Source: Pseudomonas sp. Leaf58 (lineage in GTDB: Bacteria; Pseudomonadota; Gammaproteobacteria; Pseudomonadales; Pseudomonadaceae). Taken from it: DNA of 64,000 nucleotides. Below the pieces are notes generated by a model. The model saw only the letters and a program-made list of their open reading frames with translations, was not told the DNA's origin and searched no databases. Made by a program: the position numbers and the translations under genes. The first letter of the stretch is position 1, and each line of letters opens with the position of its first letter. The stretch covers positions 3,973,501 to 4,037,500 of the forward strand of contig NZ_CP032677.1 of the NCBI RefSeq assembly GCF_003627215.1, in the 5' to 3' direction. Positions 1 through 64,000 of this stretch are shown here, in pieces.

Positions 1-3000
1 CCACCGCATGCAGGGCTGCCTCCAGCTGCTGCACCTGCAGCGGGCTGGCCGGTTTGAGCAACACCGACTGGTTCCAGTGCGCCGGGTGGGCAATATCCAT
101 CTCGAAGAACCGCGCCTGCGCCGGCAACAACAGGGCCTCGCCACTGATGGCGGCGTCCATGGCGACTGCCGGCTTGGCCTCGATACGCTTGGCCACCTGG
201 GCCAGCTGGGCGATGGTCTGTTGCTCGAACAGTTGCTTGGGGGTAATTCTGATGCCCTGGCGCTTGGCCCGGGCGATGATCTGCAGGCTAAGGATCGAGT
301 CGCCACCCAGTTCGAAGAAGTTGTCGCTGCTGCCAACCCGTTCCAGCTTGAGCACATCGGCCCACACCGCGGCCAGGGCTTCCTCGACTGCACCGACCGG
401 CGCCACATAGCCACGGCTGACCGCGCCTGGCGTCGGCAGCGCACGCTTGTCGAGCTTGCCGTTGGCGGTCAGCGGCAGGCGCTCCAGCAGCAGCATCTGC
501 GCCGGCACCAGGTAGTCCGGCAGGCGTGTTTGCAGTTGCGCCTGCAACTGCTGCACAGTCACCCCGCCAGCGGCCACGGCATAAGCCACCAGTTGCAGGC
601 GCTCGGCGTCACCTTCCAGCGGCAATGCCAGCACCACCGCTTCGCTGACACCCGGCAGGCCGGCCAACACCCGGCCGACTTCACCCGGCTCTACCCGGTA
701 GCCGCGGATCTTCACCTGGTCGTCGGCGCGGCCAATGAACTCGATCAAGCCATCGGCGGTCAGCCGCGCACGGTCGCCGGTGCGGTACAAGCGGGCCCCG
801 CCCGCGGTGGGCACGAAGCGTTCGGCGGTCAGCGCTGGCTGGCCCAGGTAGCCTTGAGCGACGCCCTGCCCGCCCAAGTAAAGTTCACCGGCCAGCTGCG
901 CCGCCAACGGGTTGAGGTAACCGTCCAACAGCTGCGCGCAGGCATTGCCCAGCGGGCGCCCGACCGGCACCGTGCGGCAGCCTGGCAGTGGTTGAGCCGG
1001 CTCGAAGGTGAGCACCCCGACGGTGGTTTCGGTCGGCCCGTAATGGTTGATGACCCGGCAATTTGGGCGCAGTTCGCGGACCTTTTCCAACAGCCCCCAG
1101 CTGCACGCTTCGCCACCCAGGATCAGCGCTTCGGCAGGCAGCACCTCAGCCGCGCGAGCTGCTTGCAGCAGGCCTTGCAGGTGGCTTGGCACCAGCTTCA
1201 GCACGCCGACCTGATGCTGCGCCATGTAGCTGGCGAAGCCATCCGGGTCGAACGCCAGTTCCTGTGGCAGCAGGTGCAGCAGGCGGCCCGAGGCCAGGGC
1301 GCCGAACAGCACGGTGTGGCCCAGGTCGGCAGCCGTGGTGGACACCATCGCCATGCTTGCCGCAGCCGGCAGTTGCAGGCGTTCGAGCATCGCCTGAGTG
1401 TAACTGGCCAACGCCCCGTGGCTGACCACCACGCCTTTCGGCTGGCCCGTCGAGCCTGAGGTGTAGATCAGGTAAGCCGGTTGTTCGGCGACAATGGCCA
1501 GCTCGACCGGGCGCTCGCTGCAGCTAGCCCAGTTGGCCGGGTCGCAGGCTATCACCTGCACGCCCTTCAGGCCGGCGAAGCGGTCATCACCCGGTTCGTG
1601 CAGCAGCACCACGGCACCGCTGTCGGTGACCAGTTGTTGCAGGCGCTCCTGCGGTTGCTGGGTGTCCAGCGGCAAGAAGGCGGCGCCGCTCTTGAGTACC
1701 GCCAGCAAGGCACTGACCCACTCGATGGAACGCGGCAGGCACAGGGCAACGATGCTACCCGCACCGACGCCACGCTGGCGCAAGTAGTCGGCCAGGCGGT
1801 TGGACCCTGCCTCCAGCCCGGCCTGGGTCATGAACCGCTCACCGGCACGCACACCGCCGCTGGCCTGGCCTGGCGCCATTGCCTGGCGCCACAGGGCGAG
1901 GAAGTCACTGCACGGGTAGCTGCGCGTGGTGGCCGGCAGCGCAGCGGCCATTTCCCGGCAGTCGACAATGGCTTGCTGCGGGTCGCAGATCAGCGCGTTC
2001 AATACCTGGCGCAGTGAGCCAGCCATGCGCTCGATGGTAGCCCGTTCAAACAGGTCGGTAGCGTAGGTGAAGTAGCCTTCGATGCCATCGGCCTTGTCGG
2101 AGAAGTCGAACGCCAGGTCAAAGCGGGCATCGCCACCGTCCCGGGCAAAACCTGCCACTTCCAGCGGGCCCAGGCGCTTGCGGCCGGTGTCACTGGCGGC
2201 CACGTGCTGGTTGATCTTGAACTGGAACAGCGGGTTGTGGGCCAGGTTGCGTTCGGGCAGCAAGGCATCGACCAGGTGCTCGAACGGCAGCTCCTGGTGC
2301 GATTGGGCGCCACCGATCACGTCCCTGCACTGCGCCAGCAGCGCGGCGAAGGTGGCGCGCTCGTCCACCTGCACGCGCAGCACTTGGGTGTTGATGAAGA
2401 AACCGATCAGGCCCTCCAGTTCCTTGCGGTTGCGCCCGGCGTTGGGTGCGCCGATGCGGATGTCGGCCTGGCCGCTGTAGCGCGACAGCACCACCGCCAC
2501 GGCCGCCAGCACCAACACGAACAGCGTGTGGCCAGCTTTGCGCGCCTGGCTGCGCAGGGCCTCGGCCTGCTCGGCGCCGATGTCCACGCGCACCACTGCA
2601 CCGCGCTGGCTGGGCGTGGCTGGGCGCTGGAAGTCCAGCGGCAGGCTCAACACCGGCTGCTCATCGCCCAGTTGGGCCTGCCAGTAGGCCAACTGGCGCT
2701 GCGCTTCACCGGCCTCTAGCCAGGCGCGCTGCCAGATCGCGTAGTCGGCGTACTGAATCGGCAACGCTGGCAACTCGGCCTGCCTGCCTTCGGCCAAGGC
2801 GGTGTACAGCTGGATGAACTCCTGCACCAGCACATCGCTGGACCAGCCATCAGAAATGATGTGGTGCATGCTCAGCGCCAGCACATGGTGCTGGTCCTCG
2901 ACGCGCAGCAGGGTCACCCGCAGCAGCGGGCCGGACAGCAGGTCGAAGGGCTGCTTGAGGGCCGCGTCCACGGCCACGCTCAGCGTGGCTTCATCGGCAG

Positions 3001-3400
3001 CGCCGTCGAACATCACCAGCTCGATCGGCAGCGGGCAGTGGTCGAGAATTTCCTGGTGGAATTCACCCTCTTGCGCGGCGAAGCGCGTCCGTAGTGATTG
3101 GTGACGCTGCACCAGCGCGTCCAGTGCCTGTTGCAGCACCGCTTGGTCCAGCGCGCCTTTCAGGCGCACGGCCAGCGGCACGTTGTAGGCCGAGCTGTCA
3201 GGCTCCAGCTGCCAGAGGAACAGCAGGCGCTGCTGGGCATACGACAGCGGAATGCGCGCCAGGCCCTGACGCGCCGGTACGATGGGCAGCAGGCGGAAGC
3301 TCTGCCCGCTGGCCTGCATCTTTTCCAGGATCTGCTGGCGTTGCTCGACGGGAAGGCCGACGAAACGTTGGGCGATGCGTTGTGCTGCGGTGAGTTCCAT
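1..3400 (-). CDS. Pyoverdine-type non-ribosomal peptide synthetase, C-A-T-E... (3' end outside window)
   Basis: Reads from ATG at 3400 to the left edge (about 1,133 residues) with no stop. Domain order: condensation (core HHIISDG, about residue 180), adenylation (YTSGSTGQPKG about 645, YGPTETTVG, NGKLDKRALP), carrier (ELGGDSILSLQ about 1030), then the start of an epimerase/condensation-type domain (HWNQSVLL). The GGDS carrier variant is typical of carriers that precede epimerization domains. The pocket residues I read by alignment to GrsA are D-L-T-K-I-G-H-V-G, the aspartate code. The start lies 1 nt after the stop of the upstream NRPS, so the two form an operon. It probably adds a D-configured (hydroxy)aspartate to pyoverdine. 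The trailing domain could instead be an interface domain that recruits the beta-hydroxylase. Confidence 0.9.
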   Translation of the reverse strand, partial: MELTAAQRIAQRFVGLPVEQRQQILEKMQASGQSFRLLPIVPARQGLARIPLSYAQQRLLFLWQLEPDSSAYNVPLAVRLKGALDQAVLQQALDALVQRHQSLRTRFAAQEGEFHQEILDHCPLPIELVMFDGAADEATLSVAVDAALKQPFDLLSGPLLRVTLLRVEDQHHVLALSMHHIISDGWSSDVLVQEFIQLYTALAEGRQAELPALPIQYADYAIWQRAWLEAGEAQRQLAYWQAQLGDEQPVLSLPLDFQRPATPSQRGAVVRVDIGAEQAEALRSQARKAGHTLFVLVLAAVAVVLSRYSGQADIRIGAPNAGRNRKELEGLIGFFINTQVLRVQVDERATFAALLAQCRDVIGGAQSHQELPFEHLVDALLPERNLAHNPLFQFKINQHVAASDTGRKRLGPLEVAGFARDGGDARFDLAFDFSDKADGIEGYFTYATDLFERATIERMAGSLRQVLNALICDPQQAIVDCREMAAALPATTRSYPCSDFLALWRQAMAPGQASGGVRAGERFMTQAGLEAGSNRLADYLRQRGVGAGSIVALCLPRSIEWVSALLAVLKSGAAFLPLDTQQPQERLQQLVTDSGAVVLLHEPGDDRFAGLKGVQVIACDPANWASCSERPVELAIVAEQPAYLIYTSGSTGQPKGVVVSHGALASYTQAMLERLQLPAAASMAMVSTTAADLGHTVLFGALASGRLLHLLPQELAFDPDGFASYMAQHQVGVLKLVPSHLQGLLQAARAAEVLPAEALILGGEACSWGLLEKVRELRPNCRVINHYGPTETTVGVLTFEPAQPLPGCRTVPVGRPLGNACAQLLDGYLNPLAAQLAGELYLGGQGVAQGYLGQPALTAERFVPTAGGARLYRTGDRARLTADGLIEFIGRADDQVKIRGYRVEPGEVGRVLAGLPGVSEAVVLALPLEGDAERLQLVAYAVAAGGVTVQQLQAQLQTRLPDYLVPAQMLLLERLPLTANGKLDKRALPTPGAVSRGYVAPVGAVEEALAAVWADVLKLERVGSSDNFFELGGDSILSLQIIARAKRQGIRITPKQLFEQQTIAQLAQVAKRIEAKPAVAMDAAISGEALLLPAQARFFEMDIAHPAHWNQSVLLKPASPLQVQQLEAALHAV

Positions 3401-3401
3401 G

Positions 3402-6400
3402 TCAGGCCTCTGAGAATGCGTTCATCATGTGTTCGATATCGCTCAAGCCGTCATCGCTCAGCGACAGCCCCTGCTCGTCCAGCGCCTGGGCGAACGCGCG
3501 CAATTCGGGGTGGCTGAAGATCAGCCGCAGCGGCACGTCCAGCCCCAGCTCTACGTTAATGCGCGACACCGCCTGGGCAGCCAGCAGGGAGTGGCCGCCC
3601 AGCTCGAAGAAGTTGTCGTTCAGGCCGACCCGGGCAACGTTGAGCAACTGTGTCCAGATGCTCGCCAGCTGCTGTTGCCGCTCGGTCTGTGGCGCCTGGT
3701 AGTCCTGTTGCGGCTGGCTCGGCTCGGGCAGCGGCAGGGCCTTGCGATCGAGCTTGCCGCTGGGGGTTAACGGCATGCTCGGCAGGGTCACCAGATAAGA
3801 CGGGATCATGTAGTCCGGCAGGCTGGCCTTGAGGTGCTGCTTCAAGGCCAGGCGCAGGTCGCCACGCTGGCCCTCCGCCGGTACCGCGTAGGCGCACAGC
3901 TGCTTGCCACCGGGCAGGTCGATGGCCAGCACGGTGGCTTCACGCACGCCCGGGTGGGCCCGCAGGTACTGCTCGATCTCGCCCAATTCGATGCGAAAAC
4001 CGCGCACTTTCACCTGGTGGTCGACCCGGCCGCGATAGGCCAGCTGGCCGTTTTCGTCGTAACAGCCAAGGTCGCCGGTGCGGTACAGGCGGCCACCGCC
4101 AACCGGGTCGAATGGATCGGGGATGAAGCGCTCGGCAGTGAGCGACGGCCGCTGGTGGTAACCACGCGCCAGGCACCCCGCGCCGCCAATGAACAGCTCG
4201 CCGGGCACGCCCACCGGGGTAGGCGCCAGGCCATCGTCCAGCGCGTACAGGGTACGGCCTGGCAAGGCGCGGCCGATCGGTACGCCGCCCTGGCTGAGCT
4301 GCACCACGGTCATCGCCGAGCAGTCATAGGTGCTGGCGACCACGGTGGCTTCGGTCGGGCCGTAGGTGTTCAGCAGGCGCACCGCTGGCGGGCCATCGGC
4401 CAGCCAGGCGCGCAGGCCGTCTTCCGGCACCGCCTCACCGCCGACGTGAATCTGCTTCAGCCGGCCATAGGCCTCGGGCGTGCGGCGCTCCAGCGCCAGC
4501 AGGCGCCAGTAAGCTGCCGGCAGGTCGGCCACGGTCACGCCGTGGCGGTTGATCTCGGCCAGCAAGGTGGCGGTGTCCCACAGCCGCAGGTCGCGCAGCA
4601 CCACGCAGGCGCCCTGGGCCAGCGGCGGGAAGAACTGCTCGATGAAGCCGTCGAAACTGACGGTAGCGAACTGCAGCACGCGGTCGTCCGGGCCAAGGCG
4701 CGAATAGTCGGCGGCCACCTGGCAGAACATCGACAGGGCGTGGTGATCGATGGCCACGCCTTTGGGCATGCCGGTGGAGCCGGAGGTGTAGATTACGTAG
4801 GCGAGGTGCTGCGGCGCCGCCAGGTTCACCAGCGGCTCGCCAGGCCAGGCTTGCAGCCACTCGGTGCCGGGCTCCAGCACCACGCAGGGCAGTTGCTTGC
4901 CCAGTTGCAGGCGCTCACGCGAAGGCGCGTCAGCCAGCAGCAGGCCGATGCCGCTGTCCTCGACCATGTAGGCCAGGCGGTCTTGCGGGTAATCGGGGTC
5001 CAGCGGCACGTAGGCACCCCCGGCCTTGTGAATCGCGATCAGCGCCAAGGCCATGCCCAGGCCGCGCTCGACAGCCACACCAACCAGGCGATCCGGCCCC
5101 ACGCCCAGCGCCCGTAGGCGGTGCGCCAACTGGTTGCTGCTGCGGTCCAACTCGGCGTAGGTCATTTGCTGGTGGTCGAAAATCAACGCTAGCGCGCCTG
5201 GCCGTTCATGCGCCTGGCGCTCCAGCAATTGGTGTGCGCACAGGCCACTGTTGGCCTGGGGCACGGGGTTCCAGCCGTGGGTCAACTGCTGGCGTTCGGC
5301 GCGGCCGAGCAAGTCCAGCTCGGCAATGCAGCGCTGCGGCTGGGCGCAGATGGCTTCCAGCAGCGCCTGCCAGTGCCCGGCCATGCGCTCGATCCGCGCT
5401 GCGTCGAACAGGTCGGTGGAATAGTTGAACGAAGCGGTCACGCCATCGGCGCGCTCCAGGGTGTTGAGCGAGATGTCGTACTGCGCGCCCGGCTCCAGCA
5501 AGTCCACTTCCCTGACCTGCAGGCCATGCAGGGCATCGCTGGACACCTGCTCGCCCAGGTCGCGCAGGTGGTTGTACAGCACCTGGAAGAACGGGTTCAC
5601 GCCCTGGTCGCGGTCCGGGTACAGCGCTTCGGCCACTTCAAGGAACGGCACGTCCTTATTGGCCTGGGCCTGCAAGGTGGTCTCCTTGATGGCAGCCAGC
5701 AGTTGCGGGAACGGCTGGCTGGGGTCGACAGCGATACGGGCTACCACCACGTTGATGAAGAAGCCGATCAGCCCTTCAAGCTCCAGGCGGTTGCGGTTGG
5801 TGACCGGCACGCCGATGTTCAGCGTGCCCTTGCGGCTGTAACGCGACAGCACAATGGCATAGGCCGCCAGAAATACATGGAACAGCGTGGCGTTGGACGC
5901 CACCGCCAGTGCGCGCAGGCGCTCGGTAAGGGCCTGCGGCAGGCGCACGTCGAAGCGGCTGCCCTGGTAGCTCTTGACCTGCGGGCGAATGCGCTCGGCG
6001 GGCAGCTCCAGCACTTCGAAGTCGTCTTCCAGGCGGGCCTTCCAGTAGTCGATCTGCGCCTGCATCTGCCCCTCGGCCAACCACTTGCGTTGCCAGGCAG
6101 CGAAGTCGGCGTACTGCACCGGCAGCGGCTCGATGGCTTGCGCCTGGCCAGTGGCAGCGGCGTTGTAGGCGGCGGCGAACTCGCGCACCAGCAGGCTCAT
6201 CGACCAGCCGTCAGAGACGATATGGTGCAAGGTCAGCGACAACAGGTGTTCCTGCGCATGCACCTTGAACAGGCGCGCACGCAGCAGCGGGCCGTGCTCC
6301 AGGTCGAACGGCACGAAGGCTTCGGCTTCCAACCTGCGCAACTGCGCGGCGTGGTCTTGGCCGCTAAGGTCGTCGAAGCCGATCGGTACCGTGGCCGCTG

Positions 6401-9400
6401 GCAGGATGCGCTGCCAGGGCAAGCCATCGGCTTCGACGAACACCGTGCGTAGCGATTCGTGGCGGGCCACCAAGGCGTCCAGCGCGGCCTGCATGGCGGT
6501 GTGGTCGAGGTGGCCCTGCATGCGCACGGCCAGCGGCGTGTGGTAGGCCAAGCTTTTGGGGTTGAGCTTCCAGAACAGCCATTGGCGGTTTTGCGAACGG
6601 GACACCGGCAATGGCTGCTGGCGGTCGAGGATTTCGATGTCCAGGCCCGCGCCCTGCTCACCTTCGGCCACTGCCAGGGCGAAGGCCTGCAGGTCGACGG
6701 TGTCAAACAGGGTGCGCAGCGGGATATCCACGCCCAACTGCTTGCGCACCCGCGACACGGCCTGGGTGGCCAGCAGCGAATGCCCGCCGAGGGCGAAGAA
6801 GTTGTCGCTCAGGCCGACCTGCGGCACGTGCAGCACTTCGGCCCAGATCTGCGCCACTTGCACCTGCAGCGGCGTCTGCGGCGCCTGATAACCAGCCTGG
6901 CTGGCAACCGGCTCTGGCAATGCCTTGACGTCGACCTTGCCATTGGCCGTCACCGGCAAGTGCTTCAGCAGCATCAGCTGGCTCGGCAGCATGTGCTCGG
7001 GCAGCAGGCCTTTGAGGGTGGCGCGAATCGTGTCCAACCAGGCCTGGCTGTCTACTGGCAGCTGGCTGGGCACCAACCAGGCGGCCAGTTGCTGCTGCGG
7101 CGCCTGGCCATGCACGCGCACCAAAGCGTTGGCGATGCCGTCCAGTGCGCGCAGCTGGTTTTCGATTTCGCCCAGCTCCACCCGGTAACCACGGATTTTC
7201 ACCTGGCCATCCATACGCCCGGCAAAGTGCAGCTCGCGGCCTTGGCGCACCCAGTCACCGCTGCGGTACAGGCGCTGGCCATGGCTGCCGTGCGGGTCGG
7301 GGACGAAGCGTTCGGCGGTGAGTGCCGGGCGGTTCAGGTAGCCACGGGCCAGGCCGGCACCGCCAATGTACAGTTCGCCCTTGGCCTTGGCCGGCAGCGC
7401 TTGCAGGCAGCGGTCGAGGACGGCGACGTGGGTGTTGGCCAGCGGCTGGCCGAGGCTGGGCTGCGCGTTCAGTTCAGCGACCAGTACACCGACGGTGGTC
7501 TCGGTCGGGCCGTAGTGGTTGAACACCTTGAGCGCCGGCGCCAGGTGGCGGAGCTTGCCCAGCAGGCCCGGGCTGATGGCCTCGCCACCGAGCACCAGGC
7601 ACTGCGCCGGCAAGGCCGCACGGCCTGCCACCAACATGGCCTCCAGGTGAGATGGCACGATCTTCAACGCATCCACCTGGTGCTCGGCCAGGTAAGCGGC
7701 AAAGCCTTCGGCATCCAGCACCTGCTCACGCAGCAGCAGGTGCAGGGTGTGGCCGCCGCACAAGGCGCTGAACAGCATGGTGTGGCCAAGGTCTGCTGCC
7801 GGGGTCGAGACCTGCGCCATGCTGCGGATGCGCTCGACCGGCAGGCGTGCGGTGATGCCGTCGACATAGTTGGCCAAGGCAGCGTGGCTGATCGCCACGC
7901 CCTTGGGTTGGCCGGTGGTGCCGGAGGTGTAGATCACGTAGGCCAGGTTGGCCGGCAGCGGGGCGATGCGCCTGGCGCTGCGACTGCCGGCTTGCGCCCA
8001 ATCCAGGTGCTGCACCTGGCCGGGCAGCGCGGCCTGCCAGTTGCCGGGGGCCAGGACCAGGCGTGTGCCGCTGTCGGCCAGCATGTAGGCCAAGCGCTCG
8101 GCAGGCTGCTCAGGCTCCAGGGGCAGGTAGGCGCCACCGGCTTTGAGCACACCGAGGATACTGGCGAGCATGCCGACACTGCGGTCGGCCAGCACGCCGA
8201 CCGGTGTGTCCGGCCCCACGCCGGCTGCGGCCAAGCGGTTGGCGATGGCCTCGGCGCGGGCATCGAGTTCGGCGAAGCTGGCCTGCTCGCCCGCAGCCAT
8301 CACTGCAGTGCGTTCAGGGTGACGGCTGGCTGCAGCAGCAAAGCGTTGCTGCACCATTAGCGATGGGTCCGCCTGCACCGGCGCGGCAATGGCAGGGGCA
8401 AGGCCCGGCAAGGCCAGCTCGCCAACGGCGCCAGCTGCCTCAGCGGCCAGGGCCTGCACCAGCGCCAGCCACTGCTCGCCAAGGGCTTCGACGGTGGCTG
8501 TGTCGAACACATCGGTGGCGTAGGTGAACGCCGCCTGCAATTGCCCGGCGCGCTCGTGGGTATCCAGTGCCAGGTCGAAGCGGGCGCTGTGCTTAGCCAG
8601 CTCGATCGGTGCCAGGCTCAAGCCAGAGCGGGTCTCGAGGGCTTGCACATCCGCCACCTGCGCCTGGTGGTTGAACAGCACGCGGAACAACGGGCTGTCG
8701 CTGCTGCGTGGCAGCTCAAGGGCTTCGACCAGCTGTTCGAACGGCAAGTCCTGGTGGCTTTGCGCGCCCACGGCGGTTTCCCGCACGCGCTGCAGCAGGC
8801 CGGCGATATCCAGCAGCGGGTCGATCTCGGTGTGCAGCACCTGAGTATTGATGAAGCAGCCAATCAGGCCCTGGCTTTCGCCACGGTTGCGGTTGGCGAT
8901 AGGCACACCGACGCGGATCGCCGCCTGGCCGCTGTAGCGCTGCAGCAACAGCTTGAAGGCAGCCAGCAGGACCATGAACAGGGTGACGTTGTGCTTGCGG
9001 GCCAGGCCGCGCAGGCGCTCGGCGACATCGGCGGCGATGGGGAACGTGTGGCGCGCGCCACGGTAGCTGGGCCGGCCCTGACGGGTGCGGTCCAGTGGCA
9101 GTTCCAGCGGTGAATGGTCGTCGCCCAGGCGTGCCTGCCAGTAAGCCAGCTGGCGCTCCTGCTCGCCGGCTTGCAGCCAGCTGCGCTGCCACAGGGCGTA
9201 GTCGCGGTACTGGATCGGCAGCGGCTCCAAGGTGGCTTCGGTGCCGGCCACGGCGGCGTCGTACAGGCGCAGGAACTCGTCGATCAGCACGTTCATCGAC
9301 CAGCCGTCGGCGACGATGTGGTGCAGGGTTAGCAGCAGCACGTGCTCCTGCGTCGCCAATTGCAGCAGGCGCACGCGCAGCAGCGGGCCGCTGGCCAGGT

Positions 9401-9869
9401 CGAACGGGGCCAGGGCTTCGGCTTCGGCGAGGGTTTCGATGGCGGCCTGACAGGCGTTTTCATCCAGGTGGATCAGGCTGTCCTGACGCAGTTGCAGTGG
9501 TGCGGCGACGGCGTCTACCTGCTGGCGCACATCATCGCCGTCGGCGACGAAGCGGGTGCGTAGGGTTTCGTGGCGGGCCACCAGGGCATCGAAGGCGTGC
9601 TGCAGGGCGGCCAGGTCCAACGGACCGTGCAGGCGCACCGCCATCGGCAGGTTGTACGCCGCGCCCTGCGGGTCGAGCTGCCAGAGGAACCACATGCGCC
9701 GCTGGGCGTACGACAGCTGGTCGCGCTCGGCCACCGCCACGCCGGGCGCGATCGGCAGCACGGAAAAGTCCATGCCCTCGCCCTGCAGCGCCTTGAGGAA
9801 CAGGCGGCGCTTGTCGGGGCTGAGTTCGATGAAGCGGCGGGCGAGCTTGAGCGTTTGATCGGCGTTCAT
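3402..9869 (-). CDS. Pyoverdine-type non-ribosomal peptide synthetase, two modules C-A-T-C-A-T (predicted Asp, Lys)
   Basis: 2,155 residues from ATG 9869. Module 1: C (HHIVADG about 185), A (YTSGTTGQPKG, YGPTETTVG), T (DNFFALGGHSLL about 1025). Module 2: C (HHIVSDG about 1213), A (YTSGSTGMPKG about 1695, YGPTEATVV), T (DNFFELGGHSLL about 2090). There is no epimerase or thioesterase, so the chain passes to the next protein. The pocket codes I read are DLTKVGHVG (aspartate) and DGEDHGTVV (recalled as the lysine code of PvdJ). The frame stays open to 10073, but that extension only translates a 7-bp repeat, and a PvdS-type promoter lies between it and 9869, so ATG 9869 is preferred. An AGGA lies 11 nt upstream. 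Many P. putida pyoverdines begin Asp-Lys-OHAsp after the chromophore, which fits. Confidence 0.92.
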   Translation of the reverse strand: MNADQTLKLARRFIELSPDKRRLFLKALQGEGMDFSVLPIAPGVAVAERDQLSYAQRRMWFLWQLDPQGAAYNLPMAVRLHGPLDLAALQHAFDALVARHETLRTRFVADGDDVRQQVDAVAAPLQLRQDSLIHLDENACQAAIETLAEAEALAPFDLASGPLLRVRLLQLATQEHVLLLTLHHIVADGWSMNVLIDEFLRLYDAAVAGTEATLEPLPIQYRDYALWQRSWLQAGEQERQLAYWQARLGDDHSPLELPLDRTRQGRPSYRGARHTFPIAADVAERLRGLARKHNVTLFMVLLAAFKLLLQRYSGQAAIRVGVPIANRNRGESQGLIGCFINTQVLHTEIDPLLDIAGLLQRVRETAVGAQSHQDLPFEQLVEALELPRSSDSPLFRVLFNHQAQVADVQALETRSGLSLAPIELAKHSARFDLALDTHERAGQLQAAFTYATDVFDTATVEALGEQWLALVQALAAEAAGAVGELALPGLAPAIAAPVQADPSLMVQQRFAAAASRHPERTAVMAAGEQASFAELDARAEAIANRLAAAGVGPDTPVGVLADRSVGMLASILGVLKAGGAYLPLEPEQPAERLAYMLADSGTRLVLAPGNWQAALPGQVQHLDWAQAGSRSARRIAPLPANLAYVIYTSGTTGQPKGVAISHAALANYVDGITARLPVERIRSMAQVSTPAADLGHTMLFSALCGGHTLHLLLREQVLDAEGFAAYLAEHQVDALKIVPSHLEAMLVAGRAALPAQCLVLGGEAISPGLLGKLRHLAPALKVFNHYGPTETTVGVLVAELNAQPSLGQPLANTHVAVLDRCLQALPAKAKGELYIGGAGLARGYLNRPALTAERFVPDPHGSHGQRLYRSGDWVRQGRELHFAGRMDGQVKIRGYRVELGEIENQLRALDGIANALVRVHGQAPQQQLAAWLVPSQLPVDSQAWLDTIRATLKGLLPEHMLPSQLMLLKHLPVTANGKVDVKALPEPVASQAGYQAPQTPLQVQVAQIWAEVLHVPQVGLSDNFFALGGHSLLATQAVSRVRKQLGVDIPLRTLFDTVDLQAFALAVAEGEQGAGLDIEILDRQQPLPVSRSQNRQWLFWKLNPKSLAYHTPLAVRMQGHLDHTAMQAALDALVARHESLRTVFVEADGLPWQRILPAATVPIGFDDLSGQDHAAQLRRLEAEAFVPFDLEHGPLLRARLFKVHAQEHLLSLTLHHIVSDGWSMSLLVREFAAAYNAAATGQAQAIEPLPVQYADFAAWQRKWLAEGQMQAQIDYWKARLEDDFEVLELPAERIRPQVKSYQGSRFDVRLPQALTERLRALAVASNATLFHVFLAAYAIVLSRYSRKGTLNIGVPVTNRNRLELEGLIGFFINVVVARIAVDPSQPFPQLLAAIKETTLQAQANKDVPFLEVAEALYPDRDQGVNPFFQVLYNHLRDLGEQVSSDALHGLQVREVDLLEPGAQYDISLNTLERADGVTASFNYSTDLFDAARIERMAGHWQALLEAICAQPQRCIAELDLLGRAERQQLTHGWNPVPQANSGLCAHQLLERQAHERPGALALIFDHQQMTYAELDRSSNQLAHRLRALGVGPDRLVGVAVERGLGMALALIAIHKAGGAYVPLDPDYPQDRLAYMVEDSGIGLLLADAPSRERLQLGKQLPCVVLEPGTEWLQAWPGEPLVNLAAPQHLAYVIYTSGSTGMPKGVAIDHHALSMFCQVAADYSRLGPDDRVLQFATVSFDGFIEQFFPPLAQGACVVLRDLRLWDTATLLAEINRHGVTVADLPAAYWRLLALERRTPEAYGRLKQIHVGGEAVPEDGLRAWLADGPPAVRLLNTYGPTEATVVASTYDCSAMTVVQLSQGGVPIGRALPGRTLYALDDGLAPTPVGVPGELFIGGAGCLARGYHQRPSLTAERFIPDPFDPVGGGRLYRTGDLGCYDENGQLAYRGRVDHQVKVRGFRIELGEIEQYLRAHPGVREATVLAIDLPGGKQLCAYAVPAEGQRGDLRLALKQHLKASLPDYMIPSYLVTLPSMPLTPSGKLDRKALPLPEPSQPQQDYQAPQTERQQQLASIWTQLLNVARVGLNDNFFELGGHSLLAAQAVSRINVELGLDVPLRLIFSHPELRAFAQALDEQGLSLSDDGLSDIEHMMNAFSEA

Positions 9870-9907
9870 GTCGAGCGGTGTCCTGGCAGTCGAGCGGTAA
9901 CTGTCAG

Positions 9908-9931
9908 ACGAAGGTGTGGGGGGATGATTTA
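9908..9931 (-). promoter_or_regulatory. PvdS (iron-starvation sigma factor) promoter for the NRPS genes
   Basis: On the minus strand TAAAT (9931-9927), 16 nt that include a C-rich run, then CGT (9910-9908). This matches the PvdS-dependent promoter consensus TAAAT-N16/17-CGT exactly. It sits about 40 nt before ATG 9869, so iron starvation should switch on the NRPS genes from here, independently of the hydroxylase gene upstream. Confidence 0.75.
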
Positions 9932-9984
9932 GGGGATTGGCTGGGGGGACAGGTGCCTGGGGCTGGATGGGGTCAGGGGCATCA

Positions 9985-10070
9985 GGGGTCCGGGGTCCGG
10001 GGTCCGAGGTCCGGGGTCCGGGGTCCGGGGTCCGGGGTCCGAGGTCCGGGGTCCGGGGTCCGGGGTCCGG
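9985..10070. repeat. 7-bp tandem repeat (GGGGTCC), about 12 copies
   Basis: Uninterrupted tandem repeat of GGGGTCC. Copies 4 and 9 carry the variant GAGGTCC; the rest are identical. It lies just upstream of the NRPS promoter and abuts the large inverted repeat. As DNA it is very G-rich on the plus strand, with runs of four G every seven bases. Confidence 0.95.
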
Positions 10071-10404
10071 CATTGGATTGGGTCAGGGCCACTAGGTGCC
10101 TGCCTTGAGAGGTGTAGCGCCTATGAGATCGAGCGCCGCCCGCGCGGCGCTTCGCGGGGCAAGCCCGCTCCTACGTTTGTTTCGGGCCAGTAACGCCTGT
10201 GACATGCGCGCGCGGCCGCCTTGTTTGTGACATCCAATATCGCGCCATGCGCCAAGGCGGTCGCGCGCGCTGGCCCAGGATGGACTGGCCCGAAACAAAC
10301 GTAGGAGCGGGCTTGCCCCGCGAAGCGCCGCGCGGGCGGCGCTCGATCTCACAGGCGCTACACCTCTCAAGGCAGGCACCTGGTGGCCCTGACCCAATCC
10401 AATG
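10071..10404. repeat. Large inverted repeat with 121-bp arms and a nested hairpin
   Basis: Arms 10071-10191 and 10284-10404 are reverse complements with only about two mismatches. Each arm carries a REP-like palindrome (ttcgcggggcaagcccgc). The 92-bp centre contains a second inverted pair (about 10206-10223 with 10253-10270, one mismatch). No open frame of interest lies inside. It separates the hydroxylase gene from the NRPS promoter and could end transcription of the hydroxylase gene. Confidence 0.92.
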
Positions 10405-10555
10405 CCGGACACCTGGTGGCCCTGACCCAATCCAATGCCGGACACCTGATGCCCCTAACCCAATCCAATGCCTACCACCTGATGCCCCTAACCCAATCCA
10501 ATGCCGGACACCTGATGCCCTACCCCAATCCAATCCCCGACACCTGCTGGCCCTA
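10377..10555. repeat. 33-bp tandem repeat, about 5.5 copies
   Basis: Units start at 10377, 10410, 10443, 10476, 10509 and (32 bp later) 10541. Each begins cacctg and contains a cccaatccaatgcc core. The first two copies are identical and later ones drift. A single inverted copy lies at 10071-10098 as the outer end of the left arm of the inverted repeat. A poly-C/poly-A stretch follows at about 10561-10575. Confidence 0.93.
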
Positions 10556-10575
10556 ATACACCCCCCCAAAAAAAA

Positions 10576-11559
10576 TCAGCGCAACACCTCGGAATACCCC
10601 TGCGCCATCGCCACCACCACCTTGCGCCTGCCGGTAAACGGCGACCGCGCATGCGCCGCCAGCATGTTGTCGAGCATCAACACATCGTTCGCCAGCCAGG
10701 GGAAGCTGATGGTGCATTCATCCAGCACCCCGCGCACTTCATCGAGCAGCGAGTCCTCAATGATCGAACCATCGCCGTAATACACGTTACGCGGCAGATC
10801 CTCTTCCTCGACAATGTCCATCAACGACTCGCGCACCTCTGCCTGCAGGTTCGACACATGGAACAGGTGCGCCTGGTTGAACCACACGTCATCCCCGGTC
10901 ACCGGGTGCCGGGCCACTACCTGGCAGCGCTGGCGGGTGCGCAGTTCACCGTCATCCTTCCAGAGGCACTCGATGGCATGCGCCCGGCAATAGGCTTCGA
11001 CCTGGCGTGGGTCTTCAGTGTTGAACACCTGCGACCACTCCACATCCAAACCGTTGCCGTAGTTGCGCACATACATCAGGCCCTTCTCCTCCAGCCGCTG
11101 GCGAATGCGCACCGGCATGCGCCGGTACACCTCGCGGCTGTCGGCAATCGGCGTTTCGCCACCGGTCTGGGCGGGGATCACGCTGTAAAACCAGATCTTC
11201 ATTGGCCATTCCAAGGTGTAGGCCTGCTCGTTGTGCAGGGGGATGCTCTGGTGCGCCGGGTACTCGGTGGAGGTGTACACGCCCTGGGTCACGTTGCTGC
11301 GCGGGGTAGAGCCGAACTCGTAGTTGAGCAGCGGGTGGCCGAAAGCACCGGCGAACTGGCGGAAAGCCTCGGCACCACCTACCTCGAAGCCGCGGAACAG
11401 AATGCCGCCAGCCTGCAGCAGGTGCCGCTCCACCAGCGGCTGCAACTCAGCAAAGGCTTGCAACAAGTCGATACCCGGCGCTGGCGCACGCACCAGCAGC
11501 GGCAGGTTGCCGCGCGCGGCATCCAGCGGTTCGATCGCAAAGCGCAGCAGTTCACTCAT
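10576..11559 (-). CDS. SyrP-like TauD-family Fe(II)/2-oxoglutarate dioxygenase, probable aspartyl beta-hydroxylase
   Basis: 327 residues with the TauD/SyrP fold. The iron ligands are visible as His109-x-Glu111 (PLHNEQAY) and a distal His303 (MLAAHARSP), followed by the 2-oxoglutarate-binding Arg in FTGRRKVV. SyrP hydroxylates carrier-bound Asp in syringomycin synthesis, and homologues make beta-hydroxyaspartate, an iron ligand of pyoverdines. Here it lies upstream of two predicted Asp modules on the same strand. GAGGTG precedes the ATG by 9 nt. A PvdS-type promoter lies upstream. Confidence in the family is high; which Asp residue it modifies is inferred. Confidence 0.88.
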   Translation of the reverse strand: MSELLRFAIEPLDAARGNLPLLVRAPAPGIDLLQAFAELQPLVERHLLQAGGILFRGFEVGGAEAFRQFAGAFGHPLLNYEFGSTPRSNVTQGVYTSTEYPAHQSIPLHNEQAYTLEWPMKIWFYSVIPAQTGGETPIADSREVYRRMPVRIRQRLEEKGLMYVRNYGNGLDVEWSQVFNTEDPRQVEAYCRAHAIECLWKDDGELRTRQRCQVVARHPVTGDDVWFNQAHLFHVSNLQAEVRESLMDIVEEEDLPRNVYYGDGSIIEDSLLDEVRGVLDECTISFPWLANDVLMLDNMLAAHARSPFTGRRKVVVAMAQGYSEVLR

Positions 11560-11633
11560 GTACGGTCACCTCAAGCCAGGGCCGCGTTGGCGGCAAAATC
11601 GGATGTGCGCCATGGCAGCGCCTGACTAGGTGA

Positions 11634-11657
11634 ACGAGCAGGCCAGCGGGAAATTCA
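11634..11657 (-). promoter_or_regulatory. PvdS-type promoter for the hydroxylase gene
   Basis: Minus strand TGAAT (11657-11653), 16 nt, CGT (11636-11634), followed by TC as in the usual CGTTC context. One mismatch to TAAAT. About 75 nt before ATG 11559. Confidence 0.5.
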
Positions 11658-11676
11658 CCCGGGCAGCTCACCCAGG

Positions 11677-11700
11677 TAAAGCCGCGGCGGCTCGGTTCGT
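11677..11700 (+). promoter_or_regulatory. PvdS-type promoter for azurin-pvdE
   Basis: Plus strand TAAAG (11677-11681), 16 nt, CGT (11698-11700). One mismatch to TAAAT-N16-CGT. It diverges from the hydroxylase promoter in the same 180-bp gap and lies 40 nt before the azurin ATG. Confidence 0.5.
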
Positions 11701-11739
11701 CTGAACGATGTGCACCCTTTTATCGCCCAGGAACCGTAC

Positions 11740-12189
11740 ATGACTCGCCAGCTCCTGCTCCTCGCCCTGCTCGCCGCGGCCCCTGCCGCCTGGTCGGCGC
11801 AGCCATGCGCCGTGGAAATCCATGGCACCGACCAGATGGCTTTCGACAAGGCTGCCATCAGCGTGCCCACGGCCTGCACCGCGTTCACCGTCACCCTCAC
11901 CCACCCTGGCGACATGCCGAAGAACGTGATGGGCCACAACTGGGTGCTGAGCACCCAGGCCGACATGCAGGGCGTGCTCGACGACGGCCAGAAAGCCGGT
12001 GAGGCGCAGGGCTACGTGAAGCCCGGCGACGCCCGCGTCATCGCCCACACGCGCCTGATCGGCGGCGGCGAACAGGCCAGCGTCACCCTTGACACTCGAG
12101 CGCTGAAAGGCGGTACCGCCTACAGCTTCTACTGCTCGTTCCCGTTCCACAGCACCTTGATGAAGGGCACCCTGACCCTCGGCAGCTGA
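11740..12189 (+). CDS. azu: Azurin, periplasmic blue copper protein
   Basis: 149 residues. A 20-residue signal peptide (cut after WSA) leaves a 129-residue mature protein, close to the standard azurin length. The type-1 copper ligands fall at mature positions His46 (MGHNW), Cys112, His117 and Met121 (YCSFPFHSTLMKG), exactly the classical azurin numbering. Azurins carry single electrons in the periplasm. ATG 11740 is chosen because AGGA lies 7 nt upstream and the signal peptide then begins correctly. Only 34 bp separate it from pvdE, so co-transcription is likely. Azurin in a pyoverdine locus behind a PvdS-like promoter is unusual. Confidence 0.92.
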   Translation: MTRQLLLLALLAAAPAAWSAQPCAVEIHGTDQMAFDKAAISVPTACTAFTVTLTHPGDMPKNVMGHNWVLSTQADMQGVLDDGQKAGEAQGYVKPGDARVIAHTRLIGGGEQASVTLDTRALKGGTAYSFYCSFPFHSTLMKGTLTLGS

Positions 12190-12223
12190 CCCCGCCCCCA
12201 CTCCACCAGCGAGATCATGCTTC

Positions 12224-13876
12224 ATGAAAACCTCCTCCCCTGGGGCCATCCGCGAATTGCTGGGCCTGCTCAAACCCTACCGCCCGGCGGTCATCGGCTC
12301 GGTACTGCTGGGCATGGTCGGCGGCCTGGCCGTGACCGCCTTGCTAGCCACCGTCAACCAAGGCCTGCACGCGGCAGGCGGCATGAGCCACGGCGTGATC
12401 CTGGCCTTCGCCGGCCTGTGCGTGCTGGCCCTGGTCAGTAGCGTGGCTGCCGACAGCGGTACCAACTACGTCGGCCAGAAAGTCATCGCAAGGCTGCGCA
12501 AGGACTTGGGCGCCAAGGTGTTGTCGGCGCCCATCGAACAGATCGAGCGCTACCGCAGCCACCGCCTGATCCCGGTGCTGACCCGCGATGTCGACACCAT
12601 TAGCGACTTCGCCTTCGCCTTTGCCCCGCTGGCCATCTCGCTGACCACGGTGACCGGCTGCATGGCCTACCTGGCCTGGCTGTCGTGGCCGATCTTCCTC
12701 ATCACCCTGGCAGCCATTGGCATCGGTAGCGGCGTGCAGTACATCGCCCGGCAGAAGGGCGTGGCCGGTTTCAACGCCGCGCGCGACGCCGAAGACAACC
12801 TGCAAAAGCACTACTCGGCCATCGCCGAAGGGGCCAAGGAACTGCGCATCGACCGCCGCCGCCGCCACACCATGCTGACGCGTAACATTCAGGGCACCGC
12901 CGACTTCATTGCCAACACGCATATCCGCGCCATCAATATCTTCGTCGCGGCCAAAAGCCTAGGGTCGATGCTGTTCTTCGTGGTCATCGGCCTGACTCTG
13001 GCCTTGCAGTCGCTGTGGCCGAGCAACGACCCGGCGGTGATAAGCGGCTTCGTGTTGGTGCTGCTGTACATGAAGGGCCCGCTGGAAACCCTGATCGGCA
13101 ACCTGCCGATTCTCGGCCGCGCGCAGATTGCGTTCCGCCGCATTGCCGACCTGTCCGAGCGCTTCGCCTCACCCGAGCCGCACCTGCTGCTGGCACCGCC
13201 GGTCACGCGTACCGCCCCGGCTACTGCGCACCTGGAGCTGCACAACGTCGAATACGCCTACCCGCCGGTGGACGGCAACGAGCCGTTCCGCGTGGGGCCG
13301 GTGAACCTGAGCATCGCGCCGGGCGAGATCCTGTTCATCGTCGGCGAAAACGGCTGCGGCAAGACCTCGCTGATCAAGCTGCTGCTGGGCCTGTACACCC
13401 CGCAGCGCGGCGAAGTGCGCCTGAACGGCACGGCCGTCGGCCCAGAGGCGTTGGATGACTACCGCCAGCTGTTCACCACGGTGTTCGCCGACTATTACCT
13501 GTTCGAAGACCTGCCCGACCACGAACACAGCCTGCCCAGTGATGCCACGCGCTACCTGGAACGGCTGGAGATTGCGCACAAGGTGAGCGTGCGCGACGGC
13601 GCCTTCACCACCACCGACCTGTCCACCGGGCAACGCAAGCGCCTGGCGCTGGTCAATGCCTGGCTGGACGGGCGGCCGGTGCTGGTGTTCGACGAATGGG
13701 CGGCGGACCAAGACCCGACCTTCCGCAGGGTGTTCTACACCGAACTGCTGCCGGACCTGAAGCGCATGGGCAAGACCATCATCGTGATTTCGCATGACGA
13801 CCGGTATTTCGATACGGCGGACAAGGTGGTGCACCTTAGCCGTGGGAAGGTGGTCGAGGCGGTGGAGCCAGCCTGA
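12224..13876 (+). CDS. pvdE: PvdE, inner-membrane ABC exporter of the pyoverdine precursor
   Basis: 550 residues, a fused half-transporter of the cyclic-peptide exporter (SyrD/PvdE) family. The N-terminal part (about 1-300) holds six membrane segments. The ATPase part has Walker A GENGCGKTS (374-382), signature LSTGQRKRL, Walker B VLVFDEW and switch His in VISHDD. PvdE moves ferribactin from cytoplasm to periplasm, where the chromophore is finished. It follows azurin closely on the same strand and diverges from the hydroxylase and NRPS genes. Full length with no missing motifs. Confidence 0.95.
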   Translation: MKTSSPGAIRELLGLLKPYRPAVIGSVLLGMVGGLAVTALLATVNQGLHAAGGMSHGVILAFAGLCVLALVSSVAADSGTNYVGQKVIARLRKDLGAKVLSAPIEQIERYRSHRLIPVLTRDVDTISDFAFAFAPLAISLTTVTGCMAYLAWLSWPIFLITLAAIGIGSGVQYIARQKGVAGFNAARDAEDNLQKHYSAIAEGAKELRIDRRRRHTMLTRNIQGTADFIANTHIRAINIFVAAKSLGSMLFFVVIGLTLALQSLWPSNDPAVISGFVLVLLYMKGPLETLIGNLPILGRAQIAFRRIADLSERFASPEPHLLLAPPVTRTAPATAHLELHNVEYAYPPVDGNEPFRVGPVNLSIAPGEILFIVGENGCGKTSLIKLLLGLYTPQRGEVRLNGTAVGPEALDDYRQLFTTVFADYYLFEDLPDHEHSLPSDATRYLERLEIAHKVSVRDGAFTTTDLSTGQRKRLALVNAWLDGRPVLVFDEWAADQDPTFRRVFYTELLPDLKRMGKTIIVISHDDRYFDTADKVVHLSRGKVVEAVEPA

Positions 13877-13884
13877 AACAGCCA

Positions 13885-13903
13885 GGGGTTGCTGCGCAGC
13901 CCC
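13885..13903 (+). terminator. Hairpin after pvdE
   Basis: GGGGTTGC and GCAGCCCC (one G-T pair) around a 3-nt loop, 8 nt after the pvdE stop. Only a weak T-run follows (TTCATC), so termination strength is uncertain. Confidence 0.45.
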
Positions 13904-13918
13904 TTCATCAACCACCGC

Positions 13919-14014
13919 CTATAATCACTCTATAATCTTTCTATAATTCGCTATAAACAACGCTCCCGGGGAAGTCTATAATATCCCTATAATCACTCTA
14001 TAATTGGCTATAAA
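13919..14014 (+). promoter_or_regulatory. Eight CTATAAT/CTATAAA boxes in two identical four-box arrays
   Basis: Boxes start at 13919, 13930, 13941, 13951 and again at 13976, 13987, 13998, 14008. Both groups have spacings of 11, 11 and 10 bp, and in both the first three boxes read CTATAAT and the fourth CTATAAA. The arrays are 57 bp apart with a CCCGGG centre between them. One-turn spacing puts all boxes of a group on one face of the helix, as in cooperative protein-binding iterons. Each box also equals the sigma-70 -10 consensus TATAAT. The last box ends 19 bp before the ATPase start codon. Confidence 0.9.
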
Positions 14015-14033
14015 TTCTAGTGGAGGGGCAGAA

Positions 14034-15191
14034 ATGCCTGAAACCGTCTACCACCGCCCGGCCCTCGCCTCCCGCCTGTCGAAACTGATCCTGCAAGTCG
14101 CCGTGGGCAGTGCAGCAAGCTCAGGTGTGTTTCTCGCTGCGCCACGACGCACCGGTAAATCCACTTTTGCCCGCGAAGACCTGCGCCCTGCCCTCGAAGC
14201 AGCCGGGGCAATAGTGCTGTATGCCGACCTGTGGAAAGACCTGACCAAAGACCCAGGCCAGGTCATCGTGGAAGCTGTGCGTGAAGCGGTCGCTCGCAAC
14301 GAAGGCTTCATCACGCGCCTGGCAAAGTCGTCAGGTATGGAAAAAGTCACTGTCGGCGGGCTGAACTTCAGCCTGGACAAGATCGGACTCGGGCAAGATA
14401 TCGACCTGACCACCGCCCTGGTGGCGCTCTCTGATGAGTCCCGCAGGATCATCGTCCTGATCATCGACGAAGCGCAGCATGCAATCACCACGGAACAAGG
14501 CATAGCAGCCCTGTTCGCCCTCAAGGCAGCCAGAGACGAACTCAACAGTTCGAAGCATCATGGCCTGCGCGTCGTCTGCACGGGTTCAAACCGGGACAAG
14601 CTGGCCATGCTGCGCAACAGCAAGGATCAGGCATTCTTCGGTGCTTCCATGGTGCAGTTCCCAACGCTGGACCAGGACTTCATCGATTGGCTTTGCGCCA
14701 ATATCGACTTGCCCTGCGCACTCGACCCCGCGGAGGTATTCCAACTGTTCCGCGAAAGCGGCTACCGCCCAGAACTATTGGGCGCAGCAGCGGATGAAAT
14801 CCGCTTCGACTTCAGCATTGCGCCCGAGGCCATTCCGGCGCGATTCAGCGAACTTGTTCAGGCACAAGCCAGTGACTTGAACGCAAACATGAGAAAAGTG
14901 ATCCATAGCCTCACCCCTATTCAGTCTGCTGTGTTGCGTGTCATGTGCGTCAAGGGTAACGACTACGCGCCGTTCGAGGCCCCAACCCTGGCACTGTACG
15001 CCAAGGCGATGGAACAGGCAGGCGTGGACGCAAGCGAAGTAAAGGCCGAGGTGCCGGGGGTACAGCAAGCTCTCATCGCCTTGCAGGACAAGAACCTGGT
15101 GTGGAAAGCATCGCGGGGGGTGTACGCGGTAGATGAACAGGTGATAGTCGATCTAGTGCGCGCCGATGGTTTGCTGGAAGGTCTTGCTTGA
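14034..15191 (+). CDS. Orphan AAA/STAND-type ATPase of unknown function with possible C-terminal winged helix
   Basis: 385 residues from ATG 14034, with GGAGGGG 6 nt upstream. A TTG 30 nt earlier is in frame but lies inside the box array. Walker A is APRRTGKST (about residues 36-44) and Walker B is VLIIDEAQH (about 140-148), followed by a TGSNRDK sensor-like segment. This resembles archaeal-type ATPase_2/Orc-Cdc6-like NTPases. The last 100 residues (from about VIHSLTPIQ) look like a winged-helix domain. No signal peptide or membrane segment. No partner gene is adjacent: pvdE precedes it and lpxO converges. The upstream box array suggests DNA binding or autoregulation by this protein, which is inference. 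Function not recognised. Confidence 0.8.
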   Translation: MPETVYHRPALASRLSKLILQVAVGSAASSGVFLAAPRRTGKSTFAREDLRPALEAAGAIVLYADLWKDLTKDPGQVIVEAVREAVARNEGFITRLAKSSGMEKVTVGGLNFSLDKIGLGQDIDLTTALVALSDESRRIIVLIIDEAQHAITTEQGIAALFALKAARDELNSSKHHGLRVVCTGSNRDKLAMLRNSKDQAFFGASMVQFPTLDQDFIDWLCANIDLPCALDPAEVFQLFRESGYRPELLGAAADEIRFDFSIAPEAIPARFSELVQAQASDLNANMRKVIHSLTPIQSAVLRVMCVKGNDYAPFEAPTLALYAKAMEQAGVDASEVKAEVPGVQQALIALQDKNLVWKASRGVYAVDEQVIVDLVRADGLLEGLA

Positions 15192-15212
15192 GTAGGCCAG
15201 GATCTGCTCGTA

Positions 15213-15234
15213 AGCGCCAGGCCAACCTGGCGCT
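15213..15234. terminator. Hairpin between the convergent ATPase and lpxO genes
   Basis: Perfect 9-bp stem AGCGCCAGG/CCTGGCGCT with a 4-nt loop, in the 58-bp gap between two converging stop codons. No T-run on either side, so it may only protect 3-prime ends. Confidence 0.5.
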
Positions 15235-15249
15235 GTGAGCAAACTGGAA

Positions 15250-16185
15250 TCAGAACAACCAGTGATACAACAAATACACCACCGCCGCCGCCAGCACCGG
15301 TCGCAGCACACGGTAGGCCTTGGGGTTGGCACGCTTGAACTGCTTCACCTGGCCACTGACCTTGTTGCTGAAGCGCTTGCTCCAGGCATAGGCCTGGTTG
15401 ATCCCACCCACGCGCTCGTCGTCGGTGTTCTGCGGGGCAGTGGCGCGGCCGAGGAAGGCACTGACGTTGCGGTTGACGCGGGCCATCAGCGGGCTACTCA
15501 GCGGGCGCTCGATGTCACAGAACAGGATCACCCGGGTGACGTCGGTTTCATTCTTGACCCAGTGCACGTAGGTTTCGTCGAACATCACATCCTCGCCATC
15601 ACGCCAAGCGTATTCCTCGCCATCGACGTAGATGCGGCAAGCATCGGAGTTGGGGGTGGACAGCCCCAGGTGATAGCGCAGCGAGCCAGCGAAAGGGTCG
15701 CGGTGCGGGTTGAGGTGGCTGCCACCCGGCAGCAGGGCAAACATCGCGCCCTTGACGTTGGGGATGCTGCTAACCAGCTCGACCGTGCGCGGGCACAGGG
15801 TTTCGGCCGACGGCAGCGGTTTGTCGTACCACTTCAGGTAAAAGCGCTTCCAGCCTTTTTTGAAGAACGACCCAAAGCCGGCGTCGTTGTCTTTCTCGGC
15901 GGCACGAATGTAGCCCTCATCGAACAAGCGCATGGCCTCTTCGCGGATTTCCTGCCAATTGTCTTTCAACACATCCAGCTCGGGGAAGCGCTGGCGGTCC
16001 AGGTAGGGTTTGGACGGCACGCCGGAAAACAAATACATCAAGGCATTGTAGGGGGCGAACAACGCCGAATGGTTGACGAACTGGCGCAACACCGGCAGGC
16101 GGGCCTTGCCGCGCAGGTGCACGAACAGCACGCTGCCGAAAAACACCAGCAAGACACCCGCCTTGGCTGCAAAGGAAAAGGTCAT
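15250..16185 (-). CDS. lpxO: LpxO-like lipid A hydroxylase (aspartyl/asparaginyl beta-hydroxylase family)
   Basis: 311 residues. The N-terminus has one membrane anchor (residues about 5-22) and a second hydrophobic segment lies at the C-terminus (about 296-311). The catalytic domain shows the family iron site HLNPHRDPF (His-x-Asp) and a second His in DETYVHWV, with the 2-oxoglutarate Arg nearby. LpxO adds a 2-hydroxyl to the secondary laurate of lipid A at the inner membrane. AAGGAG stands 8 nt before the ATG. It lies downstream of cysK with a 172-bp gap in which I see no other feature. The family is secure; the lipid A substrate is by analogy. Confidence 0.83.
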   Translation of the reverse strand: MTFSFAAKAGVLLVFFGSVLFVHLRGKARLPVLRQFVNHSALFAPYNALMYLFSGVPSKPYLDRQRFPELDVLKDNWQEIREEAMRLFDEGYIRAAEKDNDAGFGSFFKKGWKRFYLKWYDKPLPSAETLCPRTVELVSSIPNVKGAMFALLPGGSHLNPHRDPFAGSLRYHLGLSTPNSDACRIYVDGEEYAWRDGEDVMFDETYVHWVKNETDVTRVILFCDIERPLSSPLMARVNRNVSAFLGRATAPQNTDDERVGGINQAYAWSKRFSNKVSGQVKQFKRANPKAYRVLRPVLAAAVVYLLYHWLF

Positions 16186-16357
16186 GCATTCACTCCTTGA
16201 GGAAAAGCCACGCCACGCGCACGGCTCTCCTGTAAATCATCCTGCCATCATAAACTGATGCCGCCGGGGTAAAAACAACCTGGGCGGCAACTCAGTCATG
16301 ACGATTTTGCAATGAACCCAGCCAGCAAACGTTGCGCCGGATCAGCGGCAACGCCGA

Positions 16358-17332
<975 letters not shown>

Positions 17333-17466
17333 GGCAGGGGTCCTAGGCATGAAAACAAGCAGGGAAAGACCTCAAGGGTAAGCCTGGGCCAGTGGCCAGT
17401 AAAGCCTGTTCGAACTCCGCCGGGCGCATTGCGGTCAACCGCACATCCCACATTGGAGACACCCCG

Positions 17467-18540
17467 ATGAGAGCCCGTTATCGCTGGCCAATGATCGGCC
17501 TGGCCAGCTTGGTGGTGGTGCTGGTGGCGCTGCACATGGCCCTGCCCTATCTGGTGCGCGACTACCTCAACGACAAACTGGCCGACATGGGCGACTACCG
17601 TGGCCAGGTGGCCGACGTGGACCTGGCCTGGTGGCGTGGCGCCTACCAGATCAACGGGCTGAAGATCGTCAAGACCAGCGGCAAGGTGCCAGTACCCTTC
17701 CTTGACGCACCGCTGATCGACCTGTCGGTGAGCTGGCACTCGCTGTGGTATGACCGCGCCGTGGTGGCCGAGGTGGCCTTCGTGCGCCCCGAGTTGAACT
17801 TTGTCGACGGCGCTAGCAAACAGACGTCACAGACCGGCCAGGGGACAGACTGGCGGCAACAGCTGGAGAAACTGCTGCCAATCACCCTCAACGAAGTGCG
17901 TATCGACAACGGCGTGCTGAACTTCCACAACTTCAACGCCAAGCCACCGGTCCATCTCAAGGCCACCCAGCTGGATGCCAACATCCGCAACCTGACCAAT
18001 GTGCGCAACAACAAGGGCCGGCGCGACGCCAGCCTGGACGCCAGCGCCCTGCTGCTGGGCGATGCCAAGGTAGAAAGCCGTGCCACCTTCGACCCGTTCA
18101 GCGACTTTGACGACTTCCAGTTCCGCCTGCGCGCCACGGGCATCGAACTGCGCAAGCTCAATGACTTTTCCAGCGCCTACGGCAAGTTCGACTTCAATGC
18201 CGGGCACGGTGACCTGGTAATCGAAGCCCAAGCCCAGAACGGCCGGCTTACCGGCTATATAAAACCGTTGCTGCGCGATGTCGACGTGTTCAACTGGCAG
18301 CAGGATGTGCAAGAGAAGGACAAAGGCTTTTTCCGCTCGGTGTGGGAGGCGCTGGTGGGCGCAACCCAGTCGGTGCTGAAGAACCAACCGAAAAACCAGT
18401 TCGCCACCCGCGTGGAACTCAGTGGCAGCGTGCACAAGCAGGACATCAGCGCCTTCGAGGCGTTTTTGCAGATCCTGCGCAATGGGTTTATCCAGGCGTT
18501 CAATGCGCAGTACGAGCAACCGAAGCCGAAGTCTGACTGA
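17467..18540 (+). CDS. DUF748/AsmA-like membrane-anchored protein
   Basis: 357 residues starting MRARYRWPM with GGAGA just upstream. One N-terminal membrane segment (about residues 10-28) is followed by a large, mainly beta-strand extracytoplasmic part typical of the DUF748/AsmA-like group, with DUF-like motifs such as DVDLAWWRG and EVRIDNGVLNFHN. Such proteins are linked to envelope lipid homeostasis, but this one has no assigned role. The C-terminal tail is polar (QPKPKSD). No operon partner is obvious; moxR follows after 158 bp. Confidence 0.75.
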   Translation: MRARYRWPMIGLASLVVVLVALHMALPYLVRDYLNDKLADMGDYRGQVADVDLAWWRGAYQINGLKIVKTSGKVPVPFLDAPLIDLSVSWHSLWYDRAVVAEVAFVRPELNFVDGASKQTSQTGQGTDWRQQLEKLLPITLNEVRIDNGVLNFHNFNAKPPVHLKATQLDANIRNLTNVRNNKGRRDASLDASALLLGDAKVESRATFDPFSDFDDFQFRLRATGIELRKLNDFSSAYGKFDFNAGHGDLVIEAQAQNGRLTGYIKPLLRDVDVFNWQQDVQEKDKGFFRSVWEALVGATQSVLKNQPKNQFATRVELSGSVHKQDISAFEAFLQILRNGFIQAFNAQYEQPKPKSD

Positions 18541-18641
18541 GCAGGCGTGACGGGGCATTCAGGGACTGAATACCCGGTCTGCGTTTCCAGCCGCCAAACC
18601 CCGCGTTATAGTCGGTAACAAATCGAAAACCGGTGCTGGGC

Positions 18642-18667
18642 CTTTCGCGGGCGTGCCCGCGAAGACG
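18642..18667. repeat. REP-like palindrome upstream of moxR
   Basis: TTCGCGGGC-gt-GCCCGCGAA hairpin, a short single REP element with divergent flanks, about 30 bp before the moxR start. Confidence 0.6.
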
Positions 18668-18698
18668 CCCAGCCAGGCTGATAGCAGAGGACAGACCC

Positions 18699-19544
18699 AT
18701 GAAGTTCGAAGGCACCCGCGACTACGTCGCCACAGACGACCTGAAACTGGCGGTAAACGCGGCCATCACCCTCGAACGCCCGTTGTTGGTCAAGGGCGAG
18801 CCTGGCACTGGCAAGACTATGCTCGCCGAGCAGTTGGCGGCCTCGTTCGGTGCGCGCCTGATCACTTGGCACATCAAGTCCACCACCAAGGCCCACCAGG
18901 GCCTTTACGAGTATGACGCGGTCAGCCGCTTGCGGGATTCGCAGCTGGGCACCGAAAAAGTCCACGATGTGCGCAACTACCTGAAAAAGGGCAAGCTGTG
19001 GGAAGCCTTCGAGGCCGAAGAGCGGGTCATTTTGCTGATCGATGAAATCGACAAGGCCGACATCGAGTTCCCCAACGACCTGCTGCAAGAACTCGACAAG
19101 ATGGAGTTCTACGTCTACGAAATCGACGAGACCATCAAGGCCAAGCAGCGCCCGATCATCATCATCACCTCCAACAACGAAAAAGAGCTGCCGGACGCCT
19201 TCCTGCGTCGCTGCTTCTTCCACTACATCGCCTTCCCCGACCGCACCACCCTGCAGCAGATCGTCGACGTGCACTACCCGAACATCAGTCAAACGCTGGT
19301 CAGCGAGGCACTGGACGTGTTCTTCGACGTGCGCAAAGTGCCGGGCTTGAAGAAAAAGCCCTCAACCTCCGAACTGGTCGACTGGCTCAAACTATTGATG
19401 GCCGACAACATCGGTGAAGCGGTACTGCGCGAACGCGACCCGACCAAGGCTATCCCGCCGCTGGCTGGTGCGCTGGTGAAGAACGAGCAGGACGTGCAAC
19501 TGCTGGAGCGCCTGGCCTTCATGAGCCGGCGCGGCAACCGCTGA
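18699..19544 (+). CDS. MoxR-family AAA+ ATPase
   Basis: 281 residues. Walker A GEPGTGKT (about 33-40), Walker B VILLIDEID, and arginine-finger region PDAFLRRCFFHY. MoxR ATPases work as chaperone-like partners of VWA-domain proteins in assembling enzymes or handling stress. Start MKFEGTRDY at 18699 has AGAGG 9 nt upstream; the longer open frame has no ribosome site. The VWA partner gene follows 13 nt after the stop, so they are one operon. The target protein is not evident from the neighbours. Confidence 0.9.
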   Translation: MKFEGTRDYVATDDLKLAVNAAITLERPLLVKGEPGTGKTMLAEQLAASFGARLITWHIKSTTKAHQGLYEYDAVSRLRDSQLGTEKVHDVRNYLKKGKLWEAFEAEERVILLIDEIDKADIEFPNDLLQELDKMEFYVYEIDETIKAKQRPIIIITSNNEKELPDAFLRRCFFHYIAFPDRTTLQQIVDVHYPNISQTLVSEALDVFFDVRKVPGLKKKPSTSELVDWLKLLMADNIGEAVLRERDPTKAIPPLAGALVKNEQDVQLLERLAFMSRRGNR

Positions 19545-19557
19545 CGGGAGCCGGGCC

Positions 19558-20736
19558 ATGTTGCTCAACCTGTTCAATGAAATGCGTGCGGCCAAGGTGC
19601 CGGTGTCGGTGCGTGAACTGCTCGACCTGCACCAGGCCCTGCAAAAGCACGTGGTGTTCGCCGACATGGACGCGTTCTACTACCTCGCCCGCGCCATCCT
19701 GGTGAAAGACGAACGCCACTTCGACAAGTTCGACCGGGCCTTCGGCGCCTACTTCAAAGGCCTGGAAAACCTCGATCGGCACATTGAGGCGCTGATCCCA
19801 GATGACTGGCTGCGCAAGGAGTTCGAGCGTTCGCTCAGCGATGAAGAGCGCGCGCAGATCCAGTCGCTGGGTGGCCTGGACAAGCTGATCGAAGCATTCA
19901 AGAAGCGCCTTGAAGAACAGAAGGAACGCCACGCCGGTGGCAACAAGTGGATTGGCACGGGCGGCACCAGCCCCTTCGGCTCGGGCGGTTTCAACCCCGA
20001 AGGCATCCGCGTGGGCGAGGCCGGTAAACGCCAGGGCAAGGCGGTGAAGGTGTGGGACCAACGCGAATACAAGAACCTGGACGACCAGGTAGAGCTGGGC
20101 ACACGCAACATCAAGCTGGCCCTGCGCCGGCTGCGCAAGTTCGCCCGTGAAGGCGCTGCCGAAGAGCTGGACATCGACGGCACCATCGACCACACCGCGC
20201 GGGACGCCGGGCTGCTGAACATCCAGATGCGCCCCGAGCGGCGCAATACGGTGAAGCTGCTGTTGCTGTTCGACATCGGCGGCTCGATGGACGCCCACGT
20301 CAAGGTTTGTGAAGAGCTGTTCTCGGCGTGCAAGACCGAGTTCAAGCACTTGGAGTACTACTACTTCCACAACTTCGTCTACGAGTCGGTGTGGAAGAAC
20401 AACCTGCGCCGCACTTCGGAGCGGTATTCCACCTTCGACTTGCTGCACAAGTATGGCGATGACTACAAAGTGGTGTTCGTCGGCGATGCGGCCATGGCGC
20501 CCTATGAGATTACCCAGCCGGGTGGCAGCGTGGAGCACTGGAACGAAGAGGCCGGGTATGTGTGGATGCAGCGCTTCATGGAGAAATTCAAGAAGATCAT
20601 CTGGATCAACCCGTACCCGAAGCAGGCTTGGGACTACACCGCATCGACCCATTTGGTGCGGGATTTAATCGAGGACAAGATGTACCCGCTGACCTTGCAG
20701 GGGTTGGAAGAAGGGATGCGTTACCTGTCCAAGTGA
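19558..20736 (+). CDS. VWA-domain (CoxE-like) protein, partner of MoxR
   Basis: 392 residues. The N-terminal half is helical and charged, with a glycine-rich linker (about residues 128-150, GGTSPFGSGGF). The C-terminal half is a von Willebrand A / CoxE-like domain. The metal-site motif reads LLLFDIGGSMD (about 235-245), so the usual DxSxS becomes D-I-G-G-S, a common variant in this family. Coupled to the MoxR gene upstream. It ends 87 bp before the converging pxpC gene, across a REP pair. Confidence 0.88.
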   Translation: MLLNLFNEMRAAKVPVSVRELLDLHQALQKHVVFADMDAFYYLARAILVKDERHFDKFDRAFGAYFKGLENLDRHIEALIPDDWLRKEFERSLSDEERAQIQSLGGLDKLIEAFKKRLEEQKERHAGGNKWIGTGGTSPFGSGGFNPEGIRVGEAGKRQGKAVKVWDQREYKNLDDQVELGTRNIKLALRRLRKFAREGAAEELDIDGTIDHTARDAGLLNIQMRPERRNTVKLLLLFDIGGSMDAHVKVCEELFSACKTEFKHLEYYYFHNFVYESVWKNNLRRTSERYSTFDLLHKYGDDYKVVFVGDAAMAPYEITQPGGSVEHWNEEAGYVWMQRFMEKFKKIIWINPYPKQAWDYTASTHLVRDLIEDKMYPLTLQGLEEGMRYLSK

Positions 20737-20748
20737 TGTTGCCGGTAC

Positions 20749-20818
20749 CGGCCTGTTCGCGGGCAAGCCCGCACCTACAGGGTATGTGTAGGTGCGGGGT
20801 TACCCGCGAACAGGCCCG
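20749..20818. repeat. Inverted REP pair (REPIN) between convergent VWA and pxpC genes
   Basis: Two REP elements in inverted orientation (gcctgttcgcgggcaagccc and its opposite) with a short spacer, forming a long hairpin. It fills the whole gap between two converging stop codons and probably acts as transcript end. Confidence 0.9.
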
Positions 20819-20823
20819 TCGCC

Positions 20824-21741
20824 TTACCGCCAACGGTTCAGGTATGCCTGCTGCTCCCGGTAGGCCTCGTCCTGCACCACCGCCCTGAACCGCACCAGCG
20901 CCCCCGGCATGCACTGCGCCAGTTGCGCCAGCGCCAACGGCGTCAACGCCCCCAACCGCGGATAGCCGCCAATGGTCTGCCGGTCATTGAGCAGTACGAT
21001 CGGCTGCCCATCCGGCGGCACCTGCACCGCCCCCAGTGGAATCCCTTCGGAAATCATCGGCGCGCCTTGGTACACCAGTTGCGGCCCCAGCAGGCGGATG
21101 CCCATGCGGTCAGCCCGGCTGTCCAGCGTCCAATCGCGGTTAAATGCTTCGAACAGGCTGCTGCCGCTGAAATCACCGATCTGCGCGCCCATTACCAGGT
21201 CGAGCACGGGTTTTGACGCATACTGCGGACGCAGTTTCGCGGGTACTTCGCGCAGGGTTGCTGCACTACCCGCAAATGTCAGCGCCTGGCCTTTACCGAG
21301 TGCAGCACCCAGGCCATCGATACCACCCAGTGCTTCCCGCACCACCGTGGCACAACTGCCCAGCACATCCTCGCCAAGGAACCCGCCAGGTGCCGCCAGA
21401 TAAGCCCGCACACCCTGCTTCGGCTGCCTCAAGCTCAAGCGTTGCCCCTTGGCCAGGGCAAAGCTACGCCAGGGCCCCAACGGCTGGTCATCAACCCGCG
21501 CCTCCAGGTCGGCACCGGCAAGGGCCAGCACACAATCCTGTTCGGCTACCAGGCAAAAACCACCCAGCGCCACCTCGACCACCGGCGCCGCTAGCGGGTT
21601 GCCCAGCAGCCAGTTGGCCCAGTGCATCGCCACCCAATCCAACGCCCCGCCCTGGGTCACGCCGAGGTGACGCACGCCAAAGCGCCCGGCGTCCTGCAAC
21701 TGGCACAGCGGTGTACTGGCCTCGATCTTCAACTGCTTCAT
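20824..21741 (-). CDS. pxpC: 5-oxoprolinase subunit C (biotin-dependent carboxyltransferase/KipA family)
   Basis: 305 residues of the KipA/PxpC family, which with PxpA and PxpB opens 5-oxo-L-proline (pyroglutamate) to glutamate using ATP. Recognisable blocks are PLCQLQDAGRFGVRHLGV near the N-terminus, and PLGAVQVPPDGQPIVLL with QTIGGYPRLG near the C-terminus. Its start overlaps the pxpB stop by 4 nt (ATGA). Last gene of a four-gene operon. Confidence 0.92.
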   Translation of the reverse strand: MKQLKIEASTPLCQLQDAGRFGVRHLGVTQGGALDWVAMHWANWLLGNPLAAPVVEVALGGFCLVAEQDCVLALAGADLEARVDDQPLGPWRSFALAKGQRLSLRQPKQGVRAYLAAPGGFLGEDVLGSCATVVREALGGIDGLGAALGKGQALTFAGSAATLREVPAKLRPQYASKPVLDLVMGAQIGDFSGSSLFEAFNRDWTLDSRADRMGIRLLGPQLVYQGAPMISEGIPLGAVQVPPDGQPIVLLNDRQTIGGYPRLGALTPLALAQLAQCMPGALVRFRAVVQDEAYREQQAYLNRWR

Positions 21742-22424
21742 CCTTGCGCCTCCACATCACCGCCCAAGGCCACGAACTCACTGCGCGAAATGGGCACGAA
21801 GCGCACCCGATCACCGGCTTGCAACAGGCTGTAGCCCTCGCGTTCACGCTCGAACAAGCGCACCGGGGTACGGCCAATCAGGTTCCAGCCACCCGGTGAT
21901 ACTGCTGGGTAGGCGGCCGTCTGGCGCTCGGCAATGCCGACACTGCCGGCTGCCACGCGTTTGCGTGGCGTGCTCAGGCGCGGGCTGGCCAGGCGTTCGT
22001 CGACCAGGCCCATGAAGCCGAAACCGGGGGCAAAACCCAGGGCGAACACTGGGTATTCGCGCTGGCTGTGCAAGCGGATCACCTCGGCTTCAGTCACGCC
22101 GCAGCGGGCCGCCAGCACCGGCAGTTCCGGGCCGACGCTGGCGTCGTACCACACCGGGATTTCATGGCAGCGACCGCCGCTACCGGCATCTGCCTGCAAA
22201 CCGTCTAGCGCCTGGCGGATCAACGCCCTGGCCGCCGCCGGTGGCAGGTCGAACTGCACCATCAGCGTAGTGTAGGACGGCACCAGGTCGAGCAAGTGCG
22301 CGCCGAACACCGCACGCAGGCGCTGGCTGGCAGCGAGCACCCACGGCATGTTGGCCTCGTCGATACCCTCGAACAGGCGCACCATCAGGCTGTCGATGGC
22401 CACCACTTCTATGCGCGCTTTCAT
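21738..22424 (-). CDS. pxpB: 5-oxoprolinase subunit B (KipI family)
   Basis: 228 residues, KipI/PxpB (allophanate-hydrolase subunit 1-like). The conserved segments are [17 protein letters not shown] and the glycine-rich end [12 protein letters not shown]. Works with PxpA and PxpC on pyroglutamate in the cytoplasm. Overlaps both neighbours by 4 nt, so translation is coupled. Confidence 0.93.
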
Positions 22425-23173
22425 CGCGCCCCCAGCGCATCAAGGGCCTGGCGGATCTGCCGCACCGCTGCCACCGAACTGTCGTTGTCGCCATGCACGC
22501 ACAGGGTGCTGGCTGCCAACTGCAACGCACTGCCATCGTCGGCCACCAGCGCTTCGCCACGCGCCAGGCGCACGGCCTGCTGCACCACCAGCGCCGGGTC
22601 ATGGTGCACCGCACCCGGTAAGCGCCGCGCCACCAAGTGGCCTGTGGCGGTGTAGGCACGGTCGGCGAACGCCTCGAACCACAGCGGCACGCCGATTTCG
22701 TCGCCCAGCGCCTGGGCGGCGCGGTTGTCGGCGGTGGCCATCAGCATCAGCGGCAGGTCGCCGCCATAGGCGGCCATGGCCTCCATTACGGTACGCAGCT
22801 TGAGCGGGTCGGCCATCATGTCGTTGTACAGCGCGCCATGCGGTTTCACGTAGGCCACCCGGCCACCCAGCACCTTGCAGATGCCGTCCAACGCACCGAT
22901 CTGGTAATGCAGCAGGTCGCGGATTTCTTCCGGGCTGCAGGCCATCGAACGGCGGCCAAAACCGACCAGGTCCGGGTAGGCCGGGTGCGCACCCAGGGTG
23001 ACCCCGTGCTCCAGCGCCAACGCCACGGTGCGGCGCATGATGCTGGGGTCGCCGGCGTGGTAGCCGCAGGCAATGTTGGCGCAATCGATGTAGGGCATTA
23101 CCTCGGCATCCAGGCCCATGCGCCAGCTGCCAAAACTCTCGCCCATGTCGCAATTGAGTAGCAGGCGTTCCAC
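22421..23173 (-). CDS. pxpA: 5-oxoprolinase subunit A (LamB/YcsF family)
   Basis: 250 residues from GTG 23173. That start has a perfect GGAGG 7 nt upstream and gives the normal family N-terminus [12 protein letters not shown]. The in-frame ATG at 23200 would add nine residues (MDNNNGGCA) atypical of the family. Motifs: [33 protein letters not shown]. It is the ATP-dependent amidase-like subunit of 5-oxoprolinase. The MFS gene stops 36 nt upstream on the same strand. Confidence 0.92.
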
Positions 23174-23209
23174 TGCGCAGCCTCCGTTGTTGTTGTCCAT
23201 ATGCCTACC

Positions 23210-24496
23210 TTACCGCGCCTGCAGCTGTTTACCGCGGGTTTCCGGCAGGCTCAGCGCGGCCACGATCACCACCCCGTAGGACACGGCGGAGAACACACCA
23301 ATGCCCAGGCCCAGCGGCACTTTCTGGCTGAGCACACCGATCAGCAGGGGGAACAGCGCCGCGATGACCTTGCCGATGTTGTAGCAGAAGCCCTGCCCCG
23401 AACCGCGGATACGCGTGGGGAACAGTTCGGTGAGGAACGCGCCCATGCCGCTGAAAATGCCCGAGGCGAAGAAGCCCAGCGGGAAGCCCAGCCACAGCAT
23501 CACGCCATCGCTGACCGGCACCTGGGTGTACAGCAGCACGATGACGAACGAGCCCACGGCGAACAGGATGAAGTTCTTCTTGCGCCCCAGCAGGTCGGAC
23601 AGGTACGCGCTGACTACATAGCCGATGTAGGAGCCGACGATCACCATGGCCAGGTAGCCCCCGGTGCCCAGCACGCTCAGGCCGCGCTCATTTTTGAGAA
23701 AGGTCGGCAGCCACGAGGTGATGGCGTAGTAGCCGCCCAACGCGCCGGTGGTCAGCAGCGACGCACGCACGGTGGTCCAGAGCATGCCCGGGGCGAAGAT
23801 TTCGTAGAAGTGCGAGGGCGCCTCGGCGTTTTCCGTTGCCTTGGCTTGGCGGTACACCTCAGGGTCTTTGACCAGGCGGCGGACGAAGATCACAAACACC
23901 GCCGGCACCAGGCCCAGCAGGAACAACGCGCGCCAGGCTTGCTCTGCCGGCAGCCAGGAGAACAGCAGTGCATACAAGATGGCGGTGAGGCCCCAGCCAA
24001 GCGCCCAGCCGGACTGCACCATGCCCACCGCCTTGCCACGGTCCTGGGCGCGGATCACCTCGCCGATCAGTACTGCACCAGCGGTCCACTCGCCACCGAA
24101 GCCAAAGCCCATCAGGGTGCGGGCGATAAGTAGCTGTTCGTAGTTCTGGGCAAAGCCGCAAAGGAAGGTGAAGAAAGCGAACCACAGCACCGTCAGTTGC
24201 AGGGTGCGGACTCGGCCGATACGGTCGGAGAGGATACCGGCAACCCAGCCACCCACGGCCGAGGCGATCAGCGTACTGGTGTGAATGAGCCCGGCTTCGG
24301 TAGTGGTGATGCCCCACAGCATGATCAGTGTAGGGATGACGAAGCTGAGCATCTGGGTGTCCATGCCGTCGAGGCCATAGCCGATCTTGCAGCTCCAGAA
24401 GGTGCGACGTTGCTGTGAGTCGATATCGCGATACCAGGCGAAGGGCCCGGACGAAGGGGGGGTACTGACCTGCTGTTGCACGCCGGTGGGGTTCAT
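23210..24496 (-). CDS. MFS transporter, probable uptake of the 5-oxoprolinase substrate
   Basis: 428 residues, twelve membrane segments, with the MFS signature GILSDRIGR in loop 2-3 and LLARTLMGFGFGGEW-like sequence in helix 4. It resembles the sugar/sialate/aromatic-acid group of MFS symporters. Start MNPTGVQQQ at 24496 is chosen because the longer frame would run through the divergent regulatory gap. First gene of the pxpABC operon, so it probably imports pyroglutamate or a precursor; the substrate is inferred from position only. Confidence 0.85.
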   Translation of the reverse strand: MNPTGVQQQVSTPPSSGPFAWYRDIDSQQRRTFWSCKIGYGLDGMDTQMLSFVIPTLIMLWGITTTEAGLIHTSTLIASAVGGWVAGILSDRIGRVRTLQLTVLWFAFFTFLCGFAQNYEQLLIARTLMGFGFGGEWTAGAVLIGEVIRAQDRGKAVGMVQSGWALGWGLTAILYALLFSWLPAEQAWRALFLLGLVPAVFVIFVRRLVKDPEVYRQAKATENAEAPSHFYEIFAPGMLWTTVRASLLTTGALGGYYAITSWLPTFLKNERGLSVLGTGGYLAMVIVGSYIGYVVSAYLSDLLGRKKNFILFAVGSFVIVLLYTQVPVSDGVMLWLGFPLGFFASGIFSGMGAFLTELFPTRIRGSGQGFCYNIGKVIAALFPLLIGVLSQKVPLGLGIGVFSAVSYGVVIVAALSLPETRGKQLQAR

Positions 24497-24540
24497 GCTT
24501 GCCTCGGCTTGTTGGTATTGTTTTATGGGCGACGCAAGGT

Positions 24541-24571
24541 CGCGGCCTGGCACCATTGTTCAGAGGCCGCG
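24541..24571. promoter_or_regulatory. Inverted repeat in the MFS/lysR gap, candidate LysR-regulator site
   Basis: Perfect 8-bp arms CGCGGCCT and AGGCCGCG separated by 15 bp, centred in the 127-bp space between the divergent starts. LysR regulators usually bind such dyads next to their own gene. GC-rich arms make a chance match possible. Confidence 0.4.
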
Positions 24572-24623
24572 CCGCCTGCGTCCAACGAGAAAAACCGCCG
24601 GTCTGGAACAAGAAAAACTGATC

Positions 24624-25535
24624 ATGAACCTTCGCTTCCTCGAAACCTTCGTCTGGGTCGCCCGGCTCAAGAGCTTCCGCCTGACGGCAGAAAAGCTGTT
24701 CACCACCCAGGCTTCGGTGTCCAGCCGCATTGCTGCGCTGGAGGCGGACCTGGGCGTGAAGCTGCTGCTGCGCGATTCACGGGGTGTCAGCCTGACCCCG
24801 GAAGGCGGCAAAGTGCTGGAATATGCCGAGCGTATGCTGGAAACCGCCAAGGCCATGAAGCAGTCGCTGGACAGCGACCGGGCCAAGGTCGGGCGGATCC
24901 GCATCGGGGTGATGGACACGGTGATCCATACCTGGATGAGCGCGCTGGTGGCGGAGCTGACCGAGCGCTACCCGCAAGTGGAAATCGAGCTGGTAGCGGA
25001 CACTGCACTGAACTTGCGTGAGCAATTGCAGAAGGGTTTTCTCGACGTGATCTTGCAAACCGACCTGCTGCGCGAGCAGTCGATTCGCAGCCTGGACCTG
25101 GCGCGCTACCCGATGGGCTGGGTGGTGGCCGCCGGCTCGCACCAGCACCGCGACTACGCCTCGCTGGCCGAACTGGGCCGTGAGCGCATCATCACCTTTT
25201 CGAAGAACTCGCGGCCGCACCAGGAGGTGTTGAGCCTGCTGCAAGGCGCCGGGGCCGAGACCCCGCGCTTGAACTGCGTGAACTCGGTGGCGGCGATTAC
25301 CCGGCTGTTGCGCGATGGCTTTGGCATTGGCGCGTTGCCGCCAGCGCTGGTGGATGCCGAGCTTAGCCGGGGTGAGCTGGTGTTACTGCAGGGGCTGCAG
25401 CCACCACCGAGCCTGGAACTGGTGGTTGCCTGGCAGACCGGGGTGGCGCTGGTGGATGAAGTGGTCGGGGTGTGCCGGCAGGTGCTGGAGGGGTATGCAC
25501 GGGATGTGGGGGGGCAGAGAATAGTGTTGGTCTGA
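24624..25535 (+). CDS. LysR-family regulator of the pxp/MFS operon
   Basis: 303 residues starting MNLRFLETFVWVARLKSF, the classic LysR N-terminal helix-turn-helix (TTQASVSSRIAALEADLG), then a periplasmic-binding-protein-like sensor domain. The longer frame upstream crosses the regulatory gap and is rejected. It diverges from the MFS-pxpABC operon, which is the usual arrangement for a LysR activator and its target. Confidence 0.9.
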   Translation: MNLRFLETFVWVARLKSFRLTAEKLFTTQASVSSRIAALEADLGVKLLLRDSRGVSLTPEGGKVLEYAERMLETAKAMKQSLDSDRAKVGRIRIGVMDTVIHTWMSALVAELTERYPQVEIELVADTALNLREQLQKGFLDVILQTDLLREQSIRSLDLARYPMGWVVAAGSHQHRDYASLAELGRERIITFSKNSRPHQEVLSLLQGAGAETPRLNCVNSVAAITRLLRDGFGIGALPPALVDAELSRGELVLLQGLQPPPSLELVVAWQTGVALVDEVVGVCRQVLEGYARDVGGQRIVLV

Positions 25536-25550
25536 CGCAACTACTGTGCT

Positions 25551-25662
25551 GCCTGTGCCGGCCTCTTCGCGGGTAAACCCGCTCCCACAGGTACTGCATC
25601 AACCTCGAATGCCGTGCAAATCCTGTGGGAGCGGGCAAGCCCGCGAAAAGGCCGGTACAGGC
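25551..25662. repeat. Inverted REP pair between convergent lysR and DUF2937 genes
   Basis: REP at 25551-25590 and its inverted copy at 25622-25662, with a 30-bp spacer. Lies between two converging stops. Confidence 0.9.
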
Positions 25663-25672
25663 ACAGCAGAAA

Positions 25673-26194
25673 TCAGCGCCAGCTTTCTTTCACCGCGCCA
25701 CGCCGCCCGCCAAGGATCACCCAGCCAATCCCCAGCAACAGGCTCTCGACCACAAAGGCCAGCACAAACCCTGCGCCAACGCCCCAGCCAATTGCCTCGG
25801 GCACCAGCAAAATTTGGTAGCTGTAGCCGTTAAGCGTCTCTTCGCGCAACTGCGGGTCTGCCTGCACCAGCACATGCCAGGTACGCTCGGCCCAAGGCCC
25901 TTGCAGCGCCTGCCATTCGGTTTCCAGCAGTTGGTTGCGGATCATCAGGCTTTCGATGCTGTTCGCGTCACTCAGGAACACCGGGTCGTCACTGCTGCGG
26001 TAGTGCCGCAACAGCGCCTGCAAGTCACCATCGAAGAAGCGTTCGGCGGTTTGCCGGAAGCCATCGAGCGCCTCGCGCGATTCGTACAAATGCGCCTCGA
26101 CCCGCTGGCTGTAGTCCTTGACCAGCCCGGGGACCTGGATACCGGCCAGCAGGCCGAAGGTAAACAGCAGCAACCGCAGGTAACTTCTGAACAT
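25673..26194 (-). CDS. DUF2937 family membrane protein
   Basis: 173 residues with an N-terminal hydrophobic segment (about 5-22) and a C-terminal pair (about 128-162), flanking a soluble middle part. The YSQRVEAHLYESREALDGF region fits the DUF2937 family. Function unknown. It follows the glutamine amidotransferase gene by 9 nt on the same strand, so they are co-transcribed. Confidence 0.75.
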   Translation of the reverse strand: MFRSYLRLLLFTFGLLAGIQVPGLVKDYSQRVEAHLYESREALDGFRQTAERFFDGDLQALLRHYRSSDDPVFLSDANSIESLMIRNQLLETEWQALQGPWAERTWHVLVQADPQLREETLNGYSYQILLVPEAIGWGVGAGFVLAFVVESLLLGIGWVILGGRRGAVKESWR

Positions 26195-26203
26195 GCAGCG
26201 TCC

Positions 26204-26977
26204 TTAGCTCTGGCCGTGCGCCACGCACTCGCCGTGCCGCCACAGGGCCCATTGTCCCGGCTCGTAGCGCTGCCAGGTCTCGTTCTCGGTCAGGGCCTCG
26301 GTGGCGATCACCGTGACCACGTCATTGGGGGTGGTTTCGGTATGAAAATCGACGATCAGGTCGACATCCTTCAACCGTGCCGCACCAAACGGTGCTCGGC
26401 GGGTGATGTGCACCAGCTTGGTCGAGCAGAAGCAGAACAGCCAGTCGCCGTCGCTGAGCATGCAGTTGAACACACCCTGACCACGGTAGCCGGCACAGGC
26501 TTCGACCAGCACTGGCAGCAGCTGTTCCACCGGCACTGGCTCGGGGAAGGCGCTGCGAATGCGGTTGAGCAAGTCGCAGAAGGCCGCCTCGCTGTCGGTG
26601 TCGCCCACCGGCCGGTAGAAGCTGGCCAGGCCCTTGAAATCGCCCAGCTGGCCGTTGTGCGCGAAGCACCAGTTGCGGCCCCACATTTCCCGCACGAACG
26701 GGTGGGTATTGGACAGGCACACCTTGCCGACGTTGGCTTGGCGGATGTGGCCGATGACCACTTCGCTCTTGATCGGGTAACGCTGCACCAGGCTGGCGAC
26801 TTCCGACTCACTGCTGGCGGCCGGGTCTTGGAACAGACGCAGGCCACGGCCTTCGTAGAAGCCGATGCCCCAGCCGTCACGGTGCGGGCCGGTGCGGCCG
26901 CCGCGCTGCATCAGGCCGGTGAAGCTGAAGACGATGTCGGTGGGGACGTTGGCACTCATGCCCAGCAGTTCGCACAT
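26204..26977 (-). CDS. Class II glutamine amidotransferase (YafJ-like)
   Basis: 257 residues. Cys2 directly after the initiator Met (MCELLGMSAN) is the Ntn-hydrolase nucleophile. Other landmarks are GPHRDGWGIGFYEG, GHIRQANVG and NTHPF, and CFAHNGQLGDFKG. It is the glutaminase domain alone, as in YafJ/DUG3-like proteins, with no synthase partner domain. The physiological acceptor is unknown. First or second gene of a three-gene minus-strand group. Confidence 0.9.
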   Translation of the reverse strand: MCELLGMSANVPTDIVFSFTGLMQRGGRTGPHRDGWGIGFYEGRGLRLFQDPAASSESEVASLVQRYPIKSEVVIGHIRQANVGKVCLSNTHPFVREMWGRNWCFAHNGQLGDFKGLASFYRPVGDTDSEAAFCDLLNRIRSAFPEPVPVEQLLPVLVEACAGYRGQGVFNCMLSDGDWLFCFCSTKLVHITRRAPFGAARLKDVDLIVDFHTETTPNDVVTVIATEALTENETWQRYEPGQWALWRHGECVAHGQS

Positions 26978-26991
26978 AGGCGTGGCTCCAG

Positions 26992-27486
26992 TTACAGACG
27001 GGGCTCGACCCGGCCACCGCCACGGGGGGCAGGCGGTGGGGCGTCACGGTAGCGGTCGTGGCGCTCGGCGGCCAGCGGGGTTTGGCTACCGAACTGCTCA
27101 TCTTCAGCAGCCTGGCGCTGGGCAGCGGCCTCGGCCTGTGCGCGGCGCTCGCGGGCGCGCTTTTCCAGCGGCCAGCGCAGCAGCACGAAGAGGAAATACA
27201 GGCCGAAGGCGATCATGCCGTACATGGCGAAGTCGGACACCGCGCGCCAGGCGTTGTTGCCAACCTTGAAGGCGACGTCCAGGGCGGTGATGGCAATGGC
27301 CGGGGCGAAGCTTTCCTTGACCGGGTCGACGATGGTCGGGGTTAGTAGCAGCACTGCCAGCACCACCCGCAGCGGTTCGCGCAGCCAGCGCCACATCCAG
27401 CCGGTGAGCTTGAAGGCCACCAGCAGGCAGCCGAGGGCGGCAACGGCGTAAAGGCCCCAGGCGAGGGTGTAGTCGTTCTCGGTCAT
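26992..27486 (-). CDS. Hypothetical inner-membrane protein
   Basis: 164 residues with four likely membrane segments in the first 110 residues (for example LAWGLYAVAALGCLLVAF and GMIAFGLYFLFVLL). A charged cytoplasmic-type tail rich in Arg, Ala, Glu and Pro follows (KRARERRAQAEAAAQRQ). Not recognised beyond this. Its stop lies 14 nt before the amidotransferase start, so it likely leads that operon. Confidence 0.7.
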   Translation of the reverse strand: MTENDYTLAWGLYAVAALGCLLVAFKLTGWMWRWLREPLRVVLAVLLLTPTIVDPVKESFAPAIAITALDVAFKVGNNAWRAVSDFAMYGMIAFGLYFLFVLLRWPLEKRARERRAQAEAAAQRQAAEDEQFGSQTPLAAERHDRYRDAPPPAPRGGGRVEPRL

Positions 27487-27558
27487 GGTGTTCGTGCAAG
27501 CCAGGCGAAGAGATGCCTATGATAAACACTTTTCCGGGCGCAGACAGTGTTTGCCTGA

Positions 27559-27618
27559 ACCGGCCTCTTCGCGCGAAACCTGTAGGAGCGGGCTTGCCCG
27601 CGAATGGGCCGGCACAGG
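27559..27618. repeat. REP pair upstream of ptrB, one copy degenerate
   Basis: cggcctcttcgcg followed by gtaggagcgggcttgcccgcgaatgggccgg. The first half-element is truncated. Lies in the gap before the plus-strand oligopeptidase gene. Confidence 0.75.
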
Positions 27619-27640
27619 CCCCCTAATCAAGAGATCCTCA

Positions 27641-29683
27641 ATGCCAACCAAGCCCCACCCCCCAATTGCCCATCAGGCCCAGGCCGCCGACCCGTACGCC
27701 TGGCTGCAACAGCGCGACACCCCCGAGGTACTCGCCTACCTGCAGGCCGAAAATGCCTACCAGGAAGCCTGCCTGGCCGACCAGGCGCCACTGCGCGAAC
27801 ACCTGTTCGAAGAAATCAAAGGGCGCATCCTGGAAACCGACCTGTCGCTGCCAGCGCCCTGGGGCCCCTACCTGTACTACACCCGTACCACCGCTGGCGA
27901 CGAGTACCCGCGCCACTACCGCTGCCCGCGCCCGGCGGACGATTCCAATACCGTCGATGAAAGCCAGGAACAACTGCTGCTCGACCCCAACGCCTTGGCC
28001 AACGGCGGCTTCCTGTCGCTGGGCGCCTTCAACGTCAGCCCCGACCACCGCCTGCTGGCCTACAGCCTCGACACCAGCGGCGACGAAATCTTCACCCTGT
28101 ACGTCAAGGACCTGGCCAGTGGCAGCGTCACCACCCTGCCCTTCGACGACTGCGACGGCAGCCTGACCTGGGCCAACGACAGCCAGACGCTGTTCTTCGC
28201 CGAGCTGGACGACACCCACCGGCCGTGGCGCCTGCGTCGCCATACCCTGGGCAGCGCCGCCGTGCAGACTGTGTTCGAAGAACCCGACGGGCGCTTCTTC
28301 CTGCACTGCTACCGCACCAGCTCCGAGCGCCAGCTGGTGCTGTTGCTGAACAGCAAGACCACCAGCGAGGCCTGGGTGCTGGACGCCGACACCCCGCAAG
28401 CACCGTTCACCTGCCTGGCGCCGCGTGTCGAAGGCCACGAGTACTTCCCCGACCATGGCCAGCTCGACGGCCAGTGGCGCTGGTTCATCCGCACCAACCA
28501 GGACGGCATCAACTTCGCCCTGTACCACGCCCCGGTGGCACCAGTGCCTAGCCGTGATCAGTGGCAAGTGCTGGTGCCGCACCGCGACACGATCATGCTC
28601 GAAGGCCTTAGCCTGAATGCCGGTGCACTGACCCTGAGCCTGCGCGAAGGTGGCCTGCCGATCATCGAAGTACGCCCGCAAGGCCTGGCGGCCTACCGCG
28701 TCGAGCTGCCCGATGCGGCCTACAGCCTGTACGTGCAGGACAGCCTGGAGTTCGCCAGCCCACGCCTGCGCCTGCGTTACGAAGCCCTCAACCGCCCGGC
28801 CCAGGTGCGCCAGCTGGAGCTCGCCAGCGGTGCCCAGGCCGTGCTCAAGCAAACCCCGGTGCTGGGGCCGTTCGATGCCGATGACTATGTCAGCCAGCGC
28901 CTGTGGGCCAGCGCGCCAGACGGCACGCAAGTACCGATCAGCCTGGTGCGCCGCCGCCAGGACCTGGGCCAGAGCGTGCCGCTGTACCTGTACGGCTACG
29001 GTGCCTATGGCGAAAGCCTCGACCCGTGGTTCTCGCATGCGCGCCTGAGCCTGCTGGAGCGCGGCGTGGCCTTTGCCATCGCCCACGTGCGCGGCGGCGG
29101 TGAACTGGGCGAAGCTTGGTACCGCGCGGGCAAGCAGGAACACAAGCACAACACCTTCAGTGACTTCATCGCCTGTGCCGAGCACCTGATCACCGAGGGC
29201 GTGACCGCTGCCGATCGCCTGGCCATCAGTGGCGGCAGCGCCGGCGGCCTGTTGATCGGCGCGGTGCTTAACCTGCGCCCGGAGCTGTTCCGCTGCGCCA
29301 TCGCCGAAGTGCCGTTCGTCGACGTGCTCAACACGATGCTCGATCCCGAGCTGCCGCTGACCGTGACCGAGTACGACGAATGGGGCAACCCTGAAGAGCC
29401 TGAGGTGTACGAGCGGATCAAGGCGTATGCGCCGTACGAGAACGTGAAGGCGCAGGCCTACCCGGCGATGCTGGTAGTGGCGGGCTACAACGACAGCCGC
29501 GTGCAGTATTGGGAAGCGGCCAAGTGGGTGGCGAAGTTGCGTACGTGCAAGACCGACAGCAACCTGCTGCTGCTCAAGACCGAGATGGGGGCTGGGCATG
29601 GCGGGATGAGTGGGCGGTACCAAGGGCTCAAGGATGTGGCCTTGGAGTATGCGTTCGTGCTCGGCGAGTTAGGTATCGCGTAA
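27641..29683 (+). CDS. ptrB: Oligopeptidase B (prolyl oligopeptidase family S9)
   Basis: 680 residues from ATG 27641. An N-terminal beta-propeller (about 70-400) covers a C-terminal alpha/beta-hydrolase. Catalytic Ser in ISGGSAGGLL, Asp in YNDSRVQYWEAAKW and His in GAGHGGMSGR. Other family markers are YGYGAYG and AHVRGGGELG. It cuts short peptides after basic residues in the cytoplasm. The open frame to 27485 runs through a REP and is not used. Stands alone. Confidence 0.93.
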   Translation: MPTKPHPPIAHQAQAADPYAWLQQRDTPEVLAYLQAENAYQEACLADQAPLREHLFEEIKGRILETDLSLPAPWGPYLYYTRTTAGDEYPRHYRCPRPADDSNTVDESQEQLLLDPNALANGGFLSLGAFNVSPDHRLLAYSLDTSGDEIFTLYVKDLASGSVTTLPFDDCDGSLTWANDSQTLFFAELDDTHRPWRLRRHTLGSAAVQTVFEEPDGRFFLHCYRTSSERQLVLLLNSKTTSEAWVLDADTPQAPFTCLAPRVEGHEYFPDHGQLDGQWRWFIRTNQDGINFALYHAPVAPVPSRDQWQVLVPHRDTIMLEGLSLNAGALTLSLREGGLPIIEVRPQGLAAYRVELPDAAYSLYVQDSLEFASPRLRLRYEALNRPAQVRQLELASGAQAVLKQTPVLGPFDADDYVSQRLWASAPDGTQVPISLVRRRQDLGQSVPLYLYGYGAYGESLDPWFSHARLSLLERGVAFAIAHVRGGGELGEAWYRAGKQEHKHNTFSDFIACAEHLITEGVTAADRLAISGGSAGGLLIGAVLNLRPELFRCAIAEVPFVDVLNTMLDPELPLTVTEYDEWGNPEEPEVYERIKAYAPYENVKAQAYPAMLVVAGYNDSRVQYWEAAKWVAKLRTCKTDSNLLLLKTEMGAGHGGMSGRYQGLKDVALEYAFVLGELGIA

Positions 29684-29734
29684 AGCCCGGATTTGAGCCC
29701 CCGCGCGATCCCTGTGGGAGCGGGCCGAATGTGT

Positions 29735-30013
29735 TCAATCATCCTGCACCGGCGCCTTTGGCGGCTCCTGCCGCAACCCCGGCAGGGGCTGGTCCTTCGG
29801 CGGCCCGGGCACCGGCATGGGCGGCAACAATGGCGCCCCCGGCTGGCTGTCATAGGCCTTGGGCGGCGTACTCGGGGTTATCTGCGGGTACGGCGTGGGC
29901 GTGGGCGTACCCGGTGCACCTGGCACCGGCGTGGTGAGCCGGGGTGGCGTGCTGGCGGCTTCGGCCATGGGCAGGCCAGCCAACAACAGCGCAGTGAGGA
30001 TCGCGCGAAACAT
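29735..30013 (-). CDS. Small proline-rich exported protein
   Basis: 92 residues starting MFRAILTALLLAG with a perfect AGGAGG upstream. An N-terminal signal peptide (about 1-19, ending AEA) is followed by about 70 residues dominated by Pro, Thr and Gly (PGAPGTPTPTPYPQITPSTP). No Cys and no lipobox. Function unknown; low complexity suggests a disordered periplasmic or wall-spanning linker. The longer antisense frame through yajD is rejected. Confidence 0.72.
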   Translation of the reverse strand: MFRAILTALLLAGLPMAEAASTPPRLTTPVPGAPGTPTPTPYPQITPSTPPKAYDSQPGAPLLPPMPVPGPPKDQPLPGLRQEPPKAPVQDD

Positions 30014-30145
30014 CAGCAACCTCCTGTCGGGAACCTTCCTACAGGCTACGCCGATATTCAGGTTTTCGCCTGTCCGCTTGCCCTGCAAGCGCGCTAGACT
30101 CAAGGGCATAACCGTCATTCGCCTGATCAGAACGAAGGAAACACC

Positions 30146-30517
30146 ATGAGCTCCACCTCTTCCGCCGCCGCCACCGCGCGCCTGGACCGCATTCTGGCCG
30201 ATGCCAAGCGTGACAAGGAAATGGGCTACCGCGACAAGGCCCTGAGAATGTACCCGCACGTGTGCGGCCGCTGCGCCCGCGAATTCGCCGGCAAGCGCCT
30301 GAGCGAGCTGACCGTGCACCACCGTGACCACAACCACGACAACAACCCGCAGGACGGCTCCAACTGGGAGCTGCTGTGCCTGTACTGCCACGACAACGAG
30401 CACTCGCGCTACACCGACCAGCAGTACTTCAGTGAAGGCTCCACCAGCACCCCGAGCATCGCCAAGGCCACCCACAACCCGTTTGCTGCGCTGGCCGGCA
30501 TGCTGAAGAAAGACTGA
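30146..30517 (+). CDS. yajD: YajD-family HNH nuclease
   Basis: 123 residues. HNH core with zinc-knuckle cysteines: CGRC (about 40-43), LTVHHRDHNHDNNP with the catalytic His pair, then LLCLYCHDNEH. Complete family length. The family is a stand-alone HNH protein with nuclease fold, and its biological substrate is not established. The gene stands alone with AAGGA before the ATG. Confidence 0.9.
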   Translation: MSSTSSAAATARLDRILADAKRDKEMGYRDKALRMYPHVCGRCAREFAGKRLSELTVHHRDHNHDNNPQDGSNWELLCLYCHDNEHSRYTDQQYFSEGSTSTPSIAKATHNPFAALAGMLKKD

Positions 30518-30589
30518 CCATCGATTCGCCCCCCGCTGTTACCGGGCAGCCCGTATAATCGCGGTTTTTTTCGCGAAGGGCCCCGGTAC

Positions 30590-31060
30590 GTGGCAAACAA
30601 ACGATACAGCTGCATCGGCCTGTTCAACCCCAAGTCGGCAGAAAATGTCGGTTCGGTGATGCGCGCCGCGGGTTGCTATGGCGTCAATTCGGTGTTCTAC
30701 ACCGGCAAACGATACGAACGCGCGCGTGACTTCGTCACCGACACCAAGCGCGTGCACTACGACATCCCGCTGATCGGCATCGATGACCTGCAACGCATCA
30801 TTCCGCTGGGCTGCACGCCAGTGGCGGTGGAGCTGGTGGAAGGTGCGCGGCCGTTGCCAGAATACACCCACCCGGATCGGGCCATTTATATCTTCGGGCC
30901 GGAGGATGGCTCGTTGAGCGAGGATGTGCGTGGCTGGTGCGAAGAGACCATCTACATTCCGACCGAAGGCTGCATGAACCTGGCGGCGACGGTGAATGTG
31001 GTGCTGTATGACCGCATGGCCAAGGGGCTCAATACCCGCTCGGGGCCCAAGTTCAAATAA
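30590..31060 (+). CDS. SpoU/TrmH-family RNA 2'-O-methyltransferase
   Basis: 156 residues from GTG 30590. The three SpoU motifs are present: NPKSAENVGSVMRAAGCYG, YIFGPEDGSLSEDV and CMNLAATVNVVLYDRM. The last two build the trefoil knot that binds S-adenosylmethionine. No N-terminal RNA-binding extension, so it is a minimal form. The target nucleotide (tRNA or rRNA) cannot be read from sequence. A TATAAT-containing promoter-like stretch lies about 35 bp upstream. Confidence 0.9.
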   Translation: MANKRYSCIGLFNPKSAENVGSVMRAAGCYGVNSVFYTGKRYERARDFVTDTKRVHYDIPLIGIDDLQRIIPLGCTPVAVELVEGARPLPEYTHPDRAIYIFGPEDGSLSEDVRGWCEETIYIPTEGCMNLAATVNVVLYDRMAKGLNTRSGPKFK

Positions 31061-31122
31061 CCGACTGAACGATGGCGGCAGCCGGCTGGTCAGCTGCTTA
31101 CACGTCAGACGGAGACCTCGCC

Positions 31123-31464
31123 ATGCTAGATATTCATTCGGCCGCGACAGCGCAGGACAAGAACGTTCATGGCCTTGAGCGCGCCAGCTCGTTGGCTGGC
31201 GGTGCATTGATGGTCAGTAAAGGGCTGCGCCACGGCGGCTTGGTCGGGTTGTTGCAGATTGCAGTGGGCGGCTTGGCATTGGCTCGGGGCTTCAGCGGGC
31301 ACTGTGCAACCAAGGCCTGGTGGCAGCAGCACCGGCAGGAGTATCAGCGCCTGCGTTCCGACATCGAGCGCAGTGCCTCCGAGCTGCAAGCGTTGAAGGC
31401 CAGTGCCGAAGCAGCGACGCGCGGGGTGACAGTGACCGGGAAGGACCCGTTGACCGGCCCTTGA
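31123..31464 (+). CDS. DUF2892 (YgaP-like) small membrane protein
   Basis: 113 residues starting MLDIHSAAT with GGAGA 7 nt upstream. One or two hydrophobic segments (about 22-55, rich in Gly, Leu and Ala) are followed by an amphipathic charged tail. Matches the DUF2892 transmembrane family. No catalytic domain is attached. Function unknown. Confidence 0.7.
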   Translation: MLDIHSAATAQDKNVHGLERASSLAGGALMVSKGLRHGGLVGLLQIAVGGLALARGFSGHCATKAWWQQHRQEYQRLRSDIERSASELQALKASAEAATRGVTVTGKDPLTGP

Positions 31465-31472
31465 GGCTCGTT

Positions 31473-31566
31473 TGCCTGTGCCGGCCTCTTCGCGGGTACG
31501 GTGAAGCGTCCGAAGCCTTGGTGATGAACTGTAGGCGCGGGTTTACCCGCGAAGAGGCCGGTACAG
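31473..31566. repeat. Inverted REP pair
   Basis: REP copies at about 31473-31500 (truncated) and 31530-31566 (complete) in opposite orientation, between the convergent DUF2892 and pseudo-peptidase genes. Confidence 0.85.
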
Positions 31567-31578
31567 CTACAAAGAGGT

Positions 31579-32787
31579 TTAGCGCAACGCCTTGCTCTGC
31601 AGTACCTCGGAACGCCGGCCCAGCACGTTTTCGCTGATCTGTATGAAGTCTGCGGTGCTGACACTGGGCAGGCGCATCAGCCCCCGCGCCACATCGTCCA
31701 GCGAGCGTTTGGCTTGGGTGTGGATGCGGATTTCCTTGTCCAATGCCTGCAGCAACATCACCCCACGCGCCACCTGGGCTGGGGTGGCGTGCTCGCCTTT
31801 AAGCCGGGTGACGTTGGCGCCCTGCTTGCTCAGGCGCGCTTGCCAGGCCTGGTAACGGTCATCACTTACCCCGCCCGAGCGGCGCAGCAACTCACTGGCG
31901 TAAAAGTCTGTCAGGCTTTCTACCAGCCAGTCACTGCCGTCACGCCCACGAATCTGCGCAAACAGCTGCACCACTTCGCGCAGCAACGGGCTGCTGCCGT
32001 TCTCGCTGACCATCGGCCGACCGCTGTGCAGGTACAAAGAACCCTGCGCCGCCATCGCCCCGCGCCACATGCCGTCACGGGCACCCACCAGCAATAGCTT
32101 TGGCGGGTTGCGCGGGAATAACGCCTGCAGTTGCGGCCAAACGAAGGTCAGCAAGGTCAGGCTGTCCATGCGTCGCATGCCTTGCCCCACCGGCGCGGCC
32201 ACGGTGACGTCGGTGTCGCCCAGGCGTGCGCGGCGGCTGCCCAGGTCGCCCGCCAGCATCCAGCCGGTGGGGCGGTCGAACAGGCGCGAAACGTTGTCGA
32301 CACGGAACTTGTCCTTGCCAATGCGTGGCCAGGACGTCTCGATGCTCTTCCAGCCATCAGGCAGGTCAAATGCCAGGCAGGCGACCAGCTCGGTGCCGTC
32401 CTGCTGGTCGAGACGTGCTGGTGGGACCAGTTGGTCGCCGAGGAACAGGGCCCAATGCGGCGTGATACGCGACGAATAGGCGCCGCTGTGCACCTGCTGG
32501 TTCAGCTGTACCCGGTAGCTGAGGCTGGTCTTGCCAGCCGCTGGCTGCCACACGCCGCGCTGACCATGCAACTGCCATTGGCCGTCCGCCTGAAAGCCGC
32601 TGTAGGCCCCGGCCTTGCCCAGGTCGAAGTCCAAGCTGCGCACGGCACTGCCTTCGGCCAAGGTAAGGCGAACTTCAGCCTGACCACTGGCAGGCAACAG
32701 GCGCACCTGGTAGTCGAGGTCGACCTTTTTCGCCCAGGCCGGCGAACAGGCCATCAGGCCCAACACTAGCAACAGCTGGCAACGCAT
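31579..32787 (-). CDS. Exported gluzincin-like (M1/M61 fold) pseudo-peptidase
   Basis: 402 residues with a 19-residue signal peptide (ending AWA). The layout resembles M1/M61 peptidases: a beta-rich N-terminal half, then a helical part. The zinc motif HExxH appears as R270-E-V-V-Q274, so both histidines are lost. The downstream helix that normally supplies the third ligand is kept as WLVESLTDFYASEL (Glu290). It is therefore probably a non-catalytic relative, perhaps a periplasmic binding or scaffold protein. The family assignment is by pattern and moderately sure. Confidence 0.68.
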   Translation of the reverse strand: MRCQLLLVLGLMACSPAWAKKVDLDYQVRLLPASGQAEVRLTLAEGSAVRSLDFDLGKAGAYSGFQADGQWQLHGQRGVWQPAAGKTSLSYRVQLNQQVHSGAYSSRITPHWALFLGDQLVPPARLDQQDGTELVACLAFDLPDGWKSIETSWPRIGKDKFRVDNVSRLFDRPTGWMLAGDLGSRRARLGDTDVTVAAPVGQGMRRMDSLTLLTFVWPQLQALFPRNPPKLLLVGARDGMWRGAMAAQGSLYLHSGRPMVSENGSSPLLREVVQLFAQIRGRDGSDWLVESLTDFYASELLRRSGGVSDDRYQAWQARLSKQGANVTRLKGEHATPAQVARGVMLLQALDKEIRIHTQAKRSLDDVARGLMRLPSVSTADFIQISENVLGRRSEVLQSKALR

Positions 32788-32827
32788 ACAGAAACTCCTT
32801 GTTTCCCGTGTCAGCGGGTTGCGCCGG

Positions 32828-33277
32828 TCAGCTGGCGCGAAAAATCAGGTGGTCTTCCCAGTCGTCTTCGTCGACATCCTGTTCCCTGAGCATACGCCCT
32901 GACTGGGAAACCCGCTGTTCATGGACCTGCTGGCGATCGCCACAGACCAGATGATGCCAGGTGGGCAGGTCTTTGCCCTCACTGACCAAGCGGTAGCCAC
33001 AGGTGCTGGGTAGCCAGGTGAACTGGTCGGCCTTGCCCGGGGTTAGCTGGATGCAATCGGGCACCTGGGCAAAGCGGTTGGGATAGTCGCTGCACTGGCA
33101 GCTGTCGAGGTCCAGCAGCTTACAGGCGATGCGCGTGTAATAAACGCTGTTGTCGTCCTCGTCCTCGAGCTTTTGCAGGCAGCACAAGCCGCAGCCGTCG
33201 CACAGCGACTCCCACTCTTGCGGGCTGAGTTGATCGAGGGTCTTGCGCCGCCAGAACGGCGCGTTTTCAGCGTTCAT
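32828..33277 (-). CDS. ycgN: YcgN-family cysteine-cluster protein (UPF0260)
   Basis: 149 residues with the UPF0260 cysteine pattern: [29 protein letters not shown], and later CGYR and LVCGD. The cysteines suggest a metal or Fe-S/zinc cluster (UPF0153 superfamily). Function not established. It belongs to the neighbourhood with ycgL and rnd, as often seen in gamma-proteobacteria. Confidence 0.88.
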
Positions 33278-33372
33278 TACACGGGATTCCTGCAGTCACT
33301 TGGGGGCCGCAGCGCGCGGCGGCGCCAGTCTAGAGCCTGGCCTTCGGCAAAGCCAGACCGCTGGTCAGGGGT

Positions 33373-33414
33373 ACCTGTGATAGCGGGTTTAACCGCGCAG
33401 AGGCCGGCACAGGT
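33373..33414. repeat. Single REP-like element
   Basis: acctgtgatagcgggtttaa-ccgcgcagaggccggcacaggt, a single degenerate REP with 6-bp flanking complementarity, between two minus-strand genes. Confidence 0.7.
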
Positions 33415-33422
33415 ATGACTCA

Positions 33423-34355
33423 TCAGTAGCCCCGAGCGAAGTCCACTTCCCCACGCAAGCCCTGCCCCGCCGTATACGCCTGCATATTCTCGACAAACAG
33501 CCGCACCATCGCTGCCGGTGAGGTAGGCGCCGAGCTGTGGCCGGTCAGCAGCAAGCCCCAGGCGGTCCAGAACGGGTGCTGCTTGGGCAATGGCTCCTGC
33601 CGGCACACATCGATCACCGCCCCCGCCAGGTGCCCTTCTTTCAACGCTGCGACCAGGTCAGCATCGACCACCGCCACCCCACGCCCAGCATTGATGAACA
33701 GCGCCGTGGGCTGGAAGCTCTTGAACAGTGCGGCGTCATACAAGCCGTGGGTGGCTGGGGTATCCGGCAGCAAGTTGAGCACGTAGTCCACCTGGCCAAC
33801 CTTGCGTGGCAGGTCGGCCAGCGCGGCCACCTCGACGAACGGTACCTGTTCGCGAGCACTGCTGGCGATGCCGTACAGCTCCACGCCAAATGGCTGCAGG
33901 AACTCGGCGACACGCTGGCCGATGTCGCCAGTGCCAACAATCAGCACCTTGCGCCCTTCCAGGGTACGCCCTGGGCGGTTGTCCCAGCGCCGTTCAACCT
34001 GGCTGACCAGGCGCGACAGCACCTCGCGCTCATGGACCAGCATGTAGGTGAGCATGTACTCGGCCATTACCTGGCCGAAGATGCCCACCGCACGGGTCAG
34101 GCGATAGTCACGCGGCAGGCCATCGGCCAGCAGCGGCGTGATACCGGCCCAGGTCGACTGGATCCACTGCGGCTTGTGGCCTTGCCGCAGCAGGCTGGCC
34201 AGCAAGTCCGGCTGGCCCAGCCATACCGGGCACTGCGGCGCATGACGGGCCAGTTCGGCGGAGTCGCCGCTGGTTAGCACTTGCAGTTCCGGCGCGGCGG
34301 CGCGCAACAGCTCGGCATATTGAGCATGATCATGCTCAGCAATCATTACGCGCAT
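33423..34355 (-). CDS. D-2-hydroxyacid dehydrogenase (GhrA-like)
   Basis: 310 residues. NAD(P)-binding loop VLIVGTGDIGQRV (about 133-145), the catalytic Arg in INAGRGVAVVD, and a distal GHSSAPTSP in place of the common PH-SA. The length and layout fit glyoxylate/hydroxypyruvate reductase A-type enzymes that reduce 2-oxoacids to D-2-hydroxyacids. The start is 2 nt after the ycgL stop, so it is in the rnd-ycgL operon. Substrate unknown. Confidence 0.85.
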   Translation of the reverse strand: MRVMIAEHDHAQYAELLRAAAPELQVLTSGDSAELARHAPQCPVWLGQPDLLASLLRQGHKPQWIQSTWAGITPLLADGLPRDYRLTRAVGIFGQVMAEYMLTYMLVHEREVLSRLVSQVERRWDNRPGRTLEGRKVLIVGTGDIGQRVAEFLQPFGVELYGIASSAREQVPFVEVAALADLPRKVGQVDYVLNLLPDTPATHGLYDAALFKSFQPTALFINAGRGVAVVDADLVAALKEGHLAGAVIDVCRQEPLPKQHPFWTAWGLLLTGHSSAPTSPAAMVRLFVENMQAYTAGQGLRGEVDFARGY

Positions 34356-34357
34356 GA

Positions 34358-34651
34358 TCAGACCGGGTCGTTACGGCGCAGCAACTCTTCGGGCAGGTGC
34401 TCGATGTAGTCGTCTTCCAGCGGCGGCATCTGCAGGTGGTAGCCCTGGTTGTCGAGGTTTTCCAGCACCTTGGTGATGTCCTCACGGGCCAGTTTGCGCT
34501 CGGGGCTGAGCACCAGGTCAAAGGCGTGCATGGGGGTGCCGAAGAACGGCAGCAGGCCTTCGGGCACGCGCTCCAGGCCATCCGCCTTGAGCACGTACAG
34601 GTACATTTCGTTTTTGCGGGGGCTCTTGTAGATCGAGCAAATGCGTTTCAT
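34358..34651 (-). CDS. ycgL: YcgL domain protein
   Basis: 97 residues of the YcgL family: [20 protein letters not shown] at the start, then [12 protein letters not shown]. It overlaps the rnd stop by 4 nt, so it is translated together with RNase D. Function unknown. Confidence 0.9.
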
Positions 34652-35781
34652 CGGGTTTCTCCGGCGCCTGCCAGGTTATCCAGCAGGGCCTGGCCCATGC
34701 GCTCACGGCGCCAGCCGCGCAGCGAATCGGGCAGTTGATAAGGGCCTTTTGGGTAGCCGCTCTTGAGCAGCGCTTCCAGGGCTTTTTTGCGCAGCATCAG
34801 CTCGGGGGCAATGCCTAAGCGCTCACCTTCGGCCTGGCCGATGGCGCGCAGCTGCTTGAGGATAGCGGAGGCCTCGATCGGCAGCGGCTCGGGCAAGGCC
34901 GGCGGCCACTGCTCGGCCGGCAGGCTGGCGGCCTGCTTGATCAGCTGGATGAGGAATTCACCGTCCTGGCGAATGGTGCGCGGGTGCATCTCGTCGATCT
35001 TGGCCAGCGCCGACAGGTTGTTTGGCTGGCTCTTGGCCATGGGCCACAGCGAGTGCTCTTTGAGAATGCGGTTGCGCGGCACATCACGGCTGCGCGCTTC
35101 ACGCTCGCGCCAGGCGCACAGTTCGCGCAGCACCGCCAGTTGCTGCGGGGCCAGCTTCCAGGCCAGCTTGACGTCGCGGTACAAGGTCTCGGGCTCGACT
35201 TCGCGGCGCAAGGCTGCCACCAGCTCAGCGCCGTCCTCCAGCACCCAGGCGTACTTGTCGTCACTCAGCCGCGGGCGCAGCGCGGTGAACAGCTCGGCCA
35301 GGTGCACGGCATCTTCGGCGGCATAGCTGACCTGGGTGTCGGAAAGCGGGCGCTGTAGCCAGTCGGAGCGGGTTTCGCCCTTGGGCAGTTCGATACCCAG
35401 CACTTCCTGCACCAGGCGCGAATAGCCCATGGAGAAGCCCAGGTTCAGGTAGCCGGCGGCCAGCTGCGTGTCGAACAGTGGCTGTGGCAGCTTGCCGGTC
35501 AGGCGCAGCAGCACTTCGAGGTCTTCGCTGCAGGCATGCAGCACCTTGACCACGCCGCTGTCTTCCAGCAGATCGGCCAAAGGTTGCCAATTGCCGATCA
35601 GCAGCGGGTCGATCAGGAAGGCACGCTGGCCGTCGCCAACCTGGATCAGCCCGGCTTTCGGGTAGAAGGTGTCGACCCGCATGAATTCGGTGTCTACGGC
35701 GACGAACGGCAGTTGTTGCCAGTCGCGACAGTGTTCGGCCAGGCTCTGGTCGTCACGGATCCAGTGTATTTCGATGGCCAC
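34648..35781 (-). CDS. rnd: Ribonuclease D
   Basis: 377 residues. DEDDy 3'-5' exonuclease domain (about 1-190): [13 protein letters not shown] (Asp, Glu), DTQLAAGYL and [15 protein letters not shown], with the Tyr-x3-Asp of the third site. HRDC-type helical domains follow. It trims tRNA precursors and other structured RNAs at their 3' ends. Heads the operon rnd-ycgL-dehydrogenase. Confidence 0.93.
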
Positions 35782-35916
35782 AAGGCTCTCCCACTAACAT
35801 TGGCGCGCAGTATATACGGCGCGGGCACTGCTGGTGAAACCCGGGCCTTCCTTGATATCGATCAATGGTGCTGTTGTGCAAACGCAGGAAGCTCGCGCGC
35901 GCCCGCAACAGCTCGA

Positions 35917-37554
35917 TCAGCGTTTGGCCGCCAGCCAAGGCCGGCAGCTGGCGAACATGTCCAGCGACTGCTGGTAGACCTCGGTATGCACCTGCAACAG
36001 GCCAAGCATGGAGTGGAACAGGTTGTCCTGCGACAGCGGCGCATCGCTGAGCTTGGCCAGGCAGTCGGTATCGATGCCGAAGTCGTCCTTGTAGCTGTCG
36101 GAGAACCAGGTCAGCAGCGGTACGTGCTTCTGTTGCTCAGGGGCGATGGCGTAAGGCGTGCCATGCAAAAACAGGTTGTACTCACCCAGCGACTCGCCAT
36201 GGTCGGACAGGTAGATCATCGCCGTGTCGACCTTGTCCTGTTTGCTGCGCAGGGTGTCGATCAACGAGGCCAGCACCTTGTCGGTATAGGCCAGGGTGTT
36301 GTCATAGCCGTTGATGATTTCCTGCTCGCTGCACTGGTCCAGCGCGTTGCTCTGGCACACCGGGGCAAAGCGTTGATCGGCGTCGGGGTAGCGCTTGAAG
36401 TATTCCGGCCCGTGGCTGCCCATCTGGTGCAACACCAGCACGGTGTCCTTGTCGAGGTTGTCGATCAGCTCGCCCAGGCCCTGCAGCAGGATTTGGTCGT
36501 GGCATTCACCACTGGCGCACAGCTGTGGGTCCTGGAGGTTGCTGACATCGATGAACTGCACGCGGTCGCAAGTGCCCTTGCAACCCGACTGGTTATCACG
36601 CCACTGCACCGCCAGGCCGGCACGCTGGAGGATGTCCAGCAAGCCTTCGCGGTTCTTCGCCACGCGAGCATCGTAGTCCTTGCGCTTCATGCCAGAGAAC
36701 ATGCACGGCACCGAGACCGCGGTTTCGGTGCCGCAGGAGTGCACATCGGAAAACGCCAACAGGCCCTGCTCCTTGGCAAGATTGGGCGTGGTATCGCGGT
36801 TGTAGCCGAGCACGCCAAAGTGGTCAGCCCGCGCGCTTTCCCCCACCACCAGCACGGTCAGCGACTTGCGCTCGTGTTTTTGCCAGGCGGCATCACGCTT
36901 GGCATCTTCGCCATAAAGCTGGAAGGGCCGCGATGCGGTGCCGACGCGCTCGCTGACATAACCGATGGAGGCACCGACGATATTGCTGGGGGTGAGCATC
37001 AGGCGTAGTTCGTGGTGGTTGCGAAACAGCGACGACAAGCCCTGGTAGTTGACCAGCGCCACCGAGCCCAGGGCCACCACGCAGGCGCCGCTGACCACCA
37101 GTTTGCCAAGCAGTTCGCGGTGCCAGGGGCGGTAGGCGATGTTGGCCTTCCACAGCAGGAACGACGGCAAGGCACCGAGCAACAGGATATAAGCGGCAAA
37201 CTTGAACGACATCAGGTCGCGCACTTCCGCCGCATTGGTTTCTGCCATGTTGCGAAACATGCCGGCATCAATAAGTACACCGTATTGATTCATGAAGTAA
37301 GCCACGCCCGCGCCACTCATGAACAAGATTATCAATAGCGGTTTTAGTACAAAACGAAAGGCAAACAGGGTGAGGATCAAATTGAAGGCGAACAGCATCA
37401 GCACCGCGAACGCCAGGCTCAGCCACAACCCCGACAGGCCGGCGGGCACAATTTCTTGCAGGTGCCCCCAAAGGAACATGTTGAGGCCAATCAGCAGGTA
37501 AAGGCTGGCCAGCAGCGTGACCCATTCAGTCCGCAGGGATTTGAAGTTGAGCAT
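35917..37554 (-). CDS. eptA: Phosphoethanolamine transferase (EptA/MCR-like)
   Basis: 545 residues from ATG 37554. Five N-terminal membrane segments (to about 180) precede an alkaline-phosphatase-type catalytic domain in the periplasm. The nucleophile loop reads VVGESARADHFG, with Ser where EptA and MCR-1 have Thr. Metal sites follow in YLSDHGESLGEY and in FLHGTPYAIAP. It would add phosphoethanolamine to lipid A or another envelope glycolipid, giving lower net negative charge. The TTG 12 nt upstream is an unlikely start. Lipid A as acceptor is inferred. Confidence 0.85.
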   Translation of the reverse strand: MLNFKSLRTEWVTLLASLYLLIGLNMFLWGHLQEIVPAGLSGLWLSLAFAVLMLFAFNLILTLFAFRFVLKPLLIILFMSGAGVAYFMNQYGVLIDAGMFRNMAETNAAEVRDLMSFKFAAYILLLGALPSFLLWKANIAYRPWHRELLGKLVVSGACVVALGSVALVNYQGLSSLFRNHHELRLMLTPSNIVGASIGYVSERVGTASRPFQLYGEDAKRDAAWQKHERKSLTVLVVGESARADHFGVLGYNRDTTPNLAKEQGLLAFSDVHSCGTETAVSVPCMFSGMKRKDYDARVAKNREGLLDILQRAGLAVQWRDNQSGCKGTCDRVQFIDVSNLQDPQLCASGECHDQILLQGLGELIDNLDKDTVLVLHQMGSHGPEYFKRYPDADQRFAPVCQSNALDQCSEQEIINGYDNTLAYTDKVLASLIDTLRSKQDKVDTAMIYLSDHGESLGEYNLFLHGTPYAIAPEQQKHVPLLTWFSDSYKDDFGIDTDCLAKLSDAPLSQDNLFHSMLGLLQVHTEVYQQSLDMFASCRPWLAAKR

Positions 37555-37805
37555 CAGCGTTCGCAATCAAGAGTGGTTATCAGCCCCCGGGCAATCGCCA
37601 CCGAGGGAAAGTGGGCGAACTCTAGAAAGCGTGCCATCAATTTTTCGTGAAAAAGTTGGTAACAATTTCGTGAAGGCAGGTATTTTCATCGAGCAGCCGC
37701 CCCTTGTTCAGCTGCCATTCAGCCGGGAAGCCATCACCCGCCTGCGCAAAGGCGGCTATCCTCAGTGGTCAGGACCTTACCGACAACCCTGACAGAGGTG
37801 AAGAA

Positions 37806-38042
37806 ATGCCAGTTCCGCATGATCTGCTCGCTGACCTGCACGTTACCGCTGATGCATTCCAGGCGCTCATAGACAAGGACCCGACGCTGCACTCACTGCA
37901 AAAGGAATACAACGCCAAGGACAAGGAGGTAGTCGCCGCTGAAGGCAACGGTACCATCGACGAGGCCGTCAACCGCCTGCGCAAGGAACGGTTGCTGATC
38001 AAGGACAAGATCGAACGGATCATTCATCCGCCCAAATCCTGA
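37806..38042 (+). CDS. YdcH/DUF465 small coiled-coil protein
   Basis: 78 residues from ATG 37806, just after GAGGTGAAG. Helical, highly charged, with heptad-like Leu and Ile (LHSLQKEYNAKDKEVV, RLRKERLLIKDKIERI). Matches the DUF465/YdcH family. Function unknown. Stands alone between the phosphoethanolamine transferase gene and a REP pair. Confidence 0.85.
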   Translation: MPVPHDLLADLHVTADAFQALIDKDPTLHSLQKEYNAKDKEVVAAEGNGTIDEAVNRLRKERLLIKDKIERIIHPPKS

Positions 38043-38060
38043 CAGGAATTTATTGAAGCT

Positions 38061-38143
38061 ACTGGCCTCTTCGCGGGCAAGCTCGCTCCTACATCATGAA
38101 TTCAACACCTGTAGGAGCGGGTTTACCCGCGAAGAGGCCGGCA
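38061..38143. repeat. Inverted REP pair between convergent ydcH-like and trans-sulfuration genes
   Basis: Copies at about 38061-38092 and 38108-38143 in opposite orientation with a short spacer. Ends 5 nt before the stop codon of the minus-strand gene. Confidence 0.9.
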
Positions 38144-38147
38144 GCCC

Positions 38148-39317
38148 TTACACAGCAGCCGAAGCCCTCAACGCGCCATCCAAGTCTTCGATCAGGTCGC
38201 GGTAATCCTCGATGCCTATCGACAAGCGCAGCAGGTTCTCGCTGATCCCCATCACACCTTTCTGCTCCGGGCTAAGCGAGCAGTGCGACATGCTCCACGA
38301 GTGGTTGATCATGCTCTCCACCCCGCCCAGCGAATCAGCCAGCACGAAGATCTGCAGTGCCTCCACCAGGCGGTTGAGTGCAGCCCGGTCGCCTTTTACC
38401 TTCATCGCCACCACCGCCCCGCCACTGCGCATCTGCCGCTTGCACAGTTCATGCTGCGGGTGGCTCTCCAGCCCTGGGTAATACACCTGCTCGATCTGCG
38501 CGTGGCTTTCGAGGAAGCGCGCTACTTGCAGGGCGTTGCCACACTGGCGCTCCATACGCACATCCAGCGTCTTCAACCCGCGCAGGGCCAGGTAGCAGTC
38601 GAACGGCCCCTGCACCGCGCCAATCGCCATGCTGATGCGGCGCAGGCGTGCCAGCAGCGCATCATTGGCGGCAACCACCACGCCACCCGTCAGGTCGGAG
38701 TGGCCGCCGATGTACTTGCTGGCCGAGTGCATCACCAGATCCACGCCCAGGGTGATCGGGCGCTGGTTCCACGGCGAGCAGAAGGTGTTGTCGATGCAGG
38801 TGAGGATGCCCCGCGCCTTGGCCAGGTCGCACACCGCCTTGATGTCGACCAGGTGCAGCAACGGGTTGGTCGGCGACTCGATCCAGATCAGCTGGGTTTG
38901 CGGCTTGATGGCGGCGGCCACAGCCTCGAGGTCGTTAAGGTCGACGTAGGTGGTGGTCAGGCCCGAGGTGCGGCTGCGGTAGTCTTCCAGGATGCGGAAG
39001 GTGCCGCCGTACACGCCGTTCATCACTACCACATGGGCATCCTTGGGCAGCAGCTCCAGCACCGTCGCGGTGGCGTTCACCCCCGAGGCACAGGCCACCG
39101 CGCCAACACCTTCTTCCAAGGCGGCGACGCAGGTTTCGTAGGCATGCCGGGTGGGGTTGCCGACGCGGCTGTAGGAGTATTCCGGCTTGTCGTCCAGGCT
39201 GCGCTTGGTGAACGAGCTGGCGGTGACGATCGCCGGGAAAATAGCGTTATCGGCGACGCTGAACTGCTCGCCGGCGTGGATGGTACGGGTGGCGAAATTG
39301 CGCGGCTTGTCGGACAT
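38148..39317 (-). CDS. PLP-dependent trans-sulfuration enzyme (cystathionine gamma-synthase/methionine gamma-lyase type)
   Basis: 389 residues from ATG 39317. Cys/Met-metabolism PLP fold I, with SRVGNPTRHAYE, the PLP lysine in MHSASKYIGGHSD, and SLGGVESMINHSWSMSH. It either joins or cleaves cystathionine-type substrates or eliminates methanethiol from methionine. The sequence alone does not separate these. A divergent Lrp-type regulator starts 104 bp away, which points to amino-acid-responsive control and a catabolic role. The longer frame to 39407 overlaps the regulatory gap. Confidence 0.87.
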   Translation of the reverse strand: MSDKPRNFATRTIHAGEQFSVADNAIFPAIVTASSFTKRSLDDKPEYSYSRVGNPTRHAYETCVAALEEGVGAVACASGVNATATVLELLPKDAHVVVMNGVYGGTFRILEDYRSRTSGLTTTYVDLNDLEAVAAAIKPQTQLIWIESPTNPLLHLVDIKAVCDLAKARGILTCIDNTFCSPWNQRPITLGVDLVMHSASKYIGGHSDLTGGVVVAANDALLARLRRISMAIGAVQGPFDCYLALRGLKTLDVRMERQCGNALQVARFLESHAQIEQVYYPGLESHPQHELCKRQMRSGGAVVAMKVKGDRAALNRLVEALQIFVLADSLGGVESMINHSWSMSHCSLSPEQKGVMGISENLLRLSIGIEDYRDLIEDLDGALRASAAV

Positions 39318-39421
39318 GGTCAGGCCCATTGGCAGAGTGAAAGCTGCCACTATCGCACAACCCAAATCTTCTAGCCTTGGGGTAATCTGTGAAATATTTT
39401 TCTCCACGGCCCACGCGCGAT

Positions 39422-39883
39422 ATGGACAGCTTCGACCAGCACATTCTCACCCTGCTTCAGCGCGACGCCTCGCTCTCGCTCAAGGACCTGGCCGAGGCCG
39501 TCAACCTGTCTACCACGCCGTGCTGGAAGCGGGTCAAACGCTTGGAGGAAGACGGCTACATTGTCGGTCGCGTCGCCCTGCTCGACCCCGAACGGCTTGG
39601 GCTGGGGCTGACGGTGTTCGTCCAGCTCAAGACCCAGCGCCACGACAGTGCCTGGCTGGAGCAGTTTGCCGCGATCGTGACCGAGTTCGAGGAAGTGATG
39701 GAGTGCTACCGCATGTCTGGCGACTGGGACTACATGCTGCGGGTGGTGGTGGGGGATATTGCGGCGTATGACCGGTTTTACAAAAAGCTGATTACCCGTA
39801 CCGATGGGCTGTCGAACATCACCTCCAGCTTTGCCATGGAGCAGATGAAGTACACCACCGCCTACCCGGTGCACCGTTCCTGA
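39422..39883 (+). CDS. Lrp/AsnC-family regulator
   Basis: 153 residues from ATG 39422 (MDSFDQHIL). N-terminal helix-turn-helix (LSLKDLAEAVNLSTTPCWKRVKRLEEDG), then the RAM ligand-binding domain (GDWDYMLRVVVGD). It is divergent from the trans-sulfuration gene and probably controls it in response to a sulfur amino acid. Upstream in-frame ATG 39389 is less likely. Confidence 0.9.
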   Translation: MDSFDQHILTLLQRDASLSLKDLAEAVNLSTTPCWKRVKRLEEDGYIVGRVALLDPERLGLGLTVFVQLKTQRHDSAWLEQFAAIVTEFEEVMECYRMSGDWDYMLRVVVGDIAAYDRFYKKLITRTDGLSNITSSFAMEQMKYTTAYPVHRS

Positions 39884-39887
39884 ATCG

Positions 39888-39930
39888 GTGCTGGCCTCTT
39901 GGCGGGCTTGCCCGCGAAGAGGCCAGCACA
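39888..39930. repeat. Compact REP palindrome between lrp and fdhF-like genes
   Basis: gtgctggcctcttggcgggc/gcccgcgaagaggccagcac, nearly perfect palindrome lying between converging genes; probable transcript end. Confidence 0.88.
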
Positions 39931-39939
39931 GGCTACCGC

Positions 39940-42270
39940 TCAATCCGCGGCCAACACCGCCGCAATCCGGTTCCCGGCCTTGGCTTTCTCGACCTTGATC
40001 GCCACGAACTTCGAGGTCGGGGTATAAGTGCCGTCGCCAAAACTTTCCAGCGGCACCAGCGGGTTGGTCTCCGGGTAATACGCCGCCGCCTGCCCCTCTG
40101 GCACGTCATACGCCACCAGGCGAAAGCCCGACACCCGCCGCTCCAGGCCATCCTCCCACAGCGACACCAGGTCCACCTGTTCGCCCGGCTCAAAGCCCAT
40201 GCGGCGAATGTCGGCTGGGTTGACGAACACCACTTCACGCAGGCCGAACACCCCGCGGTAACGGTCGTCCAGGCCATACAGGGTGGTGTTGTACTGGTCG
40301 TGCGAACGCAGGGTTTGCAGGATCAGGTCGGGCTTGTCGCCGCGCGCCAGCACCTTGGCATTCACCAGTTGCTCAGGCAGCGGGTGCGGGCTGAAGCGCG
40401 CCTTGCCGGTCGCCGTGCGCCAAGTGCGGGCGGCGGCGGCGTTGCCCAGGTGGAAGCCGCCTGGGTGCTGCAGGCGCTGGTTGAAATCGGTAAAACCAGG
40501 GATCACATCGGCGATCATGCTGCGGATACGGCCGTAGTCGGCAACCGCGTACTCCCAGTCGATTGGCTGTTTACCGAGGGTCGCCTGGGCCATGCCGGCG
40601 ATGATCCACGGTTCCGAGCGCAGGTGCGGCGAGCGCGGGCGTAATTGGCCGTGGGAAATGTGCACCATGCTGAAGGTATCTTCCACGGTGACGCCCTGCG
40701 GGCCATTGGCCTGCAGGTCGATCTCGGTACGGCCCAGGCACGGCAGGATCAAGGCATCGCGGCCGGTAACCAGGTGCGAACGGTTGAGCTTGGTAGAAAT
40801 TTGCACGGTCAGCGCGCAGTTGCGCATGGCCGCGTGGGTACGCGGTGTGTCCGGCGTGGCTTGCGCGAAGTTACCACCCAAGGCGACAAACACCTTGGCA
40901 CGCCCCTCCTCCATGGCTTTGATCGCCAGCACGGCATTGTGCCCGTGCGCCCGCGGCACGCGGAACTGAAAGCGCTTTTCAATGGCATCAAGCAGCGCCG
41001 CGTTGGGTTTTTCGTCAATGCCCATGGTGCGGTCGCCCTGTACGTTGCTGTGGCCACGCACCGGTGACAGGCCGGCACCGGGCTTGCCGACGTTGCCGCG
41101 CAGCAGTTGCAGGTTGACGATTTCTTGCACGGTGGCCACCGAATGGCGGTGCTGGGTGACGCCCATGGCCCAGCACATGATGACCCGCTCGGCCTTGCGG
41201 TACATGCGCGCGGCCAGTTCGATCTCGGCCTGGGTCAGGCCCGATTGCTCGACAATATGAGGCCAGGGCGTGGCATCCACGGTTTCCAGATAGGCGTCGA
41301 TGCCACTGGTTTGCTCAGCGATAAAGGCATGATCGAACACCGCCGGTTCACCATTGGCCTGGGCATCACGCTCCCATTGCAACAGGTACTTGGCAATGCC
41401 GCGCATGGCAGCCATGTCGCCGCCCAGGGCCGGGCGAAAGTAGGCGGTGTTGGTCGGTTCGGAGCCGTTGCTGAGCATTTCGAATGGGTGCTGCGGGTGC
41501 TGAAAACGCTCCAGGCCGCGCTCTTTCAGCGGGTTGAAGCACACCACCTGGGCACCACGCTTCACCGCCTCGCGCAGCGGTTCGAGCATGCGCGGGTGGT
41601 TGGTACCGGGGTTCTGGCCGATGACGAAGATGGCGTCGGCCAGCTCCAGGTCATGGAACACCACGGTGCCCTTGCCCACGCCGAGGGCTTCCGACATGCC
41701 CACGCCACTGGCCTCATGGCACATGTTCGAGCAGTCGGGGAAGTTGTTGGTGCCGTAGGCGCGGACGAACAGCTGGTAGAGGAACGCCGCCTCGTTGCTG
41801 GCCCGGCCTGAGGTATAGAATTCGGCTTGGTCGGGGGAGTCGAGCGATCGCAGGTGCTGGGCGACCAGGGCAAAGGCCTCTTCCCAACTGGTTTCGACAT
41901 AGTGGTCGGTAGCTGCGTCGTAGCGCATCGGGTGGGTGAGCCGGCCTTGGTACTCCAGCCAGTAGTCGGTCTGTTCGGCCAGGGCGCTGACGCTGTACCT
42001 GGCAAAGAACGCCGGGTCCACCGAGCGGCCAGTGGCCTCCCAGTTAACCGCCTTGGCGCCGTTTTCGCAGAACTTGACCATGTCGCTTTCTGGCGACTCG
42101 CCCCAGGCGCAGCCGGGGCAGTCGAAGCCGCCATTCTGGTTGGTCTTGAGCATGGCCCGCAGGTTCTTGAAGGCATTTTCGCTGCCCAGCCAGCTCTTGG
42201 TCACGCTCTTGAGCGCCCCCCAACCGGCGGCGGCGCCTTTGTAATCCCTGATGTGTTGGTCCTGGCTCAT
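39940..42270 (-). CDS. FdhF/YdeP-family molybdopterin oxidoreductase
   Basis: 776 residues from ATG 42270. Resembles the formate dehydrogenase-H alpha-like group (YdeP). The N-terminus has only CPGCAWGESPESDM and a later C (MVKFCENG), so the 4Fe-4S ligand pattern is altered. Family markers include YTSGRASNEAAFLYQ, CSNMCHEASG, GQNPGTNHPR and NVQGDRTMG. No selenocysteine or UGA is seen at the metal position. The substrate is unknown. Next to moaA and moaB, which fits a need for molybdenum cofactor. Confidence 0.88.
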   Translation of the reverse strand: MSQDQHIRDYKGAAAGWGALKSVTKSWLGSENAFKNLRAMLKTNQNGGFDCPGCAWGESPESDMVKFCENGAKAVNWEATGRSVDPAFFARYSVSALAEQTDYWLEYQGRLTHPMRYDAATDHYVETSWEEAFALVAQHLRSLDSPDQAEFYTSGRASNEAAFLYQLFVRAYGTNNFPDCSNMCHEASGVGMSEALGVGKGTVVFHDLELADAIFVIGQNPGTNHPRMLEPLREAVKRGAQVVCFNPLKERGLERFQHPQHPFEMLSNGSEPTNTAYFRPALGGDMAAMRGIAKYLLQWERDAQANGEPAVFDHAFIAEQTSGIDAYLETVDATPWPHIVEQSGLTQAEIELAARMYRKAERVIMCWAMGVTQHRHSVATVQEIVNLQLLRGNVGKPGAGLSPVRGHSNVQGDRTMGIDEKPNAALLDAIEKRFQFRVPRAHGHNAVLAIKAMEEGRAKVFVALGGNFAQATPDTPRTHAAMRNCALTVQISTKLNRSHLVTGRDALILPCLGRTEIDLQANGPQGVTVEDTFSMVHISHGQLRPRSPHLRSEPWIIAGMAQATLGKQPIDWEYAVADYGRIRSMIADVIPGFTDFNQRLQHPGGFHLGNAAAARTWRTATGKARFSPHPLPEQLVNAKVLARGDKPDLILQTLRSHDQYNTTLYGLDDRYRGVFGLREVVFVNPADIRRMGFEPGEQVDLVSLWEDGLERRVSGFRLVAYDVPEGQAAAYYPETNPLVPLESFGDGTYTPTSKFVAIKVEKAKAGNRIAAVLAAD

Positions 42271-42536
42271 TCGGTGAATCCCCACGCTTCGATGCTTTTT
42301 TTCAGCCTATGGAGCGTGGGGTAGAGCCGTCCAATCGAAAGATCTTACGGGGTGATAGGCGGTTTCGATCACGGGTATTTTCTGGGATATGTTGAGGGCC
42401 TGGTGCTTGCCACAGACGCTGAAGAGAGTGTGCCAAGTGATAGAGCCCATCGATTAACCAGTCAGACAAAGCAATTTGACGCCCCAGCGACCAGGTTATA
42501 GCTTGGAGCTGTATCCCAACCCATTCGAGCGCGAAC

Positions 42537-43541
42537 GTGGAACAGAACAGCCGGGCCCTGATCGACGGCTTCAACCGGAAAATCGACTACCTGCGGATGT
42601 CGGTCACCGACCGCTGCGACTTCCGTTGCGTGTACTGCATGGCCGAAGACATGCAGTTCCTGCCGCGCCAGCAAATTCTCAGCCTCGAAGAACTGTTCGC
42701 GGTGGCCGAGCGTTTTGTCGCCCTCGGCACCCGCAAAATCCGCCTGACCGGCGGCGAACCGCTGGTGCGTCAGGGCATCGTCGACCTCTGCGGGCGTATC
42801 GCCGCCCTGCCCGGCCTGCGCGAGTTGTGCCTGACCAGCAACGGCTCGCAACTCGGGCGCCTGGCCCAGCCCTTGTTCGACGCTGGCGTGACGCGCCTGA
42901 ACATCAGCCTCGACAGCCTGGATGCCGAGCGTTTCAAACAACTGACCCGCACCGGCGACCTGCGCCAGGTGATCGCGGGCATCGACGCCGCCCGCCAGGC
43001 CGGCTTCAAGCGCACCAAGCTCAACTGCGTGGTGCTCAAGGGCCGCAACGACCACGAACTGGTCGACCTGGTGCGCTTTGCCATCGACCGCGAGCTGGAC
43101 ATCACCTTCATCGAAGAAATGCCCCTGGGGGTGATCAGCGAGCACGAACGTGGCGAGTCGTTCTGCTCCAGCGACGAAGTGCGCGCGCTGCTGGCCGAGC
43201 AGTTCACCTTGGTCGAGTCGACCGAGTCGTCCCAAGGCCCGGCCCGCTACTGGCGCCTGGCCGATAGCGTCAACACCCGGGTCGGCTTCATCTCGCCACA
43301 CAGCCACAACTTTTGCGCCACCTGCAACCGCGTGCGCCTCACCGTAGAAGGCCGCCTGCTGCTGTGCCTGGGCAATGAACACTCGGTGGACCTGAAGCAG
43401 GTGTTGCGCGCCCACCCCGGCAACCCCGAACGCCTGGAAAAGGCCATTCGCGATTCATTGCACCTCAAGCCCTATCGCCATCACTTCGAAGTGGGTGGGG
43501 ACGTGCAGATTTTGCGTTTCATGAACATGACCGGCGGCTAG
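42537..43541 (+). CDS. moaA: GTP 3',8-cyclase MoaA
   Basis: 334 residues from GTG 42537. Radical-SAM cluster CDFRCVYC (C-x3-C-x2-C), GGEPLVRQ, and the C-terminal second cluster [18 protein letters not shown]. MoaA converts GTP to the first cyclic intermediate of molybdenum cofactor. It diverges from the FdhF-like gene, and moaB is nearby. This may be a second moaA dedicated to the local enzyme. Confidence 0.95.
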
Positions 43542-43561
43542 GCAGCCGCCTCTGGATTTGC

Positions 43562-44461
43562 ATGATCGTCCACCCTACCCCCGATGTGCTGCGCGTGCTG
43601 TTCACCCTCAAGGGATCGATCATCAAGCGCATTGCCCTGCGCTGCCTGACGGTAACCCTGCTGGCTGCGCTGATCGTGCTGGTGGAGCGGCATTTCCCAG
43701 CGTTTTTCTACCCGGTAAGCGCCACGCCGTTCACCTTGCTGGGCCTGTCGCTGTCGATTTTCATGAGCTTTCGCAACAATGCCTGCTATGACCGCTGGTG
43801 GGAGGGCCGCAAGGCCTGGGGCAGGCTGATCATCGAAACCCGTTCGTTCGTGCGTGAAAGCGTGGTGATTAGCGACGCGGCCCTGCGTAGCGAACTGTTG
43901 CGCAGCCTGTGCGGCTTTGCCCATGCGCTGAATGCACGGCTGCGCAACGAGGACGACCTGGCCGCCGCCCGGCCCTGGCTGGCCCGGCCCGAGGCGATCA
44001 GCCCGCACAATGTCTGCGACGCCATCCTGCGCGAAATCGGCGGGCACTGCTCGCGGCTCGCCGAACAGCAGCAGATCAGCGAGTGGCGTTACAGCATGCT
44101 GGAGCAGCGACTGGTGGGCCTGACCGAGGTGCAGGCCACCTGCGAGCGGATCAAAGGTACGCCACTGCCGTTCCCCTACACGCTGTTGCTGCACCGCACC
44201 ATCTACATCTTCTGCCTGCTGCTGCCGTTTGCCCTGGCCGAGCCGCTGGGTTGGCTGGCACCGCTGTTCACCACCATCGTCGGGTACACGTTCTTCGGGC
44301 TGGATGCGATTGGCAACGAGCTGGAAGACCCGTTTGGGCGGGATGAGAACGATTTGCCGACCGATGCCATGGTGCGCGCCGTGGAGCGCGATGTGCTGGC
44401 GGGGTTGGGCGAAAAACAGCTGCCGCCAGCGTTGTTGCCGGTGGGGTATGTGTTGAGCTGA
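43562..44461 (+). CDS. Bestrophin-family membrane channel protein (UPF0187)
   Basis: 299 residues starting MIVHPTPDVLRVLF, 20 nt after moaA. Bestrophin signature NNACYDRWWEGRKAWG, with four hydrophobic segments and GYTFFGLDAIGNELEDPFG near the end. Bacterial homologues form pentameric ion channels. The link to molybdenum genes is only positional. Confidence 0.9.
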   Translation: MIVHPTPDVLRVLFTLKGSIIKRIALRCLTVTLLAALIVLVERHFPAFFYPVSATPFTLLGLSLSIFMSFRNNACYDRWWEGRKAWGRLIIETRSFVRESVVISDAALRSELLRSLCGFAHALNARLRNEDDLAAARPWLARPEAISPHNVCDAILREIGGHCSRLAEQQQISEWRYSMLEQRLVGLTEVQATCERIKGTPLPFPYTLLLHRTIYIFCLLLPFALAEPLGWLAPLFTTIVGYTFFGLDAIGNELEDPFGRDENDLPTDAMVRAVERDVLAGLGEKQLPPALLPVGYVLS

Positions 44462-44476
44462 CGGTTTGATGTTGTT

Positions 44477-44520
44477 TGTACCGGCCTTTTCGCGGGCTTG
44501 CCCGCGAAAAGGCCGGTACA
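44477..44520. repeat. Perfect REP palindrome
   Basis: tgtaccggccttttcgcggg/cccgcgaaaaggccggtaca, perfect inverted repeat of 44 bp between converging bestrophin and moaB genes. Confidence 0.92.
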
Positions 44521-44529
44521 GAAGAGCAC

Positions 44530-45069
44530 TCAACCCCGGCTGGCGCAGGCCTCGATCGGCTTCAGGTGTTTGACGAAATTGCACGGCCGGTGCCGGGCAT
44601 CCAGCTGCTCCGCCAGGATGCCCTCCCAGGCCGTACGGCAGGCCCCGGTAGACCCCGGCAGGCAGCACACCAACGTCTGGTTGGACAGCCCGGCCAATGC
44701 CCGGCTTTGCACGGTCGAGGTGCCGATATCGAGTATCGACAAGGCCCGGAACAACTCGCCAAACCCGTCGATGCGCTTGTCCAGCAAGCATTCCACCGCT
44801 TCCGGTGTGCTATCGCGCCCGGTAAAACCGGTGCCACCGGTGATCAGCACCACCTGCACCTGCTCGTCGGCAATCCAGGTAGCGACCTGGGCGCGGATTT
44901 TGTACAGGTCGTCCTTGAGCAACGCCCGCGCTACCAGGCGGTGGCCGATCTCCACAGAACGGGCGGCCAGCAGCTCGCCGGAAGTGTCGGTGTCGTAAGT
45001 ACGGGTGTCGCTGACAGTCAGCACGGCGATGTTGAGCGGTACAAAGACCGCGTCGGCTTGAACGCGCAC
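44530..45069 (-). CDS. moaB: MoaB/MogA-type molybdenum cofactor protein
   Basis: 179 residues from GTG 45069 (VRVQADAVFVPLNIAVL), where AAGGAG stands 7 nt upstream. Molybdopterin-binding fold with TVSDTRTYDTDTSG, LITGGTGFTGRDST and CCLPGSTGACR. Binds and adenylylates molybdopterin in cofactor synthesis. The open frame to 45159 crosses the regulatory gap to the LysR gene and is not used. Confidence 0.92.
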   Translation of the reverse strand: MRVQADAVFVPLNIAVLTVSDTRTYDTDTSGELLAARSVEIGHRLVARALLKDDLYKIRAQVATWIADEQVQVVLITGGTGFTGRDSTPEAVECLLDKRIDGFGELFRALSILDIGTSTVQSRALAGLSNQTLVCCLPGSTGACRTAWEGILAEQLDARHRPCNFVKHLKPIEACASRG

Positions 45070-45209
45070 GGTGAGGCTCCTTGAGTGGCATTGCCGCCAC
45101 GCTAGAGGCATGCCCCAGGGGCGTCCAATCGATATGGCGTACCGGCCGATCAATGGCATCTATCGCAGACGTGGGGTAAGGTCTGCACAACCCGAGACCA
45201 GGCACTTCC

Positions 45210-46097
45210 ATGGACATCAAGCAGCTCAAATTCCTCATCGCCCTCGACCAAACCCGCCACTTCGGCCAGGCGGCGGCGCTGTGCCATATCACCCAACCGA
45301 CGCTGTCCATGCGCCTGCGCAACCTGGAGGACGAACTGGACCTGGTGCTGGTCAAGCGTGGCCAGCGCTTCGAAGGCTTCACCGAGGCCGGCGAGCGCAT
45401 CCTGGCCTGGGCGCGCACCCTGCTCGCCGCCCACGACGGCCTGCAGGCCGAAGCCGCCAGCTGCCGTGGCCAAGTGGTCGGCAGCCTGCGCCTGGGCACG
45501 GTGCCGCTGGCCAGCTTCAACCCCATGCACCTGCTGCTGCCGTTGCGTGCCAAATACCCCGAACTGCATTTCCAGCTCAGCGCGCTGAGCTCGGAACAGA
45601 TCATCGACGGGCTCAGCCGCAACCAGCTCGACCTGGGTATCTGCTACCTGGACCAGGTCAACACGCGCTTCTTCGAAGTCATCGAGCTGGGCACCACCAC
45701 CATGGGCCTGCTGCATGACACCCGGCACTTCACCTTTGCCACGCCAACCCTGCGCTGGGACGAACTGGGCGACATACCGCTGGGCCTGTTGAGCAAAGGC
45801 ATGCACTACCGCCAGTCGCTGGACCTGAGTTTCCGCAGCCGCGGCCTGGCGCCGAATGCGGTGCTGGAAAGCGACTCCAGCTTCCAGCTGATCCAGGCCA
45901 TCAACACCGGTATGTGCTGCGCGATCATGCCATTGGATTGTGGCCTGGAAGACCTCAGCGAGCACTTGCGCATCCTGCCGGTGGCCGACGCCGCCATCCA
46001 CAGCCCGGTCGGCCTGCTGCTACGCCGCAGCGAACCGCGCTCGGCAATAGCCGAGCAGTGCTTCGATGAAGCGCGGGCGCTGTTTCAGGCCAGTTGA
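45210..46097 (+). CDS. LysR-family regulator of the molybdenum cluster
   Basis: 295 residues. LysR helix-turn-helix near the N-terminus (AAALCHITQPTLSMRLRNLEDELD), then the effector domain. Divergent from moaB over a 140-bp gap, so it probably controls moaB and perhaps the FdhF-like and moaA genes. Its last 13 bp overlap the 3' end of the convergent AraC gene. Confidence 0.9.
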   Translation: MDIKQLKFLIALDQTRHFGQAAALCHITQPTLSMRLRNLEDELDLVLVKRGQRFEGFTEAGERILAWARTLLAAHDGLQAEAASCRGQVVGSLRLGTVPLASFNPMHLLLPLRAKYPELHFQLSALSSEQIIDGLSRNQLDLGICYLDQVNTRFFEVIELGTTTMGLLHDTRHFTFATPTLRWDELGDIPLGLLSKGMHYRQSLDLSFRSRGLAPNAVLESDSSFQLIQAINTGMCCAIMPLDCGLEDLSEHLRILPVADAAIHSPVGLLLRRSEPRSAIAEQCFDEARALFQAS

Positions 46098-46867
46098 TCG
46101 CTGGTTGCCTGGCGATACTGGCGCGGGGTAAAGCCGGTCAGTTGCTTGAACTGGCGGCTGAAGGCGCTGTGGTCGGTATAGCCGCAGCGCATCGCCACTT
46201 CGATGATTGGCAGTTCCGAGTGCAGCAGGCGATGGGCATGTTCCAAGCGCGCCTTGTGAATCATCTGCCGTGGCGTTAGGTGGAACACCCGCTTGCAGTA
46301 GCGCTCCAGCTGGGCCACGGAAATGCCAGCGATGCGGGTTAGCTCGCCCATCGTGATCGGCTGGTGGAAGTGCCGGCGAATGTGCTCGTCTACTGCGGCC
46401 AGGCGCTGGTAAGCCGGGTGGCTGTCGGCGGCGGACTGCAGGTCGACCGAAATACCCACCAGGCCGATGATCTCTCCTCTCAGGTTATACAGCGGGCGCT
46501 TGTGGGTCAGGCACCAGCCAGGCTCGCGGCTGCCGTACAGGTGCAGTTCCAGCTGGTCTTCCAGCACCAGGCCGTCCTTGAGTACGCGTCGGTCCTGCTC
46601 GGTGTAGCCGGGGCCCAGCTGGGCTGGGAACACTTCGGCGCTGGTCTTGCCCAGCAGCGGTTGCAGGCGCTTGAGGCCGCAGCGCTGGACCAGGGTGTTG
46701 TTAGCCAGCACATAGCGGGCGCCTGGGTCCTTGATGAAAATCGCAGCGTTGGGGATGGCGTCGAGGATCGGCAGCAGCAGCGCTACGCCGGCCAGCAGCG
46801 CCTCGAGGGTGGCGGGGCGGTGCTGGTCGAGGGACTGGTACAGGGTTGCCAGGGGGGTGTCGGTCAT
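46085..46867 (-). CDS. PAS-AraC regulator of hydroxyproline catabolism (LhpR-like)
   Basis: 260 residues from ATG 46867. A PAS domain (about 30-145: DAIPNAAIFIKDPGARYVLANN, GLVGISVDL) is followed by an AraC helix-turn-helix pair (about 160-255: ARIAGISVAQLERYCKRVFH, RCGYTDHSAFSRQFK). It lies divergent from the hydroxyproline operon, with a REP pair between. PAS-AraC regulators of this type control 4-hydroxyproline use in Pseudomonas. The frame to 46909 continues into the REP and is rejected. Confidence 0.87.
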   Translation of the reverse strand: MTDTPLATLYQSLDQHRPATLEALLAGVALLLPILDAIPNAAIFIKDPGARYVLANNTLVQRCGLKRLQPLLGKTSAEVFPAQLGPGYTEQDRRVLKDGLVLEDQLELHLYGSREPGWCLTHKRPLYNLRGEIIGLVGISVDLQSAADSHPAYQRLAAVDEHIRRHFHQPITMGELTRIAGISVAQLERYCKRVFHLTPRQMIHKARLEHAHRLLHSELPIIEVAMRCGYTDHSAFSRQFKQLTGFTPRQYRQATSDQLA

Positions 46868-46885
46868 CTGTCGGTTCTCTGCTGG

Positions 46886-46990
46886 CTGTGCCGGCCCGTT
46901 CGCGGGCAAGCCCGCTCCTACAGAGGAACACGCAGGCCCTGAGGGCAGTGAGGTCTTTGTAGGAGCGGGTTTACCCGCGAAGAGGCCGGC
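46886..46990. repeat. Inverted REP pair upstream of the AraC gene
   Basis: Copies at 46886-46923 and 46956-46990, opposite orientation, spacer about 32 bp. Unlike most REPs here it sits between divergent genes, near the AraC promoter side. Confidence 0.88.
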
Positions 46991-47246
46991 ATTAGCAGTG
47001 TATCTCTCAAGCCCTTGTCCGGTATGGCTTTCAGCCTATATCTGGTCACTTACACTCGCCACTGCTTTTTTGCAACTGTGCCGATTTCGTCATCCGCCCT
47101 GCAGAAAACCATCAAGAACCGCCGCCCCGATCGGTCCACTCTATGCCCCACGCAAGCCGCCCCAAGTCCTACACGAGCGCGGCCCAAAAAGCCGTATCTG
47201 GTGACATCAAACCTGCCTATCCAATAACCAACAAAAAGGCGAACCC
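46991..47246. other. Promoter region of the hydroxyproline operon, no gene seen
   Basis: About 250 bp between the REP pair and the permease start. I see no open frame with a ribosome site and no clear dyad. It should hold the operon promoter and regulator sites. Confidence 0.4.
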
Positions 47247-48860
47247 ATGTCAGGCAAATTCAAAAAACAGTTGTCATTGCTGGACCTCACCTTCATCGGC
47301 CTAGGCGCCATCTTCGGCTCCGGCTGGCTGTTCGCCGCCAGCCACGTCTCGGCCATCGCCGGCCCGGCTGGCATCCTGTCCTGGTTTCTGGGCGGCTTCG
47401 CCGTGCTCTTGCTGGGCATCGTTTACTGCGAGCTGGGCGCCGCCCTGCCGCGCGCTGGGGGCGTGGTGCGCTACCCGGTGTATTCCCACGGCCCGCTGCT
47501 GGGCTACCTGATGGGCTTCATCACCCTGATCGCCTTTTCCAGCCTGATCGCCATCGAAGTCGTCGCCTCACGCCAATACGCCGCCGCCTGGTTCCCCGGG
47601 CTGACCAAGGCCGGCTCCAGCGACCCGAGCGCGCTCGGCTGGCTGGTGCAGTTCGCCCTGCTGGGGCTGTTTTTCTTCCTCAACTACCGCAGCGTGAAAA
47701 CCTTCGCCAAGGCCAACAACCTGGTCAGCGTGTTCAAGTTCATCGTGCCGCTGCTGGTCATCGGCGTGCTGTTCACCTTCTTCAAGCCAGAAAACTTCGA
47801 AGTCCATGGCTTTGCGCCGTTCGGCCTGTCTGGCGTTGAAATGGCGGTGTCGGCCGGTGGCATCATCTTCGCCTACCTGGGCCTGACGCCGATCATTTCG
47901 GTGGCCAGCGAGGTGAAGAACCCGCAGCGCACCATCCCCATCGCGCTGATCCTCTCGGTGCTGCTGTCCACTGCTATCTACGCCCTGCTGCAACTGGCCT
48001 TCCTGGGCAGCGTGCCGACCGAAATGCTGACCAACGGCTGGGCCAGCGTGACCAAGGAACTGGCCCTGCCCTACCGTGACATCGCCCTGGCCCTGGGGGT
48101 GGGTTGGCTGGCCTACCTGGTGGTGGCCGATGCGGTGATCTCGCCCAGCGGTTGCGGCAACATCTACATGAACGCCACCCCACGGGTGATTTACGGCTGG
48201 GCGCAGACCGGCACCTTCTTCAAGTACTTCACTCGCATCGACGCCGAGTCTGGTATTCCGCGCCCGGCGCTGTGGCTGACCTTTGCCCTGTCGGTGTTCT
48301 GGACCCTGCCGTTCCCGTCATGGGAAGCGCTGATCAACGTGGTGTCCGCGGCCCTGGTACTGAGCTACGCCGTGGCCCCGGTCACCGTTGCCGCCCTGCG
48401 CCGCAACGCCCCCGACATGCCGCGCCCGTTCCGGGTCATGGGCATGGGCGTGCTCGGCCCGCTGTCGTTCATCATCGCCGCGCTGATCGTGTATTGGTCG
48501 GGCTGGAACACCGTGTCGTGGCTGCTGGCCCTGCAGATCGTGATGTTCGTGCTGTACCTGCTGTGCGCCCGCTTCGTGCCGACCCAACACCTGTCGCTGG
48601 CCCAGCAAGTGCGCTCGTCGGCGTGGCTGATTGGCTTCTACGCGGTAACCATCCTGCTGTCGTGGCTGGGCAGCTTTGGCGGCCTCGGGGTCCTCGGCCA
48701 CCCGTTCGACACCGTGGCCGTGGCCGCTTGCGCACTGGGCATCTACTACTGGGGCGCGGCCACTGGCGTGCCTGCCCACCTGGTACGCCTGGAAGGTGAA
48801 GACGAAAGCGAAGCCAGCGCTGAGCACTTTACCGGCCGCCCCGCCGCCGTCGCCTCCTGA
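47247..48860 (+). CDS. APC-family amino-acid permease, probable hydroxyproline uptake
   Basis: 537 residues with twelve membrane segments. The APC start is [16 protein letters not shown], with a second conserved region [20 protein letters not shown] lies before the ATG. First gene of the hydroxyproline operon and followed 23 nt later by the epimerase, so trans-4-hydroxy-L-proline is its likely substrate. That assignment rests on context. Confidence 0.85.
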
Positions 48861-48883
48861 ACCTTTTAGCAACGGACAAGCCC

Positions 48884-49810
48884 ATGAAACAGATTCACGT
48901 CATCGACTCCCACACGGGCGGCGAACCCACCCGCCTGGTGATGAAAGGCTTCCCCCAATTGCACGGCGGCAGCATGGCCGAGCAGCGCGACGAACTGCGC
49001 GAGCTGCACGACCCATGGCGCCGCGCCTGCCTGCTGGAGCCCCGTGGCAACGATGTGCTGGTGGGCGCGCTGTACTGCCCAGCGGTGTCGGCCGACGCCA
49101 CCTGCGGGGTGATTTTCTTCAACAACGCCGGCTACCTGAACATGTGCGGCCACGGCACCATCGGCCTGGTCGCCTCGCTGCAGCACCTGGGCCTAATTGC
49201 GCCAGGTGTACACAAGATCGACACCCCAGTGGGCCAGGTCAGCGCCACTTTGCATGAAGACGGCGCCGTCACCGTCGGCAACGTGCCGTCCTACCGCTAC
49301 CGCCAGCAGGTGGCGGTGGATGTGCCCGGCCACGGCGTGGTGCACGGCGATATCGCCTGGGGCGGTAACTGGTTCTTCCTGGTATCCGAACACGGCCAGC
49401 GTATTGAACTGGATAACCGCGAGGCATTGACCGAGTACACCTGGGCCATGCTCAAGGCCCTCGAGGCCCAGGGCATCACTGGCGAGAACGGCGCCGCCAT
49501 CGACCACGTCGAGCTGTTTGCCGATGACGTCAATGCCGACAGCCGCAACTTCGTGATGTGCCCCGGCAAGGCCTACGACCGCTCGCCGTGCGGCACCGGC
49601 ACCAGCGCCAAGCTGGCCTGCCTGGCCGCCGACGGCAAGCTCGGCGAAGGCCAGACCTGGGTACAAGCCAGCATTACCGGCAGCCAGTTCCAGGGCCGCT
49701 ACGAGCGCGACGGCGAGCATATTCGCCCGTTCATCACCGGCCGCGCCTACATGACCGCCGACAGCACCCTGCTGATCGACGAACAAGACCCGTTCGCTTG
49801 GGGCATCTGA
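48884..49810 (+). CDS. lhpA: 4-hydroxyproline 2-epimerase
   Basis: 308 residues of the proline-racemase family. The two catalytic thiols are Cys88 (NMCGHGT) and Cys236 (SPCGTGT), the positions known for the P. putida hydroxyproline epimerase. Both being Cys rules out the Ser/Thr dehydratase relatives. It turns trans-4-hydroxy-L-proline into cis-4-hydroxy-D-proline, the first step of the pathway whose other enzymes follow. Confidence 0.93.
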
Positions 49811-49853
49811 CCTCAGCTTTTTCCCAAATTGAATACCGCCAGGAGCAATAACA

Positions 49854-50801
49854 ATGACCAACAACATCTTCACCGGCACCATGCCCGCCCTGATGACCCC
49901 GTGCACCGCTGAGCGCAAGCCAGACTTCGACGCTTTGGTGCGCAAGGGCCGCGAGCTGATCGAAGCCGGCATGAGCGCCGTGGTGTACTGCGGCTCGATG
50001 GGCGACTGGCCGCTGCTGACCGAGGCCGAGCGCCAGGAAGGCGTGGCGCGCCTGGTGGCCGCCGGCATCCCCACCATCGTCGGCACTGGCGCGGTGAATA
50101 CCCGTGAGGCGGTTTCGCACGCCGCCCACGCCGCCAAGGTCGGTGCCGCCGGCCTGATGGTCATCCCCCGCGTGCTCAGCCGCGGCGCCTCGCTGATCGC
50201 CCAGAAGCACCACTTCTCGGCCATCCTCGCCGCCGCGCCAAAGCTACCAGCGGTGATCTACAACAGCCCTTACTACGGCTTTGCCACCCGCGCCGACCTG
50301 TTCTTCGAACTGCGCAACGAGTTCCCCAACCTGATTGGCTTCAAGGAGTTCGGCGGTGGCGCCGACCTGCGCTACGCCGCCGAACACATCACCAGCAAAG
50401 ATGACGACGTGACCCTGATGGTTGGCGTCGACACCCAGGTGGTGCATGGCTTCGTCAACTGCAACGCCACTGGCGCCATCACCGGCATCGGCAACGCCCT
50501 GCCACGGGAGGTGCTGCAACTGGTGAGCCTGAGCAAACAGGCGGCCAAGGGCGACGCCCGCGCCCGCCGCCTGGCACGCGAGCTGGAAGCGGCGCTGGCG
50601 GTGCTGTCGTCGTTCGATGAAGGCTGCGACCTGGTGCTGTACTACAAGCACCTGATGGTGCTGAACGGTGATACCGAGTACAGCCTGCACTTCAACGCGA
50701 CCGACGCCCTCACCGATGCCCAGCGCAACTATGCCGAGCAGCAGTACGCGCTGTTCCGCAGCTGGTACGCCAGCTGGTCGGCTGAGCAAAACCTGGCCTA
50801 A
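49854..50801 (+). CDS. lhpC: DapA-superfamily 1-pyrroline-4-hydroxy-2-carboxylate deaminase
   Basis: 315 residues, N-acetylneuraminate lyase/DHDPS fold. Schiff-base Lys in IGFKEFGGG and catalytic Tyr in IYNSPYYGF are visible. In the pathway it removes ammonia from the cyclic imine to give 2-oxoglutarate semialdehyde. A GGAG lies upstream. Placed between the epimerase and the semialdehyde dehydrogenase. The specific reaction is from context plus family. Confidence 0.88.
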   Translation: MTNNIFTGTMPALMTPCTAERKPDFDALVRKGRELIEAGMSAVVYCGSMGDWPLLTEAERQEGVARLVAAGIPTIVGTGAVNTREAVSHAAHAAKVGAAGLMVIPRVLSRGASLIAQKHHFSAILAAAPKLPAVIYNSPYYGFATRADLFFELRNEFPNLIGFKEFGGGADLRYAAEHITSKDDDVTLMVGVDTQVVHGFVNCNATGAITGIGNALPREVLQLVSLSKQAAKGDARARRLARELEAALAVLSSFDEGCDLVLYYKHLMVLNGDTEYSLHFNATDALTDAQRNYAEQQYALFRSWYASWSAEQNLA

Positions 50802-50827
50802 GCAGCTCATTCAAGGCCGCACCGCAG

Positions 50828-50923
50828 CCCCTTGTAGGCGCGGGCTCACCCGCGAACACCGGCGCAGCCGGTGCCAGGCACCGAGTCGCCTGATTCGCGG
50901 GTAAACCCGCTGCTACAGGGGCC
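50828..50923. repeat. REP pair inside the hydroxyproline operon
   Basis: Copies at about 50830-50860 and 50890-50923 in inverted orientation with a second small hairpin (accggcgcagccggt) between. It lies between the deaminase and dehydrogenase genes and may lower expression of the distal genes. Confidence 0.85.
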
Positions 50924-50966
50924 GCGGTCTCCTTTGATACTCGAATATGATTCCCAAGGAGGCTCC

Positions 50967-52544
50967 ATGACCCTGACAGGCAACCTGCTGATCGGCCAGA
51001 CGCCGGTAACCGGCAGCCGCGAGGCCATCCGTGCCATCGACCCGGCCACCGGCCAGGCGCTGCAACCGGCCTACCTCGGCGGCAGCGGCGAACACGTGGC
51101 CCAGGCCTGCGCCCTGGCCGGGGCGGCGTTCGATGCCTACCGCGAAACCTCGCTCGAACAACGGGCACAATTTCTTGAAGCTATCGCCACGCAGATCGAA
51201 GCCCTCGGCGCTGCCCTGATCGACCGCGCCGTGGCCGAAACCGGCCTGCCCCACGCTCGCATCCAGGGCGAACGTGGCCGCACCTGTACCCAGCTGCGCA
51301 CTTTCGCCAGGGTGGTACGCGCCGGCGAATGGCTAGACGTGCGCGTCGACAACGCCCTGCCCCAGCGCCAGCCGCTGCCACGCGCCGACCTGCGCCAGCG
51401 CCAGGTCGCCCTGGGGCCGGTAGCGGTGTTCGGCGCCAGCAATTTCCCCTTGGCCTTTTCGGTGGCCGGCGGTGACACCGCTGCGGCACTGGCGGCCGGT
51501 TGCCCGGTGGTGGTCAAGGCCCACAGCGCCCACCCAGGCACCAGCGAACTGGTCGGCCACGCGGTGGTGCAAGCGGTGAAACTGTGCGGTTTGCCAGACG
51601 GCGTGTTCTCGCTGCTGTACGGCTCCGGCCGTGAAGTGGGCATAGCACTGGTCAGCGACCCACGCATCAAGGCGGTTGGCTTTACCGGCTCGCGCAGCGG
51701 TGGCGTTGCGTTGTGCCAGGCCGCCCAGGCGCGCCCAGAGCCGATTCCGGTGTATGCCGAGATGAGTTCGATCAACCCGGTATTCCTGTTCGACGCTGCC
51801 CTGCAGGCCCGCGCCGAGTCACTGGCACAAGGCTTCGTCGCTTCGCTGACCCAGGGCGCCGGCCAGTTCTGCACCAACCCTGGCCTGGTTATCGCCCGCC
51901 AGGGGCCGGCGTTGCAGCGTTTCATCACGGCGGCCAGCGCGCATGTGCAACAAGCCGCCGCGCAGACCATGCTCACCCCCGGCATTTTCAGTGCCTACCA
52001 GGCCGGGGTCGGTGCCCTGGCGGAAAACGCCAATGCCCAGGCCGCCGCCAGCGGCCTGCGCGGGCAAGGCCCCAATCAGTGCCAGGCGCAGCTGTTTGTC
52101 ACCCAGGCCGAAGCTTTCCTCGCCGACCCGGCGCTGCAAGCCGAAGTATTCGGCGCTGCCTCGCTGGTCGTAGCCTGTACCAGCGATGAGCAAGTGCGCC
52201 TGGTAGCCGAACACCTGGAAGGCCAGCTGACCGCCACCTTGCACCTGGACGAGGCCGACCTCGACAGCGCCCGCGCCCTGCTGCCCACCCTTGAACGCAA
52301 AGCTGGGCGCATTTTGGTCAATGGCTGGCCGACCGGTGTCGAAGTGTGCGATGCGATGGTCCACGGTGGGCCGTTCCCGGCCACCTCGGATGCCCGCAGC
52401 ACCTCGGTGGGCACGGCGGCGATCCTGCGCTTCCTGCGCCCGGTGTGCTACCAGGACTTCCCCGATGCCCTGCTACCGCAGGCGTTGCGGCACGGCAACC
52501 CGCTGCAGCTGCGGCGCCTGCTAGACGGTAAACGGGAAGGTTGA
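50967..52544 (+). CDS. 2-Oxoglutarate semialdehyde (2,5-dioxovalerate) dehydrogenase
   Basis: 525 residues from ATG 50967 with AAGGAGG upstream. Aldehyde dehydrogenase fold: cofactor region [17 protein letters not shown], Glu in [10 protein letters not shown], catalytic Cys in [11 protein letters not shown]. It is of the long KGSADH type that uses NADP and produces 2-oxoglutarate from the deaminase product. Next gene starts 2 nt after its stop. Confidence 0.92.
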
Positions 52545-52546
52545 GC

Positions 52547-53794
52547 ATGCTCGAAAGCGCTGAAACCGATATCGCCGTGGTCGGCGCCGGCATTGTCGGC
52601 GTCGCCTGCGCCCTGCAACTGGCCCGCCAGGGCCACCGGGTCACGCTGGTCGACCGACAGGCGCCCGGCCATGGCGCGTCCTATGGCAATGCCGGGCACC
52701 TGGCCACCGAGCAAGTGTTCCCGATTGCCGACCTGTCGATCCTCAAGCGCCTGCCACGCATGCTGCTCGACCCGATGGGCCCGCTACGCTTGGACTGGAA
52801 GTACCTGCCCAAGGCCATGCCATGGTTCACCCGGCTGCTGCTCAACCTGCGCCCGGCGCCGTTCCAGCGCAGCGTGGCGGGTATCCGCACGCTGAACGAA
52901 GGAAGCCTGGGTGCCTGGCAACGGCTGCTGGGCTCGATCGGGCGCCGTGAGTTGTTCCAGGAGGACGGCTCGTTGCTGGTGTTCGAACGGCCCGAATCAC
53001 GGCAGGCGCTGGAGGCCCTGCGGGCGCGTATGCAACAGCAGGCGGTGCCAGTGGATTTTTGGTCAGCGGATGCTGTGCGCGAAGCGGCGCCACAGCTGAG
53101 CCCGTCATTGCTGGGCGGGCTGTTTTTCCCGAGGACTGGGCACTTCATCGACCCGTACCGGGTGGTCTGCGAGCTGTTCGAAGCCGCCAAGGGCAGTGGC
53201 GTGCGGTTTATCCAGGCGCAGGTTGAGGGCGGCCAGTTGCACAGCGGCGGGGTGCGCCTGGCCTGCGACCAGGGCACGCTCGATGCCCGCCAGGTGCTGG
53301 TCAGCTGCGGGGCGCATTCAGCGCGGCTTACCGACGCACTGACGGGCAAGCAGGTACCTCTGGACACCGAGCGCGGTTACCACCTGATGCTGCCTGGCGA
53401 GCACCAGCGCTTGCCGTTTGCGGTTACCTCGCTGGAACGCAAGTTCATCATGACGCCCATGGCCGAAGGCTTGCGCCTGGCCGGCACGGTGGAGTTCGCC
53501 GGGCTGGATGCACCGCCGAGCATGCAGCGGGCGTGGCAACTGCACCGCTTGAGCAAGGGCTTGTTCCGCCAGGACTTGAGTGTTGACGGGGCGACACCGT
53601 GGATGGGCTTTCGGCCTTCGTTGCCGGACTCGTTGCCGGTGATCGACCGGGTGTGCGATGGGCGGGTGCTGTTGGCGTTTGGGCATCAGCACCTGGGGCT
53701 GACCCAAGCGGCGGTGACGGCGGAGTGGGTGGGGCAGTTGGCTGAGCGGGCCGCCGGGCCGGAGATGGGGGCTTACCGGTTGGATCGGTTTTAG
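52547..53794 (+). CDS. FAD-dependent D-amino-acid dehydrogenase, probable cis-4-hydroxy-D-proline dehydrogenase
   Basis: 415 residues. N-terminal FAD site VVGAGIVGVACALQLARQG and GASYGNAGHLA, typical of DadA-like enzymes; C-terminal HQHLGLTQAAVT. It oxidises the epimerase product to the pyrroline substrate of the deaminase. ATG 52547 follows GGGAAGG; a TTG overlapping the previous stop (52541) is less likely. Last gene of the operon. Confidence 0.9.
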   Translation: MLESAETDIAVVGAGIVGVACALQLARQGHRVTLVDRQAPGHGASYGNAGHLATEQVFPIADLSILKRLPRMLLDPMGPLRLDWKYLPKAMPWFTRLLLNLRPAPFQRSVAGIRTLNEGSLGAWQRLLGSIGRRELFQEDGSLLVFERPESRQALEALRARMQQQAVPVDFWSADAVREAAPQLSPSLLGGLFFPRTGHFIDPYRVVCELFEAAKGSGVRFIQAQVEGGQLHSGGVRLACDQGTLDARQVLVSCGAHSARLTDALTGKQVPLDTERGYHLMLPGEHQRLPFAVTSLERKFIMTPMAEGLRLAGTVEFAGLDAPPSMQRAWQLHRLSKGLFRQDLSVDGATPWMGFRPSLPDSLPVIDRVCDGRVLLAFGHQHLGLTQAAVTAEWVGQLAERAAGPEMGAYRLDRF

Positions 53795-53798
53795 ATTC

Positions 53799-53817
53799 GG
53801 GGCCGCTGTGCGGCCCC
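53799..53817. terminator. Hairpin between the dehydrogenase and xenA genes
   Basis: GGGGCCGC-tgt-GCGGCCCC, perfect 8-bp stem in the 31-bp gap between converging genes. Serves either strand; T-runs are short. Confidence 0.6.
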
Positions 53818-53825
53818 TCTACACC

Positions 53826-54917
53826 TCAGCGATACCGCTCAAGCCAATGCGCATAAGGCGCCGGCAAGGTCCAGGAGGCTTTCTCCACCCCCAGCTCCTT
53901 GGCTGCAAAGTAAGCCCAGTGCGGGTCGGCCAGGTGCGCCCGCCCTACCGACACCAAGTCCAGCTGGTTAGCCTGCAGCGCCGCTTCCGCCAGTTGCGGC
54001 GTACCAAAGCCCCACGCCGAGGTCACCGGCAGCTTCGCCTCTCGCCGCACACGCTCGGCAATCGGCCCCATGAACGCCGGGCCCCACGGGATGTTGGTGT
54101 CCGGGATGGTGAAGCCAACACTCACGCTGAGCAGGTCGAGGCCACCGGCCTTGAAGCGGCGCGCCAGCTCTATCGACTCTTCCAGGGTCTGCTCATCGCG
54201 GCCATCGTATTCCAACACACCGAAGCGCGCGGTCAGTGGCAGGTTTTCTGGCCATACCTCACGCACCGCTGCCAGGGTTTCCAGCAGGAAGCGGCTGCGG
54301 TTGTCGAAGCTGCCACCGTAGGCATCGGTACGCTTGTTGGAGTGTTCGGAGAAAAAGCTCTGGCCGAGGTATCCATGGGCAAAGTGCAGTTCGATCCACT
54401 CGAAGCCGGCGTCCCGCGCACGGCGTGCGGCATCGACGAAGTCCTGCTTGACCCGGGCGATATCGTCCAGGGTCATCGCGCGCGGCACTTTCGGCAGGTG
54501 CGCGCCGAAGGCGATGGCGGACGGGGCGATGGTTTGCCAACCGCGGGCGTCGTCGGCGGCAATGTGGTCGTCACCTTCCCACGGGCGGTTGGCGCTGGCC
54601 TTGCGCCCGGCGTGGGCAATCTGGATACCTGGCACGGCACCGGCGGCCTTGATCGCCTGCACCACCGGCACGAAGGCCTGGGCATGGGCATCGCTCCAGA
54701 TACCGGCGCAACCGGGGGTAATGCGCCCTTCCGGCGCCACGGCAGTGGCCTCGACCACCAGCAGGCCGGCACCGCCACGGGCCAGGCCGGCCAGGTGCAC
54801 GTGGTGCCAATCGTTGATCATGCCGTCCTCGGCCAGGTACTGGCACATTGGCGGAATGGCGATGCGGTTGCGCAGGGTGACGTCCTTGAGGGTGTACGGT
54901 TCGAACAAAGCAGACAT
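53826..54917 (-). CDS. xenA: Xenobiotic reductase A (old yellow enzyme family)
   Basis: 363 residues from ATG 54917, the same length as P. putida XenA. Cys25 (PPMCQY), which tunes the flavin, is present. Other marks are HAGRKA, HFAHGYLGQSFFS and SVGRAHLADPHW. It reduces enones, nitroesters and other electrophiles with NAD(P)H and FMN. A frame extension to 54935 is not needed. A divergent ArsR-type regulator sits 76 bp away with a palindromic operator between. Confidence 0.95.
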   Translation of the reverse strand: MSALFEPYTLKDVTLRNRIAIPPMCQYLAEDGMINDWHHVHLAGLARGGAGLLVVEATAVAPEGRITPGCAGIWSDAHAQAFVPVVQAIKAAGAVPGIQIAHAGRKASANRPWEGDDHIAADDARGWQTIAPSAIAFGAHLPKVPRAMTLDDIARVKQDFVDAARRARDAGFEWIELHFAHGYLGQSFFSEHSNKRTDAYGGSFDNRSRFLLETLAAVREVWPENLPLTARFGVLEYDGRDEQTLEESIELARRFKAGGLDLLSVSVGFTIPDTNIPWGPAFMGPIAERVRREAKLPVTSAWGFGTPQLAEAALQANQLDLVSVGRAHLADPHWAYFAAKELGVEKASWTLPAPYAHWLERYR

Positions 54918-54944
54918 GGGTAAGCTCCCGACCATTTGATTACT

Positions 54945-54968
54945 ATAGTTCGATCATAATCGAACTAT
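54945..54968. promoter_or_regulatory. Perfect palindromic operator for the divergent ArsR regulator
   Basis: ATAGTTCGAT-cata-ATCGAACTAT: 10-bp perfect arms with a 4-bp centre, between xenA and the arsR-type gene. Shape and place fit an ArsR-family binding site that controls both promoters. A second smaller dyad, GATAGC-ccc-GCTATC at 54979-54993, ends right before the chosen ATG. Confidence 0.75.
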
Positions 54969-54993
54969 GGCAATTAATGATAGCCCCGCTATC

Positions 54994-55302
54994 ATGACCG
55001 CCATGCGAGCCTATTCACATCCCAATTCTGAAGACCTGACCCTGGAACGCCTGCTCTACGCCCTGAGCGACCCGGTGCGCCTGGGTATCGTACGGCACCT
55101 GGCGGGCGTGGCCGAAGCCAGCTGCGGCGAGCTGGACGGCGGCCGGCCGAAGTCGAGCATGTCCCACCACTTTCGCGTGTTGCGTGACGCGGGGTTGGTG
55201 CATACCCGCAATGTCGGCACTACCCATATGAATTCGTTGCGCAGCGAGATGCTCGGTGAGCGGTTTCCTGGGTTGTTGGACTGCATTCTGCGGCAGAACT
55301 GA
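54994..55302 (+). CDS. ArsR-family regulator divergent from xenA
   Basis: 102 residues from ATG 54994; ATG 55003 (MRAYSHPN) is equally possible. The ATG at 54967 lies inside the operator and is rejected. Winged-helix motif SSMSHHFRVLRDAGLVHTR. No CxC metal-site cysteines in the DNA-recognition helix region, so it is not a classical arsenite sensor; it may sense an electrophile or flavin-related signal. Probably represses xenA and itself. Confidence 0.87.
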   Translation: MTAMRAYSHPNSEDLTLERLLYALSDPVRLGIVRHLAGVAEASCGELDGGRPKSSMSHHFRVLRDAGLVHTRNVGTTHMNSLRSEMLGERFPGLLDCILRQN

Positions 55303-55307
55303 TTGTT

Positions 55308-55399
55308 CCTGTGCTGGCCTCTTCGCGGGTAAACCCGCTCCTACACGCGCAGTGGTGACCCTGTAGGAGCGGGTTTACCCGCGAAGAGGCCAGCACAGG
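55308..55399. repeat. Inverted REP pair with complementary flanks
   Basis: cctgtgctggcctcttcgcg ... and its mirror copy ending aggccagcacagg; near-perfect long hairpin with a 20-bp loop between converging genes. Confidence 0.92.
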
Positions 55400-55404
55400 T
55401 AATA

Positions 55405-56022
55405 TCAATCTTCCTTTTTGCTCAGGGCAAACCGGCACACCTGCCCGCCCCTGAGCATGCACTCCTCATGGCTGACCTCGGCGCCCCCCAAAGCCCCGAT
55501 CAGCGCCAAGTCCAGCTCGCACACCACCGGGTGCGCCTTGGCCAGGTGATGGAACACGCAATTGTGCGCGACGATCTGCGGCTCGCCCCCCGAGCGAAAG
55601 AACACCTGCGCCTCGTACCCGGCATTGTTCATGTGCTCGACGATGCGCGCCGCATCCACCCGCTCATGCTCCAGGTCCGCCGCCAGCTTGCGCCCCAACT
55701 GGCGCATCAGCGCCAGCAATGCCTGCTGCCCTAGCAAGCCGGCCACTTCACCAATCAGCAGGTTGGCCAGCAGCGGGTATTGGCGCGGGAACTGTTCGCG
55801 GGCCTGGTCCGTCAGCTCGTGCAGCTGCTCCGGGCGCCGCCCGGTGGGCCGCGTAGCGCCACGCTTGACCAGGCCATCGCGCTCCAGCGCCGCCAAGTGC
55901 TGACGCACCGCCGTGCGGGTAATGGCCAGGGCCTGCGCCAGGTCGTCGATGCTCATGCCTGCGGGCTGGTGCAACAACGCATGGAGTAGGTCCTGTTGGG
56001 TACGACCGAGGCCTTCGAGCAT
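55405..56022 (-). CDS. SufR-like winged-helix regulator with four C-terminal cysteines
   Basis: 205 residues. N-terminal helix-turn-helix (MSIDDLAQALAITRTAVRQH) and a C-terminal domain with Cys155, Cys168, Cys188 and Cys196 (spacing 12, 19 and 7). This approaches the SufR pattern that binds an Fe-S cluster and senses iron, oxygen or nitric oxide. It overlaps the upstream exported-protein gene by 1 nt (TGATG), so they are translated together. It may regulate its own operon. Confidence 0.82.
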   Translation of the reverse strand: MLEGLGRTQQDLLHALLHQPAGMSIDDLAQALAITRTAVRQHLAALERDGLVKRGATRPTGRRPEQLHELTDQAREQFPRQYPLLANLLIGEVAGLLGQQALLALMRQLGRKLAADLEHERVDAARIVEHMNNAGYEAQVFFRSGGEPQIVAHNCVFHHLAKAHPVVCELDLALIGALGGAEVSHEECMLRGGQVCRFALSKKED

Positions 56023-56660
56023 CAGAACTTATCCGGGAACTGTTTGACCAACGCCGCGGCCAGGGCGTCGGACAGGGTCAGGATATGCTCGCGCATCATC
56101 GCCCAGGTGCGCGCTTCACCGGCGTAGTCAGCAGCTGCAAGCTGGTCGATCTGCGCCACATGGTGGCCGCCGTGGGCGCTGAGCAGCGTCAGCAGGGTGG
56201 GCTCGGGCAAGTTCGGGTTGGCCTTGGCCAGGAAGGCGGCGATGGCCTTGGCATTGCCGGTCAACTCGTCGACGGCGGCTTGCTGGCCTTTTTTGTCCTT
56301 GCCCACGGTGGCATCGCTGTAATGCTTGATGGCGCCCCAGTGGCCGGCCAGCAGTTTCAGCAACTGGTCAGCGGCGGGCTGGCCGTACAGCGGGGCAATG
56401 CTGTTGGCGATCTTGGTGGCATCGGCGACCACTTCCTTGGCCGCGACTTCAGCCTGTTTGGCGTTGCCCGCCTGGTTGGCGACAGCGTAGCTGCGCACCC
56501 AGAAAATATGCTCGACCCACAGGTCGCGCAGGGCCATGCGCGTGGTGATAGCAGCGGCTTCAGCGGGTTTGGCGACGGGGGTTGGGCTGGGGTAGCTTTG
56601 GCTCCATGCTGGCTGGGCGCAGAGGGCGAGCAGCAGTAAGGCGGCAATCTTGATGTTCAT
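56022..56660 (-). CDS. Exported His-rich helical protein of unknown function
   Basis: 212 residues with a signal peptide (about 1-20, ending AWS). The mature part appears to be a helical bundle with acid/His pairs at the expected places: Glu50-His51, His107, His113, His163, His166, His167 (SAHGGHHVAQ) and Glu191-His192. This resembles DinB- or hemerythrin-like metal sites but I do not recognise a named family. Downstream gene is the SufR-like regulator, which suggests a link to Fe-S or redox stress. Confidence 0.72.
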   Translation of the reverse strand: MNIKIAALLLLALCAQPAWSQSYPSPTPVAKPAEAAAITTRMALRDLWVEHIFWVRSYAVANQAGNAKQAEVAAKEVVADATKIANSIAPLYGQPAADQLLKLLAGHWGAIKHYSDATVGKDKKGQQAAVDELTGNAKAIAAFLAKANPNLPEPTLLTLLSAHGGHHVAQIDQLAAADYAGEARTWAMMREHILTLSDALAAALVKQFPDKF

Positions 56661-56752
56661 GACGGCACCCTCCTGGAGGGGGATCGACTGACAAGATTAA
56701 TTTAAGCATCAAAATATGTTTTTATTGCTCCCGAAGGGATTTTCCGATTAGT

Positions 56753-56781
56753 GGTTTACCCGCGAAGAGGCCCGCACAGGC
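56753..56781. repeat. Half REP element downstream of mqo
   Basis: ggtttacccgcgaagaggcccgcacaggc, a single half-copy just beyond the mqo terminator. Confidence 0.7.
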
Positions 56782-56787
56782 AACAAA

Positions 56788-56815
56788 AAAGCCACGAGGT
56801 TACCCCCGTGGCTTT
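56788..56815 (-). terminator. Rho-independent terminator of mqo
   Basis: On the minus strand AAAGCCACG, 10-nt loop, CGTGGCTTT, then TTTG. It lies 22 nt after the mqo stop. Confidence 0.88.
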
Positions 56816-56836
56816 CAATCACAACAAGGCGGCAAA

Positions 56837-58474
56837 TTACAGCGCCATGTCGTTCGCCGGCTTGCTTTCAACCGGATGGGTCGGTGCAACCGTGGTGCCG
56901 ACGCTGGCGTCGATTACCGGTGGTTTCTCCAGTTGCAGCACTTCAGCGGTGTAGTTCCACTCGTTCTGGGTGGCCGCCGCCGAGTCGTTCAGCTTGGTGC
57001 CGTAGCTTGGCACGATTTGCTTGATCTTGGCCTGCCACTCCGGGGTAGCGACCTTCTCCTTGAACACGGTTTCCAGCACGTTCAGCATGATCGGTGCAGC
57101 AGTCGACGCACCTGGCGATGCACCCAGCAGGCCGGCGATGGTGCGGTCCTGGGAAGCCACCACTTCGGTACCCAACTTCAGCACGCCGCCCTTCTCTTCG
57201 TCACGCTTGATGATCTGCACACGCTGGCCTGCCTGCCACAGTTTCCAGTCTTCCTTCTTGGCGTTCGGGAAGTAGGTACGCAGGGCTTCGAAGCGGTCGT
57301 CGTCAGACAGCATCAGCTGGCCAGCGAGGTACTCGACCAACGGATACTGCTCGATACCAACCTTGGTCATCGGCCACACGTTGTGCGGGGTAGTGCTGCT
57401 CAGCAGGTCCAGGTATGAGCCGTTCTTCAGGAACTTGGTCGAGAAGGTGGCGAATGGGCCAAACAGGATGACGCGCTTGCCGTCCAGCACGCGGGTGTCC
57501 AGGTGCGGTACCGACATGGGTGGCGCACCGGTCGAGGCGATGCCGTAGGCTTTGGCCATGTGCTGCATGGCCACGGTCGGGTTCTCGGTCACCAGGAACG
57601 AACCGCCCACCGGGAAGCCTGCGTATTCCTTGGCTTCAGGAATACCCGACTTCTGCAGCAGCTTCAGCGCACCGCCGCCAGCACCGATGAACAGGAACTT
57701 GGCGTCGGTGGCCGATTCGGTACCGTCCTTCAGGTTCTTGTACTCGACGTGCCAGGAACCGTCCTTGTTGCGGGTGATGTCCTGCACTTCGCTGGACAGC
57801 TTGAGGTCGAAGTTTTCCTGAGTTTTCAGGTGGCCGACGAACTGGCGGGTGATTTCGCCAAAGTTGACGTCGGTGCCGATCGGCGTCCAGGTCACGGCCA
57901 GCTTCTGGTTCGGGTCGCGGCCTTCCATCATCAGCGGGACCCACTTGGCGATCTGCGCGTGGTCCTCGGAATACTGCATCGGGCGGAACAGCGGGCTGGC
58001 TTGCAGCGCGTCGTAACGCTTTTTCAGGAACTTGATGTTGTCATCGCCCCATACGAAGCTCATGTGCGGGGTGGTGTTGATGAACGAATGCGGGTTCTTC
58101 AGCACGCCCTGGCGCACTTGCCACGACCAGAACTGGCGGGAAATCTGGAAGGCTTCGTTGATTTCGATGGCCTTGGCGATGCTGATGTTGCCGTCTTTGT
58201 CTTCCGGCGTGTAATTCAGCTCGGCCAGCGCGGAGTGACCGGTACCGGCGTTGTTCCAGCCGTTGGAGCTTTCTTCGGCCACGCCGTCCAGGCGCTCGAC
58301 CATTTCCATCGACCAGCTTGGCTCCAGCTCGTGCAGCCACACGGCCAGGGTGGAGCTCATGATGCCGCCGCCGACCAGCAGCACGTCTACTTTCTTGGTT
58401 TCTGCGGCGTGCGCTTGCATGAAGCTTGCAGCGACAGCCAGACCCAGCAAGGTCTTGCCAGCTTTCTTGAACAT
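56837..58474 (-). CDS. mqo: Malate:quinone oxidoreductase
   Basis: 545 residues. FAD-binding start [19 protein letters not shown], then [16 protein letters not shown] and SFVWGDDNI, and near the C-terminus [15 protein letters not shown]. It oxidises malate to oxaloacetate and passes electrons to the quinone pool at the membrane. Unusually, the N-terminus ([18 protein letters not shown], ending AHA) looks like a signal peptide of about 23 residues. Most Mqo proteins lack this and act on the cytoplasmic face. Confidence 0.94.
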
Positions 58475-58802
58475 TGATCAATTCCAGTCAGGAGAACGGA
58501 GGGCGGGCCTGTGGCTGGCCCAGGTAACGCGTGTTCTTCAGCGCAGGCTTGTTGTTGATCATTGTTCAGCAGCCAGAGAACCAGAAAACGACCCGGGCTT
58601 TTGTCGAATTGACCGACAGCGCTGAATCGTTTTTCTGGATTGTAACTGAATTGCCAGCACAAACAAATTGCCGGCCGGCGCGTCAAGGCGACGGGTTGCC
58701 CCAGTGGCAGATTGTCACGCCGAAAACAAAAACCCCCGGCCATGTACATGACCGGGGGCCTTGGATCACGCCGCAAGCGTCGCGATCAGAGTACCGTCAA
58801 GA
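58475..58802. other. mqo upstream region and lipoprotein terminator, no gene seen
   Basis: The 328 bp upstream of mqo should contain its promoter. The only clear structure is the terminator hairpin at 58733-58758. No ORF with a ribosome site seen. Confidence 0.4.
58733..58758 (-). terminator. Terminator of the small lipoprotein gene
   Basis: Minus strand CCCCCGG ... CCGGGGG stem with a partly paired loop (catgtacatg), followed by TTTTTG-TTTT. It lies 45 nt after the lipoprotein stop. Confidence 0.8.
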
Positions 58803-58994
58803 TTACTGCTGCTGAGGCAGTTTATCGATTGGGCCGCAGCCACCGATGATCTTGGAGATGGAAACCGAAGGGTGGAACAGGTAGTCGTAGGTGCAATTTT
58901 TTGGCTGGTTGTAAACTTGGCCTGTGCAACCCGACAGCAGGGCAACACCCGAAACAACAGCAACGGCTACAGTGGCCTTGAACAGCTTTTTCAT
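58803..58994 (-). CDS. Small YhfL-like lipoprotein
   Basis: 63 residues starting MKKLFKATVAVAVVSG with AAGGA upstream. Lipobox LLSGC at residues 19-23, so Cys23 should be lipidated. The mature part is short, with two further Cys (residues 34 and 53) and a GGCGPIDKLPQQQ tail. Function unknown; small lipoproteins of this type are widespread in Pseudomonas. Single gene with its own terminator. Confidence 0.82.
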   Translation of the reverse strand: MKKLFKATVAVAVVSGVALLSGCTGQVYNQPKNCTYDYLFHPSVSISKIIGGCGPIDKLPQQQ

Positions 58995-59202
58995 ACTAAG
59001 TCCTTTAAATGAAACATCTTCGGCCATCGTCTGATGGCGGCCGGATGATACAGAACCTGGCCTTTGGATCCAAGTCGCAAAGCGCACTGGCCAGTTGCGC
59101 GTGTGCAACGACACGGTGCCTTTGTAAGAATATGCCTAGTCTGAATTACGCTGCGCCTTGTAGGAGCAACTGTCTGATCAAATTCTGAAAGCTTGCGCGA
59201 CC

Positions 59203-59243
59203 CACTGTAGGAGCGGGTTTAGCCGCGAAGAGGCCAGTACAGT
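59203..59243. repeat. REP element
   Basis: cactgtaggagcgggtttag-ccgcgaagaggccagtacagt. Last REP before the island boundary; none is seen to the right of it. Confidence 0.85.
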
Positions 59244-59355
59244 CACTCAAGATCCAAGGGAGCCCACCCATGCCAACACCACAGTCGGCAAGACCTGCTT
59301 CTACCAAGGCGAGGCTACGTACGCGGCCTGATCACCACCGTTAGGCACAACGAAA

Positions 59356-59387
59356 AAGCCCCTGGAAACTTTCGTTTCCAGGGGCTT
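59356..59387 (-). terminator. Orphaned tRNA terminator
   Basis: Minus strand 14-bp perfect stem AAGCCCCTGGAAAC/GTTTCCAGGGGCTT with a 4-nt loop, followed by TTTCG. It lies just after the CCA end of the tRNA fragment and would end a tRNA transcript whose 5' part is no longer here. Confidence 0.88.
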
Positions 59388-59396
59388 GATCTTGTA

Positions 59397-59422
59397 TGGC
59401 GGAGAGATAGGGATTTGAACCC
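59397..59422 (-). other. 3' end of a tRNA gene (probably tRNA-Ser), attachment-site copy
   Basis: Minus strand GGGTTCAAATCCC-TATCTCTCCGCCA: T-loop, 3' half of the T-stem, acceptor strand TCTCTCC, discriminator G and CCA. The sequence upstream on the minus strand cannot form the rest of a tRNA, and only three of five T-stem bases pair. This is what remains of a tRNA gene after site-specific integration of an element into its 3' end. Confidence 0.8.
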
Positions 59423-59560
59423 GCCCGACAAGCTCAACAGGCCACAATAGGCCAGTAAAAACGGCTATCCTCGACCGCGCAAATGGCCCAATCGGGCCTC
59501 AAGCGTCCCAGAATCTGCCCTAAATTTGCCCTAAATTATCTACGGTACTAGGAGACCGTC

Positions 59561-59767
59561 ATGGACGAAAAAGCCGCAATCGCAGCAGACACCCTGGAGC
59601 TGCTGCTACTCAATCAAACTGCCATCAGAGCAGCGTTGGAGGAGTTGTCCCTCTGGGTTAGTCAACGTGGCTCGATCCACATCCACGACAACGTCATGGC
59701 AGCCCTGATGACGCTGGACACCCACGCTGAAGCAATCTCGATCGGGCTCGAGCGCCTACGGTCTTAA
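59561..59767 (+). CDS. Small hypothetical protein at the island edge
   Basis: 68 residues from ATG 59561 with GGAGA 5 nt upstream. Acidic, helical, no signal peptide or membrane segment (TLELLLLNQTAIRAALEELS). No family recognised. Being the first gene inside the attachment site suggests it belongs to the island backbone. Confidence 0.6.
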   Translation: MDEKAAIAADTLELLLLNQTAIRAALEELSLWVSQRGSIHIHDNVMAALMTLDTHAEAISIGLERLRS

Positions 59768-60076
59768 ACCAACAAAGCTGGCCGCCGCCTCCTATGCTTC
59801 ACCGGCCGAGCCAGACCCTGCTGCCCGGCACCACCACCGATGATGGATTGGGCACGATCTTTTTCTAGGGCACGCATCATAGACCTGTGGCGCAGGCTCA
59901 CTGCTCCAATGCCATTCTCATACCAATCGACAGCCAGCTTTTTATCACCTTTCAGACTTTTAGCGCTGAAACAGGCGAAGGCGCACCAGCTCCGAGCAGC
60001 GACTTCCCATAAAGCACGCTTGCAAAGTACATATGGAAATACGTATATTCGACTTTCCATATGTATTGGTGCAGCC
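59768..60076. other. arsR upstream region, no convincing gene
   Basis: 309 bp. Frames here have no ribosome site and no recognisable protein. Its right end carries the arsR operator. Confidence 0.4.
60028..60065. promoter_or_regulatory. ArsR operator of the arsenic operon
   Basis: TACATATGGAAA, 14-bp centre, TTTCCATATGTA: perfect 12-bp arms, 11 bp before the arsR ATG. The CATATG halves resemble known ArsR sites. Confidence 0.75.
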
Positions 60077-60424
60077 ATGATTACCCCGCCCGATGTGTTC
60101 AAGAGCCTATCCGACGAAACCCGAGTTCGCGCCACCCTGCTGATCGCCAGCCTTGGAGAACTCTGCGTCTGTGAACTGATGTGCGCTTTGAACGACAGCC
60201 AACCGAAGATCAGTCGCCACCTCGCGCAGCTGCGCAGCAATGGGATGCTGTTGGATCGCCGTCAGGGTCAATGGGTGTATTACCGCCTCAACCCCAAACT
60301 GCCCGCTTGGGTGCATGAAATGTTGCAGGTGACCCTGCGGGCAAACTCACAGTGGTTGGCAGACAATTCGCTTCGGCTGAAGAACATGGACGGCCGCCCC
60401 GTCCGTGACGCTGCCTGCTGCTGA
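60077..60424 (+). CDS. arsR: Arsenic-responsive repressor ArsR
   Basis: 115 residues from ATG 60077. Winged-helix start FKSLSDETRVRATLL, arsenite-binding ELCVCELM (Cys-x-Cys), recognition helix QPKISRHLAQLRS, and a C-terminal ACC pair of cysteines. It leaves DNA on binding As(III). First gene of arsRBCH, with its operator just upstream. Confidence 0.95.
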   Translation: MITPPDVFKSLSDETRVRATLLIASLGELCVCELMCALNDSQPKISRHLAQLRSNGMLLDRRQGQWVYYRLNPKLPAWVHEMLQVTLRANSQWLADNSLRLKNMDGRPVRDAACC

Positions 60425-60445
60425 TCAACATCGAGCGAGATCTTC

Positions 60446-61729
60446 ATGCTAGTCGCCATTGCAGTCTTTGTTTTCACTCTCATCCTGGTCATCTGGCAAC
60501 CGAAGGGTCTTGGCGTTGGCTGGAGTGCCGCGCTCGGCGCCCTCATCGCCCTGGCGGCGGGTGCCGTTTCGCTGCACGACATCCCGACCGTATGGGCCAT
60601 TGTCTGGAATGCCACCGCCACCTTCATCGCCGTCATCATCATCAGCCTGCTGCTGGACGAGGCCGGTTTCTTTGAGTGGGCCGCGCTACATGTGGCACGC
60701 TGGGCAAACGGTAGCGGCTACCGCCTGTTCGCCTTCTGCGTACTGCTCGGGGCTGCCGTGTCGGCGCTGTTCGCCAACGATGGTGCGGCGCTGATCCTCA
60801 CACCCATCGTCATGTCGATGCTAATCGCTCTACGTTTCTCGCCCGCCGCGACCCTGGCCTTCGTCATGGCCGCCGGCTTCATCGCCGACACGGCGAGCCT
60901 GCCGCTGGTCGTCTCCAACCTGGTCAACATCGTCTCGGCCGACTATTTCGGGCTGGGTTTCAGCGAATACGCCTCGGTGATGGTGCCGGTGAATTTCGCC
61001 AGCGTGGCCGCAACCCTACTGGTACTGTTCCTGTTCTTCCGCCGTGATATCCCGAGACAGTACACAGTCGCGGCCCTAAAGCCGCCAAGCGAGGCGATTC
61101 ATGACCGCGCTACCTTCAATGTCGGCAGCTGGGTGCTGCTGGTGTTGCTGATCGGCCTGTTCGCCCTGGAGCCACTGGGCATTCCGATCAGTGTGGTCGC
61201 TGCAACTTGTGCGGCGATCCTCTTTGCCGTCGCCGCTCGCGGGCACCGCATCTCGACCCGCCGTGTGCTGCGCGAGGCGCCTTGGCAGGTGGTGATCTTC
61301 TCTCTCGGCATGTACTTGGTGGTCTACGGACTGAAGAACGCCGGCCTCACCGATATGCTCACCCACCTGCTTGAACGCCTTGCGCAGCAGGGGCTGTGGA
61401 GCACCACCATCGGCACCGGTTTGATCGCTGCACTGCTGTCCTCAGTAATGAACAACATGCCCAGCGTGCTGGTCGGCGCCTTGTCGATCCAGGCCAGCGA
61501 GGCGCAGGGGGTTGTGCGCGAGGCGATGATCTACGCCAACGTCATCGGTTGCGACCTCGGCCCGAAAATCACCCCCATCGGTAGCCTCGCCACGCTGCTC
61601 TGGCTGCATGTGCTGGAGCGCAAAGGTATGCGCATCACCTGGGGTTACTACTTCAAGGTCGGCATCCTGCTGACGCTCCCGGTTCTTTTGATCACCCTTT
61701 CGGCTCTGGCATTGCGCCTGAGCCTTTGA
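60446..61729 (+). CDS. arsB: Arsenite efflux pump ArsB
   Basis: 427 residues with about twelve membrane segments, ArsB/NhaD ion-transporter type. Markers are [27 protein letters not shown] and NNMPSVLVG. Exports As(OH)3 in exchange for protons without an ArsA partner here. 22 nt after arsR. Confidence 0.95.
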
Positions 61730-61756
61730 TATCCGCCACGAAGCGAAGGAGCCCCC

Positions 61757-62227
61757 ATGCGAGTCCTGTTCATGTGCACGGCTAACAGCTGCCGCAGCAT
61801 CCTTTCCGAAGCCATGTTTAATCACTTGGCGCCTCACGGATTTAAAGCAGTCAGTTCCGGCAGTTTTCCGAAAGGCCAAGTGTTGCCTCGCAGTCTGACC
61901 ACCTTGCAACATGCCGGGATCTCAATTCATGGGCTGAGCAGCAAGGGGAATGACGCGTTCGAGGATTGTCCTCCTGACATCGTCATTACCGTTTGCGACA
62001 ACGCTGCTGGCGAAGCTTGCCCGGTATATTTCGGCCCAGCACTGAAGTCGCATTGGGGGCTGGAGGATCCGTCCGATGTCGTGGGGGACGAGTCGTCGGT
62101 CGACGCTGCGTTCCGCGCCACGCTAGCTCGCATCGAGTCTCGCTGCAAAGCCTTCTTCGCACTGCCCTTCAACAACCTCGACCGTGAGCAGCTCAAGCAT
62201 GAGCTAGATCGTATCGGTACGATTTGA
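61757..62227 (+). CDS. arsC: Arsenate reductase ArsC (low-molecular-weight phosphatase type)
   Basis: 156 residues. P-loop CTANSCRS (Cys7, Cys12, Arg13) and redox cysteines Cys80 and Cys88 (CDNAAGEACP). This is the tyrosine-phosphatase-fold, thioredoxin-linked type of arsenate reductase, not the glutaredoxin type. Reduces As(V) to As(III) for ArsB. Confidence 0.95.
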   Translation: MRVLFMCTANSCRSILSEAMFNHLAPHGFKAVSSGSFPKGQVLPRSLTTLQHAGISIHGLSSKGNDAFEDCPPDIVITVCDNAAGEACPVYFGPALKSHWGLEDPSDVVGDESSVDAAFRATLARIESRCKAFFALPFNNLDREQLKHELDRIGTI

Positions 62228-62239
62228 GCCGGAGGAAAC

Positions 62240-62941
62240 ATGTCCGAACATCTGCCCAATCTCGACCTCGCGCTGTTCGATGTACCGCCACCGGCAGCCC
62301 GCTCCAGCACGCACAAACCGCGCATCCTGCTGCTGTATGGATCGAATCGCGAACGCTCATTCAGTCGCTTGCTGGTGGAAGAAGGCGCCCGCCTGCTGGA
62401 GCACTTTGGTGCCGAGACGCGGGTGTTCAATCCGTCAGGCCTGCCGCTGCCTGACGATGTACCTGTCGAGCACCCTAAGGTGCAGGAACTGCGTGATCTG
62501 GTGCAGTGGTCAGAAGGCCAGGTCTGGTGCTCGCCAGAGCGCCACGGTGCGATGTCTGCAGTTTTCAAGGCTCAGATCGACTGGATCCCCCTGGCACTGG
62601 GAGCGGTTCGCCCCACCCAAGGCAAGACCCTTGCGGTCATGCAGGTGTGCGGCGGTTCGCAGTCGTTCAACGTGGTCAACCAACTCCGCGTGCTCGGCCG
62701 CTGGATGCGGATGTTCACCATCCCGAATCAATCTTCGGTGCCCAAGGCCTACCTAGAGTTCGACGACACTGGCCGGATGAAACTCTCGCCGTACTACGAT
62801 CGTTTGGTGGATGTAATGGAGGAACTGGTGAAGTTCACCGTCCTGCTGCGCGACCGTCAGGAATTTCTGGTAGACCGCTATTCGGAGCGCAAGGAAAGCG
62901 CTGAGCAGTTAACAAACCGTATGAACCAGCGCTCGATCTAA
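62240..62941 (+). CDS. arsH: ArsH, NADPH-dependent FMN organoarsenical oxidase
   Basis: 233 residues. Flavodoxin-like FMN site [15 protein letters not shown] and [21 protein letters not shown]. Last gene of the ars operon, 12 nt after arsC, with a GGAGG ribosome site. ArsH oxidises trivalent methylarsenicals. Confidence 0.95.
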
Positions 62942-62953
62942 GCCAACGCAGGG

Positions 62954-62983
62954 GATATCCGCTTTGGGTCTGAAGCGGACATC
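62954..62983 (+). terminator. Hairpin after arsH
   Basis: GATATCCGCTT, 8-nt loop, AAGCGGACATC (one mismatch in 11), 12 nt after the arsH stop. No strong T-run. Confidence 0.5.
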
Positions 62984-63085
62984 TCCTCCAATCCCTACTG
63001 GTAGCAGACATAAAGAAGGCGCTCACCCATAAAAACATCGGGGATTTGAGCGCCACTCTACAGTACTAATGGATTGCGCATACCA

Positions 63086-63697
63086 CTACGCCTTGCGTGT
63101 CGAGAACATCGGAAATAGCTCTTCATACGCCGACTTGTAATCTAGCTCAAGCGTGACGTGACCAGCCAAAAAGGTGTCGAAATCTGAGATATCTTTATTG
63201 TATTTTACACAGCAAATCTCCACTGAGTCTCCGGCTGGGAGTACGTAGTCAAGGTAGAAGAACTCGTGCCCCAACAACTCACAATCTGGAATTCCTTGAA
63301 ACACCTTAATAATTAGAGGGGGTCCTTCCCCCTCTACAAAAATACCGCTGCGATATACCCTGGCCCCAGTAATTATCGCTGGACCAAGCCCAACGTTGCG
63401 CAACTCAAATTTGTAAATCCCTTCATCGGTGTATGAGCTATGACCCGCCAGATGTGGTCGCACACTCAGCTTATTGTGAACACGTGATAGGTGGGCCTGC
63501 CAGAAGGTAGCAGTTAGTGCAAAAAGAGATATAAGAATAGCGACCCATGGAGCTGTGTCCGCCTTTGGATCCCCAGGGAAACCTACATACTCCATCACTA
63601 TAGACAACGTCCAGCCAAGGACACCAATGGCCAAGAATCCCCACAGCGCCCACGCCGTTGCTACCCTCATACTGTCGGACATCTTCATTTTCCACAT
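63086..63697 (-). CDS. Hypothetical membrane protein, island cargo
   Basis: 203 residues from ATG 63697, with AGGTG 8 nt upstream; other in-frame starts are at 63703, 63688 and 63682. Two membrane segments (about 12-35 and 50-68) are followed by a soluble domain of about 130 residues that is beta-rich, with acidic patches. Base composition is clearly more AT-rich than the core genes. No family recognised. Faces the ars operon tail to tail. Confidence 0.65.
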   Translation of the reverse strand: MWKMKMSDSMRVATAWALWGFLAIGVLGWTLSIVMEYVGFPGDPKADTAPWVAILISLFALTATFWQAHLSRVHNKLSVRPHLAGHSSYTDEGIYKFELRNVGLGPAIITGARVYRSGIFVEGEGPPLIIKVFQGIPDCELLGHEFFYLDYVLPAGDSVEICCVKYNKDISDFDTFLAGHVTLELDYKSAYEELFPMFSTRKA

Positions 63698-63875
63698 GCG
63701 CACTTCACCTGGAATTCGCAGTTTGCATTGAACTCACTAGTCGATTGAGCAATATTCGATCGCGCAACATTCCCCTAGCTGTTGGACTGAAAGATCACCG
63801 ATCTCAGTTCAGCGTCCGGGCTTACCTCCAACGGCTTAACTTTGATCTAAAGCGTCTGAAAAACTGAAAAACAGT
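63698..63875. other. AT-rich intergenic region, nothing recognised
   Basis: Between the membrane-protein start and the partial gene at the right edge. No clear repeat, RNA or ribosome site seen. Confidence 0.4.
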
Positions 63876-64000
63876 TCAATTATCAAAAGTGCTTTTTAGC
63901 GAAAAATAGTACTCGTCGATTTTATCCAAATGATTCAGAGCATTTGCCTTCAGAACATTTAATGCAATATGTGAGATCCTCCGCCGCTGCTCATGATCAT
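63876..64000 (-). CDS. Partial gene, C-terminal 40 residues only
   Basis: Minus frame open from the right edge to TGA at 63878-63876. The 40 residues (for example RRRISHIALNVLKAN, then HLDKIDEYYF) have protein-like helical composition. AT-rich codon use fits island DNA. Identity cannot be told from this end. Confidence 0.45.
   Translation of the reverse strand, partial: DHEQRRRISHIALNVLKANALNHLDKIDEYYFSLKSTFDN

Follow-up and report, generated by a model that had tools for sequence, protein, structure and literature searches.

A phased array of CTATAAT boxes as a candidate autoregulatory operator of an ORC-like ATPase gene in Pseudomonas

In archaea, Orc1/Cdc6 genes adjoin the origins. The archaeal Orc1/Cdc6 proteins and related ATPases (A. 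pernix ORC2, 1w5t; ORC1-DNA, 2v1u; Sso1545, 2fna; PABY2304, 2qen) combine an AAA+ core with a winged helix, and an ATPase encoded by Pseudomonas sp. Leaf58 resembles them over nearly its full length in predicted fold, as well as in having a gene that adjoins repeated boxes. Unlike them, it matches none of the solved chains by sequence at E-values up to 1, the Orc/Cdc6 Pfam model is absent among its matches up to an E-value of 0.1, and its boxes lie over the start of the gene itself. The gene lies in a 64-kb stretch of the genome, called the window here.

Two other described arrangements have a comparable layout. Tandem boxes of the OmpR/PhoB type are head-to-tail 7-bp sites with an 11-bp pitch that are read by winged-helix proteins, and the boxes of the window share the orientation, the length and the pitch and would likewise be read by winged helices, whereas the binder that we propose is an AAA+ ATPase with no receiver domain among its Pfam matches, and the arrays are longer. 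Plasmid iterons are tandem short direct repeats beside the gene of a DNA-binding protein, as the array is beside the gene of a predicted one, but the unit in the window is chromosomal, and relatives live without it. The TnsC/MuB transposition ATPases differ in another respect, since the neighbours of our gene are not conserved and no transposase partner recurs among the neighbour clusters listed.

The array and the gene behind it

Eight CTATAAT/A boxes span positions 13919-14014 of the window in two groups of four, all on the forward strand. Group 1 (13919..13957, starts at 13919, 13930, 13941 and 13951, detected as a tandem repeat of period 11) and group 2 (13976..14014, starts at 13976, 13987, 13998 and 14008, likewise a tandem repeat) each consist of three copies of CTATAAT followed by CTATAAA, with start spacings of 11, 11 and 10 bp, exactly as the original prediction, made from the sequence before any database search, had laid them out. 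On both strands of the window CTATAAW has eight matches, all of them boxes of the array, against a mean of 1.13 and a maximum of 4 in 100 dinucleotide shuffles, which agrees with the earlier view that such an array is improbable by chance. Across the whole genome (6.34 Mb in two contigs), the pattern CTATAA-N(3-5)-CTATAA-N(3-5)-CTATAA occurs only here and at position 610441 of the second contig, and the reversed control pattern has no matches. The boxes had also been placed on one helix face; this holds within each group, where the three steps add up to 32 bp, but not between the groups, which are 57 bp apart, or about 5.4 turns by arithmetic from the coordinates, and therefore have no face in common.

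The likeness of the boxes to the sigma-70 -10 consensus, also pointed out originally, is real. Where the groups face each other, the fourth box of group 1 combines with the first box of group 2 into a sigma-70-like TAAACA-17-TATAAT (13954..13982, forward strand), which is a consensus match only: between 13800 and 15260 one -35/-10 pair with a 16-18 bp spacer was found, the shuffles having a mean of 0.6, so that a single promoter-like site is no better than chance level.

The gene (14034..15191, forward strand) encodes an orphan AAA+ ATPase of 385 amino acids with a C-terminal winged helix, according to the frame list, the profile and the fold predictions. The open reading frame list has the frame begin at a TTG at 14004, inside the array; we took the ATG at 14034 as the start, 33 bp downstream of the centre of the third box of group 2 and preceded by 7 nt by a GGAGG ribosome-binding site read from the sequence (14022..14026). 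Residues 36-44, APRRTGKST (14139..14165), which we take to be the Walker A motif, are invariant among 21 aligned proteins. Model secondary structure predicts a winged-helix domain at residues 293-366 (14910..15131; the limits are our own), in which helix 340-352 (15051..15089), with Gln345, is likely to be the recognition helix, judging from the model and from covariation with the array. Downstream of the gene, an inverted repeat GCGCCAGG-CCAA-CCTGGCGC (15214..15233) may be a terminator that lacks a T run; the terminator scan did not list it.

The best Pfam match of the protein, AAA_22, scores 26.9 bits, below its cutoff of 27, and ATPase_2 scores 16.7 bits, below 33.2; a Cdc6 model is not among the matches listed either, so that Pfam does not place the protein in the Orc1/Cdc6 family. 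PHROGs and NCBIfam hold no family for it, and the PADLOC model mad8 (MAD8 of the MADS anti-phage system) matches it weakly (E-value 0.00088, 16.9 bits), its neighbours having been checked by eye only. The predicted structure does have an AAA+ core followed by a winged helix, which makes it a predicted Orc1/Cdc6-like AAA+ ATPase.

Upstream of the array, positions 3402-13876 hold a large NRPS gene, a TauD-like gene and an ABC transporter gene that is presumably pvdE-like. The whole looks to us like a siderophore (pyoverdine) locus, in which the ATPase gene stands between two flanking genes. Thirty loci were fetched at this place, our own included. In two relatives (G607 and G072; L178 and L184) the spacer from the ABC transporter gene to the downstream gene has neither array nor ATPase, whereas in three (G057, G145 and G555; L179, L181 and L185) the ATPase is present at that ABC transporter locus; the other 24 differ on that side, as judged by eye. 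Array and gene thus largely behave as one unit. A conserved operon partner was looked for and rejected: the 151 neighbouring ORFs of 79 loci gave 120 clusters, of which 105 have a single member. Matches to the ATPase occur in 46 of 149 Pseudomonas genomes, including its own and a few partial ones.

Arrays upstream of homologues and the change of the box word

The sequence upstream of the gene was listed for 30 loci of the genus and for 79 of 80 named loci, L063 being excluded because its match starts inside the gene. At least three TATA[AG] cores were found in 62 of 94 non-redundant homologue upstreams, and a pair of such cores 10 or 11 bp apart in 68 of the 94, compared in each case with two of 19,916 control windows of equal size taken from the same loci. 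The array is thus associated with the gene that follows it, and this association is more general than the original prediction knew, the hosts of homologues including Pseudomonas, Duganella, Massilia, Cupriavidus, Variovorax and Thiobacillus. Among 278 spacings between adjacent cores, 202 are of 10 or 11 bp (117 and 85, respectively), every other value occurring at most 10 times, and box centres peak near -23, -34, -44 and -55 relative to the ATG. The exact 11/11/10 form makes up 35 blocks in 23 of 79 non-redundant loci, with the consensus unit TCTATARTCNN; the TATA core was a search requirement in these blocks, and outside it most boxes have a nearly invariant C in front and T behind, while the mid-spacer letters vary.

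There are exceptions. Four fairly close homologues, 66-70% identical (L053, L054, L055 and L107), have no array upstream, and neither does L209, whose upstream is identical to that of L054 and which is therefore probably the same locus; none was found in the 179 bp examined before L081. Some of the four have a TTTGAT...ATCAAA inverted repeat upstream, seen by eye. The original prediction had proposed looking for the same boxes before homologues, and most of those examined do have them at the gene's own start. Since they recur there, and in register with the start codon, its suggestion of a binding platform for a cooperative protein, in all likelihood the ATPase, remains the best reading of the sequences.

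Many of the more diverged relatives keep the position of the site. In 23 loci of the genus with 37-43% identity (L014-L036), the best dyad is centred at -32 to -34 from the start in 21 cases and exceeds all 200 shuffles in 13; judged by eye, it forms a palindrome with as many as six boxes, and the palindrome centres of these other groups coincide with the centre of the third box of group 2 in the window. Distant homologues (21-37% identity) appear by eye to use other words, namely AACTTATC, ATTACGT, ATTATGC, GTACTTAC and GCGTAA. A blind test found a strong dyad (z of at least 2.5) in 17 of 33 non-redundant distant upstreams, compared with 15 of 396 control windows, and centred it at -29 to -36 from the start codon in 13 of the 17; it was absent in the remaining 16. 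Autocorrelation in 34 distant upstreams, computed over distances of 6-30, peaks at 10 bp. A word that drifts while the position of the dyad stays is what one would expect of a protein that binds its own gene and whose specificity drifts, and makes a fixed host factor less likely.

At one position the protein varies together with the array. Gln345 is found in 43 of 47 proteins with a direct phased array, compared with four of 21 without one (68 proteins less than 90% identical), and within the clade of at least 45% identity residue 345 comes second among the 385 columns (p = 2.7e-4, with no correction for relatedness or for the number of columns). The four array-less homologues L053, L054, L055 and L107 have a leucine there.

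Arrays without the gene and mobile elements

The pattern CTATARTN(3-4)CTATARTN(3-4)CTATAR occurs in 33 of 249 Pseudomonas genomes, and its reversed control gave none among the matches listed. Among 29 newly fetched array loci, 10 have the ATPase directly behind the array, one has its last 81 residues and 18 arrays are alone, that is, with no ATPase within 1.5 kb. The original prediction had named, as findings that would speak against it, homologues elsewhere without the boxes, or boxes without the gene bound by an unrelated known regulator. The outcome is mixed: most of those homologues that were examined carry boxes, the four with 66-70% identity do not, and boxes also turn up apart from the gene. 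Most free arrays have 11-bp units, then a 10-bp unit and then CTATAAA(G); several are perfect, their units identical, and one (L140) has up to seven identical 11-bp units.

Several of the orphan contexts listed appear by eye to be accessory DNA (IS66, TniQ beside glmS, an integrase, Tn3, arsenic genes), and one array (L162) lies in a core intergenic region. At L160 and L173, two related islands near tRNA-Cys/tRNA-Gly, the array follows the stop codon of an MvaT/H-NS-like gene, identified by eye, and precedes a terminator-like hairpin. Apart from some pairs, orphan arrays have no flanking DNA in common, nor is any gene common to all their contexts, the widest cluster reaching six of 21 contexts, which include two near copies. 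The ends of tRNA genes were rejected as their usual site, with tRNAs in three of 20 contexts.

With respect to the genomes, orphan arrays are found in eight of 103 without a homologue and in two of 46 with one (149 genomes covered by both searches), so there is no positive link between the two, and a full-length homologue is present in only three of the 20 genomes in which an orphan array or a remnant occurs. As 18 of the 29 arrays are alone as well, another binder may use them.

Some sites look like stages of loss. At one, three genomes (G070, G006 and G560) have arrays and the gene, G141 has four boxes and no gene, G079 has boxes that by eye are decayed, and G044, G092, G586, G084 and G029 have neither. 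In G020 (L155, 1501-1790), an array is followed at once by a frame for the last 81 residues of the ATPase, its winged-helix part. Some orphan arrays are thus remains of gene loss, and most are unexplained. At a convergent intergenic site, whose flank was matched in 193 of 199 genomes, one genome has an array and 20 of 20 relatives among the matches listed have none.

A relative of the ATPase is encoded in 106 of 72,556 plasmid records and in none of 50,697 phage records; in viral contigs 130 stretches matched a peptide pattern, none of them an ATPase relative. The array pattern itself was found in at least 120 stretches of viral contigs (IMG/VR), with a GC content above 0.5 in four of the matches listed. 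One contig (L300, GC 0.64) has a perfect 11/11/10 array downstream of phage-like genes, at about 11075 of the reversed locus, and no ATPase was seen near it.

Three plasmids offer single cases that hint at mobile-element biology. In pMPPla107 (L224, 6004-7845) a relative with 28.6% identity is fused to an ERCC4 plus helix-hairpin-helix nuclease, giving 613 amino acids; in pPNAP01 (L220, 5998-7167) the ATPase gene, with boxes before it, is flanked by pglW and pglX within a BREX-2 operon; and in pACP4.3 the ATPase copy overlaps a tyrosine recombinase gene, near replication initiation and ParB genes. The second site in Leaf58 itself (C2:610441-610480, on the 904-kb second contig; L037, from 5442) is a variant array of four copies of CTATAAAGG. 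It precedes by about 340 bp a gene for a stand-alone ERCC4 nuclease, which shares 39% identity with the nuclease part of the pMPPla107 fusion.

What the array may do

Many relatives have similar arrays before the gene and some have another word, and the array is therefore most likely a switch for its own gene: probably a cooperative operator-promoter through which the ATPase regulates itself. This reading is based on the recurrence of the boxes, their phasing and start-codon register, the joint absence of array and gene in two relatives, the change of word and the fold prediction; that the ATPase is the binder, that it binds cooperatively and represses, and that nucleotide matters is what we infer. 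The C-terminal winged helix would read the box, one protomer per helical turn (a 7-bp box and a 3-4 bp spacer), and within each group of four boxes the protomers would be arranged head to tail, joined by their AAA+ domains. Because the boxes resemble -10 elements and the centre of one lies 33 bp upstream of the start codon, the ATPase, once bound, would cover the RNA polymerase site and so could shut off its own gene, with sharp, possibly nucleotide-dependent, negative feedback as the result.

The array might instead serve replication or partition, as the original prediction suggested in speaking of iterons, with the ATPase as initiator or segregation factor. The Orc1/Cdc6-like predicted fold, the relatives on plasmids and the arrays found apart from the gene would all suit this. 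Nevertheless, the unit occurs at varied sites with few neighbours in common, in the window it is chromosomal rather than an array beside the initiator of a plasmid replicon, and G607 and G072 have no such unit at the same place. The box register tracks the start codon, as for an operator, and on pACP4.3 replication initiation has a separate gene near the unit, as do ParB and a further AAA ATPase. We consider this explanation quite improbable, and the suggestion of iterons is not supported. A general host factor as the reader of the boxes, either RNA polymerase with sigma-70, held in a -10 trap, or an MvaT/H-NS-like silencer, is unlikely as well. Silencers of this kind prefer TpA-rich DNA, the boxes are exactly -10-like, arrays occur without the gene, several in apparent accessory DNA, and those of L160 and L173 lie directly 3' of what looks by eye like an MvaT-like gene. 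However, the word varies across the family while the repeated layout is kept in about half of the distant upstreams, a reader of -10 or TpA sequences would presumably not recognise GTACTTAC or GCGTAA, and the scan gave only one -35/-10 pair.

It seems very improbable to us that the arrays spread or slip as REP-like or VNTR repeats and play no part in regulation: the seven identical units of L140 and the convergent intergenic array that the relatives lack would fit it, but before the gene the mid-spacer letters differ from unit to unit, the start-codon register is kept, and control windows almost never carry arrays. A different question is whether most of the orphan arrays were left behind by ATPase genes that have since been lost, which would be compatible with an autoregulatory operator and which we regard as a serious possibility, at somewhat less than even chances. 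The series of sites from G070 to G079 and the C-terminal remnant in G020 speak for it; against it, several orphans are perfect, with identical units, and orphans are found in eight of 103 genomes without a homologue compared with two of 46 with one. Beyond the operator itself, it is conceivable, if rather doubtful, that these are solitary, sporadically spread ORC-like ATPases with private box codes that co-evolve with the winged helix, and that arrays in mobile DNA and in the phage-like contig act in trans, as targets in rival elements or as decoys that titrate the ATPase. The ERCC4 fusion of pMPPla107 and the BREX-2 copy of pPNAP01 would fit such a role in conflict between elements.

The array is thus best filed as a probable autoregulatory operator array attached to an unnamed family of ORC-like ATPases. 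Free-standing copies of the same array have come to light, and the family, which is found on chromosomes of Pseudomonadota and on large plasmids such as pQBR103 and pNY8709-IMP, gains predicted DNA targets that can be read from sequence alone, so that one can ask how an ORC-like ATPase moves from one DNA word to another.
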